Origin: Nitriliruptorales bacterium
GTDB lineage: Bacteria; Actinomycetota; Nitriliruptoria; Euzebyales; JAHELV01
Direction of reading: 5' to 3'
Assembly: GCA_024644015.1 (NCBI GenBank)
Contig: JAHELV010000039.1
Span: 1-37,988, forward strand
Length of the DNA: 37,988 nucleotides
Below are positions 1-37,988 of the stretch, piece after piece. The notes under the pieces are model-generated. The model saw only the letters and a list, made by a program, of their open reading frames with translations. It had not been told where the DNA came from and made no database searches. The stretch's first letter is position 1; each line of letters begins with the position of its first letter. The translations under genes were made by a program, and so were the position numbers.

Positions 1-77
1 CACCACAGGAGCCCGAACTTACGAACGGTTCGCGCAGTATCGCTGGCCGTATACAGATCAGTACGGCGATTGACGGC

Positions 78-105
78 TGCGCAACTTCTCGGTCCCGTTC
101 GTTTC
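78..105 (+). promoter_or_regulatory. Candidate ECF-type promoter of the sigma operon
   Basis: TGCGCAACTTCT (78-89) is followed after 10 bases by CGTTTC (100-105). The same 12-mer recurs at 1890-1901, followed after the same 10 bases by CGGTTC, upstream of the second channel gene. CAACTT resembles the AAC-containing -35 element of ECF promoters, and CG-TTC could be the -10. The box lies about 30 bases before the start of the sigma gene at 136, which would fit autoregulation. Functional assignment is inference. Confidence 0.5.
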
Positions 106-135
106 CTACGGTATGGAGAAGGAGATGTGCCATGC

Positions 136-678
136 ATGCGTCTGCAGGCGCTCGATGACGCGTACCTTGTATCTCGCGCAAAGGCGGGACGCCGTGACGC
201 GTTCGAAGAACTGGTGCGTCGGCACCGGGACATCGTCTACCGCGTCGCGCTGCGCATGCTCGGTGACCAGCGCGAGGCGGAGGACGCGGCGCAGGAGGCA
301 CTGCTCCAGGCCTGGCGCGCACTCGACGGCTTCCGCGGTGACAGCGCGTTCTCGACGTGGCTGTACCGCATCACGGTCAACCGTTGTCTCAACATGTTGC
401 GGGCTCGCCACGAGACCGAGCCCCTGATGACGGACCGCGCCAGCTCGGGGCCGTCGACCGAGGTCGTGGTCGAGTCCCGCCTGCAGCTCGACGACGTCAG
501 GCGCGCGATCCTGCGACTGACGCCGGAGCAACGAGCCCCGCTGGTGCTGCGAGAACTGGAGGGCTGCAGCTACGAAGAACTCGCCGAGATCCTCGACGTG
601 AGCGTGTCGGCGGTCAAGAGCCGCCTGCACCGCGCAAGGCTCGAACTGCTCAACGCGGTGCGGGAGTGGCAGCCGTGA
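136..678 (+). CDS. ECF-family RNA polymerase sigma factor
   Basis: This 180-residue protein has only the two domains of group 4 sigma factors. Sigma region 2 covers about residues 20-90, with the run AEDAAQEALLQAW and the -10-recognition helix around FSTWLYRITVNRCLN. Sigma region 4 covers about 120-175, with the helix-turn-helix CSYEELAEILDVSVSAVKSR. The ATG at 136 is preferred over an upstream in-frame TTG at 70 because GGAGAAGGAG (115-124) lies upstream at usable spacing, and the extra 22 residues do not look like family sequence. Its stop overlaps the next gene by GTGA, so translation is probably coupled to the zinc-finger protein, the usual place for an anti-sigma factor. A matching promoter motif upstream of this operon and of the gene at 1970 suggests the regulon includes the channels. 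The signal sensed is unknown. Confidence 0.93.
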   Translation: MRLQALDDAYLVSRAKAGRRDAFEELVRRHRDIVYRVALRMLGDQREAEDAAQEALLQAWRALDGFRGDSAFSTWLYRITVNRCLNMLRARHETEPLMTDRASSGPSTEVVVESRLQLDDVRRAILRLTPEQRAPLVLRELEGCSYEELAEILDVSVSAVKSRLHRARLELLNAVREWQP

Positions 679-1013
679 CCGGCCCATGGCCCAATCCGCT
701 GCCGTGCGGACAGTGGCTCGCGCCGCTGATCGCGCAGGTCGCCGACGGCGTCGAGGGTGACCTCGAGCACCAGGCGTCCTGCAAGTACTGCCAGCAGGCG
801 CTGGTTGCGCTGAACGGGCTGTGGGAGGCGACCGCCGCACTCGCGGCCGAGCAGGTCGTGGGCCCCGATTCGATCGACCGTGCCGTGTTGCGCAGCGTCC
901 AGCGTGAGATCTTCATCACGAAAGTGACCGAGTTGATCGGCGGTATCCTGCCTCGACTGTCCCGCGCCTTTCTGGTGTATTCGGGGCTTCTCGGCGGAGG
1001 CGAGCGGAGATGA
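675..1013 (+). CDS. Small zinc-finger anti-sigma factor candidate
   Basis: A 112-residue protein starting with GTG inside the stop of the sigma gene (GTGA overlap) and ending inside the start of the channel gene (ATGA overlap). Residues 32-39 carry H-x3-C-x2-C (His32, Cys36, Cys39), the core of the zinc anti-sigma (ZAS) motif, and Cys11 could be a fourth ligand. No clear membrane helix is visible, although the C-terminus (LIGGILPRLSRAFLVYSGLLGG) is hydrophobic and could associate with membrane. Gene order sigma, HxxxCxxC protein, membrane protein is typical of sigma/anti-sigma pairs. Similar small zinc-finger proteins also occur in actinobacterial Asp23/Gls24 operons, so it could instead be a structural stress protein. 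The anti-sigma role is inferred from motif and position. Confidence 0.7.
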   Translation: MTGPWPNPLPCGQWLAPLIAQVADGVEGDLEHQASCKYCQQALVALNGLWEATAALAAEQVVGPDSIDRAVLRSVQREIFITKVTELIGGILPRLSRAFLVYSGLLGGGERR

Positions 1014-1816
1014 CGATGGAACAACTTATCGCCGCCGGATCGGTGCTCGTCGTCGGCATCCTGATCGCGTTCCCGGTCAGGTGGCTGGCGGCCCGGTTGT
1101 TGGGACGTCTGCTACCCGACAACGAGCGCAGTGTCAGCCAGCAACAGAACGCGGCGCGCGGCGCCTTCGTGTTCACGATCGCGCTGGCAGTGGTCGCGGC
1201 GATCAGCGTGATCGCGCCGCTGCTGTTCGCCGACATTCCCGGCCGCGTGCTGGCGTTCCTGCCGAATCTGGTCGTTGCCGTGGTCATGCTGTGGTTGGGT
1301 GCCGTCGCTGCGAACCTGGTCGAGCAGATCGTCGGTGCCACCTTCGACCGGATGGGCCTGCCGAACGCCCAGGCCTTCGCGAAGGTGCTGTACTGGACCA
1401 TCCTCGGCCTGGCGATCGTGCTCGCGGCCGGGCAGTTGGGCATCGAGACCGCCGCGCTGCAGGGGCTGGTGCTCGTCGTGCTGATCGTCGTGGGCGCGGC
1501 CGGAGCGCTGGCAGTCGGCTTCGGAGGCCGGCGGCTGGCCGACACCGTCATCGCCGGCCGCTACGTCGAGGATCGGTTCGCCAGTGGCGACCGCATCGCG
1601 GTCGACGAGTACGAGGGCGTCATCATCGACATCGGCCTGGCCAGCATCGCGGTGCAACTGGACGACGGCGACACCGTCGAGATCCCGCACGGCTATCTGC
1701 TGGCGCGGCCGGTCACCTTGCGGCGACCCGCGGACACCAGCACACCGCACGACCAGGCGGGTCCGGACGCAGCGCGCTTTGAGACGCCACCCGAGAGCGG
1801 ACCGACCGAGGCCTGA
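1010..1816 (+). CDS. MscS-like mechanosensitive channel lacking the C-terminal vestibule domain
   Basis: 268 residues. Hydrophobic segments lie near residues 5-27, 52-72, 80-105, 122-142 and 148-172. They are followed by the MscS pore-end and beta (Sm-like) signature: a glycine-rich pore helix, then RFASGDRIAVDEYEGVI and DTVEIPHGYLL at about 190-232. Channels of this family open under membrane tension and release solutes during hypo-osmotic shock. After the beta domain only about 30 polar residues remain, so the alpha/beta vestibule domain of E. coli MscS is missing. The ATG overlaps the stop of the anti-sigma candidate (ATGA), placing the channel in the sigma operon. That arrangement suggests envelope or osmotic stress as the signal. 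Gating is not provable from sequence. Confidence 0.85.
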   Translation: MTMEQLIAAGSVLVVGILIAFPVRWLAARLLGRLLPDNERSVSQQQNAARGAFVFTIALAVVAAISVIAPLLFADIPGRVLAFLPNLVVAVVMLWLGAVAANLVEQIVGATFDRMGLPNAQAFAKVLYWTILGLAIVLAAGQLGIETAALQGLVLVVLIVVGAAGALAVGFGGRRLADTVIAGRYVEDRFASGDRIAVDEYEGVIIDIGLASIAVQLDDGDTVEIPHGYLLARPVTLRRPADTSTPHDQAGPDAARFETPPESGPTEA

Positions 1817-1889
1817 GCGACGCGGCTACGCCACGCGCGCAATTCACCACCTGACAACAGCTTGAACCCCTCCGTCTTTGTGCGCCAGT

Positions 1890-1917
1890 TGCGCAACTTC
1901 TGCCCGTGCGTCGGTTC
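1890..1917 (+). promoter_or_regulatory. Second copy of the candidate ECF promoter motif
   Basis: TGCGCAACTTCT (1890-1901), a 10-base spacer, then CGGTTC (1912-1917). This matches the motif upstream of the sigma operon with identical spacing. It lies about 50 bases before the GTG at 1970 and would give the second channel gene its own promoter under the same sigma factor. GTTGCGCAAC (1888-1897) is also a perfect 10-bp palindrome, so a repressor site is an alternative reading. Confidence 0.5.
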
Positions 1918-1969
1918 AGATCTGATACAGCGTCGACAATCTCCGACGCGGGGCAGACAAGGAGCACCC

Positions 1970-2947
1970 GTGACCACGCTCGCGCAGACCGATGTCAGCC
2001 AGCCCATCGAACAGGGGCTCGCGAGAGTCGTCGAGTTCGTTCCCAAGGCGTTCGCGTTCGTCGCGATCCTCCTGATCGGGTGGATCGTCGCCCGTCTGCT
2101 GCGGCGCCTGGTCGCTGGAGTGCTCGAACGTATCGGCTTCGATCGGGCCGCCGAGCACGGCGGTGTCAAGGACGCGCTCGCTCGGACCGGCTACGACGCC
2201 AGCGAGATCCTCGCCAAGCTCGTGTTCTACGCCGTCATGCTGTTCACGCTGCAGATGGCGTTCGGGGTCTTCGGGCCGAACCCGATCTCGGCGCTGCTGT
2301 TCGGCATCATCGCGTTCCTGCCCAAGGTCTTCGTCGCGATCGTGATCCTCGTACTGGCTGCGGCGATCGCCACAGTGGTGCGCGACCTGATCGGCGCGAC
2401 GATCGGGTCGCTGTCGTACGGCACGATGCTGGCCAACGCGGCCGCGGCGGTCATCGTCGCGATCGGCGTGTTCGCTGCGCTGGACCAGATCGAGATCGCG
2501 CCGACGGTGGTCAACGGTGTGTTCTACGCCCTGCTCGGTGTCGTCGCCGGCGTGACGATCGTTGCCGTCGGCGGAGGCGGCATCCAGCCGATGCGCCAGC
2601 GCTGGGAGCAGGCGCTTGCCCGAGTGGAGGAGGAATCGAGCCGGCTCCGCGACGAGGCCGAGTCGACTACGAGCCAGGACGTTGCGCAGCCGGTGCAGCA
2701 GGACGCCGATGCGGTGGATGGCGCGGACGACGAGGACGACACGACGGCTGAGCTGCCGACCATCGCGCCAGGCGGCGCGCAGGCGACGACTGCCCGCGGT
2801 CCATCCGCGCCAGCTGCCTCGGCTGCCGCCAGCGGAGACCAGCCTTCGGCGGCGAGTCTGCGCGAGCAGCTCGAGGACGCCGGCTGGCCGACGCTCGAGG
2901 GCACCGGCTGGCCGCCGTCGGACGACGACGGCGACCGCGCCGGGTAG
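1970..2947 (+). CDS. Mechanosensitive-channel-like membrane protein with TM-helix repeats (CmpX type)
   Basis: 325 residues. The GTG at 1970 is chosen because AAGGAG (1959-1964) sits five bases upstream; an in-frame TTG at 1862 would lie upstream of the promoter motif. The protein has paired conserved membrane helices of the TM_helix type found in CmpX-like and MscS-related proteins: roughly residues 22-45, 80-100, 112-140, 152-172 and 185-205. GIGSLSYG-like and IIGFLPK-like features are visible (IIAFLPKVF, IGSLSYGTML). It has no MscS beta domain. The C-terminal third is a charged coiled-coil-like stretch, then an Ala/Asp/Glu-rich low-complexity tail ending with two GW-P repeats (AGWPTLEGTGWPP). 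With the neighbouring channel it may respond to osmotic or envelope stress. Whether it conducts ions on its own is uncertain. Confidence 0.8.
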   Translation: MTTLAQTDVSQPIEQGLARVVEFVPKAFAFVAILLIGWIVARLLRRLVAGVLERIGFDRAAEHGGVKDALARTGYDASEILAKLVFYAVMLFTLQMAFGVFGPNPISALLFGIIAFLPKVFVAIVILVLAAAIATVVRDLIGATIGSLSYGTMLANAAAAVIVAIGVFAALDQIEIAPTVVNGVFYALLGVVAGVTIVAVGGGGIQPMRQRWEQALARVEEESSRLRDEAESTTSQDVAQPVQQDADAVDGADDEDDTTAELPTIAPGGAQATTARGPSAPAASAAASGDQPSAASLREQLEDAGWPTLEGTGWPPSDDDGDRAG

Positions 2948-3182
2948 GCCGGGCGCGGCCGGACCGCAGCGCGCGGCGCGGCATGACCTGCACAGCGCGT
3001 CGACATCGCGCGCAGCGTCGGTCACCTGTACGCTGACGGCGACCTGCTGCCGCCCGGCCTGCCGCCCGCGGGCTGGTCGGCGGGTGGCGACAGGGCGCTC
3101 GTGGCGTGTTCACAGTGGTGCGTGGACCGACCCGATGGGGGCAAGTCTGAACCAGACCGGCTGCCGGCCGAAGGACACCAGG

Positions 3183-3734
3183 ATGGCTCGCGCGCTCATC
3201 GTCGTCGACGTGCAGAACGGGTTCCTACGCGAGGGCAACCTCGCCAGCGACCGGTGCCTGGCCGTGTTGCCCGCGGTCCGCGAGGAGGTCGAACGCGCGC
3301 TCGACGCCGGCGAACGCGTGTTCTTCACCGCCGACACCCACGAGCCCGACGACAGGGAGTTCGAGGTGTTCCCGGAGCACTGTGTGCGGGGGACCCACGA
3401 AGCGGAGCTCGTGGACGAGTTGCGCGCCTACCTCGACCGTGAGGAGTGTCACCTGATCGCCAAGCGCAGGTACTCGGCACTGTTCGAGACCGAGCTCGAG
3501 GGCCTGCTGCACCGTTTTTCGATCGACCAGGTGCGCATCTGCGGGGTGTGCACCGACATCTGCGTGCAGCACACGACCGCCGACCTGCGCAACCGCGACA
3601 TCGCCGTGACGGTCGTCGCCGACGCGACCGCCACGTTCGACGCACCCGGCCACGCCGCCGGCGACGTCCAGCAGTTCTCGCTGGCGCACATGGAAGGCAT
3701 CCTCGGCGCGAGCATCGAACGGAGCGGGACGTGA
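3183..3734 (+). CDS. Isochorismatase/nicotinamidase-like cysteine hydrolase
   Basis: 183 residues, normal length for the family. The catalytic triad is visible: Asp9 in VVDVQNGF, Lys94 in IAKRRYSAL, and Cys127 in GVCTDICVQHT. Asp51 and His53 (TADTHEPDD) and His66 (PEHCVRGT) match the metal-ligand region and the HC-GT motif of nicotinamidases, so hydrolysis of nicotinamide to nicotinate is a reasonable specific guess. Related enzymes act on other amides or on isochorismate. The ATG at 3183 gives the canonical N-terminus right before the first beta strand. The proline dehydrogenase gene starts 13 bases downstream, so the two are probably co-transcribed. The 235 bases upstream hold no recognisable gene. 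Confidence 0.88.
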   Translation: MARALIVVDVQNGFLREGNLASDRCLAVLPAVREEVERALDAGERVFFTADTHEPDDREFEVFPEHCVRGTHEAELVDELRAYLDREECHLIAKRRYSALFETELEGLLHRFSIDQVRICGVCTDICVQHTTADLRNRDIAVTVVADATATFDAPGHAAGDVQQFSLAHMEGILGASIERSGT

Positions 3735-3747
3735 GTGGACGGCGCCG

Positions 3748-4668
3748 ATGAGCCTGCTCCGGCGGGCGCTGATCGCGGCGAGTGAGAGCGCGCAGCTCGA
3801 GCGGCAGGTGACGACCCGGACGATCAGCCGCAGGATCGCCCAGCGGTTCATCGCGGGTGAAACGCTTGACGATGGCATCGCGGCGGTCCGCGCGGTCGCG
3901 GCCCGGGGCTGTACGGCGACGCTGGACTTCCTGGGCGAGGCGGTCATCGGGCCCGACGATGCCCGCGCCGCGCAGGAGGCGATCCTCAAGGCGTGCGCGC
4001 GCATCGAGGCCGAAGCACTGCCGTCGGGCATCTCGGTCAAGCCGACGCAGATGGGATTGACCTTCGATCCCGCGCTGGCGTTCGACCTGATCCGTCAGAT
4101 CGCCGCCGAGGCGCAGCGGTTCGGCGGCCACGTCAACATCGACATGGAGGGCTCGGAGGTCACCGAAGCCACCGTGGCGTTGTGTGAACGACTCCGGGCG
4201 GCGGGCCACGACAACGTCGGCTGCGCACTGCAGTCCTACCTGCGGCGCACGCACGCCGACATCGAGCGCCTGACCGCGACCGGCGCCAGCCTGCGACTGA
4301 TCAAGGGCGCCTACGACGAGCCGCCGTCCGTCGCCTACCAGAACTCCGCCGACGTCGATACGAGCTTCGAGCGCAGCATGAACTGGCTCCTGGCGAACGG
4401 CACATATCCGAGGATCGCGACGCACGACGACCGCCTGATCGACAAGGCGAAACGCACGGCGATCCGCCTGGGGCGTTCACCACAGGACTTCGAGTTCCAG
4501 ATGCTCCACGGCGTGCGTACCGCGCTGCAGGATGCGCTCGTCGCAGGGGGCTGGCGGATGCGCATCTACATCCCGTTCGGCGTCCAGTGGTATCCGTATT
4601 TCATGCGTCGCATCGCGGAGCGGCCCGCCAACCTGGTGTTCTTCCTCCGGGCGTTGGCGGGATCGTAG
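3748..4668 (+). CDS. Proline dehydrogenase (monofunctional, FAD-dependent)
   Basis: 306 residues, the usual size of the single-domain actinobacterial enzyme. It oxidises L-proline to pyrroline-5-carboxylate, passing electrons through FAD to the membrane quinone pool. Family blocks appear in order: SVKPTQMGL, IDMEGSEVT, LQSYLRRTHAD, LRLIKGAYDEPP, IATHDDRLI, FEFQMLHGVR and the C-terminal IPFGVQWYPYFMRRIAERP. The last holds the paired arginines that contact the substrate carboxylate. No second domain for P5C dehydrogenation is attached. The aldehyde dehydrogenase at 7222-8718 could in principle supply such an activity, but it looks more like the betaine-aldehyde/amino-aldehyde group. A proline-forming enzyme (proC) lies directly downstream. 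Confidence 0.95.
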   Translation: MSLLRRALIAASESAQLERQVTTRTISRRIAQRFIAGETLDDGIAAVRAVAARGCTATLDFLGEAVIGPDDARAAQEAILKACARIEAEALPSGISVKPTQMGLTFDPALAFDLIRQIAAEAQRFGGHVNIDMEGSEVTEATVALCERLRAAGHDNVGCALQSYLRRTHADIERLTATGASLRLIKGAYDEPPSVAYQNSADVDTSFERSMNWLLANGTYPRIATHDDRLIDKAKRTAIRLGRSPQDFEFQMLHGVRTALQDALVAGGWRMRIYIPFGVQWYPYFMRRIAERPANLVFFLRALAGS

Positions 4669-4763
4669 CCACGACCAGTGCCGTCCGGCCCGAACGGTTG
4701 CGGCGTCCGTCCATGGGCGCACCGGCGAGGGGCAGCGCCGCAGCGCCGCACGAGCCTTTTGAC

Positions 4764-4769
4764 TAAGCT
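4764..4769 (+). promoter_or_regulatory. Candidate -10 box for near-leaderless proC mRNA
   Basis: TAAGCT ends eight bases before the proC ATG, with no Shine-Dalgarno in between. A transcript starting about seven bases after this box would be leaderless or nearly so. Similar TA-G-T boxes precede several other starts here (hemB, the small gene at 5651, DUF72). No convincing -35 is seen. Confidence 0.35.
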
Positions 4770-4777
4770 CCCAGGTC

Positions 4778-5599
4778 ATGACCGCCAAACACACCACACC
4801 CCGCCTGGCGATCCTGGGCGCCGGTCGCATGGGCGAGGCACTGCTGTCGGGCCTGCTGCGCTCCGGTGCCTGGACGACCGGGCAGATCGTGTGCACCACG
4901 CGCAGCCAGCGGCGTGCCGACCTGATCGCCGGACGCCACGACGTCACGGTCCACACCGACTCGGCCGAGGCCGCCGCGGGTGCCGACATCGTGCTCATCG
5001 CCGTCAAGCCGCAGAGCATCGCGACCCTGCTCGCCGAGGTCGCGCCGAAGCTCCACCGCGGGCAGACCGTGATCTCGGTCGCCGCCGGCGTCGGCACGGC
5101 GTCGATCGAGGCGGCGCTGCTCGAGGACATCCCGGTCGTCCGGGTCATGTCCAACGTCCCGGTGCAGGTCGACGAGGCCATGAGCGTGCTTGCCGCGGGC
5201 GTGCATGCCGGACCGGCCGACGTCGAGGTCGCGCGCACCATCCTCGGCCATGTCGGCAAGGTGATCGAGCTGGGCGAGGAGCAGCTCGACGCCGTCACAG
5301 GGCTGTCGGGCTCTGGTCCCGCCTACCTGTTCCTGCTCGCCGAGACGATGATCGAGGCCGGCATCCTGCTCGGGCTGCAACGGGATGTCGCCACCGAGCT
5401 GATCGCGCAGACCATGGTGGGCAGCGCCAAGATGCTGCGGGACTCGGGTCGACATCCCGTGGAGCTGCGCGAGTCGGTCACGTCGCCCGGTGGCACCACG
5501 ATCGCCGCGATCCGCGTCCTCGAGCAGGAGCGTGTGCGGGCGGCGTTCATCAATGCGATCGAGGCCGCGACACTGCGGTCGCGTGAGCTCGGTCGCTGA
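4778..5599 (+). CDS. proC: Pyrroline-5-carboxylate reductase
   Basis: 273 residues. It catalyses the last step of proline synthesis, reduction of pyrroline-5-carboxylate with NAD(P)H. The N-terminal Rossmann motif LAILGAGRMGEALLSGL is at residues 9-25. The central IVLIAVKPQ and RVMSNVPVQV segments follow. The C-terminal dimer domain contains the ProC signature ALSGSGPAYLF-type run (GLSGSGPAYLFLL) and LRESVTSPGGTTIAAI. The start at 4778 is clear from the Rossmann fold. No ribosome-binding site is visible and a -10-like TAAGCT lies just upstream, so the message is probably leaderless. It neighbours proline dehydrogenase, so biosynthesis and breakdown of the same osmolyte amino acid are side by side. 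Confidence 0.97.
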   Translation: MTAKHTTPRLAILGAGRMGEALLSGLLRSGAWTTGQIVCTTRSQRRADLIAGRHDVTVHTDSAEAAAGADIVLIAVKPQSIATLLAEVAPKLHRGQTVISVAAGVGTASIEAALLEDIPVVRVMSNVPVQVDEAMSVLAAGVHAGPADVEVARTILGHVGKVIELGEEQLDAVTGLSGSGPAYLFLLAETMIEAGILLGLQRDVATELIAQTMVGSAKMLRDSGRHPVELRESVTSPGGTTIAAIRVLEQERVRAAFINAIEAATLRSRELGR

Positions 5600-5636
5600 C
5601 GCCGGGATTCCGTGGTGGGCGCAACGCGGGTGTGCC

Positions 5637-5644
5637 GATAGCAT
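5637..5644 (+). promoter_or_regulatory. Candidate -10 box for the leaderless small gene at 5651
   Basis: GATAGCAT ends six bases before the ATG at 5651, with no Shine-Dalgarno. The spacing fits a leaderless transcript. No -35 element is evident. Confidence 0.3.
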
Positions 5645-5650
5645 TGCAAC

Positions 5651-5974
5651 ATGAACGCCGTAGATCCCTCCGCCGCGATGACCGCAACGGGCTCCGATGC
5701 GCGTGCCGCGCTTCTCGGGCAGTTCGAGGATGCATGGCGTGACGGCGCACCAGTGTTCGGGTGCTGCCGACGGAGCGTCGCCACCGCCGTCGAGCGGGTC
5801 GACCTGGTCGAGCTGGTGGCTGCCGGCCCGACGGAGCGTGTGCATCTGCTGCGCGAGCCGCTGGAGGTGGCCCAGCCCGGTCATCTGGCCAGCCACCGCT
5901 GCTGCGCGAACCACCTCGCCGATCTGGCGTTCGACGCGCCCGATCTGATCACGGACCGGGTGCACAGCGGCTAG
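5651..5974 (+). CDS. Small protein of unknown function
   Basis: 107 residues, not recognised. It has four cysteines in two adjacent pairs (GCCRRS near residue 37 and HRCCANH near residue 83), several histidines, and no membrane segment or signal peptide. The paired cysteines with nearby His could bind a metal, but this is only a suggestion. Codon third positions are GC-rich, consistent with coding. A -10-like box sits six bases upstream. Its stop overlaps the stop of the convergent alcohol dehydrogenase gene by three bases (5972-5974 against 5971-5973), so both ends are tightly packed. The opposite-strand reading of this stretch shows no family features. It is probably real but could be spurious. 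Confidence 0.55.
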   Translation: MNAVDPSAAMTATGSDARAALLGQFEDAWRDGAPVFGCCRRSVATAVERVDLVELVAAGPTERVHLLREPLEVAQPGHLASHRCCANHLADLAFDAPDLITDRVHSG

Positions 5975-7071
5975 GGCAGGCGCACGACCTGGCGCGCGGT
6001 CACGGTGCCGTCGCGGATCCGTTGGACGGCGCCCGGCAGCTGGTCCAACGTGATCTCCTCGACCAACGCGCCCAGTGAGATCTCGCCGCGTGACGCCGCC
6101 CGGGCGAGCACGGGCAGGTCCTGATCAGGATCGAGTCCGCCCAGACAGGTTCCGACGAGCCGCTTCTCGGTGATCAGCTCGAACGCGTCAAGGGTGATCG
6201 TTGAGTCGACCGGGAGCAACCCGATGACCGTGGTCTGTCCGCCCGCCGCCGTCGCACGCCACGACGCCTCGACCGTCGCCGGACGTCCCAGCACCTCGAA
6301 GCAGTGGTCGACGCCGGCCGGCGCGATCCGGCGGATCCCCACGTCCGCGGGATCATCACCGGCGAGCACGACGTGTGTCGCGCCCATCACCTCGGCGGCG
6401 TCCAGGGCACGAGGGTTGCGGTCGACGGCGATCACCGTGGTCGCTCCGGCGCGGCCTGCCGCCTGCACGACGGTGAGGCCGACGCCGCCGCAACCGACGA
6501 CGGCGACCGACTGCCCGGGTCGTACGGCGGCTGCGTTGCGCACCGCGCCGAAGCCGGTGGCGACCGCACAGCCGAGCAGGGCCGCCTCTGCCGACGGCAG
6601 CGCCGCCGTCACCCGTACCGCGCCGGTGCGCGGTACGACCGCATACTCGGCCCATGACGAGAGCCCCGTGAAGTGGTGCACGGGGGTGCCATCGTGCGAC
6701 AACGCTGTCGTCACACCGTCGACCGTCCCTGTGGCCGCGAGCGTCGCCGCCCACGCGCAGGACCGTCGACGACCGGCCCGGCACGCGCTGCACGCCCCGC
6801 ACGACGGCAGGATCGTGAGCACCACCTGATCGTCTAGCTCCAGGTCGTCGACCCCACCGCCGAGCGCGGCGACGCGGCCGGCGGCCTCATGGCCGGGCAC
6901 CATCGGCATCGGCTTGGGCAGGCGCCCGTCGATCGCCGCCACGTCGCTCGCGCACACGCCGGTCGCCGTGATCCGAACCAACACCTCGCCGGACGCCGGT
7001 GGTCGCAGGTCGATCTCGCGGATCTTCAGCGGCCCCCCGACCGCGTCGCACACGGCCGCGCGGATCTTCAC
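5971..7071 (-). CDS. Zinc-dependent medium-chain alcohol dehydrogenase
   Basis: 366 residues of the MDR alcohol dehydrogenase family, most like the class III/long-chain type. Catalytic zinc ligands are Cys40 (TGVCASD), His61-Glu62 (PGHEAAG) and the later Cys in LLGCAVATGFG. The structural zinc site is complete: Cys91, Cys94, Cys97 and Cys105. The NAD-binding motif is VAVVGCGGVGLTVV, followed by an acidic residue in IAVDRNPRAL, which favours NAD over NADP. The GTG start overlaps the stop of a 49-residue gene (GTGA). It ends the betaine-type transporter operon behind an aldehyde dehydrogenase. An alcohol-to-aldehyde-to-acid route, for example choline to betaine, is an attractive inference. Bacillus GbsB does the alcohol step with an iron-type enzyme instead. 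Substrate is not provable from sequence. Confidence 0.9.
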   Translation of the reverse strand: MKIRAAVCDAVGGPLKIREIDLRPPASGEVLVRITATGVCASDVAAIDGRLPKPMPMVPGHEAAGRVAALGGGVDDLELDDQVVLTILPSCGACSACRAGRRRSCAWAATLAATGTVDGVTTALSHDGTPVHHFTGLSSWAEYAVVPRTGAVRVTAALPSAEAALLGCAVATGFGAVRNAAAVRPGQSVAVVGCGGVGLTVVQAAGRAGATTVIAVDRNPRALDAAEVMGATHVVLAGDDPADVGIRRIAPAGVDHCFEVLGRPATVEASWRATAAGGQTTVIGLLPVDSTITLDAFELITEKRLVGTCLGGLDPDQDLPVLARAASRGEISLGALVEEITLDQLPGAVQRIRDGTVTARQVVRLP

Positions 7072-7217
7072 GGGTGGCGCTCCACGCCGCGCGGGGTCGC
7101 CACGATCCGCTCGACACGTGTGTCTGTGACCGCAGCCTCGTCCACCGTGATGCGCAGGGCGAAAGGCAGATCCAGCCGCAGCTCGCAGCCGCCGACGGTG
7201 ACCCGTACGATTGGCAT
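7068..7217 (-). CDS. 49-residue gene between aldehyde and alcohol dehydrogenases
   Basis: Reading the minus strand from the ATG at 7217 gives 49 codons ending in TGA at 7070-7068. It begins MPIVRVTVGGCELRLDLPFA and ends VERIVATPRGVERHP. The start lies four bases after the stop of the aldehyde dehydrogenase gene, and the stop overlaps the GTG of the alcohol dehydrogenase gene (GTGA). It therefore fills the gap exactly and would couple translation of its neighbours. Alternating hydrophobic and polar residues suggest beta strands. It has one cysteine, no signal peptide and no membrane helix. I do not recognise the family. A short coupling peptide with no function of its own is the main alternative. 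Confidence 0.6.
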   Translation of the reverse strand: MPIVRVTVGGCELRLDLPFALRITVDEAAVTDTRVERIVATPRGVERHP

Positions 7218-7221
7218 GCGA

Positions 7222-8718
7222 TCAGCGCCCCAGTCCGATCCAGGTCGTCTTGAGCTGGGTCAGATGATCGAACGCGTGCAGCGACCGGTCGCGCCCCCCG
7301 AAGCCAGACGCCTTGTAGCCGCCGAACGGGGTTGCCAGGTCGCTGACTTCGAACGTGTTGACCCACACCGTGCCGGCGCGCAGCTCTCGAGCCACGCGGT
7401 GGGCGCGCGTGACGTCGCTCGTCCACACGGCTGCGGCCAGCCCGTAGTCGGTGTCGTTGCCGAGCGCGATGGCGCGGTCAGGCGAGCCGTCGAACCGGTG
7501 CACGGTGAGGACCGGACCGAAGATCTCGTCGCGGGCGATGCGCATCCGGTTGTCGACCCCGGCGAAGACCGTCGGCTCGACGTAGTAGCCGCCGGCAACC
7601 GGCTGCGCGGTGTGGCCGCCAAGTGCGACCGTCGCCTCGCGTTGCCCGAGATCCAGATAGCCGCTGACCCGCTCATGCTGCTCGGCGCTGACGATTGCGC
7701 CCATCGTGGTCTGCGGGTCCAGCGGGTCACCCGGCTGCAGTGCGGCGGCCGTCTCGGCGATGCCGGCCAGCAGCCTGTCCTCGATCGAGGCCTCGACCAC
7801 GAGCCGCGAGCCGGCATGGCAGGTCTGGCCTGCGTTGTAGAAGATGCCCCAGGCGATTGCGTTCGCGGCCGCTTCGGGGTCCGGGCAGTCGGCGAACACG
7901 ACCTGTGGGCTCTTGCCGCCCAGCTCCAGCGCCACCTCCTTGAGGTTGGATTCGGCCGCGTACATCAGGAACCGCCGGCCGACAGCGGTCGAACCGGTGA
8001 AGGCGATCGCGTCGACCAGAGGATGGCGACCCAGCGGCTCGCCCGCCGACGGGCCGTCGCCCGGCACGACGTTGAGTACGCCGTCGGGCAGTCCGGCCTC
8101 TGCGGCCAGTCCGCCGAGCAGCAGCGCCGACAGTGGCGACTGCTCGGCCGGCTTGAGGACACACGTGTTGCCGGCGGCCAGCGCGGGCCCGATCTTCCAC
8201 GCCGCCAGGATCAGCGGGTAGTTCCAGGGCACCACGGTGCCGACGACACCGATCGGCTCGCGGCGCACCAGGGCCAGCGCGTCGGGACCCGTCGGCGCGA
8301 CCTCGTCGTAGATCTTGTCGACCGCCTCGGCGTACCAGCGGATCGTGTTGGCGCACCCGGGCACGTCAGTGCGCAGCGCATCGGCGATTGGCTTACCGAC
8401 GTCGACCGATTCGAGCAGTGCGAGCTCGTCGCGGTGCGCCTCGATCGCATCGGCGAACCGCAGCAGCGCCCGCTTGCGCGATCGTGGCGACCGGTCCCGC
8501 CAGCGACCGTCGTCGAACGCCTGGCGCGCCGCGGCGACGGCCGCATCCACGTCAGCCGCGTCGCAGTTGGGCACCTCTGCCACTGTCGTGCCGTCTCGTG
8601 GACTGGCATCGACGAACGTCACGTCGCTGCGCGGTTGCTGGTAGTCGCCGTCGATGAACGGCCGGACCTCCGGGTTCAGCGTTTCGGCGCGCTCCACCCA
8701 GCTCGTCGCTGCTGCCAT
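7222..8718 (-). CDS. NAD(P)-dependent aldehyde dehydrogenase, betaine-aldehyde/amino-aldehyde type
   Basis: 498 residues, full family length. Catalytic residues are all present: Asn166 (VVPWNYPLILAAWK), Lys189 (CVLKPAEQSP), Glu265 (VALELGGKSP) and nucleophile Cys300 (YNAGQTCHAGSRL). EIFGPVLTVHRFD and a C-terminal GGYKASGFGGRD block also match. The closest characterised families oxidise betaine aldehyde, gamma-aminobutyraldehyde or related amino aldehydes. The gene follows five genes for a quaternary-amine ABC transporter on the same strand, supporting betaine aldehyde as substrate. P5C or a general aldehyde cannot be excluded. GGCGGAG lies upstream of the ATG as a ribosome-binding site. The 80-base gap to the upstream gene contains TACGCT on the minus strand (8784-8779), a weak internal -10 candidate. 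Confidence 0.9.
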   Translation of the reverse strand: MAAATSWVERAETLNPEVRPFIDGDYQQPRSDVTFVDASPRDGTTVAEVPNCDAADVDAAVAAARQAFDDGRWRDRSPRSRKRALLRFADAIEAHRDELALLESVDVGKPIADALRTDVPGCANTIRWYAEAVDKIYDEVAPTGPDALALVRREPIGVVGTVVPWNYPLILAAWKIGPALAAGNTCVLKPAEQSPLSALLLGGLAAEAGLPDGVLNVVPGDGPSAGEPLGRHPLVDAIAFTGSTAVGRRFLMYAAESNLKEVALELGGKSPQVVFADCPDPEAAANAIAWGIFYNAGQTCHAGSRLVVEASIEDRLLAGIAETAAALQPGDPLDPQTTMGAIVSAEQHERVSGYLDLGQREATVALGGHTAQPVAGGYYVEPTVFAGVDNRMRIARDEIFGPVLTVHRFDGSPDRAIALGNDTDYGLAAAVWTSDVTRAHRVARELRAGTVWVNTFEVSDLATPFGGYKASGFGGRDRSLHAFDHLTQLKTTWIGLGR

Positions 8719-8798
8719 GGCCTCGCTCCGCCTTCCCTCACGCGCCCAAGTCTGACACCCGTGCGCTCCGCGGGACCAAGCGTAGGGGCCGGGTCCGG

Positions 8799-9857
8799 TT
8801 ACTCGGGCAGCAGGCCGTTGTCCACGAGGAACGACTGCGCCACAACCTCGGGCGATTGGCCGTCGGACGACACCCGTTTGTTCATCTCGGTCACGGCCTG
8901 CTGGGTCAGCGCTCTGGCGATCGGGTCGAACAGTGCGTCGAGCGCCTGGCCGTACTCGCGGTAGACGTCCTCGGTGAACACGGGCGCAGCGTTGTAGACC
9001 GGGAAGTACCCGCGGTCGTCTTCAAGGACTCTGAGTCCCAGCGCCGCGATGCGCCCGTCGGTCGTGAAGACCTCGCTGAAGTTGCACGGGTCGCGGCTGG
9101 CAGCCGCCGAGTAGACGACACCTGCGTCGAGCGTGGTGACGTGGTCATCGGGGAACTCGTATCCGTACGCGTCCTCCATCCCCTGCAGCCCGTCGATGCG
9201 GGACCCGAACTCGCGCTCGACGCACAGCGTGGCCCGGTCTGGTCGCTCGTCGACGACTGCGCCCAGGTCGCTCAACGTCCGGGGGTTGCCCAGGTCGCCC
9301 GCCGCCTCCTCCACGAACGCGATGCCGTACGTGTTGTTGAACGGCGCTGGGTCGGTCCACACGACGCCGTTGGCCCGATCGGCGGCTTTGACCCGTCGCC
9401 ACTGCTCCTCGTCGTCCGTGATGGCCGCGGGCCTGTCGAGATGGACCAGCCAGCCGACGCCTGTGTACTCCCAGTAGTGGTCGATTTCGCCACCGGTCAA
9501 CGCGGCACGGACGGCTTCGGTGTCGCCCAGGCCAATCCGGTCGGTGACGTCGGCGCCGGCCGCCTGCAGCGCCAGCTTGGATATGGCGCCGAGCACGAGC
9601 TGCTCGTCGTAGTCCTTTGACGCGACCGTGATGTCGGCCCCGACCAGCGACGCCGTGCCGGCCGGCTCGGCGCCGTCACCGCGCTCGCCGGATGCCGCGG
9701 GCGACGCGGGGTCCAGGCCGGCACCGGAACCTGTATTCCGTTCGTCGGCACTGCACGCGCCTGCGAGTACTGAGAGCGCCACCGCGACCGCGATCGTGCA
9801 CCGCAGCGGACGTCGCACCGGCGGTCGTCGGGCCGTTCTGGCGTGACCCTCAGACAC
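8799..9857 (-). CDS. Quaternary-amine ABC transporter substrate-binding lipoprotein (second copy)
   Basis: 352 residues from the GTG at 9857, which overlaps the permease stop. A longer start at 9923 would run further into the permease. A basic N-terminus, a hydrophobic segment and the lipobox LAGAC (Cys35) indicate a lipoprotein anchored outside the membrane. The mature part is the OpuAC/OpuCC-type glycine-betaine/choline-binding fold: ITVASKDYDEQLVLG at the start, YWEYTGVGWLVHLD, NNTYGIAF and FSEVFTTDGRIAAL. Aromatic residues in these blocks are candidates for the cage that holds a trimethylammonium group. It is a diverged paralogue of the protein at 12564-13559, sharing the same block order. 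Ligand specificity (betaine, choline, carnitine, ectoine) cannot be read directly. Confidence 0.88.
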   Translation of the reverse strand: MSEGHARTARRPPVRRPLRCTIAVAVALSVLAGACSADERNTGSGAGLDPASPAASGERGDGAEPAGTASLVGADITVASKDYDEQLVLGAISKLALQAAGADVTDRIGLGDTEAVRAALTGGEIDHYWEYTGVGWLVHLDRPAAITDDEEQWRRVKAADRANGVVWTDPAPFNNTYGIAFVEEAAGDLGNPRTLSDLGAVVDERPDRATLCVEREFGSRIDGLQGMEDAYGYEFPDDHVTTLDAGVVYSAAASRDPCNFSEVFTTDGRIAALGLRVLEDDRGYFPVYNAAPVFTEDVYREYGQALDALFDPIARALTQQAVTEMNKRVSSDGQSPEVVAQSFLVDNGLLPE

Positions 9858-10668
9858 CCTTCGGGCGCAGGTAGCGCTCGGCGACGGCGGCCATGAAGTC
9901 GATGGCCAGCGCGAGCAGCGCAACCAGGGCGCCGCCGATGAACACCGCGACGTCCTTCTGCAGTTTCAGGGCCGAGTTGATCGTCTCGCCGAGCGCGCCG
10001 CCGCCGATCAGGAACGCCAGCGCGGCCATGCCGACGTTGATGATCAGTGCGGTCCGGACACCCGCGATGATCACCGGCACCGCCAGGGGGAGCTCGATCT
10101 TGCGCAGGACCTGCATCTTCGCCATCCCCATGCCGCGAGCCGCCTCGATCGTCGGCTTGTCGACCTGGTCGAGTCCGACCATGGTGTTGCGCAGCACCGG
10201 CAGGATGGCGAAGACGGTCAACGCGACGATGGTGGTCCGGGTGCCCTGCCCCATCAGGACGAGGAACAGGATGATGAGCCCGTACGCCGGAATCGCCTGA
10301 CCCGAGCTGGCGAGCGTCAGGATCGGACCGGCGTACCTGCGCAACGCCGGCCTGGTGAGGGCGATGCCGACGGGGATCGCGAGCGACACGACGAACACCG
10401 TCGACCAGAACGTGATGAAGAGGTGCTCGCGGAACTGTGTGAACAGCCCGTCGAACTCGAGGATCCGCGCGGTCGTCGGGTCGAACTCGGCGGTCGTCCA
10501 CGCGAAGACGACGCCGAGCAGCAGGATCAGGAAGATCGCGGGGGTGATCAGCAGTCCGATGCGCTGCTGGAAGGCCTCGTCGACCTTGGGTACCGCCGCC
10601 TGCTCCTCGGCGCGCGGCGCCGGCGTCTCGGCACCGGTTGGGACGGTTGGTTCGACGACGGTGGTCAT
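9850..10668 (-). CDS. Quaternary-amine ABC transporter permease (second permease)
   Basis: 272 residues. After a Pro/Ala-rich cytoplasmic N-terminus, membrane helices lie near residues 38-58, 85-105, 113-140, 146-160, 200-228 and 238-262. The BPD-transporter EAA loop is present as IEAARGMGMAKMQVLRKIELPLA, the contact site for the ATPase. This is the OpuAB/OpuCB-type inner-membrane subunit. The ATG overlaps the stop of the ATPase gene by ATGA, so synthesis is coupled. With the permease at 11835 it likely makes a heterodimeric pore. The downstream lipoprotein gene starts within its last codons. Confidence 0.92.
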   Translation of the reverse strand: MTTVVEPTVPTGAETPAPRAEEQAAVPKVDEAFQQRIGLLITPAIFLILLLGVVFAWTTAEFDPTTARILEFDGLFTQFREHLFITFWSTVFVVSLAIPVGIALTRPALRRYAGPILTLASSGQAIPAYGLIILFLVLMGQGTRTTIVALTVFAILPVLRNTMVGLDQVDKPTIEAARGMGMAKMQVLRKIELPLAVPVIIAGVRTALIINVGMAALAFLIGGGALGETINSALKLQKDVAVFIGGALVALLALAIDFMAAVAERYLRPKGV

Positions 10669-11822
10669 GGTGACATCGCCCCCGCCTCCGCCTGTCGTTG
10701 GCGTTCAGCCAGCTGCATCGCCGCGAGGAACTCGGTCAGGTCCTCGATGCGGATGACGCCGCGATAGGCGCCATTTTCGTCGACGCAGCACGCTGAGCTC
10801 GCGGCCGACTGGAGCATGAGCTCGAGGGAGTCACGTAGCGTGTTGTCGGGTCCGACCACGGCCTTGACCGGGTGGCCCGCGCTCTCGAAGGCGCTGCCGT
10901 TGCCAACCCACTCCTGGTTGATCCAGCGGCGGGGTTGCCCGTGCTCTGTCACGACGATCCAGCCGTCCGAGGAGGCGGCGATGGCGCGCCGGGCGTCGTC
11001 CGCGGTCGCACTCGCCTCGACCGACGGGATCCTCTCGGGCGTGATGTCGCTGGTCCGCTTCAGGTTGAGCCCCTTGAGGATCGCGCCCTTCCCCAGGAAG
11101 TCCGAGACGAACTCGCTGGTGGGATGCGCGAGGATCGCCTCGGGTGTGTCGTACTGGGCGATGCGCGACTGCTCCTCGAGGATCGCGATGCGGTCTCCCA
11201 TCTTGATCGCCTCGTCGATGTCGTGCGTGACGAACACGATCGTCTTGTGCAACTCGTCCTGCAGGCGCAGGAACTCGTTCTGCAGCCGATCGCGTGTGAT
11301 CGGGTCGATCGCGCCGAACGGCTCGTCCATCAACAGGACATCGGGATCCGCACCAAGTGCCCGGGCCACGCCGACGCGCTGCGCCTGCCCGCCCGAGAGC
11401 TCCTTGGGATAGCGGTCACGGTAGACCGCCGGGTCCATGCCTACGGTCTCGAGCAACTCGTCGACCCGCGTGGAGATGCGATTGGAGTCCCAGCCGAGCA
11501 GCGCAGGCACCGTCCCGATGTTCTGGGCGATCGTCCGGTGCGGGAACAGGCCGATCTGCTGGATGACGTAGCCGATCCTCCGACGCAGCTTGTCGGCATC
11601 GACGTCGGTCACGTCCTCACCCTCGAAGATGATCCGCCCGCCGGTCGGTTCGATCATGCGGTTGATCAGCCGCAGCGTCGTGCTCTTGCCGCAGCCCGAC
11701 GGGCCGACGAGCACAAGCACCTCTCCCGCGGGGATTTCCATATCGAGCTCGGCGACGGCCGGCACGGTGGCGCCGGGATACGTCTTCGACACCCCGTCGA
11801 GGTTGATGAGTGCGTCGGTCAT
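10665..11822 (-). CDS. Quaternary-amine ABC transporter ATPase with C-terminal CBS domains
   Basis: 385 residues. ABC ATPase motifs: Walker A GPSGCGKST (40-48), Q-loop VIQQIGLFPH, signature LSGGQ (142-146), Walker B VLLMDEP (162-168) and the switch histidine in FVTHD. After residue 260 come two CBS modules, ending with YRGVIRIEDLTEFLAAMQ. In OpuA-type transporters, CBS pairs sense ionic strength or cyclic-di-AMP and gate uptake during osmotic stress. That role is known for relatives and inferred here. A ribosome-binding site GAAGGGGA precedes the ATG. The upstream permease stops 12 bases before, and the next permease overlaps by four bases. Confidence 0.94.
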   Translation of the reverse strand: MTDALINLDGVSKTYPGATVPAVAELDMEIPAGEVLVLVGPSGCGKSTTLRLINRMIEPTGGRIIFEGEDVTDVDADKLRRRIGYVIQQIGLFPHRTIAQNIGTVPALLGWDSNRISTRVDELLETVGMDPAVYRDRYPKELSGGQAQRVGVARALGADPDVLLMDEPFGAIDPITRDRLQNEFLRLQDELHKTIVFVTHDIDEAIKMGDRIAILEEQSRIAQYDTPEAILAHPTSEFVSDFLGKGAILKGLNLKRTSDITPERIPSVEASATADDARRAIAASSDGWIVVTEHGQPRRWINQEWVGNGSAFESAGHPVKAVVGPDNTLRDSLELMLQSAASSACCVDENGAYRGVIRIEDLTEFLAAMQLAERQRQAEAGAMSP

Positions 11823-11834
11823 GGTGCGTCCCCT

Positions 11835-12491
11835 TCAGCGAAGCCCGGCGGGCGTGGTCAGTCGCCGGATCAACACGAACATGGCGTCGAAGAGCAGCGC
11901 CAGCAGCACGATGAAGACCGTGCCGGTCCAGATGGCCTCGATGCCGTTCGGCAACCCGAGTCGTGACAGGCCTTCCTTGATGAAGTCGCCCAGTCCGCCG
12001 CCGGCGACCAGGGTCGCGATCGCGGCGATGCCGGCGGTCAGCAGCGACGACACGCGGACGCCCGCGATGATCACCGGCCACGCCAGCGGTATCTGGACCT
12101 GCCACAGGATCTGACGTGAGCTCAGCCCCATGCCGCGCGCCGACTCCATGACCGCCGGATTGACCTCGGACAACCCGGTCACGGTGTTGCGCAGGATCGG
12201 CAGGATCGCGTACATGAACAACGCCACGAACGGCGGCCAGAAGCCCAAGCCGAATACGGGGATGAACAGCACGAACAGCGCCAGCGACGGCAGCGTCAGA
12301 AAGACGCTGGCGGTGGCGAGCGCAAACTCGCGGGCGACCGGCCGGTTGCGTGTCCAGATCCCAAGGCTGACCGAGACGATCGTCGCGGAGACCACGACGG
12401 TGACAAGGTAGATCGCGTGCTGGATCCCCGCCGTGAGGAGGTCGTCCGACTGCCTGCCGATGTACTCGAAGAAGCTGGCCAAGCCGTCCAC
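11835..12491 (-). CDS. Quaternary-amine ABC transporter permease (first permease)
   Basis: 218 residues from the GTG at 12491, which has AGGA nine bases upstream. A longer reading from 12557 would start inside a strong hairpin and add sequence unlike the family, so it is rejected. Helices lie near residues 20-42, 55-80, 85-108, 145-170 and 185-210. The EAA loop reads MESARGMGLSSRQILWQVQI. It is an OpuCB/OpuCD-type inner-membrane subunit. The upstream gene on the same strand is the first substrate-binding protein, separated by a 13-bp stem-loop that probably sets the ratio of binding protein to pore. Confidence 0.9.
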   Translation of the reverse strand: MDGLASFFEYIGRQSDDLLTAGIQHAIYLVTVVVSATIVSVSLGIWTRNRPVAREFALATASVFLTLPSLALFVLFIPVFGLGFWPPFVALFMYAILPILRNTVTGLSEVNPAVMESARGMGLSSRQILWQVQIPLAWPVIIAGVRVSSLLTAGIAAIATLVAGGGLGDFIKEGLSRLGLPNGIEAIWTGTVFIVLLALLFDAMFVLIRRLTTPAGLR

Positions 12492-12521
12492 GCGATCACA
12501 TCCTGTCAATCGTTGGTATGA

Positions 12522-12553
12522 GGGTACCGGAGGCGTCAATGCCTCCGGTACCC
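12522..12553 (-). terminator. 13-bp perfect stem-loop between binding protein and permease
   Basis: GGGTACCGGAGGC (12522-12534), loop GTCAAT, GCCTCCGGTACCC (12541-12553): a perfect 13-bp stem with a six-base loop. There is no U-tract on either strand. It lies 10 bases after the stop of the first lipoprotein gene and 30 bases before the permease start. It is therefore more likely an intercistronic mRNA-stabilising or partial-termination hairpin than a full terminator. Confidence 0.75.
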
Positions 12554-12563
12554 CCAAAAGGCG

Positions 12564-13559
12564 TCACTCGCTGATCAGGCCCTGGTCGATCAGGTACTGG
12601 CGGGCGACATCCGCTGGGTCCTCGCCGTCGCCGTCGACCTGACGGTTGAGCTCCTGCATCGTCTCGATGTCCAGCGGCGCCAGGATGTCCTCGGCGATGG
12701 CGTCGAACACCTCCGGGTTCTGCTGGTACAGCTCGTCGCGGACGTTCATCGACACGTTGTAGAGGATGAAGACACCGGGGTCCTCGACGACCGCCAGTTC
12801 GAGCGCGGGGATGCGTCCGTCGGTGGTGAAGACCTCACCGAAGTCGCAGTTGTTCTGCGCGGTCTCGGTGTAGATGAGGCCGGTGTCGAGGATCTCGACC
12901 TGGCCGTCGGGAATCTCGTAGCCGTACTCCTCCTCGAACAGGATGACGCCGTCGGGGCGCTCTGGGAACTCGGACTCCATGCACACCGTCGCGTCGGGGT
13001 TCTCCTGCAGGTAGGTCGCCATCGCCTGGAGATCGAACGGGCCGCCGTTCGCCTCGGTCAGCTCGGGGCTGGACGCGAAGCCGTACGTGTCGTTGAACGG
13101 CGATCGCCCCAGCCACTGGATGCTGTTCTCCTCGAGATCGGCCTCACGGACCATCTGCGTGAGTTCCTCGGGGTCCTTCGCCGGGTCCTCGTTGCCGAGG
13201 TGCACCGTCCAGCCGGTTCCGTTGTACTCCATGTACACGTCGATATCGCCGGACAGCAGCGCCGAGCGGGCGACGTTGGTGCCGCCGAGGTTCACCCGGT
13301 CCTCGACGGTGGCGCCGGCGGCCTCGAAAGCCTGCACCATGATCTGTCCGAGCACGAGCTGCTCGGTGAAGTCCTTCGACCCGACCGCGATGTCGGTGCC
13401 GGACAGGTCGTACTGCGCCAGCCCCTCACCTCCGCCGGCTGCCTCCGTACCGCCGGTGTCGCTGCTCGCACTGTCGTCGCCACCACCGCAGGCGGCCAGC
13501 GCGAGCACCAACGCAACGAGCAGGATCACAGGTCTCGACCAGGACGAATGTCTGAACAT
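12564..13559 (-). CDS. Quaternary-amine ABC transporter substrate-binding lipoprotein (first copy)
   Basis: 331 residues with signal peptide and lipobox LALAAC (Cys24), then a Gly/Ser linker. The OpuAC/OsmF-like domain starts IAVGSKDFTEQLVLGQI, followed by YMEYNGTGWTVHLG, FNDTYGFASS, FGEVFTTDGRIPALELA and a C-terminal helix pair. These blocks parallel those of the second lipoprotein, so the two are paralogues. The gene leads an eight-gene minus-strand operon: transporter, aldehyde dehydrogenase, a 49-residue gene, alcohol dehydrogenase. A strong ribosome-binding site GAGGAG lies five bases before the ATG. Binding of glycine betaine, choline or a related compatible solute is inferred from family and context. 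Confidence 0.93.
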   Translation of the reverse strand: MFRHSSWSRPVILLVALVLALAACGGGDDSASSDTGGTEAAGGGEGLAQYDLSGTDIAVGSKDFTEQLVLGQIMVQAFEAAGATVEDRVNLGGTNVARSALLSGDIDVYMEYNGTGWTVHLGNEDPAKDPEELTQMVREADLEENSIQWLGRSPFNDTYGFASSPELTEANGGPFDLQAMATYLQENPDATVCMESEFPERPDGVILFEEEYGYEIPDGQVEILDTGLIYTETAQNNCDFGEVFTTDGRIPALELAVVEDPGVFILYNVSMNVRDELYQQNPEVFDAIAEDILAPLDIETMQELNRQVDGDGEDPADVARQYLIDQGLISE

Positions 13560-13881
13560 CGCTACTCCTCAGTTGTGGGGCACACACGACACCGGAGTCG
13601 CGCAGGTCTCTGCGACCGCGCCGGCCCACAATGCTCGAAGTGCAGCCGCCTTCTTCTGTCAACGTCCGTGCGAGCGCGGGGTCGGTTGTCAGGCTGGCGA
13701 CCGAACCCGGGTGCACGATGCGCAACGGATGCGCCCGCGAACCGCGCTATGACAACGGTAGCAGACCACGCACGCCCAACGGTAGACCCGTTTTCGGCCC
13801 GCGGCCGACGCCCCGCAACCGCGTCGGGTGCGGCCTACAGTGGCGGGCCGACGGTGTGTCTTCGAAAGGGGCCGTTGGGCT
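13560..13881. promoter_or_regulatory. 322-bp divergent intergenic region
   Basis: This gap separates the minus-strand transporter operon from the plus-strand MacA-like gene. I see no gene in it. CAACGGTAG occurs twice (13753-13761 and 13777-13785), 24 bases start to start, and could be a paired operator. A minus-strand TTGACA (within 13657-13664) is a possible -35 for the transporter operon but lacks a well-spaced -10. TACAGT (13836-13841) is a plausible plus-strand -10 for the adaptor gene. Confidence 0.4.
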
Positions 13882-15255
13882 GTGACCATCGGTGGGTCGT
13901 CGTGGCGGCGTCGGGCGCTGTGGCTGGTGGTGGTGCCGACTCTGGCGCTGTCGTGCACGGCGGATGACACCCCGATCGTCGAGACCGCGCCGGTCGGCAC
14001 CGGCCGCGTTACACAGACCATCTCGGCACCCGCCGTGGTCCAGGCGGCGGATCGGCAGCCGGTCACCGCGTCGGTCCCGGGCGTCGTCGCCGAGCTGAGC
14101 GTCGCTGACGGCGACATGGTCGAGGCGGGTGACCTCGTGGTCCGCCTGGTCAGCGACGAGGTCGAGCTCGCGCTCGAACAGGCACAGGCGGCGGAGGCCG
14201 CGTTGAGCGCAGCGCCCAGCGGTGTGCAGATCGCGCCGCCGGGCGACGCGGCGGTGACGGCGGCACGTGAGTCGGTCTCGGGCCTCGACGCAGACGTCAC
14301 GCCCGATCTCGCACGGGCCCGCCGCAAGGCCGACGCGATCGCCGACCGCGACGAGCGGGCACGTGCGCAGGAGACCATCGCGCTGCTCGAGCGCGCCTAC
14401 CGAGACGTGCGCGCCGCGCTGCTGGACGCCGGCCGCACTGCGGCCGCGCAGCAGAACGCGGTCGCGGCGTCGTTCACCAGCGCACTCGACCAGGCGCTGG
14501 CGCGGGCGACCGCCGGGCAGGCCGCCCAGGCCGCCAACGCTGCGGACGCGGCTGCCGCGCGGGCCGACGATCTGGAGCTGGTCGCACCCTTCGACGGCGT
14601 CGTCCAACTGGGCCGCGCCGCAACGGCGCCTGCGCCGGCGCTCCCCGACGACGTCGGCGCGGCCGGCGCGCTCGCGGGCGGGTTGGGTGCACTCGACACC
14701 CAACAGGGGGGCAGCCTCAGGGTCGGCAGCCTCGTCTCGGCCGGACAGACGATCTTTGTCGTGTTCGACCTGTCGGAGCTGTTCGTCATCGCCGACGTGG
14801 ACGAGATCGACGCCCCACAGCTGGCCGTCGGTCAACCCGTCGAGGTGCTGCTCGACGCCTTCCCGGACCGGACGTTCGCCGGCGAGATCACGTCGGTCGC
14901 GCTGGAGGCACAGGTCAGCACAACCGGAGGGGTGGCATATCCCGCGCGCGTTGTCCTGCTCGATGTGCCCGAGCAGGACGGGCCCCGGTTGGGCATGACG
15001 GCAAGCGCCGAGATCACGACCGACACGGTGCGGTCGGATGTCGTGGTGCCGGCCCGTGCGGTGGTGCGTCGCGCGGGCGGTCCTGCGGTGTTCGCCGTCC
15101 GCGACGGCCGTGCGGTGCTCGTGCCGGTCGAGGTCGACGCGCTCGGTGAGGAGCGGGCCGCGATCCGGGCGCCCCAGCTGCGACCTGACGATCGCGTGAT
15201 CGTCTCCGGCTACGAGGATGTGGGCGATCAGGATGCCGTCCGCACGGACTCCTGA
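13882..15255 (+). CDS. MacA/HlyD-type periplasmic adaptor lipoprotein
   Basis: 457 residues from the GTG at 13882, which follows GAAAGGGGCC. A short basic N-terminus, a hydrophobic stretch and the lipobox LALSC suggest a lipoprotein outside the membrane. A first half-lipoyl block (VPGVVAELSVADGDMVEAGDLVVRL) is followed by an Ala-rich helical hairpin (about 90-225) and the second half-lipoyl block (LVAPFDGVVQL). Then come a beta-barrel domain (LFVIADVDEIDAPQLAVGQ) and a membrane-proximal domain with VVPARAVVRR. It is the adaptor for the ATPase and permease that follow directly. Relatives export peptides, lipoproteins or antimicrobials. The substrate here is unknown. Confidence 0.88.
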   Translation: MTIGGSSWRRRALWLVVVPTLALSCTADDTPIVETAPVGTGRVTQTISAPAVVQAADRQPVTASVPGVVAELSVADGDMVEAGDLVVRLVSDEVELALEQAQAAEAALSAAPSGVQIAPPGDAAVTAARESVSGLDADVTPDLARARRKADAIADRDERARAQETIALLERAYRDVRAALLDAGRTAAAQQNAVAASFTSALDQALARATAGQAAQAANAADAAAARADDLELVAPFDGVVQLGRAATAPAPALPDDVGAAGALAGGLGALDTQQGGSLRVGSLVSAGQTIFVVFDLSELFVIADVDEIDAPQLAVGQPVEVLLDAFPDRTFAGEITSVALEAQVSTTGGVAYPARVVLLDVPEQDGPRLGMTASAEITTDTVRSDVVVPARAVVRRAGGPAVFAVRDGRAVLVPVEVDALGEERAAIRAPQLRPDDRVIVSGYEDVGDQDAVRTDS

Positions 15256-15262
15256 CGGCGTG

Positions 15263-16084
15263 GTGACACCCCCGATCATCGAGGTCGACGACGTGTCGCG
15301 CTCGTACCGACTGGGAGATCGCACCGAGGGGGTGGCGGCGCTGCGCGGCGTGTCCTTCGAGGTCCAGCCGGGCGAGTTCGTCGCCATCGTCGGGCCCAGC
15401 GGCTCGGGCAAGTCGACGCTGCTCAACCTGCTCGGGGCGCTCGACCGGCCGACCAGCGGCACGGTCCGCATCGACGGCCGCGACGTGGCCACGCTGTCGG
15501 ACACACAGCTCGCGCGACTGCGCAACGCCGAGATCGGTTTCGTCTTCCAGCAGTTCCACCTGCTCGCGCGGACCTCGGCGCGCGACAACGTCGCGCTACC
15601 GCTGGTCTACGCCGGCGTCGGCCGCCGCGAACGGGTCGAGCAGGCAGCCCAGGCGCTGCAGGCCGTCGGACTGGGTCACCGGCTCGACCACCATCCGACC
15701 GAGCTGTCGGGAGGAGAGCAGCAGCGGGTGGCCATCGCCCGCGCCGTGGTCACCGCGCCCCGGATCATCCTGGCCGACGAGCCGACCGGTAACCTCGACA
15801 CCGCGACCGGCGACGACGTGATGGGGTTGCTCGAGCGGCTGAACGCCGAGCGTGGGGCGGCGCTGATCGTCATCACGCACGACATGGAGATCGCCGGTCG
15901 CGCTCCGCGCCAGATCCGGTTGCGCGACGGCGTGGTCGAACACACCTCGGTCGTCTCACCGGGATCCGGTCCGCCACCCGCCGCGCGCGGCCGGCCCGCG
16001 CTCCGCGCGACCGACCGTGCCCTCCAGGCAGGTCGCGGTCCCGCGCAGCGACCACAGCCCGACGTTCCCGGTGACCGTTCGTGA
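15263..16084 (+). CDS. MacB/LolD-type ABC transporter ATPase
   Basis: 273 residues from the GTG at 15263, eight bases after the adaptor stop. Starts inside the adaptor gene (ATG 15218, ATG 15233, GTG 15260) are possible, and the exact start is uncertain. Motifs: Walker A GPSGSGKST, Q-loop FVFQQFHLL, signature LSGGEQQRVAIARA, Walker B IILADEPTGNLD and switch VITHD. The ADEPTGNLD form is characteristic of the MacB/LolD/FtsE subfamily, which works by mechanotransmission rather than classical transport. After residue 230 the protein ends in a Pro/Arg-rich tail with no domain. The stop overlaps the permease start by GTGA. Confidence 0.93.
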   Translation: MTPPIIEVDDVSRSYRLGDRTEGVAALRGVSFEVQPGEFVAIVGPSGSGKSTLLNLLGALDRPTSGTVRIDGRDVATLSDTQLARLRNAEIGFVFQQFHLLARTSARDNVALPLVYAGVGRRERVEQAAQALQAVGLGHRLDHHPTELSGGEQQRVAIARAVVTAPRIILADEPTGNLDTATGDDVMGLLERLNAERGAALIVITHDMEIAGRAPRQIRLRDGVVEHTSVVSPGSGPPPAARGRPALRATDRALQAGRGPAQRPQPDVPGDRS

Positions 16085-17265
16085 GCTTCCGTGAGTCCAT
16101 ACGGATCGCCCTGACGGCCATCCGCGCCAACCGGCTGCGGTCGGGACTGACCGTGCTGGGCGTCGTGATCGGCGTCCTGTCGGTCGTGCTGCTGGTGGCT
16201 GTCGGCTCGGGCGCCCGCGCAGCGGTGACGGCCGGCGTCGAGGACCTTGGCTCCAACCTGCTGCTGGTCGTACCGGGCACGTTCGAGTTCGGTCAGGCGC
16301 CGACGCGGAGCCAGTTCATCCTCGACGACGTCGAGGACCTGGCGCGGCAGCTGCGCGACCGGGCCACGGTGACCGGCAGCATCGCCAGCGGCGAGCGCGT
16401 ACGCAGCGACTCCGGCGCGGCGTTCACCAGCGTCATCGGCGTCACCGCCGACTTCGAGGACGTGGTGAACCGGCCGATCGCCCGTGGCGAGTTCATCAAC
16501 GAGTCCGATGTCGCGACCGCGCGCCGGGTGGCCGTCCTCGGCGCATCCGCCGCCGACGGCCTGTTCGGTGGCATCGACCCGATCGCCCGGCAGGTGACGG
16601 TCGGCGGCCTGCGGTTCCGGGTCATCGGGACCGTCGAGCCGCTCGGGACGGCCCTGGGCGTCGACCGCGACAGTCAGATCTACGTTCCGCTGACCGCCGC
16701 GCAGCGGCTGTTCGGCATCCGCACGATCGACACCCTGTTCGTGCGTGCCGACGACCGCGCCGATCTCGGCGCGGTGTCGACGACCGTCGAGGGGGTACTC
16801 GGCGAGCGGTTCGGCACCGACGAGTTCAGCATCCTGTCGCAGGACGAGATCCTGGGGGTCGCGGGGCGCATCCTCGACACGCTGACACTCGTGCTCGCCG
16901 CGATCGCGGGCATCAGCCTGCTCGTCGGCGGCATCGGGGTGAGCAACATCATGCTGGTCTCGGTCAGCGAGCGGACCCGCGAGATCGGGCTGCGCAAGGC
17001 GCTCGGTGCGCGGACGCGTGAGATCACGCGCCAGTTCCTGGTCGAGGCCATCGTGCTGTGCGGCATCGGCGGCGTGCTCGGCGCCGGTGGTGGTGTCGGG
17101 CTGTCCTACCTCGCTGACCGCTTCACGCCTGTTCCGTCGCAGGTCACAGGCTGGAGTGTCGCCCTGGCGTTCGGCGTGAGCGTCGCCGTGGGCGTGATCT
17201 TCGGGGTCTTTCCCGCGCGGCGCGCCGGACGGCTCGATCCGGTGACGGCACTGCGACGCGAGTGA
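16081..17265 (+). CDS. MacB-like ABC transporter permease
   Basis: 394 residues. One N-terminal helix (about 20-45, preceded by RANRLRSGLTVLGVVIG) is followed by a large extracytoplasmic MacB-core domain (about 50-260). Three C-terminal helices of the FtsX domain lie near 270-297, 322-347 and 355-382. The motif SERTREIGLRKALGARTREI between helices is diagnostic of the MacB/FtsX family, and PARRAGRLDPVTALRRE closes the protein. The GTG overlaps the ATPase stop. Together with adaptor and ATPase it forms a complete tripartite-type MacAB system adapted to a monoderm cell. Confidence 0.94.
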   Translation: MSFRESIRIALTAIRANRLRSGLTVLGVVIGVLSVVLLVAVGSGARAAVTAGVEDLGSNLLLVVPGTFEFGQAPTRSQFILDDVEDLARQLRDRATVTGSIASGERVRSDSGAAFTSVIGVTADFEDVVNRPIARGEFINESDVATARRVAVLGASAADGLFGGIDPIARQVTVGGLRFRVIGTVEPLGTALGVDRDSQIYVPLTAAQRLFGIRTIDTLFVRADDRADLGAVSTTVEGVLGERFGTDEFSILSQDEILGVAGRILDTLTLVLAAIAGISLLVGGIGVSNIMLVSVSERTREIGLRKALGARTREITRQFLVEAIVLCGIGGVLGAGGGVGLSYLADRFTPVPSQVTGWSVALAFGVSVAVGVIFGVFPARRAGRLDPVTALRRE

Positions 17266-17371
17266 CCCGGTGTGAGGGCCGGCGGCAGTCGTACGACGGC
17301 CGTCCTCGCGACGCGAGCCGGGGCCTCGTCGCGGTGGGCACAATGGCAGCGACAGCCTGCGAGGAGAGCCG

Positions 17372-18532
17372 ATGACCACCGCGCTGATCTGGGGCGACGA
17401 GCACCTGCGCTACGATTTCGGCCCGCACCACCCACTCAAGCCCATCCGGGTCGAGCTGACCGTCGGCCTCATCAGGGCATGCGGCCTGCTCGACGAACCA
17501 GACGCCGACATTCGACCGCCGGCGCCGTTCACGACAGACGACGTGCTGCGTATGCACGACGCGGCCTACGTCGAGGCGGTGATCGCCGCCTCGAAGAACC
17601 CACGGGACCATCGCGCGTACGAGTTCGGTCTGGGGCTCGGCGACAACCCGACGTTCGCCGGCATGCACGAAGCGTCGCTCGAGGTGTGTGGCGCGTCGGT
17701 CTCGGCCGCCGCGGGCGTGTGGAACGGCGACGTCTCGCACGCGTTCAACCCGTCCGGCGGGCTGCATCACGCGATGCGCGACCGGGCGTCGGGCTTCTGC
17801 ATCTACGATGATCCGGTCGCGGCGATCGACTGGCTGCTCGACCACGGGGCGCAGCGCGTGGCCTACGTCGACGTCGACACCCACCATGGCGACGGCGTGC
17901 AGGCGTTCTACTACGCCGACCCCCGGGTGCTCACGATCAGCCTCCACGAGTCTGGCCGCTACCTGTTTCCCGGCACGGGGTTCACCGACGAGATCGGCGA
18001 GGGCGACGCACGCGGCACCGCGCTGAACGTCCCGCTGCCGCCGGGTACCACCGGTGATATCTGGCTGTCCGCATTCGACGCCGTGGTGCCGACAGCGGTT
18101 GACGCGTTCGCGCCCGACGTGCTGGTCACCCAGCTCGGCTGTGACACCCATGCGACCGACCCTCTGGCCCACCTCGCGCTGGTCACCGACGACTACATGC
18201 GGATCGCGACCCGCCTGCATGAGCTCGCCCACCGTCGCGCGGACGGCCGGTGGGTCGCGCTGGGTGGTGGCGGCTATCAGTTGGCCACCGTGGTGCCACG
18301 TGCGTGGACGATCTACTTCGCCGAGCTCACTGGTGGCGACCTGCCGCACGAGCTGCCGTGGACGTGGCTGGCGCACGCCGAGGAGGCCACCGGCGTCCGC
18401 CCACCCGGTCTGTTCACCGACCCGCCGGTGCTGCTGCCTCCCGAACGCGAGGCGCGGCTGCGGCGCACGACTGACGCAACGGTCGAGGAGCTCAAGCGAC
18501 TGGCGTTCGACGAGCTCGCACGCCATACCTAG
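17372..18532 (+). CDS. acuC: AcuC-like class I/II-type deacetylase (histone deacetylase fold)
   Basis: 386 residues. The zinc-hydrolase residues of the arginase/deacetylase fold are all visible: His132-His133 (GGLHHAM), Asp169 and His171 (YVDVDTHHGDGVQ), Asp258 (QLGCDTHATDP) and the catalytic Tyr302 in GGGGYQ. The substrate-loop block GTGFTDEIGEGDARG is also typical. Relatives remove acetyl groups from acetyl-CoA synthetase and other lysine-acetylated proteins, or from acetylpolyamines. AcuC is the best match for this length and for the actinobacterial neighbourhood. A ribosome-binding site GAGGAG precedes the ATG. The phosphatase gene follows after 108 bases. Confidence 0.88.
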   Translation: MTTALIWGDEHLRYDFGPHHPLKPIRVELTVGLIRACGLLDEPDADIRPPAPFTTDDVLRMHDAAYVEAVIAASKNPRDHRAYEFGLGLGDNPTFAGMHEASLEVCGASVSAAAGVWNGDVSHAFNPSGGLHHAMRDRASGFCIYDDPVAAIDWLLDHGAQRVAYVDVDTHHGDGVQAFYYADPRVLTISLHESGRYLFPGTGFTDEIGEGDARGTALNVPLPPGTTGDIWLSAFDAVVPTAVDAFAPDVLVTQLGCDTHATDPLAHLALVTDDYMRIATRLHELAHRRADGRWVALGGGGYQLATVVPRAWTIYFAELTGGDLPHELPWTWLAHAEEATGVRPPGLFTDPPVLLPPEREARLRRTTDATVEELKRLAFDELARHT

Positions 18533-18558
18533 ATGTGCTGTTCACACCGCCCATCTAG
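18529..18558 (+). terminator. Inverted repeat over the acuC stop codon
   Basis: CTAGATG (18529-18535) and CATCTAG (18552-18558) are perfect inverted repeats of 7 bp, 16 bases apart, and the first arm contains the acuC TAG stop. No U-tract follows. It may be a weak terminator or end-of-message hairpin. Confidence 0.3.
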
Positions 18559-18640
18559 CTGACGGCACCGTGTCGAGCCGGACGGCAGTCTGGCCGGTAC
18601 GGGCATCCATCCCGCACCTGGAAGGCGTGATCCCACCGCG

Positions 18641-19420
18641 ATGACCATTGACCTGGAGGCCGCCGTCGGCTCCCATCTGATCCGCTCACGTCTGGCCGGG
18701 TCGGTGCAGACGAGCCCGCGGAACACCGTCAACAACTGCCACAGGCTCGTGCGGGGCGACGTCGACCACACGTTCGGTCTGGCTGACTGGCGTGACGCGA
18801 CGGTCGATGAGACGGTCGCCGCCGTGCAGCAGATCTGCGGCGGTGATCCGCTGCACGCCGACGACCCCGATGGACCGGGCTGGATCGAGCCTGATGCGGC
18901 GCTGGCGGGCATCGCGGCGCACCGCAGGCGGCTGCGTGACGCCGCCGACTCGGGTGGGGTCCGGGCGCTGTTCGCGACCGGCCATCCCACCGGTCTCCTG
19001 CCGCACTACCAGGCACTCGCCCGCAGCCTGCAGAACGCCGGCAGCGTGCTGTTGTCACCGCTGGACGATGAGTGGATCGACTGGGACCGCACCGGTCGCC
19101 GCCTGGGCATCAGGTTCCTCGACGGCGTCGCGTGCGTGTTCGACGGGGGGTCGCTGCGCCACAGCCATCGCAGTGTGTTCATGGAGGCGATGCTGCAGGC
19201 GGTGGGGCCCGACAACGTCGATCTGGTCGTCGGCGACCACGGCATGGCGGGCACGGCCATCGCGGCCGGGTTGCCCACCCTGTCCATAGCCGACGTCAAC
19301 GACCCCGCGCTGCCGCTGGCCCAGGTCCGCGGACGCACCGACGGCGTCCTGGCGATCGACGACAACCTCCCACCAGCCCTCTTCGTGCCCGTCACCGCCG
19401 CGATGCTTGATTGGCGGTAG
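18641..19420 (+). CDS. Phosphatase-like protein of the actinobacterial acuC/proC neighbourhood
   Basis: 259 residues. It matches in layout a family annotated only as phosphatase in streptomycetes and relatives. The blocks are HLIRSRLAGSV at the N-terminus, a TFGLADWRD segment, FATGHPTGLLPHY, GGSLRHSHRS, VVGDHGMAGTAIAAG, and a terminal DVNDPALPLAQVRG / IDDNLPPALF stretch. Conserved His and Asp residues in GHP, SHRS and DHGMAG are candidate metal or catalytic residues; the reaction is not established. GGAAGG lies 15 bases before the ATG. The last 12 codons and the TAG stop are inside the first unit of a 90-bp tandem repeat, so further copies carry a silent duplicate of the gene's end. Confidence 0.75.
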   Translation: MTIDLEAAVGSHLIRSRLAGSVQTSPRNTVNNCHRLVRGDVDHTFGLADWRDATVDETVAAVQQICGGDPLHADDPDGPGWIEPDAALAGIAAHRRRLRDAADSGGVRALFATGHPTGLLPHYQALARSLQNAGSVLLSPLDDEWIDWDRTGRRLGIRFLDGVACVFDGGSLRHSHRSVFMEAMLQAVGPDNVDLVVGDHGMAGTAIAAGLPTLSIADVNDPALPLAQVRGRTDGVLAIDDNLPPALFVPVTAAMLDWR

Positions 19421-19617
19421 GTCGGGCGGTGACGGTCCGGCGTGTGTTTCGTGGAACCAGGCTCCGCGAAGTTCGTGCCCGTCACCGCCGCGATGCTTGA
19501 TTGGCGGTAGGTCGGGCGGTGACGGTCCGGCGTGTGTTTCGTGGAACCAGGCTCCGCGAAGTTCGTGCCCGTCACCGCCGCGATGCTTGATTGGCGGTAG
19601 GTCGGGCGGTGACGGTC
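19382..19617. repeat. 90-bp tandem repeat, about 2.6 copies, carrying the phosphatase 3' end
   Basis: Units begin at 19382, 19472 and 19562 and appear identical; the third is cut off at 19617. Each unit holds the last codons and stop of the phosphatase gene, then an 11-bp inverted repeat CCGTCACCGCC (19389-19399) and GGCGGTGACGG (19425-19435) around the stop. A second small hairpin follows (TTCGTGGA with TCCGCGAA). An internal GGCGGT (19413-19418) could pair alternatively with ACCGCC. The array ends three bases before the stop of the convergent anti-sigma gene, so it may act as a bidirectional terminator. Confidence 0.95.
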
Positions 19618-19620
19618 GCG

Positions 19621-20304
19621 CTACGCCGTTGGCTCGAGCGGGCCGCGCAGCACGCTGTCCGTCGAGTGCGTCGGATCGCCGTCGAGTGGCTCGCGGGAGA
19701 CGTCGACCACCGAGTAGACGTCGGTGTCGATGACGGACGGGATGTCGTATCGGGTGCGGTCATCGATCGGGCCGAGCGAAACGAGTTGGGTGCCGTCCTC
19801 GTTCAGCAGCCACAGCTCGTAATATCCGTCGATCGCCGGCAGCGCTGGTGCGTCGACGGTCAGCGTTCGCTGGTCGCCGTCCGCAAAGAGCACAGCGTGG
19901 GCCTCGGCCACCTGTGTCAGCGGCTCGAGGGCTGCCTCGGCGACCACTGAACCGGGTTGATTGAACTGGAGCAGCGCCGCAGCGGCGACCACCACCACGG
20001 CGATCAGTGCGGCGGCAACCGCCCACGACTGGCGCCACACGGGGCGCGTTGGCAGTGGTGTCACGGTGGACAGCTCACCAGCTGCACTCAGTTCGTGGAC
20101 CACGCGGTCCCAGACGGCTTCAGGTGGCGCCGGAGGCGTCTCGTCGGGCCGTGCGAGCCGGGCACGAGCGGATACCGCACGCAGGATGCTCACCTCGCGA
20201 CGGCACCGCGCACAGGCGTCGAGGTGCGTCTCATCGTCAGCGTCGGCGAGGTCGGGCTCCAACGCCAACGCCGCCAGGTGGTCAGGATGCAGGTGGCTCA
20301 TCAT
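19621..20304 (-). CDS. RskA-like anti-sigma factor
   Basis: 227 residues. The N-terminal zinc anti-sigma motif H-x3-C-x2-C is in THLDACARCRRE. A single membrane helix covers roughly residues 95-115 (a run beginning SWAVAAALIAVVVV). The extracytoplasmic part is the RskA domain with ALPAIDGYYELWLLNEDG, SLGPID and a DVSREPLDGDPTHSTDSVL end. Such proteins hold an ECF sigma factor at the membrane until regulated proteolysis releases it. The cognate sigma gene is upstream on the same strand, separated by an unusually long 127-base gap containing a palindrome. The gene ends next to the 90-bp tandem repeat. The start could be 20304 or the adjacent ATG at 20301. Confidence 0.88.
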   Translation of the reverse strand: MMSHLHPDHLAALALEPDLADADDETHLDACARCRREVSILRAVSARARLARPDETPPAPPEAVWDRVVHELSAAGELSTVTPLPTRPVWRQSWAVAAALIAVVVVAAAALLQFNQPGSVVAEAALEPLTQVAEAHAVLFADGDQRTLTVDAPALPAIDGYYELWLLNEDGTQLVSLGPIDDRTRYDIPSVIDTDVYSVVDVSREPLDGDPTHSTDSVLRGPLEPTA

Positions 20305-20342
20305 CTAGGTGTTCGTTTCAGCGAGCGGTCTGGACGCGGCAA

Positions 20343-20363
20343 CTGCCTGCTGATCAGCGGCAG
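20343..20363. promoter_or_regulatory. Palindrome between sigma and anti-sigma genes
   Basis: CTGCC-T-GCTGATCAGC-GGCAG: a perfect 10-bp palindrome flanked by matching 5-base arms with one bulged base. It lies in the 127-base gap between the ECF sigma and RskA-like genes. It may be an operator or an mRNA hairpin that lowers anti-sigma expression. Function is inference. Confidence 0.35.
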
Positions 20364-20431
20364 GACCGTACGCTTGCCTGCGTGCGGTGGGGCCCGGCCC
20401 GGGGTCGGCGTGGGCGCCGTGCGCTCGGCGC

Positions 20432-21025
20432 TCATTGCGTCAGCGATTCTGGTTCGAGGAAGCGACGCAACCGTTGCAGACCCCGGCGGGCGTGGCTCTT
20501 GACCGTGCCCAGGGGCATCCCGAGCTTCTCCGCGATCTGCTGGTGTGTGAGGTCATCGTAGAAGGCGAGCTCGAGCACGTGCTGCTGCTCGGGACGCAGC
20601 CAGTTGAGCGCCTCCGCGACCAACAGCCGGTCGGCGGTGCGGGTCGCTTCGTCGTCGACGTCCGGCCGGGGATCGTCGACGATCGGCCGGCGCTCGCGTT
20701 CGAGGCGCCGGAGCCGGTCGATCGCCTTGTATCGGGCGATGCCGAGCAGCCATGTCAGCAGGCTGGCCCTCGTCGGGTCGTACTGGTGCCGCTGCCGCCA
20801 GGCGGACACAAACACCTGTTGAGCCAGATCCTCGGCGTCTTCGTTGGACGGCAGCATGCGCCGCCCGTAGGCATAGACGGCGCCGCCACAGGTGTCGAAC
20901 GCGGCGCGGAGCACGGCGGGGTCGTCGCCGCCGAAACGTGACTCGACGTCGGCCTCGAGCGGCGTGCGTGACCACAGCAGCTCAGTTCTGTCAGTGGTGT
21001 TGTCGCCTTGCCGCCGTTCGGCCAT
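20432..21025 (-). CDS. ECF-family RNA polymerase sigma factor (SigK-like)
   Basis: 197 residues. Region 2 spans about residues 45-105 (SNEDAEDLAQQVFVSAWRQ, then LTWLLGIARYKAIDRLRR). Region 4 spans about 135-190 (LTHQQIAEKLGMPLGTVKSHARRGLQRLR). The region 4 sequence and the RskA partner point to the SigK-like ECF group. It starts 14 bases after the sortase stop on the same strand, so sortase, sigma and anti-sigma probably form one transcript. This suggests the sigma factor regulates or senses surface-protein assembly. Direct targets are not visible. The promoter-like motif of the first sigma operon was not seen here. Confidence 0.92.
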   Translation of the reverse strand: MAERRQGDNTTDRTELLWSRTPLEADVESRFGGDDPAVLRAAFDTCGGAVYAYGRRMLPSNEDAEDLAQQVFVSAWRQRHQYDPTRASLLTWLLGIARYKAIDRLRRLERERRPIVDDPRPDVDDEATRTADRLLVAEALNWLRPEQQHVLELAFYDDLTHQQIAEKLGMPLGTVKSHARRGLQRLRRFLEPESLTQ

Positions 21026-21039
21026 GTGCGGGCCGTCTG

Positions 21040-21771
21040 CTAATCGGCTGGTTTGGCGAGCACGACCAGGTTGTCGCGGTAGTGGCGGCTGGAGGAGTCG
21101 AACTCGCCGCCGCAGGTGATCAATGCGAGGCGCGCCGGGCCATCGCGTCGGAACAGCTTGCCGGTCGGCAGCTCCACCTTCGGGATCTGCCGGACCTCGT
21201 GGACCACGAATGTGCGGCTCGTGCCGTCGCTCATGCCGACCTCGACGACATCGCCCGGGTCCAGGGCGTCGAGGTCATAGAAGACGCCCTTGCCCTGCGT
21301 GCGGTTGTCGATGTGCGCGGTCAGCACTGCGGAGCCTTCGGGCTCTCCAGGCGCCGGGCCGTACTCGTACCAGCCGATCCGGGAGACGTCCGTGGGGATC
21401 TCCATCGACCCGTCCGGCTCGATGCCGACGGCATCGATCGGCGAGTCGCTGATGCCGATCGCGTCGACGCGGAGCTGAGTGGGTGACGGTTCCTGCTCGG
21501 CGTTGACGTCATCGAGGAGCGCTGACTTGGTGTCGACCTTCGGCGGCGAAGGTGTGGCCGTCCTGGGTTCCGCCGTGTCGTCGGCCGGTGTTGGCGTCGG
21601 CGTCGGCGTCGGTGCCGGTGTGGCCTGCGGCGTCGCCGTGTCGCTGGCCGCGGTGAGCTCGACCGGTGTGTCGGCCAACAGCATCGTCGCGCCCGCGCCG
21701 ATCACCGCGGCGAGGATGGCCGCGGTGATCGTCCAGGCGATCATTCGGTGGGTCAGCACTGCTCCCAGCAT
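21040..21771 (-). CDS. Class F sortase
   Basis: 243 residues from the ATG at 21771. A GTG at 21825 would lie inside a 14-bp stem-loop, so it is not preferred. An N-terminal membrane anchor (about 10-33) is followed by a Thr/Pro-rich linker with (TP)n repeats (about 48-78), encoded by short GGCGTC-type DNA repeats. The catalytic beta-barrel has His153 (VLTAHIDNR), Cys220 (ALITCGG) and Arg232 (HYRDN), the sortase triad. Sortases join surface proteins to the cell wall or to each other. The DUF4397 exported protein lies just upstream on the same strand but lacks a visible LPXTG, so its substrate status is unclear. ECF sigma and anti-sigma genes follow. Confidence 0.9.
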   Translation of the reverse strand: MLGAVLTHRMIAWTITAAILAAVIGAGATMLLADTPVELTAASDTATPQATPAPTPTPTPTPADDTAEPRTATPSPPKVDTKSALLDDVNAEQEPSPTQLRVDAIGISDSPIDAVGIEPDGSMEIPTDVSRIGWYEYGPAPGEPEGSAVLTAHIDNRTQGKGVFYDLDALDPGDVVEVGMSDGTSRTFVVHEVRQIPKVELPTGKLFRRDGPARLALITCGGEFDSSSRHYRDNLVVLAKPAD

Positions 21772-21793
21772 TGCGCGTCGGTGGGGAACGTGG

Positions 21794-21834
21794 TGACCGG
21801 GCGTGGAAGGTGGATCACCGTCCACGCCCGGTCA
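21794..21834 (-). terminator. 14-bp stem-loop between DUF4397 and sortase genes
   Basis: TGACCGGGCGTGGA (21794-21807) pairs perfectly with TCCACGCCCGGTCA (21821-21834). The 13-base loop contains GGTG-GAT-CACC, which can add four more base pairs. It lies 19 bases after the stop of the DUF4397 gene. No U-tract is present. It probably ends or limits transcription of that gene before the sortase. Confidence 0.75.
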
Positions 21835-21852
21835 GTACTGCGGGTGCTCGTC

Positions 21853-22668
21853 CTAGCGGCGGGAGAGCACGGCGCGGCGCACGCCGGCACCGGCGCCCAG
21901 CAGTGCGATCGACGCGAGTGCGATCGCCCACGGCAGCTGCGCGGCGCGCTGCTGCTCGGCGGCCTTCAGGCCGCCCAGGCCGGACTCGACGCCCGTTGGC
22001 GCCTCGTGCAGACCGGAGATGGTCTGGACCAGCAGGTCGAGCGTCCCGTCCTCGGCGCTGCCGATGGCATACACGATGGTGTTGACGCCCTCTGCGAGGT
22101 CGACGTCGGCCGGTCCGATGACCGGGTCGGTCGTGCCTGCCAGTGCGACCGCCGCCTCGATCGTTCCGGCGGGCAGGTCGGCCACGACCTCGTCGCCATT
22201 GGCGAGATCGGTGAACGTCGGCTCTCCGCCAACGAGGATGTCGACCGCGGGTGCGGCGGCGGTGTGGCGGATGGTGACCCGTGCGTCGCCGGCCTTGAGC
22301 TTCGACGTGTCGTTGGCGAACACGCCCAGCGTCGGTGCGCCGTCGGCGTCGAGGTACGCAACGACGGACACGTTCGCGCCGGCCGTCAGGTCCGCGGAGC
22401 CCGTGATGATCGGATCATCGGCGTCAGGGTCCGCGCCAGCCTCGAAGACCTCCATGTCGTACGTGTCCTCGGGCAGTTCCAGCGGGTCGGTTATCGTGCC
22501 GGGCTCGAAGTCCTCCAGTGTCAAGTCCCCGTTGACATAGACATCTACGGTCGCGCCGGGGATGCCGTGCACAACGGTGACCAGACCCGTGTGGGAGCTG
22601 GCCATTGCCGCTGGCGCGAAGACCACCATGAGCGCGATCGCCATCAGTGCGATCAGCCGAGTGCGCAT
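21853..22668 (-). CDS. Exported DUF4397-domain surface protein
   Basis: 271 residues from the ATG at 22668, preceded by GAGAGG six bases upstream. The signal peptide is clear: RTRLIALMAIALMVVFAPA with likely cleavage after AMA. The body has two DUF4397-like repeats beginning VTVVHGIPGATVDVYVNG and VTIRHTAAAPAVDILVGG. The C-terminus ends with a hydrophobic helix (LPWAIALASIALLGAGAG) and a basic tail VRRAVLSRR. That shape matches a sortase sorting signal or a simple membrane anchor, but no LPXTG or LAXTG motif is seen before the helix. It is next to a class F sortase on the same strand, with a strong hairpin between. The molecular role of DUF4397 is not known to me. Confidence 0.88.
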   Translation of the reverse strand: MRTRLIALMAIALMVVFAPAAMASSHTGLVTVVHGIPGATVDVYVNGDLTLEDFEPGTITDPLELPEDTYDMEVFEAGADPDADDPIITGSADLTAGANVSVVAYLDADGAPTLGVFANDTSKLKAGDARVTIRHTAAAPAVDILVGGEPTFTDLANGDEVVADLPAGTIEAAVALAGTTDPVIGPADVDLAEGVNTIVYAIGSAEDGTLDLLVQTISGLHEAPTGVESGLGGLKAAEQQRAAQLPWAIALASIALLGAGAGVRRAVLSRR

Positions 22669-22941
22669 CAAATACCTCTCAGAGTGTCGAAGGTCAGGTT
22701 CGGTAAGGTGTTCGCCCCACCACGCGCGGGTGGATGCACCAACCGCCCTGAGAAGCAACTATCGACGAGGTGAAGGGGCAATACGTGCCACCGCGAGGGG
22801 TCCGGATGGACAGGTACGACGCCGGTCGAGAACAGGTTGCGCGCGTCGGGGGCATGGTTGGCGGGGACCGGGCGGGGCAAGCTTGCGCGTGGACCGGCGA
22901 GCGCTCGACCCGGCTCGCGGCAGCGCCGACCTGGAGGTGTG

Positions 22942-24018
22942 GTGTCTGACGGCTGGCGTGTGCTGATCACCGGCATCGCAGGCGGCCTTGCCGCCCGCCT
23001 GGCGCGACGTCTGTCCGCTCACGAGGGCGTCGATCTGGTGGTGGGGGTCGACTCCCGGCTGCCGTCACACGACGTGGCCGGCACACGCTTGGTGCGGGCC
23101 GACATGGCGTCTCCGGTGGTCGGCGAGGTGCTCGAACGCGATGGCATCGACACCCTCGTGCACCTCGACATCACCGCCACACCCGGCGACATCGGGCAAC
23201 GCAGCCGCAAGGAGCACAACGTCATCGGCACGATGCAGCTGCTGGCCGCCGCTCAGCGGGCGCCGCGTCTGCGCACCGTCATCCTCAAGTCGACGACCGC
23301 CGTGTACGGCAGCGATGCGGGCAACCGGTCGATGTTCGCCGAGGACGTCACGACCCATGCCGATTCTGGCTACGCCAAGGACGTCGTCGAGGCCGAGGGC
23401 TACGCCCGCGTGCTCGCGCGCCGCCGCGAGGGGATCGTGGTGACGGTGCTGCGGTTCGCCAACCTGCTCGGGTCCGGCATCGACACGCCGTTCGGCAGGT
23501 ATCTGGCTCTGCCGGTCATCCCGACCGTGCTGGGTTACGACCCACGGCTCCAGCTGTGTCACACCGACGACGCGGTCGAGGTCCTGTACCAGGCCTGCCT
23601 CGACACGCGGGCGGGGATCTACAACGTGGCGGGTTCGGGCGTGCTCTACCTGTCACAGGCCGCCCGCATCGCGGGACGGCCGACCGTGCCGGTGCCGCTG
23701 CCCCTGGTCGACGTGATCGCGCGTCTGGTGCGGCGCAGCCGCATGGTCGATGTGCCCACCGACCAGCTGCGGTACCTGTCGTACGGACGCGTTGCCGACA
23801 TCAGCCGCCTGCGCACGTTGTTCGGCTACGAGCCGGCGTACTCGAGCCGGGCGACGCTCGAGGCGTTCCTGTCGGAGGAGGGCATCACGCCCCTGGTCGA
23901 CGAAGCGCGCCTGCGCGCGCTCGAACGTCGCGCTGTCAGCGTGGTCCGCCGCCTCGCCACCGACGAACACCCGCGACCTGCGGTCGACACGCCGGAGGCA
24001 CGCCATGGGCGAGCGTGA
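22942..24018 (+). CDS. NAD-dependent epimerase/dehydratase (extended SDR, GalE2-like)
   Basis: 358 residues from the GTG at 22942, with GGAGGT immediately upstream. The Rossmann motif is shifted from canonical GxxGxxG to VLITGIAGGLAARLARRL. The active-site pair is in KSTTAVYGS and YAKDVVEAE (Tyr-x3-Lys). It resembles the mycobacterial Rv0501 (galE2) family, which also precedes an acyltransferase gene and lies near hem genes. The sugar-nucleotide or other substrate is not known. Its end overlaps the acyltransferase start by 14 bases, so the two are coupled and probably act in one pathway, perhaps envelope glycolipid metabolism. That pathway is inference. Confidence 0.85.
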   Translation: MSDGWRVLITGIAGGLAARLARRLSAHEGVDLVVGVDSRLPSHDVAGTRLVRADMASPVVGEVLERDGIDTLVHLDITATPGDIGQRSRKEHNVIGTMQLLAAAQRAPRLRTVILKSTTAVYGSDAGNRSMFAEDVTTHADSGYAKDVVEAEGYARVLARRREGIVVTVLRFANLLGSGIDTPFGRYLALPVIPTVLGYDPRLQLCHTDDAVEVLYQACLDTRAGIYNVAGSGVLYLSQAARIAGRPTVPVPLPLVDVIARLVRRSRMVDVPTDQLRYLSYGRVADISRLRTLFGYEPAYSSRATLEAFLSEEGITPLVDEARLRALERRAVSVVRRLATDEHPRPAVDTPEARHGRA

Positions 24019-25036
24019 GCGCCGTCTGGCGGAGGTCATCGCCATCGACCGCACGGTGCGTCAGCGGTGCGCGCAGTCGTTGCCGACCGGCGGGTCGTGC
24101 CGCAACTGGGCGGGTCCGTCCGGCCGGTGTCGCATCCACGAGACCGCCCAGCCGGCGGCGCCGGACCCCGTCGACGACGATGGACCGGTCGACCCGGCCC
24201 GGCTCGAGCAGCTCGTCGCCGGCGTGCTGTCGTTTCTGCGTCGCCGTGTGACAGGCGACTACGACGTCGACGTCTTCGGCTTCGATCGCGACCTGACCGA
24301 GCAGGTGATCCTGCCGCTCGCCAGACCGCTGTACGGGTCGTACTTCCGGGTCCGCACCACCGGGCTGCAGCACGTGCCCGACGAGGGCGGTGCACTGCTG
24401 GTCGCCAACCATGCGGGCGCGCTGCCGTTGGACGCGATCATGACGAAGGTCGCGCTGCTCGACGAGCATCCCGCGCACCGCAACCTGCGTGAGCTCGCGG
24501 CCGACCTGGCGCTGCGCCTGCCTGTCGTCGGCGCGCTCGCTCGCAAGACCGGCAACACGGTGGCGCACGACGACGATGCGGTCCGCCTGCTGTCGGGCGG
24601 CGAACTGGTCGGTGTGTGGCCCGAGGGCTTCAAGGGCATCGGCAAGCCGTACAGCCAGCGCTACAAGCTGGCGCGCTTCGGTCGCGGGGGCTACGTGCGG
24701 GTGGCGCTGAGGGCGGGGACACCGATCATCCCGGTTGCGATCATCGGCTCTGAGGAGACCTATCCGATCGTGGGCAACGTGCGCTGGCTGGCCCGGCTCC
24801 TCGACCTGCCCTACTTCCCGATCACCTGGCAGTTCCCGCTGCTCGGACCACTGGGCGTCCTGCCGTTGCCGTCGCGCTGGCTGATCGAATTCGGTGAGCC
24901 GATCGAGGTGACCGACCTGCCGAACGACGCCGCCGACGACCCGATGCTCGTGCTCGAGCTGTCCGACCGCGTTCGTGACACCGTGCAGCACATGCTCTAC
25001 CGCAACCTCATGGGCCGGCGCTCGGTGTTCTTGTAG
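24005..25036 (+). CDS. PlsC-like lysophospholipid acyltransferase with N-terminal zinc-finger-like motif
   Basis: 343 residues. The acyltransferase core is recognisable by VANHAGALPLDAIM (the H-x(4-5)-D catalytic motif), the substrate block VGVWPEGFKGIGKPYSQRY, and RAGTPIIPVAIIGSEETYP. It corresponds to the Rv0502-type gene beside the galE2-like epimerase in mycobacteria. Residues 20-46 hold Cys22, Cys32, Cys42 and His45 (C-x9-C-x9-C-x2-H; SCRNWAGPSGRCRIHE). This resembles small Cys-Cys-Cys-His zinc-binding motifs with a GRCR-H ending found in other proteins. I do not know it as a normal part of this acyltransferase family. A flexible acidic linker (about 47-65) follows. Likely acts at the inner membrane face. 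Confidence 0.85.
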   Translation: MGERERRLAEVIAIDRTVRQRCAQSLPTGGSCRNWAGPSGRCRIHETAQPAAPDPVDDDGPVDPARLEQLVAGVLSFLRRRVTGDYDVDVFGFDRDLTEQVILPLARPLYGSYFRVRTTGLQHVPDEGGALLVANHAGALPLDAIMTKVALLDEHPAHRNLRELAADLALRLPVVGALARKTGNTVAHDDDAVRLLSGGELVGVWPEGFKGIGKPYSQRYKLARFGRGGYVRVALRAGTPIIPVAIIGSEETYPIVGNVRWLARLLDLPYFPITWQFPLLGPLGVLPLPSRWLIEFGEPIEVTDLPNDAADDPMLVLELSDRVRDTVQHMLYRNLMGRRSVFL

Positions 25037-25057
25037 CGTCGCACAGAATCCGCGTCG

Positions 25058-25150
25058 TCAGCGTGCCAGGACGAGTTGCAGGATCATCGCGCCGACGATG
25101 ACGACGAGCAGCACAGCGATCGCGATCGTGGTTGCGGGACGCACGGTCAC
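25058..25150 (-). CDS. 30-residue single-helix membrane peptide
   Basis: Minus-strand GTG at 25150 overlaps the stop of the TIM-barrel gene (GTGA) and gives 30 codons to a TGA at 25058. It starts VTVRPATTIAIAVLLVVIVG and continues hydrophobic to a final Arg, so almost the whole peptide is one membrane helix with a short basic N-terminus. Exact stop-start coupling and a coherent helix support a real gene. It ends 21 bases before the stop of the convergent acyltransferase gene. Function unknown. Confidence 0.6.
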   Translation of the reverse strand: MTVRPATTIAIAVLLVVIVGAMILQLVLAR

Positions 25151-26073
25151 GGGCGCCGGACCGTCGGCGCGGCGACGACGTCGCCGGCTCGTACGCCCAC
25201 ACCGGTCTCGTCGAGCTCCAGCGCGCCCGCGAGGCGCAGTGCGGCAGGATCGCGCGGTTCGTCTGCGGCGGGCAGCTCTCCCCGCAGCCAACGCTCGGCC
25301 TTCGCGCGCTCCGCGGACAGGAACGCCAGCAGCGCATCCCGGTCATCGGCATACGGACGAACGTCGAGCTCGAGCGTGACGGTGCCCGAGTAGTCGCTGC
25401 GGCCGACGTGGGCGAGAAAACGGTCGATCGGGAGCACGCCGGTGTCCAGCGGCGCGTGGCTGTCCTTGCCGTTGCCCAGGTTGTTCGACACGTGCAGGTG
25501 CACCACCCGGTCGCCGAGCGCGTGCCACGCCTCGAACAGGTCGACTCCGGTGACTCCGAAGTGGCTGGTGTCGAACACCACGTGGCGGAACTCGGCCAGC
25601 TCGTTGGGGTGGACCACCGACGAGAAATGCAACCCCCACAGCGGGTACAGGTTCTCCATCGCAAACCGCAGGTGGCGGTCGGCCGCCTCGTCCGCCGCCT
25701 CCGACCGGGCCCACTCGGTGTGACCGCGCTCCCACCGCAGCGGCGCGTGCGCGACGAGCGTGCTGGCCCCGACCTCGTCGGCGAGCTCCAGTGCGCGCCG
25801 GCTCTTGTCGATGTAGTTGGTGCTGAACACGTTGCGAAGGAAGAGCATGTACGGGCCGTGTACCACCGGGACCGACAGCCCGGCCTCGCGGGCGAAGTTG
25901 CAGATCTTGTCGCTGTCGCGGGTCTCGGCGCTCTGTGAGAACAGCACCTCGACACCGGTGAAGCCGGCCTCGGAGAACAGGTCCATCGTCCAGCCCAGCG
26001 GGCTGAACATGAACGGTCCGGTGGCGCCCAGCAGCTGTGGTCGCTGTGGCTGTTGCGCGGGTGGGGTGGTCAT
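25147..26073 (-). CDS. Xylose-isomerase-like TIM-barrel protein (sugar phosphate isomerase/epimerase type)
   Basis: 308 residues from the ATG at 26073. A longer reading from 26187 adds an Arg/Pro-rich stretch unlike the family and is rejected. The protein has the AP endonuclease 2/xylose isomerase barrel: FTGVEVLFS early, LSVPVVHGPYMLFL, a metal-site region HVVFDTSHFGVTGVDLFEAW, VVHLHVSNN and TVTLELDVRPY near the end. Glu, Asp and His residues in the last three blocks are probable metal ligands. Members include sugar isomerases, epimerases and inosose dehydratase relatives; the substrate here is not known. It lies between the acyltransferase and glutaredoxin genes on the opposite strand. A 30-residue membrane peptide is coupled to its stop. 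Confidence 0.8.
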   Translation of the reverse strand: MTTPPAQQPQRPQLLGATGPFMFSPLGWTMDLFSEAGFTGVEVLFSQSAETRDSDKICNFAREAGLSVPVVHGPYMLFLRNVFSTNYIDKSRRALELADEVGASTLVAHAPLRWERGHTEWARSEAADEAADRHLRFAMENLYPLWGLHFSSVVHPNELAEFRHVVFDTSHFGVTGVDLFEAWHALGDRVVHLHVSNNLGNGKDSHAPLDTGVLPIDRFLAHVGRSDYSGTVTLELDVRPYADDRDALLAFLSAERAKAERWLRGELPAADEPRDPAALRLAGALELDETGVGVRAGDVVAAPTVRRP

Positions 26074-26237
26074 CGCTGCCAGGCTAGCTGGCAGTCCGGT
26101 GGTCGGGCACGCAGCCGAGCTGTCGCCGCGGCATGGTGGCGCGGTGGGATGGTAGCGGCCCCGAGGTCCGATTCTTCGACACCGCATGCCGACCGCCCGG
26201 TCGGCGGCGCTGCCGTCGCGTGGGTGGAGGTGGGTAG

Positions 26238-26498
26238 ATGACGAGACCGACGGTCACCGTGTACACACGCACAGGCTGCCACCTGTGCGACGAGGCCATC
26301 GCGATCGTCGAGGAGGTGGCTGCCGGTCGCGCACGCATCGAGCTGGTCGACATCGACGGAGATCCGGCGCTGTTCGACCGTTACACCATCAGGGTCCCGG
26401 TGGTCGCGGTCGACGGTGTCGAGATCGCGGACTACCAGATCGCGCGGGAGCAGCTGGAATCGGCGCTCGCCGGCCACGCGCGCGAGCGGCCCCTTTGA
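26238..26498 (+). CDS. Glutaredoxin-like thiol-disulfide protein (DUF836 type)
   Basis: 86 residues. The redox motif Cys14-His-Leu-Cys17 (RTGCHLCDEA) follows the first beta strand, and the cis-proline region is in IRVPVVAVDGVEI. The ATG has GGAGGT eight bases upstream. Homologues in mycobacteria (Rv0508) sit just before hemA, as here with rex in between. It may reduce disulfides in a nearby enzyme such as glutamyl-tRNA reductase, which has a catalytic cysteine. That target is inference. Confidence 0.9.
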   Translation: MTRPTVTVYTRTGCHLCDEAIAIVEEVAAGRARIELVDIDGDPALFDRYTIRVPVVAVDGVEIADYQIAREQLESALAGHARERPL

Positions 26499-26554
26499 GC
26501 GTATGCGCCCGCCCGCCTACGCTGGGCCGGGTCCTGTACGGAACCGGAGCCCAG

Positions 26555-27265
26555 GTGTCACCGCGCCAGATCCCCGAAGCGAGCGTGTCTCGACTGCCGG
26601 TGTACCTTCGTGCGCTCGTCGAGCTGGCCGAGCACGGCATGAACACGGTGTCGAGTGTCGCGCTCGCGGATGCCGCCGGCGTCAACTCTGCGAAGATCCG
26701 TAAGGACCTGTCATATCTGGGCTCGTACGGCACCCGCGGCGTCGGCTACGACGTCGAGTACCTCATCCACCAGATCAGTCGCGAACTGGGCCTCGAACAG
26801 GACTGGCCGACCTGCATCGTCGGCACCGGCAACCTGGGGCAGGCGCTTGCGCGGTACGGGGGGTTCAGCGAGCGCGGCTTCCGCATCGCGGCGTTGTTCG
26901 ACGCCGACATCGGAAAGGTGGGCACGGAGCTTGACGACCTGTCGGTGATGCACATCGACGATCTGGAGCGGGTGGTGAAAGAGGAGGAGATCACCATCGC
27001 GATCGTCGCGGTGCCGGCCCGCAACGCCCAGGACGTCGCCGACCGACTTGTCGCAGCGGGCATCACGTCCATCCTCAACTTCGCGCCGGCGGTCCTGCAG
27101 GTGCCCGACCACATCAGCCTGCGCAAGGTGGATCTGTCCATCGAGTTGCAGATCCTGTCGTTCTACGAGCAGCGCAAGGTCGCGAAGGAGTCGGTGCTGC
27201 GCGGCACCGCGCGCCGCCGCCTCGAGGCCGTCGAGCGCGGCTCCGGAACGACCACGACCCGGTAG
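26555..27265 (+). CDS. rex: Redox-sensing transcriptional repressor Rex
   Basis: 236 residues from the GTG at 26555, with GGAG five bases upstream. Winged-helix DNA-binding domain about residues 8-75 with IPEASVSRLPVYLRAL and VNSAKIRKDLSYLGSYGTRGVGY, the Rex recognition region. The Rossmann NADH-binding domain has IVGTGNLGQAL (residues 88-98) and FDAD, and the C-terminal swapped helix ends VDLSIELQILSFYEQR. Rex binds operators when NADH is low and releases when NADH rises, controlling respiratory and, in streptomycetes, rex-hem operon genes. TACGCT (26518-26523) is a possible -10. I saw no clear TTGTGAA-type Rex operator upstream. Confidence 0.96.
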   Translation: MSPRQIPEASVSRLPVYLRALVELAEHGMNTVSSVALADAAGVNSAKIRKDLSYLGSYGTRGVGYDVEYLIHQISRELGLEQDWPTCIVGTGNLGQALARYGGFSERGFRIAALFDADIGKVGTELDDLSVMHIDDLERVVKEEEITIAIVAVPARNAQDVADRLVAAGITSILNFAPAVLQVPDHISLRKVDLSIELQILSFYEQRKVAKESVLRGTARRRLEAVERGSGTTTTR

Positions 27266-27276
27266 CGCGCGGCGAC

Positions 27277-27945
27277 GTGTCCACCGCCGGCCCGCCGCAC
27301 GGGGTGCCGATCCTGTTGCGCTCGGCGCGGGTCAGGGTGCTGTGTGTTGGTGGCGGCACGGTCGCGACCCGCAAACTCGCCGGGTTGCTCGACGGGGGTG
27401 CCGATGTGCGCGTCGTCGCGTTGGACGTCACAGACGATCTCCGCCGAGCGGCGGACGGCGGACGGTTGCGGTGGGTTCGCCGCACGTACCGCCGCGTCGA
27501 CATCGGCGACGCTCACCTGGTGATCGCCGGTACCGACGACCCAGCGGTCAACGCGATCGTCGCCGGTGACGCCGACGCCGCCGGCCGGCTGTGCGTTCGC
27601 GTCGATGACGGCGCGGGCGGGTCGGCCGCGCTGATGGCGGCGGTACGGCGGGACCCGCTCGTGCTCGGCGTCGCGACGACGGCGGGTGCGCCGTCGCTCA
27701 CCCGCGTGCTGCGCGATGAACTGGCCGACCGGTACGGTCCGGAGTACGGGCGGCTGGCGGCGCTGTGCGCCGAGCTGCGCAGCGACGAGCGGGTCGTCGC
27801 GGCGCTGGCGGATCTGGACGTCCCGGCCCGCCGGACACGTTGGCGCGCGGTCACCCACCCCGATATCCTCGACCTCGTTCGCGCCGGACATCTCGCTCAG
27901 GCAAAGGAAGCCGCGCTCGCGTGTCTGTTGTCGTCGTCGGATTGA
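27277..27945 (+). CDS. Precorrin-2 dehydrogenase / siroheme synthase N-terminal domain protein
   Basis: 222 residues starting GTG, 11 bases after rex. The NAD-binding motif VLCVGGGTVATRKLAGLL begins the Met8p/CysG-N domain. VIAGTDDPAVNAIV and RDPLVLGVATTAGAPSLTRVLRDEL are the typical central blocks. It makes sirohydrochlorin from precorrin-2 and may also insert iron to give siroheme. The methyltransferase half of CysG is not attached; it is fused to HemD at 30139-31716. The CysG functions are thus split over two genes of the same operon. Its last 25 bases overlap the start of hemA. Confidence 0.9.
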   Translation: MSTAGPPHGVPILLRSARVRVLCVGGGTVATRKLAGLLDGGADVRVVALDVTDDLRRAADGGRLRWVRRTYRRVDIGDAHLVIAGTDDPAVNAIVAGDADAAGRLCVRVDDGAGGSAALMAAVRRDPLVLGVATTAGAPSLTRVLRDELADRYGPEYGRLAALCAELRSDERVVAALADLDVPARRTRWRAVTHPDILDLVRAGHLAQAKEAALACLLSSSD

Positions 27946-29183
27946 ATCACCGGCACGCCTCGCTTGACCAGCTCGAGCGCCTGGCGGTCTCGACGGAGCA
28001 GGCGCACAAGGCGCTGCTGTCGCTGACGCAGCGCCCACACGTCGGCGAGGCGGTCGTCGTGTCGACGTGCAATCGGGTCGAGGTCTACGCGAAGGTCCAC
28101 CGCTTCCACGGTGGGATCGCCGACGTGCGCGCCTTTCTGTGCGAATGGGGCGGTCTGGCGCCGGAGGACCTGGACGGGCTGACCTACGAGTACCACGACG
28201 AGCGTGCGGCCTCGCACCTGTTCTCGGTGGCGTGCGGCCTCGACTCGGTGGTCATCGGCGAGCGCCAGGTCGCCCGCCAGGTCAAGCAGGCATACCTCGT
28301 GGCGCGGCACGAGGGGACGTGCGGCTCGCAGCTCGCCGCGGTGTTCGAGCGCGCGCTGCGTGTCGCCCGCCGCGTCCGCACGCGGACGCGACTGGAGCAC
28401 GCGGCCTCGTCGATGCTCGACGCCGGGCTCGAGGCCGCAGCGGCGCATCTGGGGCCGCTGTCGGACCGTACCGTCCTGCTCGTCGGCGCCGGCAAGATCG
28501 GCGCGATGGCCGCGAGGACGCTGCGTGGTTCGGCGCAGCGGCTCCTGGTGACCAACCGGACTGCGGAACGTGCGCAGCGGCTGGCCACACACGGGGCGGT
28601 CGCCATCCCGCTCGGGCACCTGGACCGCGGCGTGGCGGACGCCGACCTGGTCATCACCTCGACCGCATCCCATGACCCGCTCATCTACAAGGCGTTGCTC
28701 GCGCCGATCATGCGCGCGCGCCCCGGCCGCCCGCTGGTCATCGTCGACCTGGCCGTGCCCCGGGACGTCGCCGCCGACTGCCGGGACGTCGCGGGTGTGG
28801 TGGTGCTCGACGTCGACGCCGTCGCAGCGACCGTCGCATCGAGCCCGGCCGCCGACGAGCTCGCGAGGGCCCGCACGCTGGTGGAGGCAGAGGTCGCCGC
28901 GCTGATGGCGTGGCAGCAGGCGCGGCCGGTCGAGCCGACGATCAGCGCCCTGCGAGGCCAGGCCGAGCAGATCCGGCGCGCCGAGCTCGACCGGCAGGCG
29001 ACGAAGCTCGCCGCGCTCGACGAACGGCAGCGCGCCGCGGTCGAGCAAGTCACCCGTGGCATCGTCAACACGCTGCTCCACGAGCCCACGGTGCGACTCA
29101 AAGCGGCGTCAGCACATGACGAAGGTCGCTGGCAGGCGGAGGTCGTGCGCGAGCTGTTCGCTCTCGACGATCCAGACAACTAG
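27921..29183 (+). CDS. hemA: Glutamyl-tRNA reductase
   Basis: 420 residues from the GTG at 27921, which begins VSVVVVGLNHRHASL. It overlaps the preceding gene by 25 bases. Catalytic Cys50 is in VVVSTCNRVEVY. SVACGLDSVVIGERQVARQVK is the substrate domain block. LLVGAGKIGAMAARTL is the NADPH-binding site, and a C-terminal helical dimerisation domain completes the protein. It reduces glutamyl-tRNA to glutamate-1-semialdehyde, the first committed step of heme synthesis by the C5 route. hemL for the next step lies 5 kb downstream. Confidence 0.97.
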   Translation: MSVVVVGLNHRHASLDQLERLAVSTEQAHKALLSLTQRPHVGEAVVVSTCNRVEVYAKVHRFHGGIADVRAFLCEWGGLAPEDLDGLTYEYHDERAASHLFSVACGLDSVVIGERQVARQVKQAYLVARHEGTCGSQLAAVFERALRVARRVRTRTRLEHAASSMLDAGLEAAAAHLGPLSDRTVLLVGAGKIGAMAARTLRGSAQRLLVTNRTAERAQRLATHGAVAIPLGHLDRGVADADLVITSTASHDPLIYKALLAPIMRARPGRPLVIVDLAVPRDVAADCRDVAGVVVLDVDAVAATVASSPAADELARARTLVEAEVAALMAWQQARPVEPTISALRGQAEQIRRAELDRQATKLAALDERQRAAVEQVTRGIVNTLLHEPTVRLKAASAHDEGRWQAEVVRELFALDDPDN

Positions 29184-29192
29184 GAGACCGGC

Positions 29193-30149
29193 GTGCTGCG
29201 CATCGCGACACGTCGTTCGGCGCTGGCGCGGGCGCAGGCGACACAGATCGGGTTGGCGCTCGGCGGCGACTTCGAGCTGGTGCCCATGGCGACGACCGGG
29301 GATCTGCATCCGGACCGTGCCGTCGAGGCATTCGACACCAAGGGGTTGTTCGTCGACGCGATCCGCTCGGCCGTCGCGGAAGGATCGTGTGACCTCGCGG
29401 TGCACTCCGCCAAGGACCTGCCAAGCGACCCCGTCGACGGCCTGACGATCGGCGCCTATCCCCGCCGTGAAGACCCGCGGGATGTGCTGATCACCACCGA
29501 CGGGCATCTGCTCGCGTCGCTGCCGTCCGTGGCGACGGTCGGCACGTCGAGCGCTCGGCGGCGCCTGCAGCTGCTGCGGGTCCGTCCCGACCTGCAGGTG
29601 CTCGCGATCCGCGGGAACATCGACACACGGCTGCGCAAGGTCGCCGATGGCGAGTTGCAGGCGGTGGTGGTGGCACTGGCCGGCCTGCGTCGGCTCTACA
29701 CCGCCGAGGAGCTCGGCGGCGTCGGGCCGTTGGGGCTGCCGCTGAAGGCGGTGACCCTGGAACCGGGGGAGTGCCTGCCGGCGCCCGCCCAGGGTGCGCT
29801 CGCGGTGGAGTGCCGCAGCGACGACGCCGTGACGTTGGGGACCGTGGCGGCCATCGACGACACGGCGACACGGGTCGCGGTCGACGCCGAACGTGCGTTC
29901 CAGCGCACGCTCGGAGGCGGCTGCCTCACTCCGATCGGCGCACTGGCGAAGATCGACGGCCCGAAGATCGAACTTGCCGGCATGCTGGCCGACCCCGTGC
30001 GGCGACGGGTGCTGCGCCAGACGGCGACCGGCACCGTGGACGCGCCGTTGGACGTCGCGCGCGACCTCGCGAAGCGGATCCTACAGATGGGCGGCGACGC
30101 GATGCTGCGCACCATCGAAGCGCAGGTGCGCGCCGGCCATGCCGGCTGA
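29193..30149 (+). CDS. hemC: Porphobilinogen deaminase (hydroxymethylbilane synthase)
   Basis: 318 residues starting GTG at 29193, with AGGAGA overlapping the hemA stop as ribosome-binding site. The N-terminus LRIATRRSALARAQA, catalytic Asp75 (HSAKDLP), arginine-rich TSSARRRLQL and IRGNIDTRLRK are conserved. The dipyrromethane cofactor is attached at Cys244 (LGGGCLTPIGA). It polymerises four porphobilinogens to hydroxymethylbilane. Its stop overlaps the hemD-fusion start by 11 bases. Confidence 0.97.
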   Translation: MLRIATRRSALARAQATQIGLALGGDFELVPMATTGDLHPDRAVEAFDTKGLFVDAIRSAVAEGSCDLAVHSAKDLPSDPVDGLTIGAYPRREDPRDVLITTDGHLLASLPSVATVGTSSARRRLQLLRVRPDLQVLAIRGNIDTRLRKVADGELQAVVVALAGLRRLYTAEELGGVGPLGLPLKAVTLEPGECLPAPAQGALAVECRSDDAVTLGTVAAIDDTATRVAVDAERAFQRTLGGGCLTPIGALAKIDGPKIELAGMLADPVRRRVLRQTATGTVDAPLDVARDLAKRILQMGGDAMLRTIEAQVRAGHAG

Positions 30150-31716
30150 GCCAGCTGACCCCGGCGGGCCCGGCGCGCAGCCCGGCACCGTCTACCTGGT
30201 CGGTGGCGGTCCGGGTGACCCGACGCTGGTGACCCTGCGAGCCGCGCGACTGCTGCGTACCGCGACGGTCGTCGCGTACGACCGGCTGGCGCCGTCCGCC
30301 GCACTGGCACTGTGCCGTCCCGACGCACGTCTGATCTACGTGGGCAAGTCGCCGAGACGTCACGCGCTGGCGCAGCACGAGATCGACGCGCTGCTCGTGG
30401 AGCAGGCCTGTGCCGGCGAGGCGGTCGTCCGCTTCAAGGGCGGCGATCCGTTCGTGCTGGGCCGCGGGTCCGAGGAGGCGCAGGCCTGCCGCGCCGCCGA
30501 CGTGCCCTTCGAGGTGGTTCCGGGCGTCACGTCGGCGATCGCCGGGCCCGCCTACGCCGGGATCCCGGTGACCCACCGGGGGCTGGCGCCCGCGTTCGCG
30601 GTGGTGACCGGTCACGAGGACCCCACCAGGGACGAGACGCAGGTTGACTACGACGCGCTCGCGCGGTTCCCGGGCACCCTCGTCCTGTTGATGGGCGTCG
30701 GACGGATCGCTGCGATCGCCACCGCGCTGCAGCGAGCGGGTCGACAGCCGTCGACGCCGGTCGCCGTGATCCAGTGGGCGTCGACACCACGCCAGCGAAC
30801 GGTGGTGGCGACGTTGGACACGGTCGCCCAGAGCATCGCCGATGCGGGCCTGTCGTCGCCCGCAGTGATCGTCGTCGGCGACGTCGCCGCGTTGCAGCCC
30901 GAGCTCGCGTGGTTCGAGGGGCCGGGTGTGGAGTGGATCACCCGACGCCGGCCGCTGCACGGTCGCCGGGTGCTGGTCCCACGCACCCGACAGCAGGCCA
31001 GCGAGCTGTCAGCGCGACTGCGCGCGCTGGGTGCCGAGCCGGTGGAGGCCCCGACCATCGCGATCGAGCGGACCCGCGAACCGGAGGTGCTGCGCAAGCG
31101 GCTCGCCGAGATCGCCGACGGCGCGTTCGACTGGATGGCGCTGACGAGCGTGAACGGCGTGAGCGCGTTGTGGGAGCAGATCCTCGCCGCCGGCGCGGAC
31201 GCCCGTTCGCTGGCACGCACCCGGGTCGCTGCGGTCGGCTCGGGCACGGCGGAGGCGCTGCGCCGGCACGGGCTGGTGCCGGATCTGGTACCTGCCCACT
31301 ACACCACGCGCGGCCTGGCCGCCGCGTTGATCGCCACCGGTGGACCGCGCCGGGTGCTGCTGCCGCGCGCCGACATCGCCACCCCCACCCTGGCCGACCT
31401 GCTACGTGCGGCCGGCTGGGAGGTCGTCGAGGTCGAGGCCTACCGGACCGTACGCGTACCGGCGCTCGACGCCGCGGTGGGTGGGGCCCTGCTCGACGGC
31501 GGCATCGATGTGGTCGCGTTCGCATCGTCGTCGACGGTGCGCAACCTCGTCCACCTGCTCGACGGCGACCTGCACCCGTCGGTGCGTGTGGCGTCGATCG
31601 GTCCGGTGACGTCGGACACCTGCGCTGAGCTCGGCGTACGGGTCGACGCCGAGGCGGACCCACACGATCTCGACGGCCTCGTGGCCGCGGTCGTGACCGC
31701 CGCGACACGCCATTGA
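30139..31716 (+). CDS. Uroporphyrinogen-III C-methyltransferase / uroporphyrinogen-III synthase fusion
   Basis: 525 residues from the ATG at 30139. Residues about 15-255 are the SUMT (CobA/CysG-A) domain: VYLVGGGPGDPTLVTLRAARLL, VRFKGGDPFVLGRG, VVPGVTSAIAGPAYAGIPVTHRG and LVLLMGVGRI. Residues about 270-520 are HemD: RVLVPRTRQQASELSARL, DWMALTSVNGVSAL, AVGSGTAEALRRHG and VAFASSSTVRNL. HemD closes hydroxymethylbilane to uroporphyrinogen III; SUMT methylates it toward precorrin-2 and siroheme. The fusion is common in actinobacteria. It feeds both heme and, with the gene at 27277, siroheme. Confidence 0.95.
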   Translation: MPAEPADPGGPGAQPGTVYLVGGGPGDPTLVTLRAARLLRTATVVAYDRLAPSAALALCRPDARLIYVGKSPRRHALAQHEIDALLVEQACAGEAVVRFKGGDPFVLGRGSEEAQACRAADVPFEVVPGVTSAIAGPAYAGIPVTHRGLAPAFAVVTGHEDPTRDETQVDYDALARFPGTLVLLMGVGRIAAIATALQRAGRQPSTPVAVIQWASTPRQRTVVATLDTVAQSIADAGLSSPAVIVVGDVAALQPELAWFEGPGVEWITRRRPLHGRRVLVPRTRQQASELSARLRALGAEPVEAPTIAIERTREPEVLRKRLAEIADGAFDWMALTSVNGVSALWEQILAAGADARSLARTRVAAVGSGTAEALRRHGLVPDLVPAHYTTRGLAAALIATGGPRRVLLPRADIATPTLADLLRAAGWEVVEVEAYRTVRVPALDAAVGGALLDGGIDVVAFASSSTVRNLVHLLDGDLHPSVRVASIGPVTSDTCAELGVRVDAEADPHDLDGLVAAVVTAATRH

Positions 31717-31774
31717 TGCCGCTGGTCGCGGACGTGCGCGAGCGTCGCTGCAGCTGACCGCGTCAGGGCGGACC

Positions 31775-31802
31775 GCCGGCTCCGCACCTGTCCCCAGCCG
31801 GC
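31775..31802 (+). terminator. Weak hairpin between the hemD fusion and hemB
   Basis: GCCGGCT (31775-31781) and AGCCGGC (31796-31802) form a 7-bp perfect stem with a 14-base loop in the 121-base gap. No U-tract follows. It could be a weak terminator before the hemB promoter. Confidence 0.3.
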
Positions 31803-31825
31803 AGGCAGGGACGGTGCAGCCCCGT

Positions 31826-31831
31826 TAGGCT
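31826..31831 (+). promoter_or_regulatory. Candidate -10 box for near-leaderless hemB mRNA
   Basis: TAGGCT ends six bases before the hemB ATG, and no Shine-Dalgarno is present. This suggests a leaderless transcript separate from the upstream hem operon. No -35 is apparent. Confidence 0.4.
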
Positions 31832-31837
31832 CCTGGT

Positions 31838-32836
31838 ATGCAGCCACCGCCGTTTCCGCTGGCTCGACCGCGCCGTCTCCGCCGCTCGCCGGCGGTCCGG
31901 GCGCTGGTGCGCGAGACCGGCCTCACATCCGACCGTCTGGTCGCGCCGCTGTTCGTCAAGGAGGGGATCACCGAACCCCGGCCGGTCGCGTCGATGCCGG
32001 GGGTCGTCCAGCACACGATGTCCAGCCTGCGCGACGAGGTCAAGGACCTGCGCGCCGCCGGCGTCGGTGCGGTCCTGCTGTTCGGTGTCCCGCTGGCCAA
32101 GGACGGCGTCGGGTCGGAGGCCTGGAACGACGACGGCGTGCTGCAACAGGCGCTGCGGGCGCTGCGCGACGACCACGATGACGGCATGGTGCTGATCGCC
32201 GACACCTGCCTGGACGAGTACACGTCGCACGGTCACTGTGGGCCTCTGCGCGAGGACGGCTCGATCGACAACGACGCGGCCAACGAGGCGTATGCCCGCG
32301 CGGCGGTGAGCCAGGCGGCGGCGGGCGCTGATCTCGTCGCTCCGTCGGGGATGATGGACGGGCAGGTGGCCGCGCTCCGCGGCGCGCTCGATGCCCACGG
32401 GTACGCCGAGACGGTCGGCATCATGGCCTACTGCTCCAAGTACGCCAGCGCGCTGTACGGGCCGTTCCGCGACGCTGCGGAGTGCGCGCCGCAGTTCGGC
32501 GACAGGACGACGTATCAGCTCGATCCCGCCAACGCCGACGAAGGCGTTCGTGAGGCTCTGGCTGACGTCGCGGAGGGCGCCGACGTGCTGCTCGTCAAGC
32601 CCGCGGCGACCTACCTCGACGTGGTCCTGCGGGTCAAGCAGGCGACCCGCCTGCCGCTGGCGGCGTACCACGTGTCGGGCGAGTACGCCATGGTGCACGC
32701 CGCCGCAGCGCGCGGGTGGCTCGATGGCGACCGCGCCATGGCCGAGGTGCTCACGTCGATCCGTCGTGCGGGCGCTGATCTGGTCATCACCTACGCGGCC
32801 GGGTGGATGGCGCGGCGCCTGCGCGACCACGCGTGA
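31838..32836 (+). CDS. hemB: Delta-aminolevulinic acid dehydratase (porphobilinogen synthase)
   Basis: 332 residues. Schiff-base lysines are Lys201 (YCSKYASALYGPFRDAA) and Lys254 (VLLVKPAATYL). The active-site metal region reads DTCLDEYTSHGHCG: Cys124 and Cys134 are present, but the middle cysteine of the classical zinc CxC...C site is Asp126. It condenses two aminolevulinates into porphobilinogen. It lies 121 bases after the hemD fusion, with its own -10-like box, so it may be transcribed independently. N-terminal RPRRLRRSPAVRALVRET and LFVKEGI are typical. Which metal it uses cannot be decided from sequence. Confidence 0.96.
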   Translation: MQPPPFPLARPRRLRRSPAVRALVRETGLTSDRLVAPLFVKEGITEPRPVASMPGVVQHTMSSLRDEVKDLRAAGVGAVLLFGVPLAKDGVGSEAWNDDGVLQQALRALRDDHDDGMVLIADTCLDEYTSHGHCGPLREDGSIDNDAANEAYARAAVSQAAAGADLVAPSGMMDGQVAALRGALDAHGYAETVGIMAYCSKYASALYGPFRDAAECAPQFGDRTTYQLDPANADEGVREALADVAEGADVLLVKPAATYLDVVLRVKQATRLPLAAYHVSGEYAMVHAAAARGWLDGDRAMAEVLTSIRRAGADLVITYAAGWMARRLRDHA

Positions 32837-32914
32837 GCGCCATTCGGCCGGCAACGTGGGTGCGGTTGCGCCCGGATCCGGGTGGGCGTGCACCCGCCCT
32901 GCGCGTGGCCCGGC

Positions 32915-33268
32915 ATGACTGACGATCCTCGAGCAGCCGTCGAGGCGCACGTCGCGGCGTTCAACCGCTGCGACATCGCGGCGGTGATGGCCGGCTTCGC
33001 CGACGACGCGGTCTTCTCGACAGCCGATCAGACGGCCATCGGCGCCCGTGCGATCCGATCGCTGTTCGCCGACAGCTTCGCGTCGCCGATCGCCGCCGAA
33101 CTGGCCGTCGGGCGGTCCGTGGTGGACGGTGACACCGTCGCATGCGAGCTCGTCGAACGGCTCACCGTCGACGACGCGACCCACGTGGTGGAGGTGGCGG
33201 CCTTCTACACCGTGCGGCACGCCCGACTCGTGCGTGTCCGGATCTACCGTGACCTTCCGCCCGACTGA
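32915..33268 (+). CDS. SnoaL-like/NTF2-fold protein
   Basis: 117 residues from the ATG at 32915. The NTF2/SnoaL-like cone is suggested by the N-terminal helix HVAAFNRCDIAAVMAGFADDAVF, the IGARAIRSLF helix, and the alternating beta strands GDTVACELVERLTV and ARLVRVRIYRD at the end. Such proteins bind small hydrophobic ligands or act as isomerases or cyclases; substrate unknown. It lies 78 bases after hemB and 79 bases before the aldo/keto reductase gene. No clear ribosome-binding site is seen; GTG starts upstream in frame are possible. Confidence 0.75.
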   Translation: MTDDPRAAVEAHVAAFNRCDIAAVMAGFADDAVFSTADQTAIGARAIRSLFADSFASPIAAELAVGRSVVDGDTVACELVERLTVDDATHVVEVAAFYTVRHARLVRVRIYRDLPPD

Positions 33269-33347
33269 ACAACCACGCTCCACGCTGCACCCGCGTCGCA
33301 TGGCGCACTAGGCTCGGCACCCCACGCGACCCCAGGAGTCAGACGCC

Positions 33348-34355
33348 ATGCGGTACCGCCAGCTCACGCCGGACATCGAGGTCAGCGAGATCGGCTTCGG
33401 CAACTGGACGGTGACAACGGGATGGTGGGGCGAGTACAGCGAGGCCGAGGCCGTGAGCCTGCACCGTGCGGCGTTCGACGCCGGCGTCACGTTCTTCGAC
33501 ACCGCCGACGCGTACGCCGAAGGACACGGCGAGCAGGTGCTCGGCAAGGCGCTGGCCGGCGTGCGCGACCAGGTCGTGATCGCCACCAAGTTCGGGTACG
33601 ACATCTCGGACGAGTCGACGGCGAATCGCCGCGGCCAGCAGGAGCGGGCCAAGGACTTCTCGCTCGACACGGTGCGCAACGCCTTGGATGCCAGCCTGGC
33701 CCGGCTGGGTGTCGAACACATCGACCTGTGGCAGCTGCACAACCCGCGGATGGGCCACATCGACGACGACGCGCTGTTCGCGTTCCTCGACGAGGCGAGG
33801 GCCGCCGGCAAGATCCGCGCGTTCGGTGTCGCGCTGGGCCCAAAGATCGGCTGGCTCGACGAGGGGGTCCACGCGATGCGCACGCGTCGGGTGCCGGCGA
33901 TGCAGATGATCTACAACCTGCTCGAGCAGTCCCCGGGGCGCGAGCTGCTCGACACCGCCGCGCAGACGGGCACCCAGATGATCGTCCGCGTGCCCCATTC
34001 GAGCGGGATGCTCGAAGGCAACCTGACCGCGGACACCGTGTTCCCCAAGACCGACCACCGCCGCCACCGGCCCCGTAGCTGGCTGCTGGAGGGGGTTCAG
34101 AAGGTCGCCGCGCTCGACTTCCTCACCGGATCCGGGCGGACGTTGGGCCAGGCGGCGCTGCGCTGGGTGCTGGCCGATCCCAACGTCGCGACCACGCTGC
34201 CCAACATCTACGGCCGTGAGCAGATCACCGAGTTCGCCGGTGCGGCGTCGGTGCCGGATCTGACCGCGCAGGAGCTGAGCCGTGTGGCGATGCTCTACGC
34301 CGACAACTTCGGTGTCACCCCAGCGGCCGACCAGACGACGAAGGTCAACGCGTGA
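33348..34355 (+). CDS. Aldo/keto reductase
   Basis: 335 residues. Catalytic tetrad: Asp and Tyr in FFDTADAYAEGHGE, Lys in ATKFGYD, and His in LWQLHNPRM. The start MRYRQLTPDIEVSEIGFG is typical, and CCAGGAG 10 bases upstream is the ribosome-binding site. TAGGCT at 33309-33314 is a -10 candidate giving a short leader. Several actinobacteria keep an aldo/keto reductase gene close to hemL, but the substrate is unknown. The stop is in the same frame as hemL, 57 bases before its ATC start candidate. Confidence 0.93.
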   Translation: MRYRQLTPDIEVSEIGFGNWTVTTGWWGEYSEAEAVSLHRAAFDAGVTFFDTADAYAEGHGEQVLGKALAGVRDQVVIATKFGYDISDESTANRRGQQERAKDFSLDTVRNALDASLARLGVEHIDLWQLHNPRMGHIDDDALFAFLDEARAAGKIRAFGVALGPKIGWLDEGVHAMRTRRVPAMQMIYNLLEQSPGRELLDTAAQTGTQMIVRVPHSSGMLEGNLTADTVFPKTDHRRHRPRSWLLEGVQKVAALDFLTGSGRTLGQAALRWVLADPNVATTLPNIYGREQITEFAGAASVPDLTAQELSRVAMLYADNFGVTPAADQTTKVNA

Positions 34356-34412
34356 CGGTGGAGACGTCCCGCCGGGTGGTGCCGGCCGCCTGTCCGAAGC
34401 GGAGGTAACCCC

Positions 34413-35729
34413 ATCAGCGCGAAACGCGACGTACGTCTCACGACCCGGTCCTCCGCGGACACCTCAGCCGAGCTGTTCGCCCGCGCCGAGCAGGTCATTC
34501 CCGGCGGGGTCAACTCGCCGGTCCGGGCGTTTCGCAGCGTCGGTGGCACACCGCGGTTCATCGCCCACGGCGAGGGCGCGTACATGCACGACGTCGACGG
34601 CAACCGCTACATCGACTACGTCAACAGCTGGGGCCCGCTGATCCTCGGCCACGCGCGCGCCGAGGTGCTCGCAGCCGCACAGGAGGCGCTGGCGCACGGA
34701 TCGAGCTTCGGTGCGCCGACCGAGGCCGAGGTCGCCCTCGCGGAGGAGGTCGTGGCACGCGTGCCCGCGATCGACCAGGTGCGGTGCGTATCGAGTGGCA
34801 CCGAGGCGACGATGAGCGCGATCCGCCTGGCCCGCGGCGCCACCGGCCGGTCCAAGCTGATCAAGTTCGCCGGGCATTACCACGGCCACAGCGACGCGCT
34901 GCTGGTAGCGGCCGGCAGCGGTGTCGCGACGTTCGGCCTGCCCGACTCGCCCGGGGTCACGGAGGGCGCAGCCGCTGACACGACGGTGGTCGCCTGGAAC
35001 GATCGGGCGGCGATCGACTCGGTCTTCGACGAGAGCGGTGACCAGGTCGCAGTCGTCATCTGTGAACCGGTCGCGGCCAACATGGGTGTGGTGCCACCCG
35101 AGGACGGCTTCCTCGCACACCTGCGCGAACTGACGACCCGGCACGGCGCACTGCTGCTGTTCGACGAGGTGATGACGGGCTTTCGCCTGGCCCCGGGTGG
35201 CGCCTGCGAGGTGTATGGGGTCACGCCGGACCTGGTGGCTCTCGGCAAGGTCGTCGGCGGCGGATTCCCGCTCGCGGCGTTCGGCGGTCGTGCCGACGTC
35301 ATGGGACAGCTTGCGCCGAGCGGGCCCGTGTACCAGGCCGGCACCCTCTCGGGCAACCCCGTCGCGGTCGCAGCGGGGCTCGCGCAGCTGCGGCTGCTCG
35401 ACGACGGCGTGTACCGGGGGCTCGACCGGCGTGCCGACCGCCTGCTCGACGGCTTGGCCGCGGTGTTCTCCGAACACGGGATCGGCGTGCAGATCCAGAG
35501 GGTGCGTTCGTTGGCAGGCCTGTTCTTCGCCGACGAGCCGGTGCGCGACTTCGAGGACGCGAAGGCCGCCGACCACGGCCGCTACGCGCGGTTCTTCCAC
35601 GGCATGCTCGACGCGGGCATCTACCTGCCGCCCTCGGGATACGAGGCGTTCTTCTTCAGCCTCGCCCAGTCCGACGACGACCTTGACGCCACGGTCGCCG
35701 CGGCGGACCAGGTCGCGAGCACGCTGTAG
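34413..35729 (+). CDS. hemL: Glutamate-1-semialdehyde 2,1-aminomutase with non-canonical ATC start
   Basis: About 438 residues, full family length only if translation starts upstream of the first in-frame ATG (34584). From 34356 (just after the preceding stop) to 34584 this frame contains no ATG, GTG or TTG. Yet the conserved N-terminus SAELFARAEQVIPGGVNSPVR-like block (ELFARAEQVIPGGVNSPV) is encoded there. GGAGGT (34401-34406) lies six bases before an in-frame ATC (34413-34415), so ATC is the best start; an in-frame CTG at the ELF block is less likely. The PLP lysine (about residue 279) is in LGKVVGGGFPL, and GEGAYMHDVDGNRYIDYV and DEVMTGFRLAPGG are conserved. It converts glutamate-1-semialdehyde to 5-aminolevulinate. 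Confidence 0.93.
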   Translation: MSAKRDVRLTTRSSADTSAELFARAEQVIPGGVNSPVRAFRSVGGTPRFIAHGEGAYMHDVDGNRYIDYVNSWGPLILGHARAEVLAAAQEALAHGSSFGAPTEAEVALAEEVVARVPAIDQVRCVSSGTEATMSAIRLARGATGRSKLIKFAGHYHGHSDALLVAAGSGVATFGLPDSPGVTEGAAADTTVVAWNDRAAIDSVFDESGDQVAVVICEPVAANMGVVPPEDGFLAHLRELTTRHGALLLFDEVMTGFRLAPGGACEVYGVTPDLVALGKVVGGGFPLAAFGGRADVMGQLAPSGPVYQAGTLSGNPVAVAAGLAQLRLLDDGVYRGLDRRADRLLDGLAAVFSEHGIGVQIQRVRSLAGLFFADEPVRDFEDAKAADHGRYARFFHGMLDAGIYLPPSGYEAFFFSLAQSDDDLDATVAAADQVASTL

Positions 35730-35834
35730 GGGTGCCGCCACCGATACTCGCTCACGGGCCGCCGTCGGGCGCCCTCAGCCGCGCGCCACGCCCGTAGGGT
35801 GGTGGCCACGGCTCGTCAACGCCATGGATCGTGC

Positions 35835-36473
35835 ATGTCCAGCGCATACGTCAGCCACGTCAACGTCGCGATTCCACGACCCAAGATGGTGGGCAACCGG
35901 GTGATCGACACCGCGATCGACAAGCACGCGGCCGAGGGTGCCGTTGCGGTCGGGCTCACCGGTTTCGTGTCCGATCGGGTCGGCAACCCCACCTATCACG
36001 GAGGCAGCGACCGGGCGTTGTATGCCTTCGCCGGTGAGGACTACGACTGGTGGGCGGACGAACTCGACCGCGTGCTGCGCCCGGGGCTGTTCGGCGAGAA
36101 CCTGACCACCCGGGGCATCGACGTCAACGCCGCGCTGATCGGCGAGCGGTGGCGCATCGGCACCGCGACGGTTGCGCTGTCGGGTCCTCGGGTCCCGTGC
36201 GCGACGTTCGCCGCGCAGATGGGCGAGAGGGGCTGGGTGCGCAGGTTCGGCGCACTGGACCGGCCGGGCGCCTATCTGCGGGTGCTGGAACCCGGCGCGG
36301 TCCGGGCGGGCGACGAGATCGCCGTGCTGGACCGGCCGGACCACGACGTGACCGTCTCCGACACCCACCGCATCTACCGACGTGACCGCAGCGAGGCCGC
36401 ACGCATGATCGACCTGCCTCACCTCGTCTCCGACCTGGCGCAGTGGGCGCACGACCACACCGCCGGCGGTTGA
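35835..36473 (+). CDS. MOSC-domain protein (YiiM-like)
   Basis: 212 residues from the ATG at 35835. The block HGGSDRALYAFAGEDYDWWA, ENLTTRGIDVNAALIGERWRIG and SGPRVPCATFAAQM (Cys122) are the MOSC signatures, the cysteine being the probable molybdenum-cofactor sulfur carrier site. Relatives handle sulfur for molybdoenzymes or detoxify hydroxylated bases. TAGGGT (35795-35800) may be its -10. An in-frame GTG at 35799 is an alternative start but adds atypical sequence. It is convergent with the DUF72 gene. Confidence 0.88.
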   Translation: MSSAYVSHVNVAIPRPKMVGNRVIDTAIDKHAAEGAVAVGLTGFVSDRVGNPTYHGGSDRALYAFAGEDYDWWADELDRVLRPGLFGENLTTRGIDVNAALIGERWRIGTATVALSGPRVPCATFAAQMGERGWVRRFGALDRPGAYLRVLEPGAVRAGDEIAVLDRPDHDVTVSDTHRIYRRDRSEAARMIDLPHLVSDLAQWAHDHTAGG

Positions 36474-36490
36474 TGGGCGCCCCGCGGCAA

Positions 36491-37390
36491 TCAGTCGAGC
36501 GCTGCAAGCAGGTCCGCGAGCTGGCGGGCGTTGCGTACGCCGTAGTCCTGATAGCAGTTGTTGAACAACGCGTGCGTGTCGCTTGCCGACGCCGAGAGCT
36601 CGGCCACCCTGGGCGCCCATGTGGCCAGCTCGTCCTCGGAGTACAGATAGCGGAAGCGCTCGGCGGGGGAGATGCCCGTCGCCTCCCACGCGTCGGCGTT
36701 GTGGCCGTGGAAGCGGATCACCGCGAGGTCGGCGGTCGCCGCGATCACCGGTGGGACCGACGAATCGAAGCCCTGCGGCTCGTCGACGCAGACGTACGCC
36801 AGACCCTGGCGTTCGAGCTGCTGCAACGTCTTGGGCCCGCTCTCTCCGGAGAACCAGCTGCCGTGGCGGAACTCGACGGCCACGTCGTACTCGGGCAGCC
36901 GGTCGGCCAGCGAGTCGAGGTAGCGGCGGTTGTCACGCCGGTTGGTGAACCACTTGGGGAACTGGAGGAAGACGGCGCCGAGCTTGCCGGCCGAGTGCAG
37001 CGGCAGCAGCGCGTCGGCGAAGCGCTCGAAGGCCAGGTCGACGCCCGCCTCAGGCAGGTGCGACAGGTAGATGGACCGCCGGTCGGCGTGGTCGGCCGGC
37101 AGGTGTGCGAGGACGTCGTCCCACACCGCGTCAGGTCGTGCCGGGTGGTGCGTCAGCAGCGCGAACGCCTTGACGTCCATACGGAAGTCCGCCGGTGTTC
37201 GCTCGGCCCACAGACCGACCAGCTCCTGCGTCGGCGGGTAGTAGTAGGTGGCGTCGACCTCGACGACGTCGAACTGTGACGCGTAGTACTTCAGTCGGTC
37301 CTCGGCGGACATCGACCGCTGCGGATACCAATCGGTGTCGCGGACCAGCGTGCGGTCCGTCCATGATGCCGTGCCGACCCGGGTGTCCAT
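36491..37390 (-). CDS. DUF72 family protein (YecE-like)
   Basis: 299 residues of the DUF72 TIM-barrel family. The N-terminus VGTASWTDRTLV, FDVVEVDATYYYPPT, FLQFPKWFTN, VAVEFRHGSWF, VCVDEPQGF and AVIRFHGHNADAW are its usual blocks; the last includes conserved Arg and His. The biochemical function of DUF72 is not established. TATGGT (minus strand, 37406-37401) lies 10 bases before the ATG and could give a nearly leaderless message. It is convergent with the MOSC gene, with only 17 bases between stops. Confidence 0.93.
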   Translation of the reverse strand: MDTRVGTASWTDRTLVRDTDWYPQRSMSAEDRLKYYASQFDVVEVDATYYYPPTQELVGLWAERTPADFRMDVKAFALLTHHPARPDAVWDDVLAHLPADHADRRSIYLSHLPEAGVDLAFERFADALLPLHSAGKLGAVFLQFPKWFTNRRDNRRYLDSLADRLPEYDVAVEFRHGSWFSGESGPKTLQQLERQGLAYVCVDEPQGFDSSVPPVIAATADLAVIRFHGHNADAWEATGISPAERFRYLYSEDELATWAPRVAELSASASDTHALFNNCYQDYGVRNARQLADLLAALD

Positions 37391-37432
37391 CTACGCCGAC
37401 ACCATAGGGGACATGGCCGGTCGTCACCGCCG

Positions 37433-37978
37433 TCACGGCGCCAGCCGCCGCGCCATCAGGATGTCGGGCCTACCGAGTCCGTTGGCGTCGGGTACGACGC
37501 CGACGACCTCGAAGCCGAGCCGGCGGTAGAAGGCGAACGGATGGCCCTTGCGGTCCTCGATGTCACGTAGGCGGCCGAGAATGTCGGGATACAGGTCCAC
37601 TCCGCCGATCGACGTCATCTCGTCCTCGTCGTCGGTGCCCAACATGACCGTCACGACGCCACGCGCGGCGAGCTCGCGCAGCAGCGCCTCGACGAGCGCA
37701 CGTCCGATGCCCCGACCACGAACGTCGGCGGCGACGACCAGCGGGTGCAGCTCCCACGTCTGGTCGCCGTAGTCGGTCGGCAGCGCGCCGATCCAGCCGA
37801 GCAGGGCGCCACCATCGACCGCCGAAATGGCAACCCTGTCCGCCGAGAGCGCTTCGTGCACCTCGGTGAGCGCGTCGGCGATCGTCGGCCACGCCCTCGG
37901 CCAGTGCTCGGCGAACGCCTCTTGGAGCAGCGTCGCAGCGTGGCGGGACAACTCGTGGGTCAGTGGTGCGAGTTGCAT
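37433..37978 (-). CDS. GNAT-family N-acetyltransferase
   Basis: 181 residues. The acetyl-CoA-binding motif is ELHPLVVAADVRGRGIGRALVEALL, the R-x-x-G-x-G/A loop being VRGRGIG. The end reads PFAFYRRLGFEVVGVVPDANG. The overall arrangement (ELHPLVV, VMLGTDDEDEMTS, KGHPFAFYRRLGF) resembles AAC(6')-like acetyltransferases of amines, and aminoglycoside or protein/amine acetylation are both possible. The start at 37978 is near the window edge; only ten bases precede it, so regulation is not visible. Confidence 0.85.
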   Translation of the reverse strand: MQLAPLTHELSRHAATLLQEAFAEHWPRAWPTIADALTEVHEALSADRVAISAVDGGALLGWIGALPTDYGDQTWELHPLVVAADVRGRGIGRALVEALLRELAARGVVTVMLGTDDEDEMTSIGGVDLYPDILGRLRDIEDRKGHPFAFYRRLGFEVVGVVPDANGLGRPDILMARRLAP

Positions 37979-37988
37979 GCCGCAGTCT

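What the first reader, a model, noticed from the sequence alone, without database searches (positions are those of the whole stretch)
78..1917. Shared ECF-type promoter motif links the sigma operon to a second channel gene
TGCGCAACTTCT occurs at 78-89 and 1890-1901, each followed after exactly 10 bases by CG(T/G)TTC. One copy precedes the ECF sigma/anti-sigma/MscS-like operon, the other a CmpX-like channel gene. I see no third copy in the window. This predicts an autoregulated sigma factor whose core regulon is two membrane channels, a stress circuit I do not know as described. Motif match is seen directly; the promoter role is inference.
Basis: partly seen in the sequence, partly recalled or inferred. 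Interest (0 to 1): 0.7.

Follow-up and report, generated by a model that had tools for sequence, protein, structure and literature searches.

The report
Stress sigma factor controlling two membrane proteins
Two identical promoter-like DNA signals in an actinobacterial genome tie a stress sigma factor to its own operon, which ends in a mechanosensitive-channel gene, and to a neighbouring CmpX-like membrane protein gene; the same pairing recurs in distant relatives, so it is probably a small conserved membrane-stress circuit of a partly known kind.

Summary
TGCGCAACTTCT-N10-CG(T/G)TTC occurs at 78-105 and 1890-1917 and nowhere else exactly in the 4.0 Mb genome. Re-read as GCAACTT-N13-G(T/G)TTC it has the AAC-N18-TC geometry of ECF promoters. 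One copy lies 31 bp upstream of an ECF sigma / soluble zinc-type anti-sigma / short MscS-like operon; the other lies 52 bp upstream of a CmpX-like gene. Comparative tests support a promoter role. A distant actinobacterium (G077) carries the motif before its orthologous operon and before an unlinked CmpX gene. A Euzebya-like genome (G012) has its own variant, GAAACTT-N13-GNGTC, at exactly two genomic sites: the sigma operon and CmpX. G050 carries it before a CmpX gene divergent from the sigma gene. Sixteen CmpX genes from same-class genomes without the operon, and this genome's second CmpX gene, lack it. The operon recurs across the phylum, but many other members lack this promoter. 'Two channels' is only half shown: the MscS-like protein has an MscS fold without the vestibule; the CmpX-like protein has no MscS beta domain and no fold match. 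Precedent: Pseudomonas aeruginosa SigX drives cfrX-cmpX. I judge this a new variant of a known kind; no expression data exist.

The parts
81..105 (+). predicted ECF promoter P1: -35 GCAACTT (81-87), 13-nt spacer, -10 region GTTTC (101-105); start site expected near 112
   Evidence: Exact shared motif. Same motif 11/12 upstream of the orthologous sigma gene in G077. Start-site position is inference.
114..123 (+). probable ribosome-binding site GGAGAAGGAG of the sigma gene
   Evidence: Read from the sequence; inference.
136..678 (+). ECF sigma factor (sigma2 and sigma4 domains), 180 aa, ATG at 136
   Evidence: Pfam Sigma70_r2 3.9e-22 and Sigma70_r4_2 1.5e-19; NCBIfam sigma70-ECF above its cut-off.
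675..1013 (+). putative soluble zinc-type anti-sigma factor, 112 aa, overlapping the sigma stop codon; Cys11, His32, Cys36, Cys39 (HxxxCxxC) invariant in relatives
   Evidence: Alignment A3. No transmembrane segment, maximum 19-residue hydropathy 1.16. No Pfam hit.
1010..1816 (+). short MscS-like protein, 268 aa: transmembrane helices plus MscS beta domain, no C-terminal vestibule
   Evidence: PF00924 and PF05552; PDB profile matches to MscS; AlphaFold model matches MscS structures, Foldseek E 1.2e-7.
1887..1898 (+). perfect palindrome AGTTGCGCAACT overlapping the -35 element of P2 (possible operator; not conserved at P1 or in relatives)
   Evidence: relatives.
1893..1917 (+). predicted ECF promoter P2: -35 GCAACTT (1893-1899), 13-nt spacer, -10 region GGTTC (1913-1917); start site expected near 1924
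   Evidence: Exact shared motif. Same core upstream of CmpX genes in G077, G050 and G012.
1970..2947 (+). CmpX-like membrane protein, 325 aa (GTG start), two PF05552 conserved TM helix repeats, disordered C-terminal tail, no MscS beta domain
   Evidence: PF05552 3.1e-19, 2 stretches; all-helical model; no PDB match by sequence or fold.

Best explanation
The two motif copies are promoters of the ECF sigma factor encoded at 136-678. The factor is held inactive by the co-encoded soluble zinc-type anti-sigma factor. When a stress (envelope, osmotic or thiol/zinc; identity unknown) releases it, it transcribes its own operon from P1 (sigma, anti-sigma, MscS-like) and the CmpX-like gene from P2. The result is positive feedback together with coordinated supply of two membrane-tension-type proteins. 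Shown: the motif, its genome-wide uniqueness, its recurrence at both gene types in relatives, and conservation of the operon. Inferred: promoter activity, dependence on this sigma factor, the signal, and channel activity.
For: Only two exact copies genome-wide, one before each gene. AAC-N18-TC geometry equals that of E. coli sigma-E-type promoters (established knowledge), and ECF factors typically use AAC -35 boxes, a cognate anti-sigma and autoregulation (PMC8103513). The window-derived motif, tested out of sample, scores 11/12 before the G077 sigma operon (11 of 10,000 shuffles as good), 10/12 before G050 cmpX (32 of 10,000), 10/12 before G077 cmpX (103 of 10,000), and 10/12 before the G006 and G012 sigma genes (8 and 9 of 1,000). 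G012's own form GAAACTT-N13-GNGTC occurs at just two places in 6.4 Mb, its sigma operon and its distant cmpX; shuffle test 10 of 10,000. No copy before 16 cmpX genes from same-class genomes lacking the operon, nor before the second cmpX of this genome. No sigma-70-type promoter or terminator separates the genes. Sigma/anti-sigma/MscS-like gene order is conserved in over 20 genomes. cmpX is divergent from the sigma gene in G050 and in a Solirubrobacterales MAG.
Against: Sigma orthologues in G008, G017, G020, G021 and G050, and the Rubrobacter-like operons, lack the motif upstream, so the promoter is not universal. The cmpX genes of G020 also lack it. The looser pattern is no commoner than its reversed control, so identification depends on position. 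The general form G[ACG]AAC-N15-GNKTC was fitted after seeing relatives. The genome has about 16 other sigma-family matches, and one of those could be the one that uses these promoters.
Confidence: 0.78

Rival explanations
1. The shared element is an operator for a repressor or activator that binds the palindrome AGTTGCGCAACT, rather than the sigma factor's own promoter.
For: The copy at 1887-1898 is a perfect 12-bp palindrome and TGCGCA is shared by both copies.
Against: The copy at 75-86 has two mismatches to the palindrome. In G077, G012 and G050 the bases 5' of the AAC box are not conserved, while AAC, the spacing and the TC element are. No regulator gene other than the sigma/anti-sigma pair is adjacent.
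Confidence: 0.07
2. Both sites are ECF promoters but are used by another ECF sigma factor of this genome; the local sigma gene is a target in a cascade rather than autoregulated.
For: The genome has 17 sigma-family matches to the query, this gene included, and ECF motifs are similar between groups. Sigma orthologues in some relatives lack the motif.
Against: Motif form tracks the sigma gene: the window and G077 (sigma 67% identical) share GCAAC-N15-GTTTC, and the more divergent G012 and G006 pair shifts to GAAAC-N15-GGGTC, matching G012 cmpX. CmpX genes in genomes without this sigma operon lack the motif.
Confidence: 0.12
3. The identical 12-mers are a chance or duplication relic without function.
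For: The two copies are only 1.8 kb apart in a GC-rich sequence.
Against: Flanks are not duplicated. Zero shuffles give even one match. The element recurs at the same two gene types in other lineages on unlinked contigs or at distant sites.
Confidence: 0.03

Closest known systems
Pseudomonas aeruginosa SigX and its cfrX-cmpX target (PMC7641640, PMC10965496)
   Same: An ECF envelope-stress sigma factor controls a gene for a CmpX protein (described there as MscS-like) next to the sigma gene.
   Different: Different phylum. There no co-encoded anti-sigma is described in the parts of these papers that I read. Here an anti-sigma and a short MscS-like gene are in the sigma operon, and cmpX has its own matching promoter. 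Orthology of the sigma factors was not tested.
ECF sigma factor with soluble zinc anti-sigma domain (class I ASD, Hx3Cx2C), such as SigR-RsrA of Streptomyces coelicolor
   Same: Two-domain ECF factor with an overlapping gene for a cytoplasmic anti-sigma carrying Cys, His, Cys, Cys candidate zinc ligands; autoregulated promoter inferred.
   Different: The targets found here are membrane proteins, not thiol-redox genes. Redox response and zinc binding are untested. Rubrobacter-like relatives of the operon lack the zinc ligands.
E. coli sigma-E-type promoters (GGAACTT-N15/16-TCTGA; from general knowledge)
   Same: Same distance between the AAC and TC elements.
   Different: Flanking bases differ: GCAACTT and G(T/G)TTC here.

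Membership tests
Autoregulated ECF sigma system | Sigma protein with only sigma2 and sigma4 domains | tested here: met
   Pfam regions 2 and 4 only; NCBIfam sigma70-ECF 115 bits against a cut-off of 43.
Autoregulated ECF sigma system | Co-encoded anti-sigma factor | tested here: inconclusive
   Overlapping 112-aa gene with invariant C-H-C-C ligands in six aligned sequences, but no Pfam or NCBIfam model hit and no binding test.
Autoregulated ECF sigma system | AAC-type -35 and correctly spaced -10 in front of its own operon | tested here: met
   GCAACTT-N13-GTTTC 31 bp upstream of ATG; same in G077.
Autoregulated ECF sigma system | Transcription depends on the sigma factor itself | not testable with these tools
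   Needs transcript mapping or in vitro transcription.
Pseudomonas SigX-CmpX type circuit | ECF factor controls a cmpX gene | tested here: inconclusive
   Shared promoter element at sigma operon and cmpX in the window, G077 and G012; cmpX only in G050. Expression not measured.
Pseudomonas SigX-CmpX type circuit | Sigma factor orthologous to SigX | not tested
   No phylogeny with Pseudomonas SigX was built. The window gene is below the NCBIfam cut-off for a model named SigX (88 against 194 bits), but that model may not represent the Pseudomonas protein.
MscS mechanosensitive channel | Pore helix plus MscS beta domain | tested here: met
   The 1010-1816 product: PF00924 above cut-off, MscS profile hits in PDB, Foldseek E 1.2e-7.
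MscS mechanosensitive channel | C-terminal alpha/beta vestibule | tested here: not met
   The 1010-1816 product ends after the beta domain.
MscS mechanosensitive channel | MscS beta domain in the CmpX-like protein (1970-2947) | tested here: not met
   PF05552 only; all-helical model; no structural match.

The most novel reading that the evidence does not exclude
The MscS-like and CmpX-like proteins are the sensor as well as the output. Because the anti-sigma is soluble in nearly all the operons where it could be read, the conserved membrane protein in the operon would couple membrane tension to release of the sigma factor, giving a mechanosensitive sigma circuit that is widespread in Actinomycetota.
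Probability: 0.12. Interest if true: 0.8.

Novelty: new variant of a known kind. Interest (0 to 1): 0.45.

Why it matters
ECF factors are abundant in Actinomycetota and many have no known signal or targets. Here comparative evidence names a promoter, a small predicted regulon and a conserved operon linking an ECF factor to mechanosensitive-family membrane proteins. This makes the question of how these bacteria transcriptionally regulate membrane-tension proteins directly testable, and parallels the SigX-CmpX link of Pseudomonas in a distant phylum.

Tried and rejected
My first relaxed pattern required TCNANS and therefore missed the window copies; it was replaced by GVAACYT-N13-GNKTC. A palindromic operator was considered and rejected because the palindrome is not conserved. 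A sigma-70 promoter was considered, but none was found in 1-3300. Other genome hits of the looser motif in this genome lie mostly inside probable coding frames, so no third regulon member is proposed. The related-loci scan with the sigma alignment mostly returned general ECF factors; only L110 and L117 were informative. The CmpX fold search gave nothing significant. A wider search of the order of G077 found only 3 genomes. The 2021 ECF re-classification paper is not in the library, so no ECF group number was assigned. Literature searches for an ECF/anti-sigma/MscS operon in actinobacteria found no description.

Full report
Observation. The two copies of TGCGCAACTTCT-N10-CG(T/G)TTC are at 78-105 and 1890-1917 on the + strand. 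No dinucleotide shuffle of the window contains even one. The window is the whole of contig C74 of a 4.0 Mb assembly, in which these are the only exact matches. The core GCAACTT-N13-GKTTC also occurs only there, and the looser GVAACYT-N13-GNKTC gives 10 hits against 10 for its reversed control.

Gene context. ECF sigma gene 136-678. Overlapping 112-aa gene 675-1013 with Cys11, His32, Cys36 and Cys39 invariant among six aligned sequences, no transmembrane segment and no Pfam hit; I read it as a soluble zinc-type anti-sigma factor. MscS-like gene 1010-1816. CmpX-like gene 1970-2947. No sigma-70-like promoter occurs in 1-3300 and no terminator-like site lies between the MscS-like and CmpX-like genes, so read-through into cmpX is also possible.

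Promoter reading. AAC (83-85, 1895-1897) is followed after 18 bases by TC. That equals the geometry of E. coli sigma-E promoters (established knowledge) and fits the general ECF rule of an AAC -35 box, a co-encoded anti-sigma and autoregulation (PMC8103513). It places the start about 24 and 46 nt before the start codons (inference).

Independent test in relatives. The closest operon outside the class, in G077 (sigma 67%, anti-sigma 53%, MscS-like 53% identical), has GCAACCTTCTGGGCTTCGAGGTTTC about 51 bp upstream, and its cmpX on another contig has GGAACTTTCCGGGCATCGTCGTGTC. G012, which I take to be Euzebya from its genome structure (inference), has GAAACTT-N13-GGGTC before the sigma operon and GAAACTT-N13-GAGTC before a cmpX 1.8 Mb away. 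In its 25 genome-wide hits of the loose pattern these two are the only ones of the form GAAACTT-N13-GNGTC. In G050 cmpX is divergent from the sigma gene and carries GCAACTC-N13-GTGTC. Scored with the motif taken from the window alone, 200-nt upstream regions gave 11/12 for the G077 sigma operon, and 10/12 for G077 cmpX, G050 cmpX and the G006 and G012 sigma genes, with 0.1 to 1.2% of shuffles as good. G012 cmpX is not significant by the window motif (109 of 1,000) but is by G012's own sigma-promoter motif (10 of 10,000). The G077 cmpX site is not significant against the G077 sigma-promoter motif alone (791 of 10,000).

Controls. None of 16 cmpX genes from same-class genomes without this operon has the general motif, nor does the second cmpX of the window genome; 4 of about 8 cmpX genes from operon-bearing genomes have it. 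Fisher p is about 0.007 with these numbers, with grouping chosen after inspection. Background frequency is 0.007 per 200 nt.

Limits. The motif is absent before the sigma gene in G008, G017, G020, G021 and G050 and in the Rubrobacter-like family (name inferred), where sigma-A-like -10 boxes (TGTTATCTT or TATACT) and a GGTTAC box are seen in many loci instead. So the gene set is older or broader than this promoter.

The conserved operon. The short MscS-like family was found in 45 of 396 genomes sampled from the phylum. Most of the fetched loci have an ECF sigma gene and a small gene just upstream; in more than 20 of these the small gene reads as a 96-125 aa protein without a transmembrane segment. 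In two loci (L073, L238) the automatic pick was a wrong-frame reading; for L073 the correct frame is a zinc-type anti-sigma. In a Solirubrobacterales MAG cmpX is divergent from a related sigma gene, with an MscS-like match downstream. In G017 and Modestobacter the same sigma/anti-sigma pair occurs without the MscS-like gene; in G017 an Asp23 envelope-type domain lies in the anti-sigma reading frame.

What the proteins are. The MscS-like product has PF00924 and PF05552, matches MscS in PDB by profile and by fold, and ends after the beta domain. The CmpX-like product has two PF05552 repeats, an all-helical model of pTM 0.41 and no match by sequence or fold. Calling it a channel is therefore inference from the family name.

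Comparison. In P. aeruginosa, SigX-dependent transcription of cfrX-cmpX is established (PMC7641640; PMC10965496). The present case works like that circuit in linking an ECF factor to CmpX, but adds an anti-sigma gene and a short MscS-like gene in the operon and lies in another phylum. My searches found no paper describing this actinobacterial operon. Soluble zinc anti-sigmas are often redox sensors (PMC7406223), so the signal need not be mechanical.

Verdict. The promoter reading and the link are probably right (0.78). The novelty is that of a new variant of a known kind.

Noticed in passing
G012:C1:1669249, 3022823, 4627902 (L277, L284, L294) and G006:C7:158251, C17:112055 (L096, L103): Related sites GCAACTTCG-N-GGTCCAA or CGTCCAA, several just upstream of predicted small membrane proteins and two of them conserved between the two genomes; either a larger regulon of the same sigma factor there or that of another ECF factor.
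   Followed up: partly
L221-L244 (about 20 Rubrobacter-like genomes): The same sigma/soluble anti-sigma/MscS-like operon, but preceded in many loci by TGTTATCTT or TATACT boxes and a GGTTAC element instead of the ECF motif; its anti-sigma lacks the zinc ligands.
   Followed up: partly
L070 (G017) 2776-3929 and L110 (Modestobacter): Close relatives of the sigma/zinc anti-sigma pair without the MscS-like gene; in G017 the anti-sigma reading frame continues into an Asp23 envelope-related domain.
   Followed up: partly
L071 (G050), between the divergent sigma and cmpX genes near 7105-7275: Perfect 11-bp inverted repeat CACTCCGTGCG...CGCACGGAGTG, a possible additional operator.
   Followed up: no
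window 1887-1898: Perfect palindrome AGTTGCGCAACT overlapping the -35 element of the cmpX promoter only.
   Followed up: yes
window 3183-5599: Isochorismatase-like hydrolase, proline dehydrogenase and pyrroline-5-carboxylate reductase genes follow in the same direction; proline can be an osmolyte, so a functional link to membrane-tension proteins is conceivable but untested.
   Followed up: no
genomes G001-G003 (same genus as the window): The sigma/MscS-like operon is missing from the three sampled congeners, so its distribution is patchy.
   Followed up: partly
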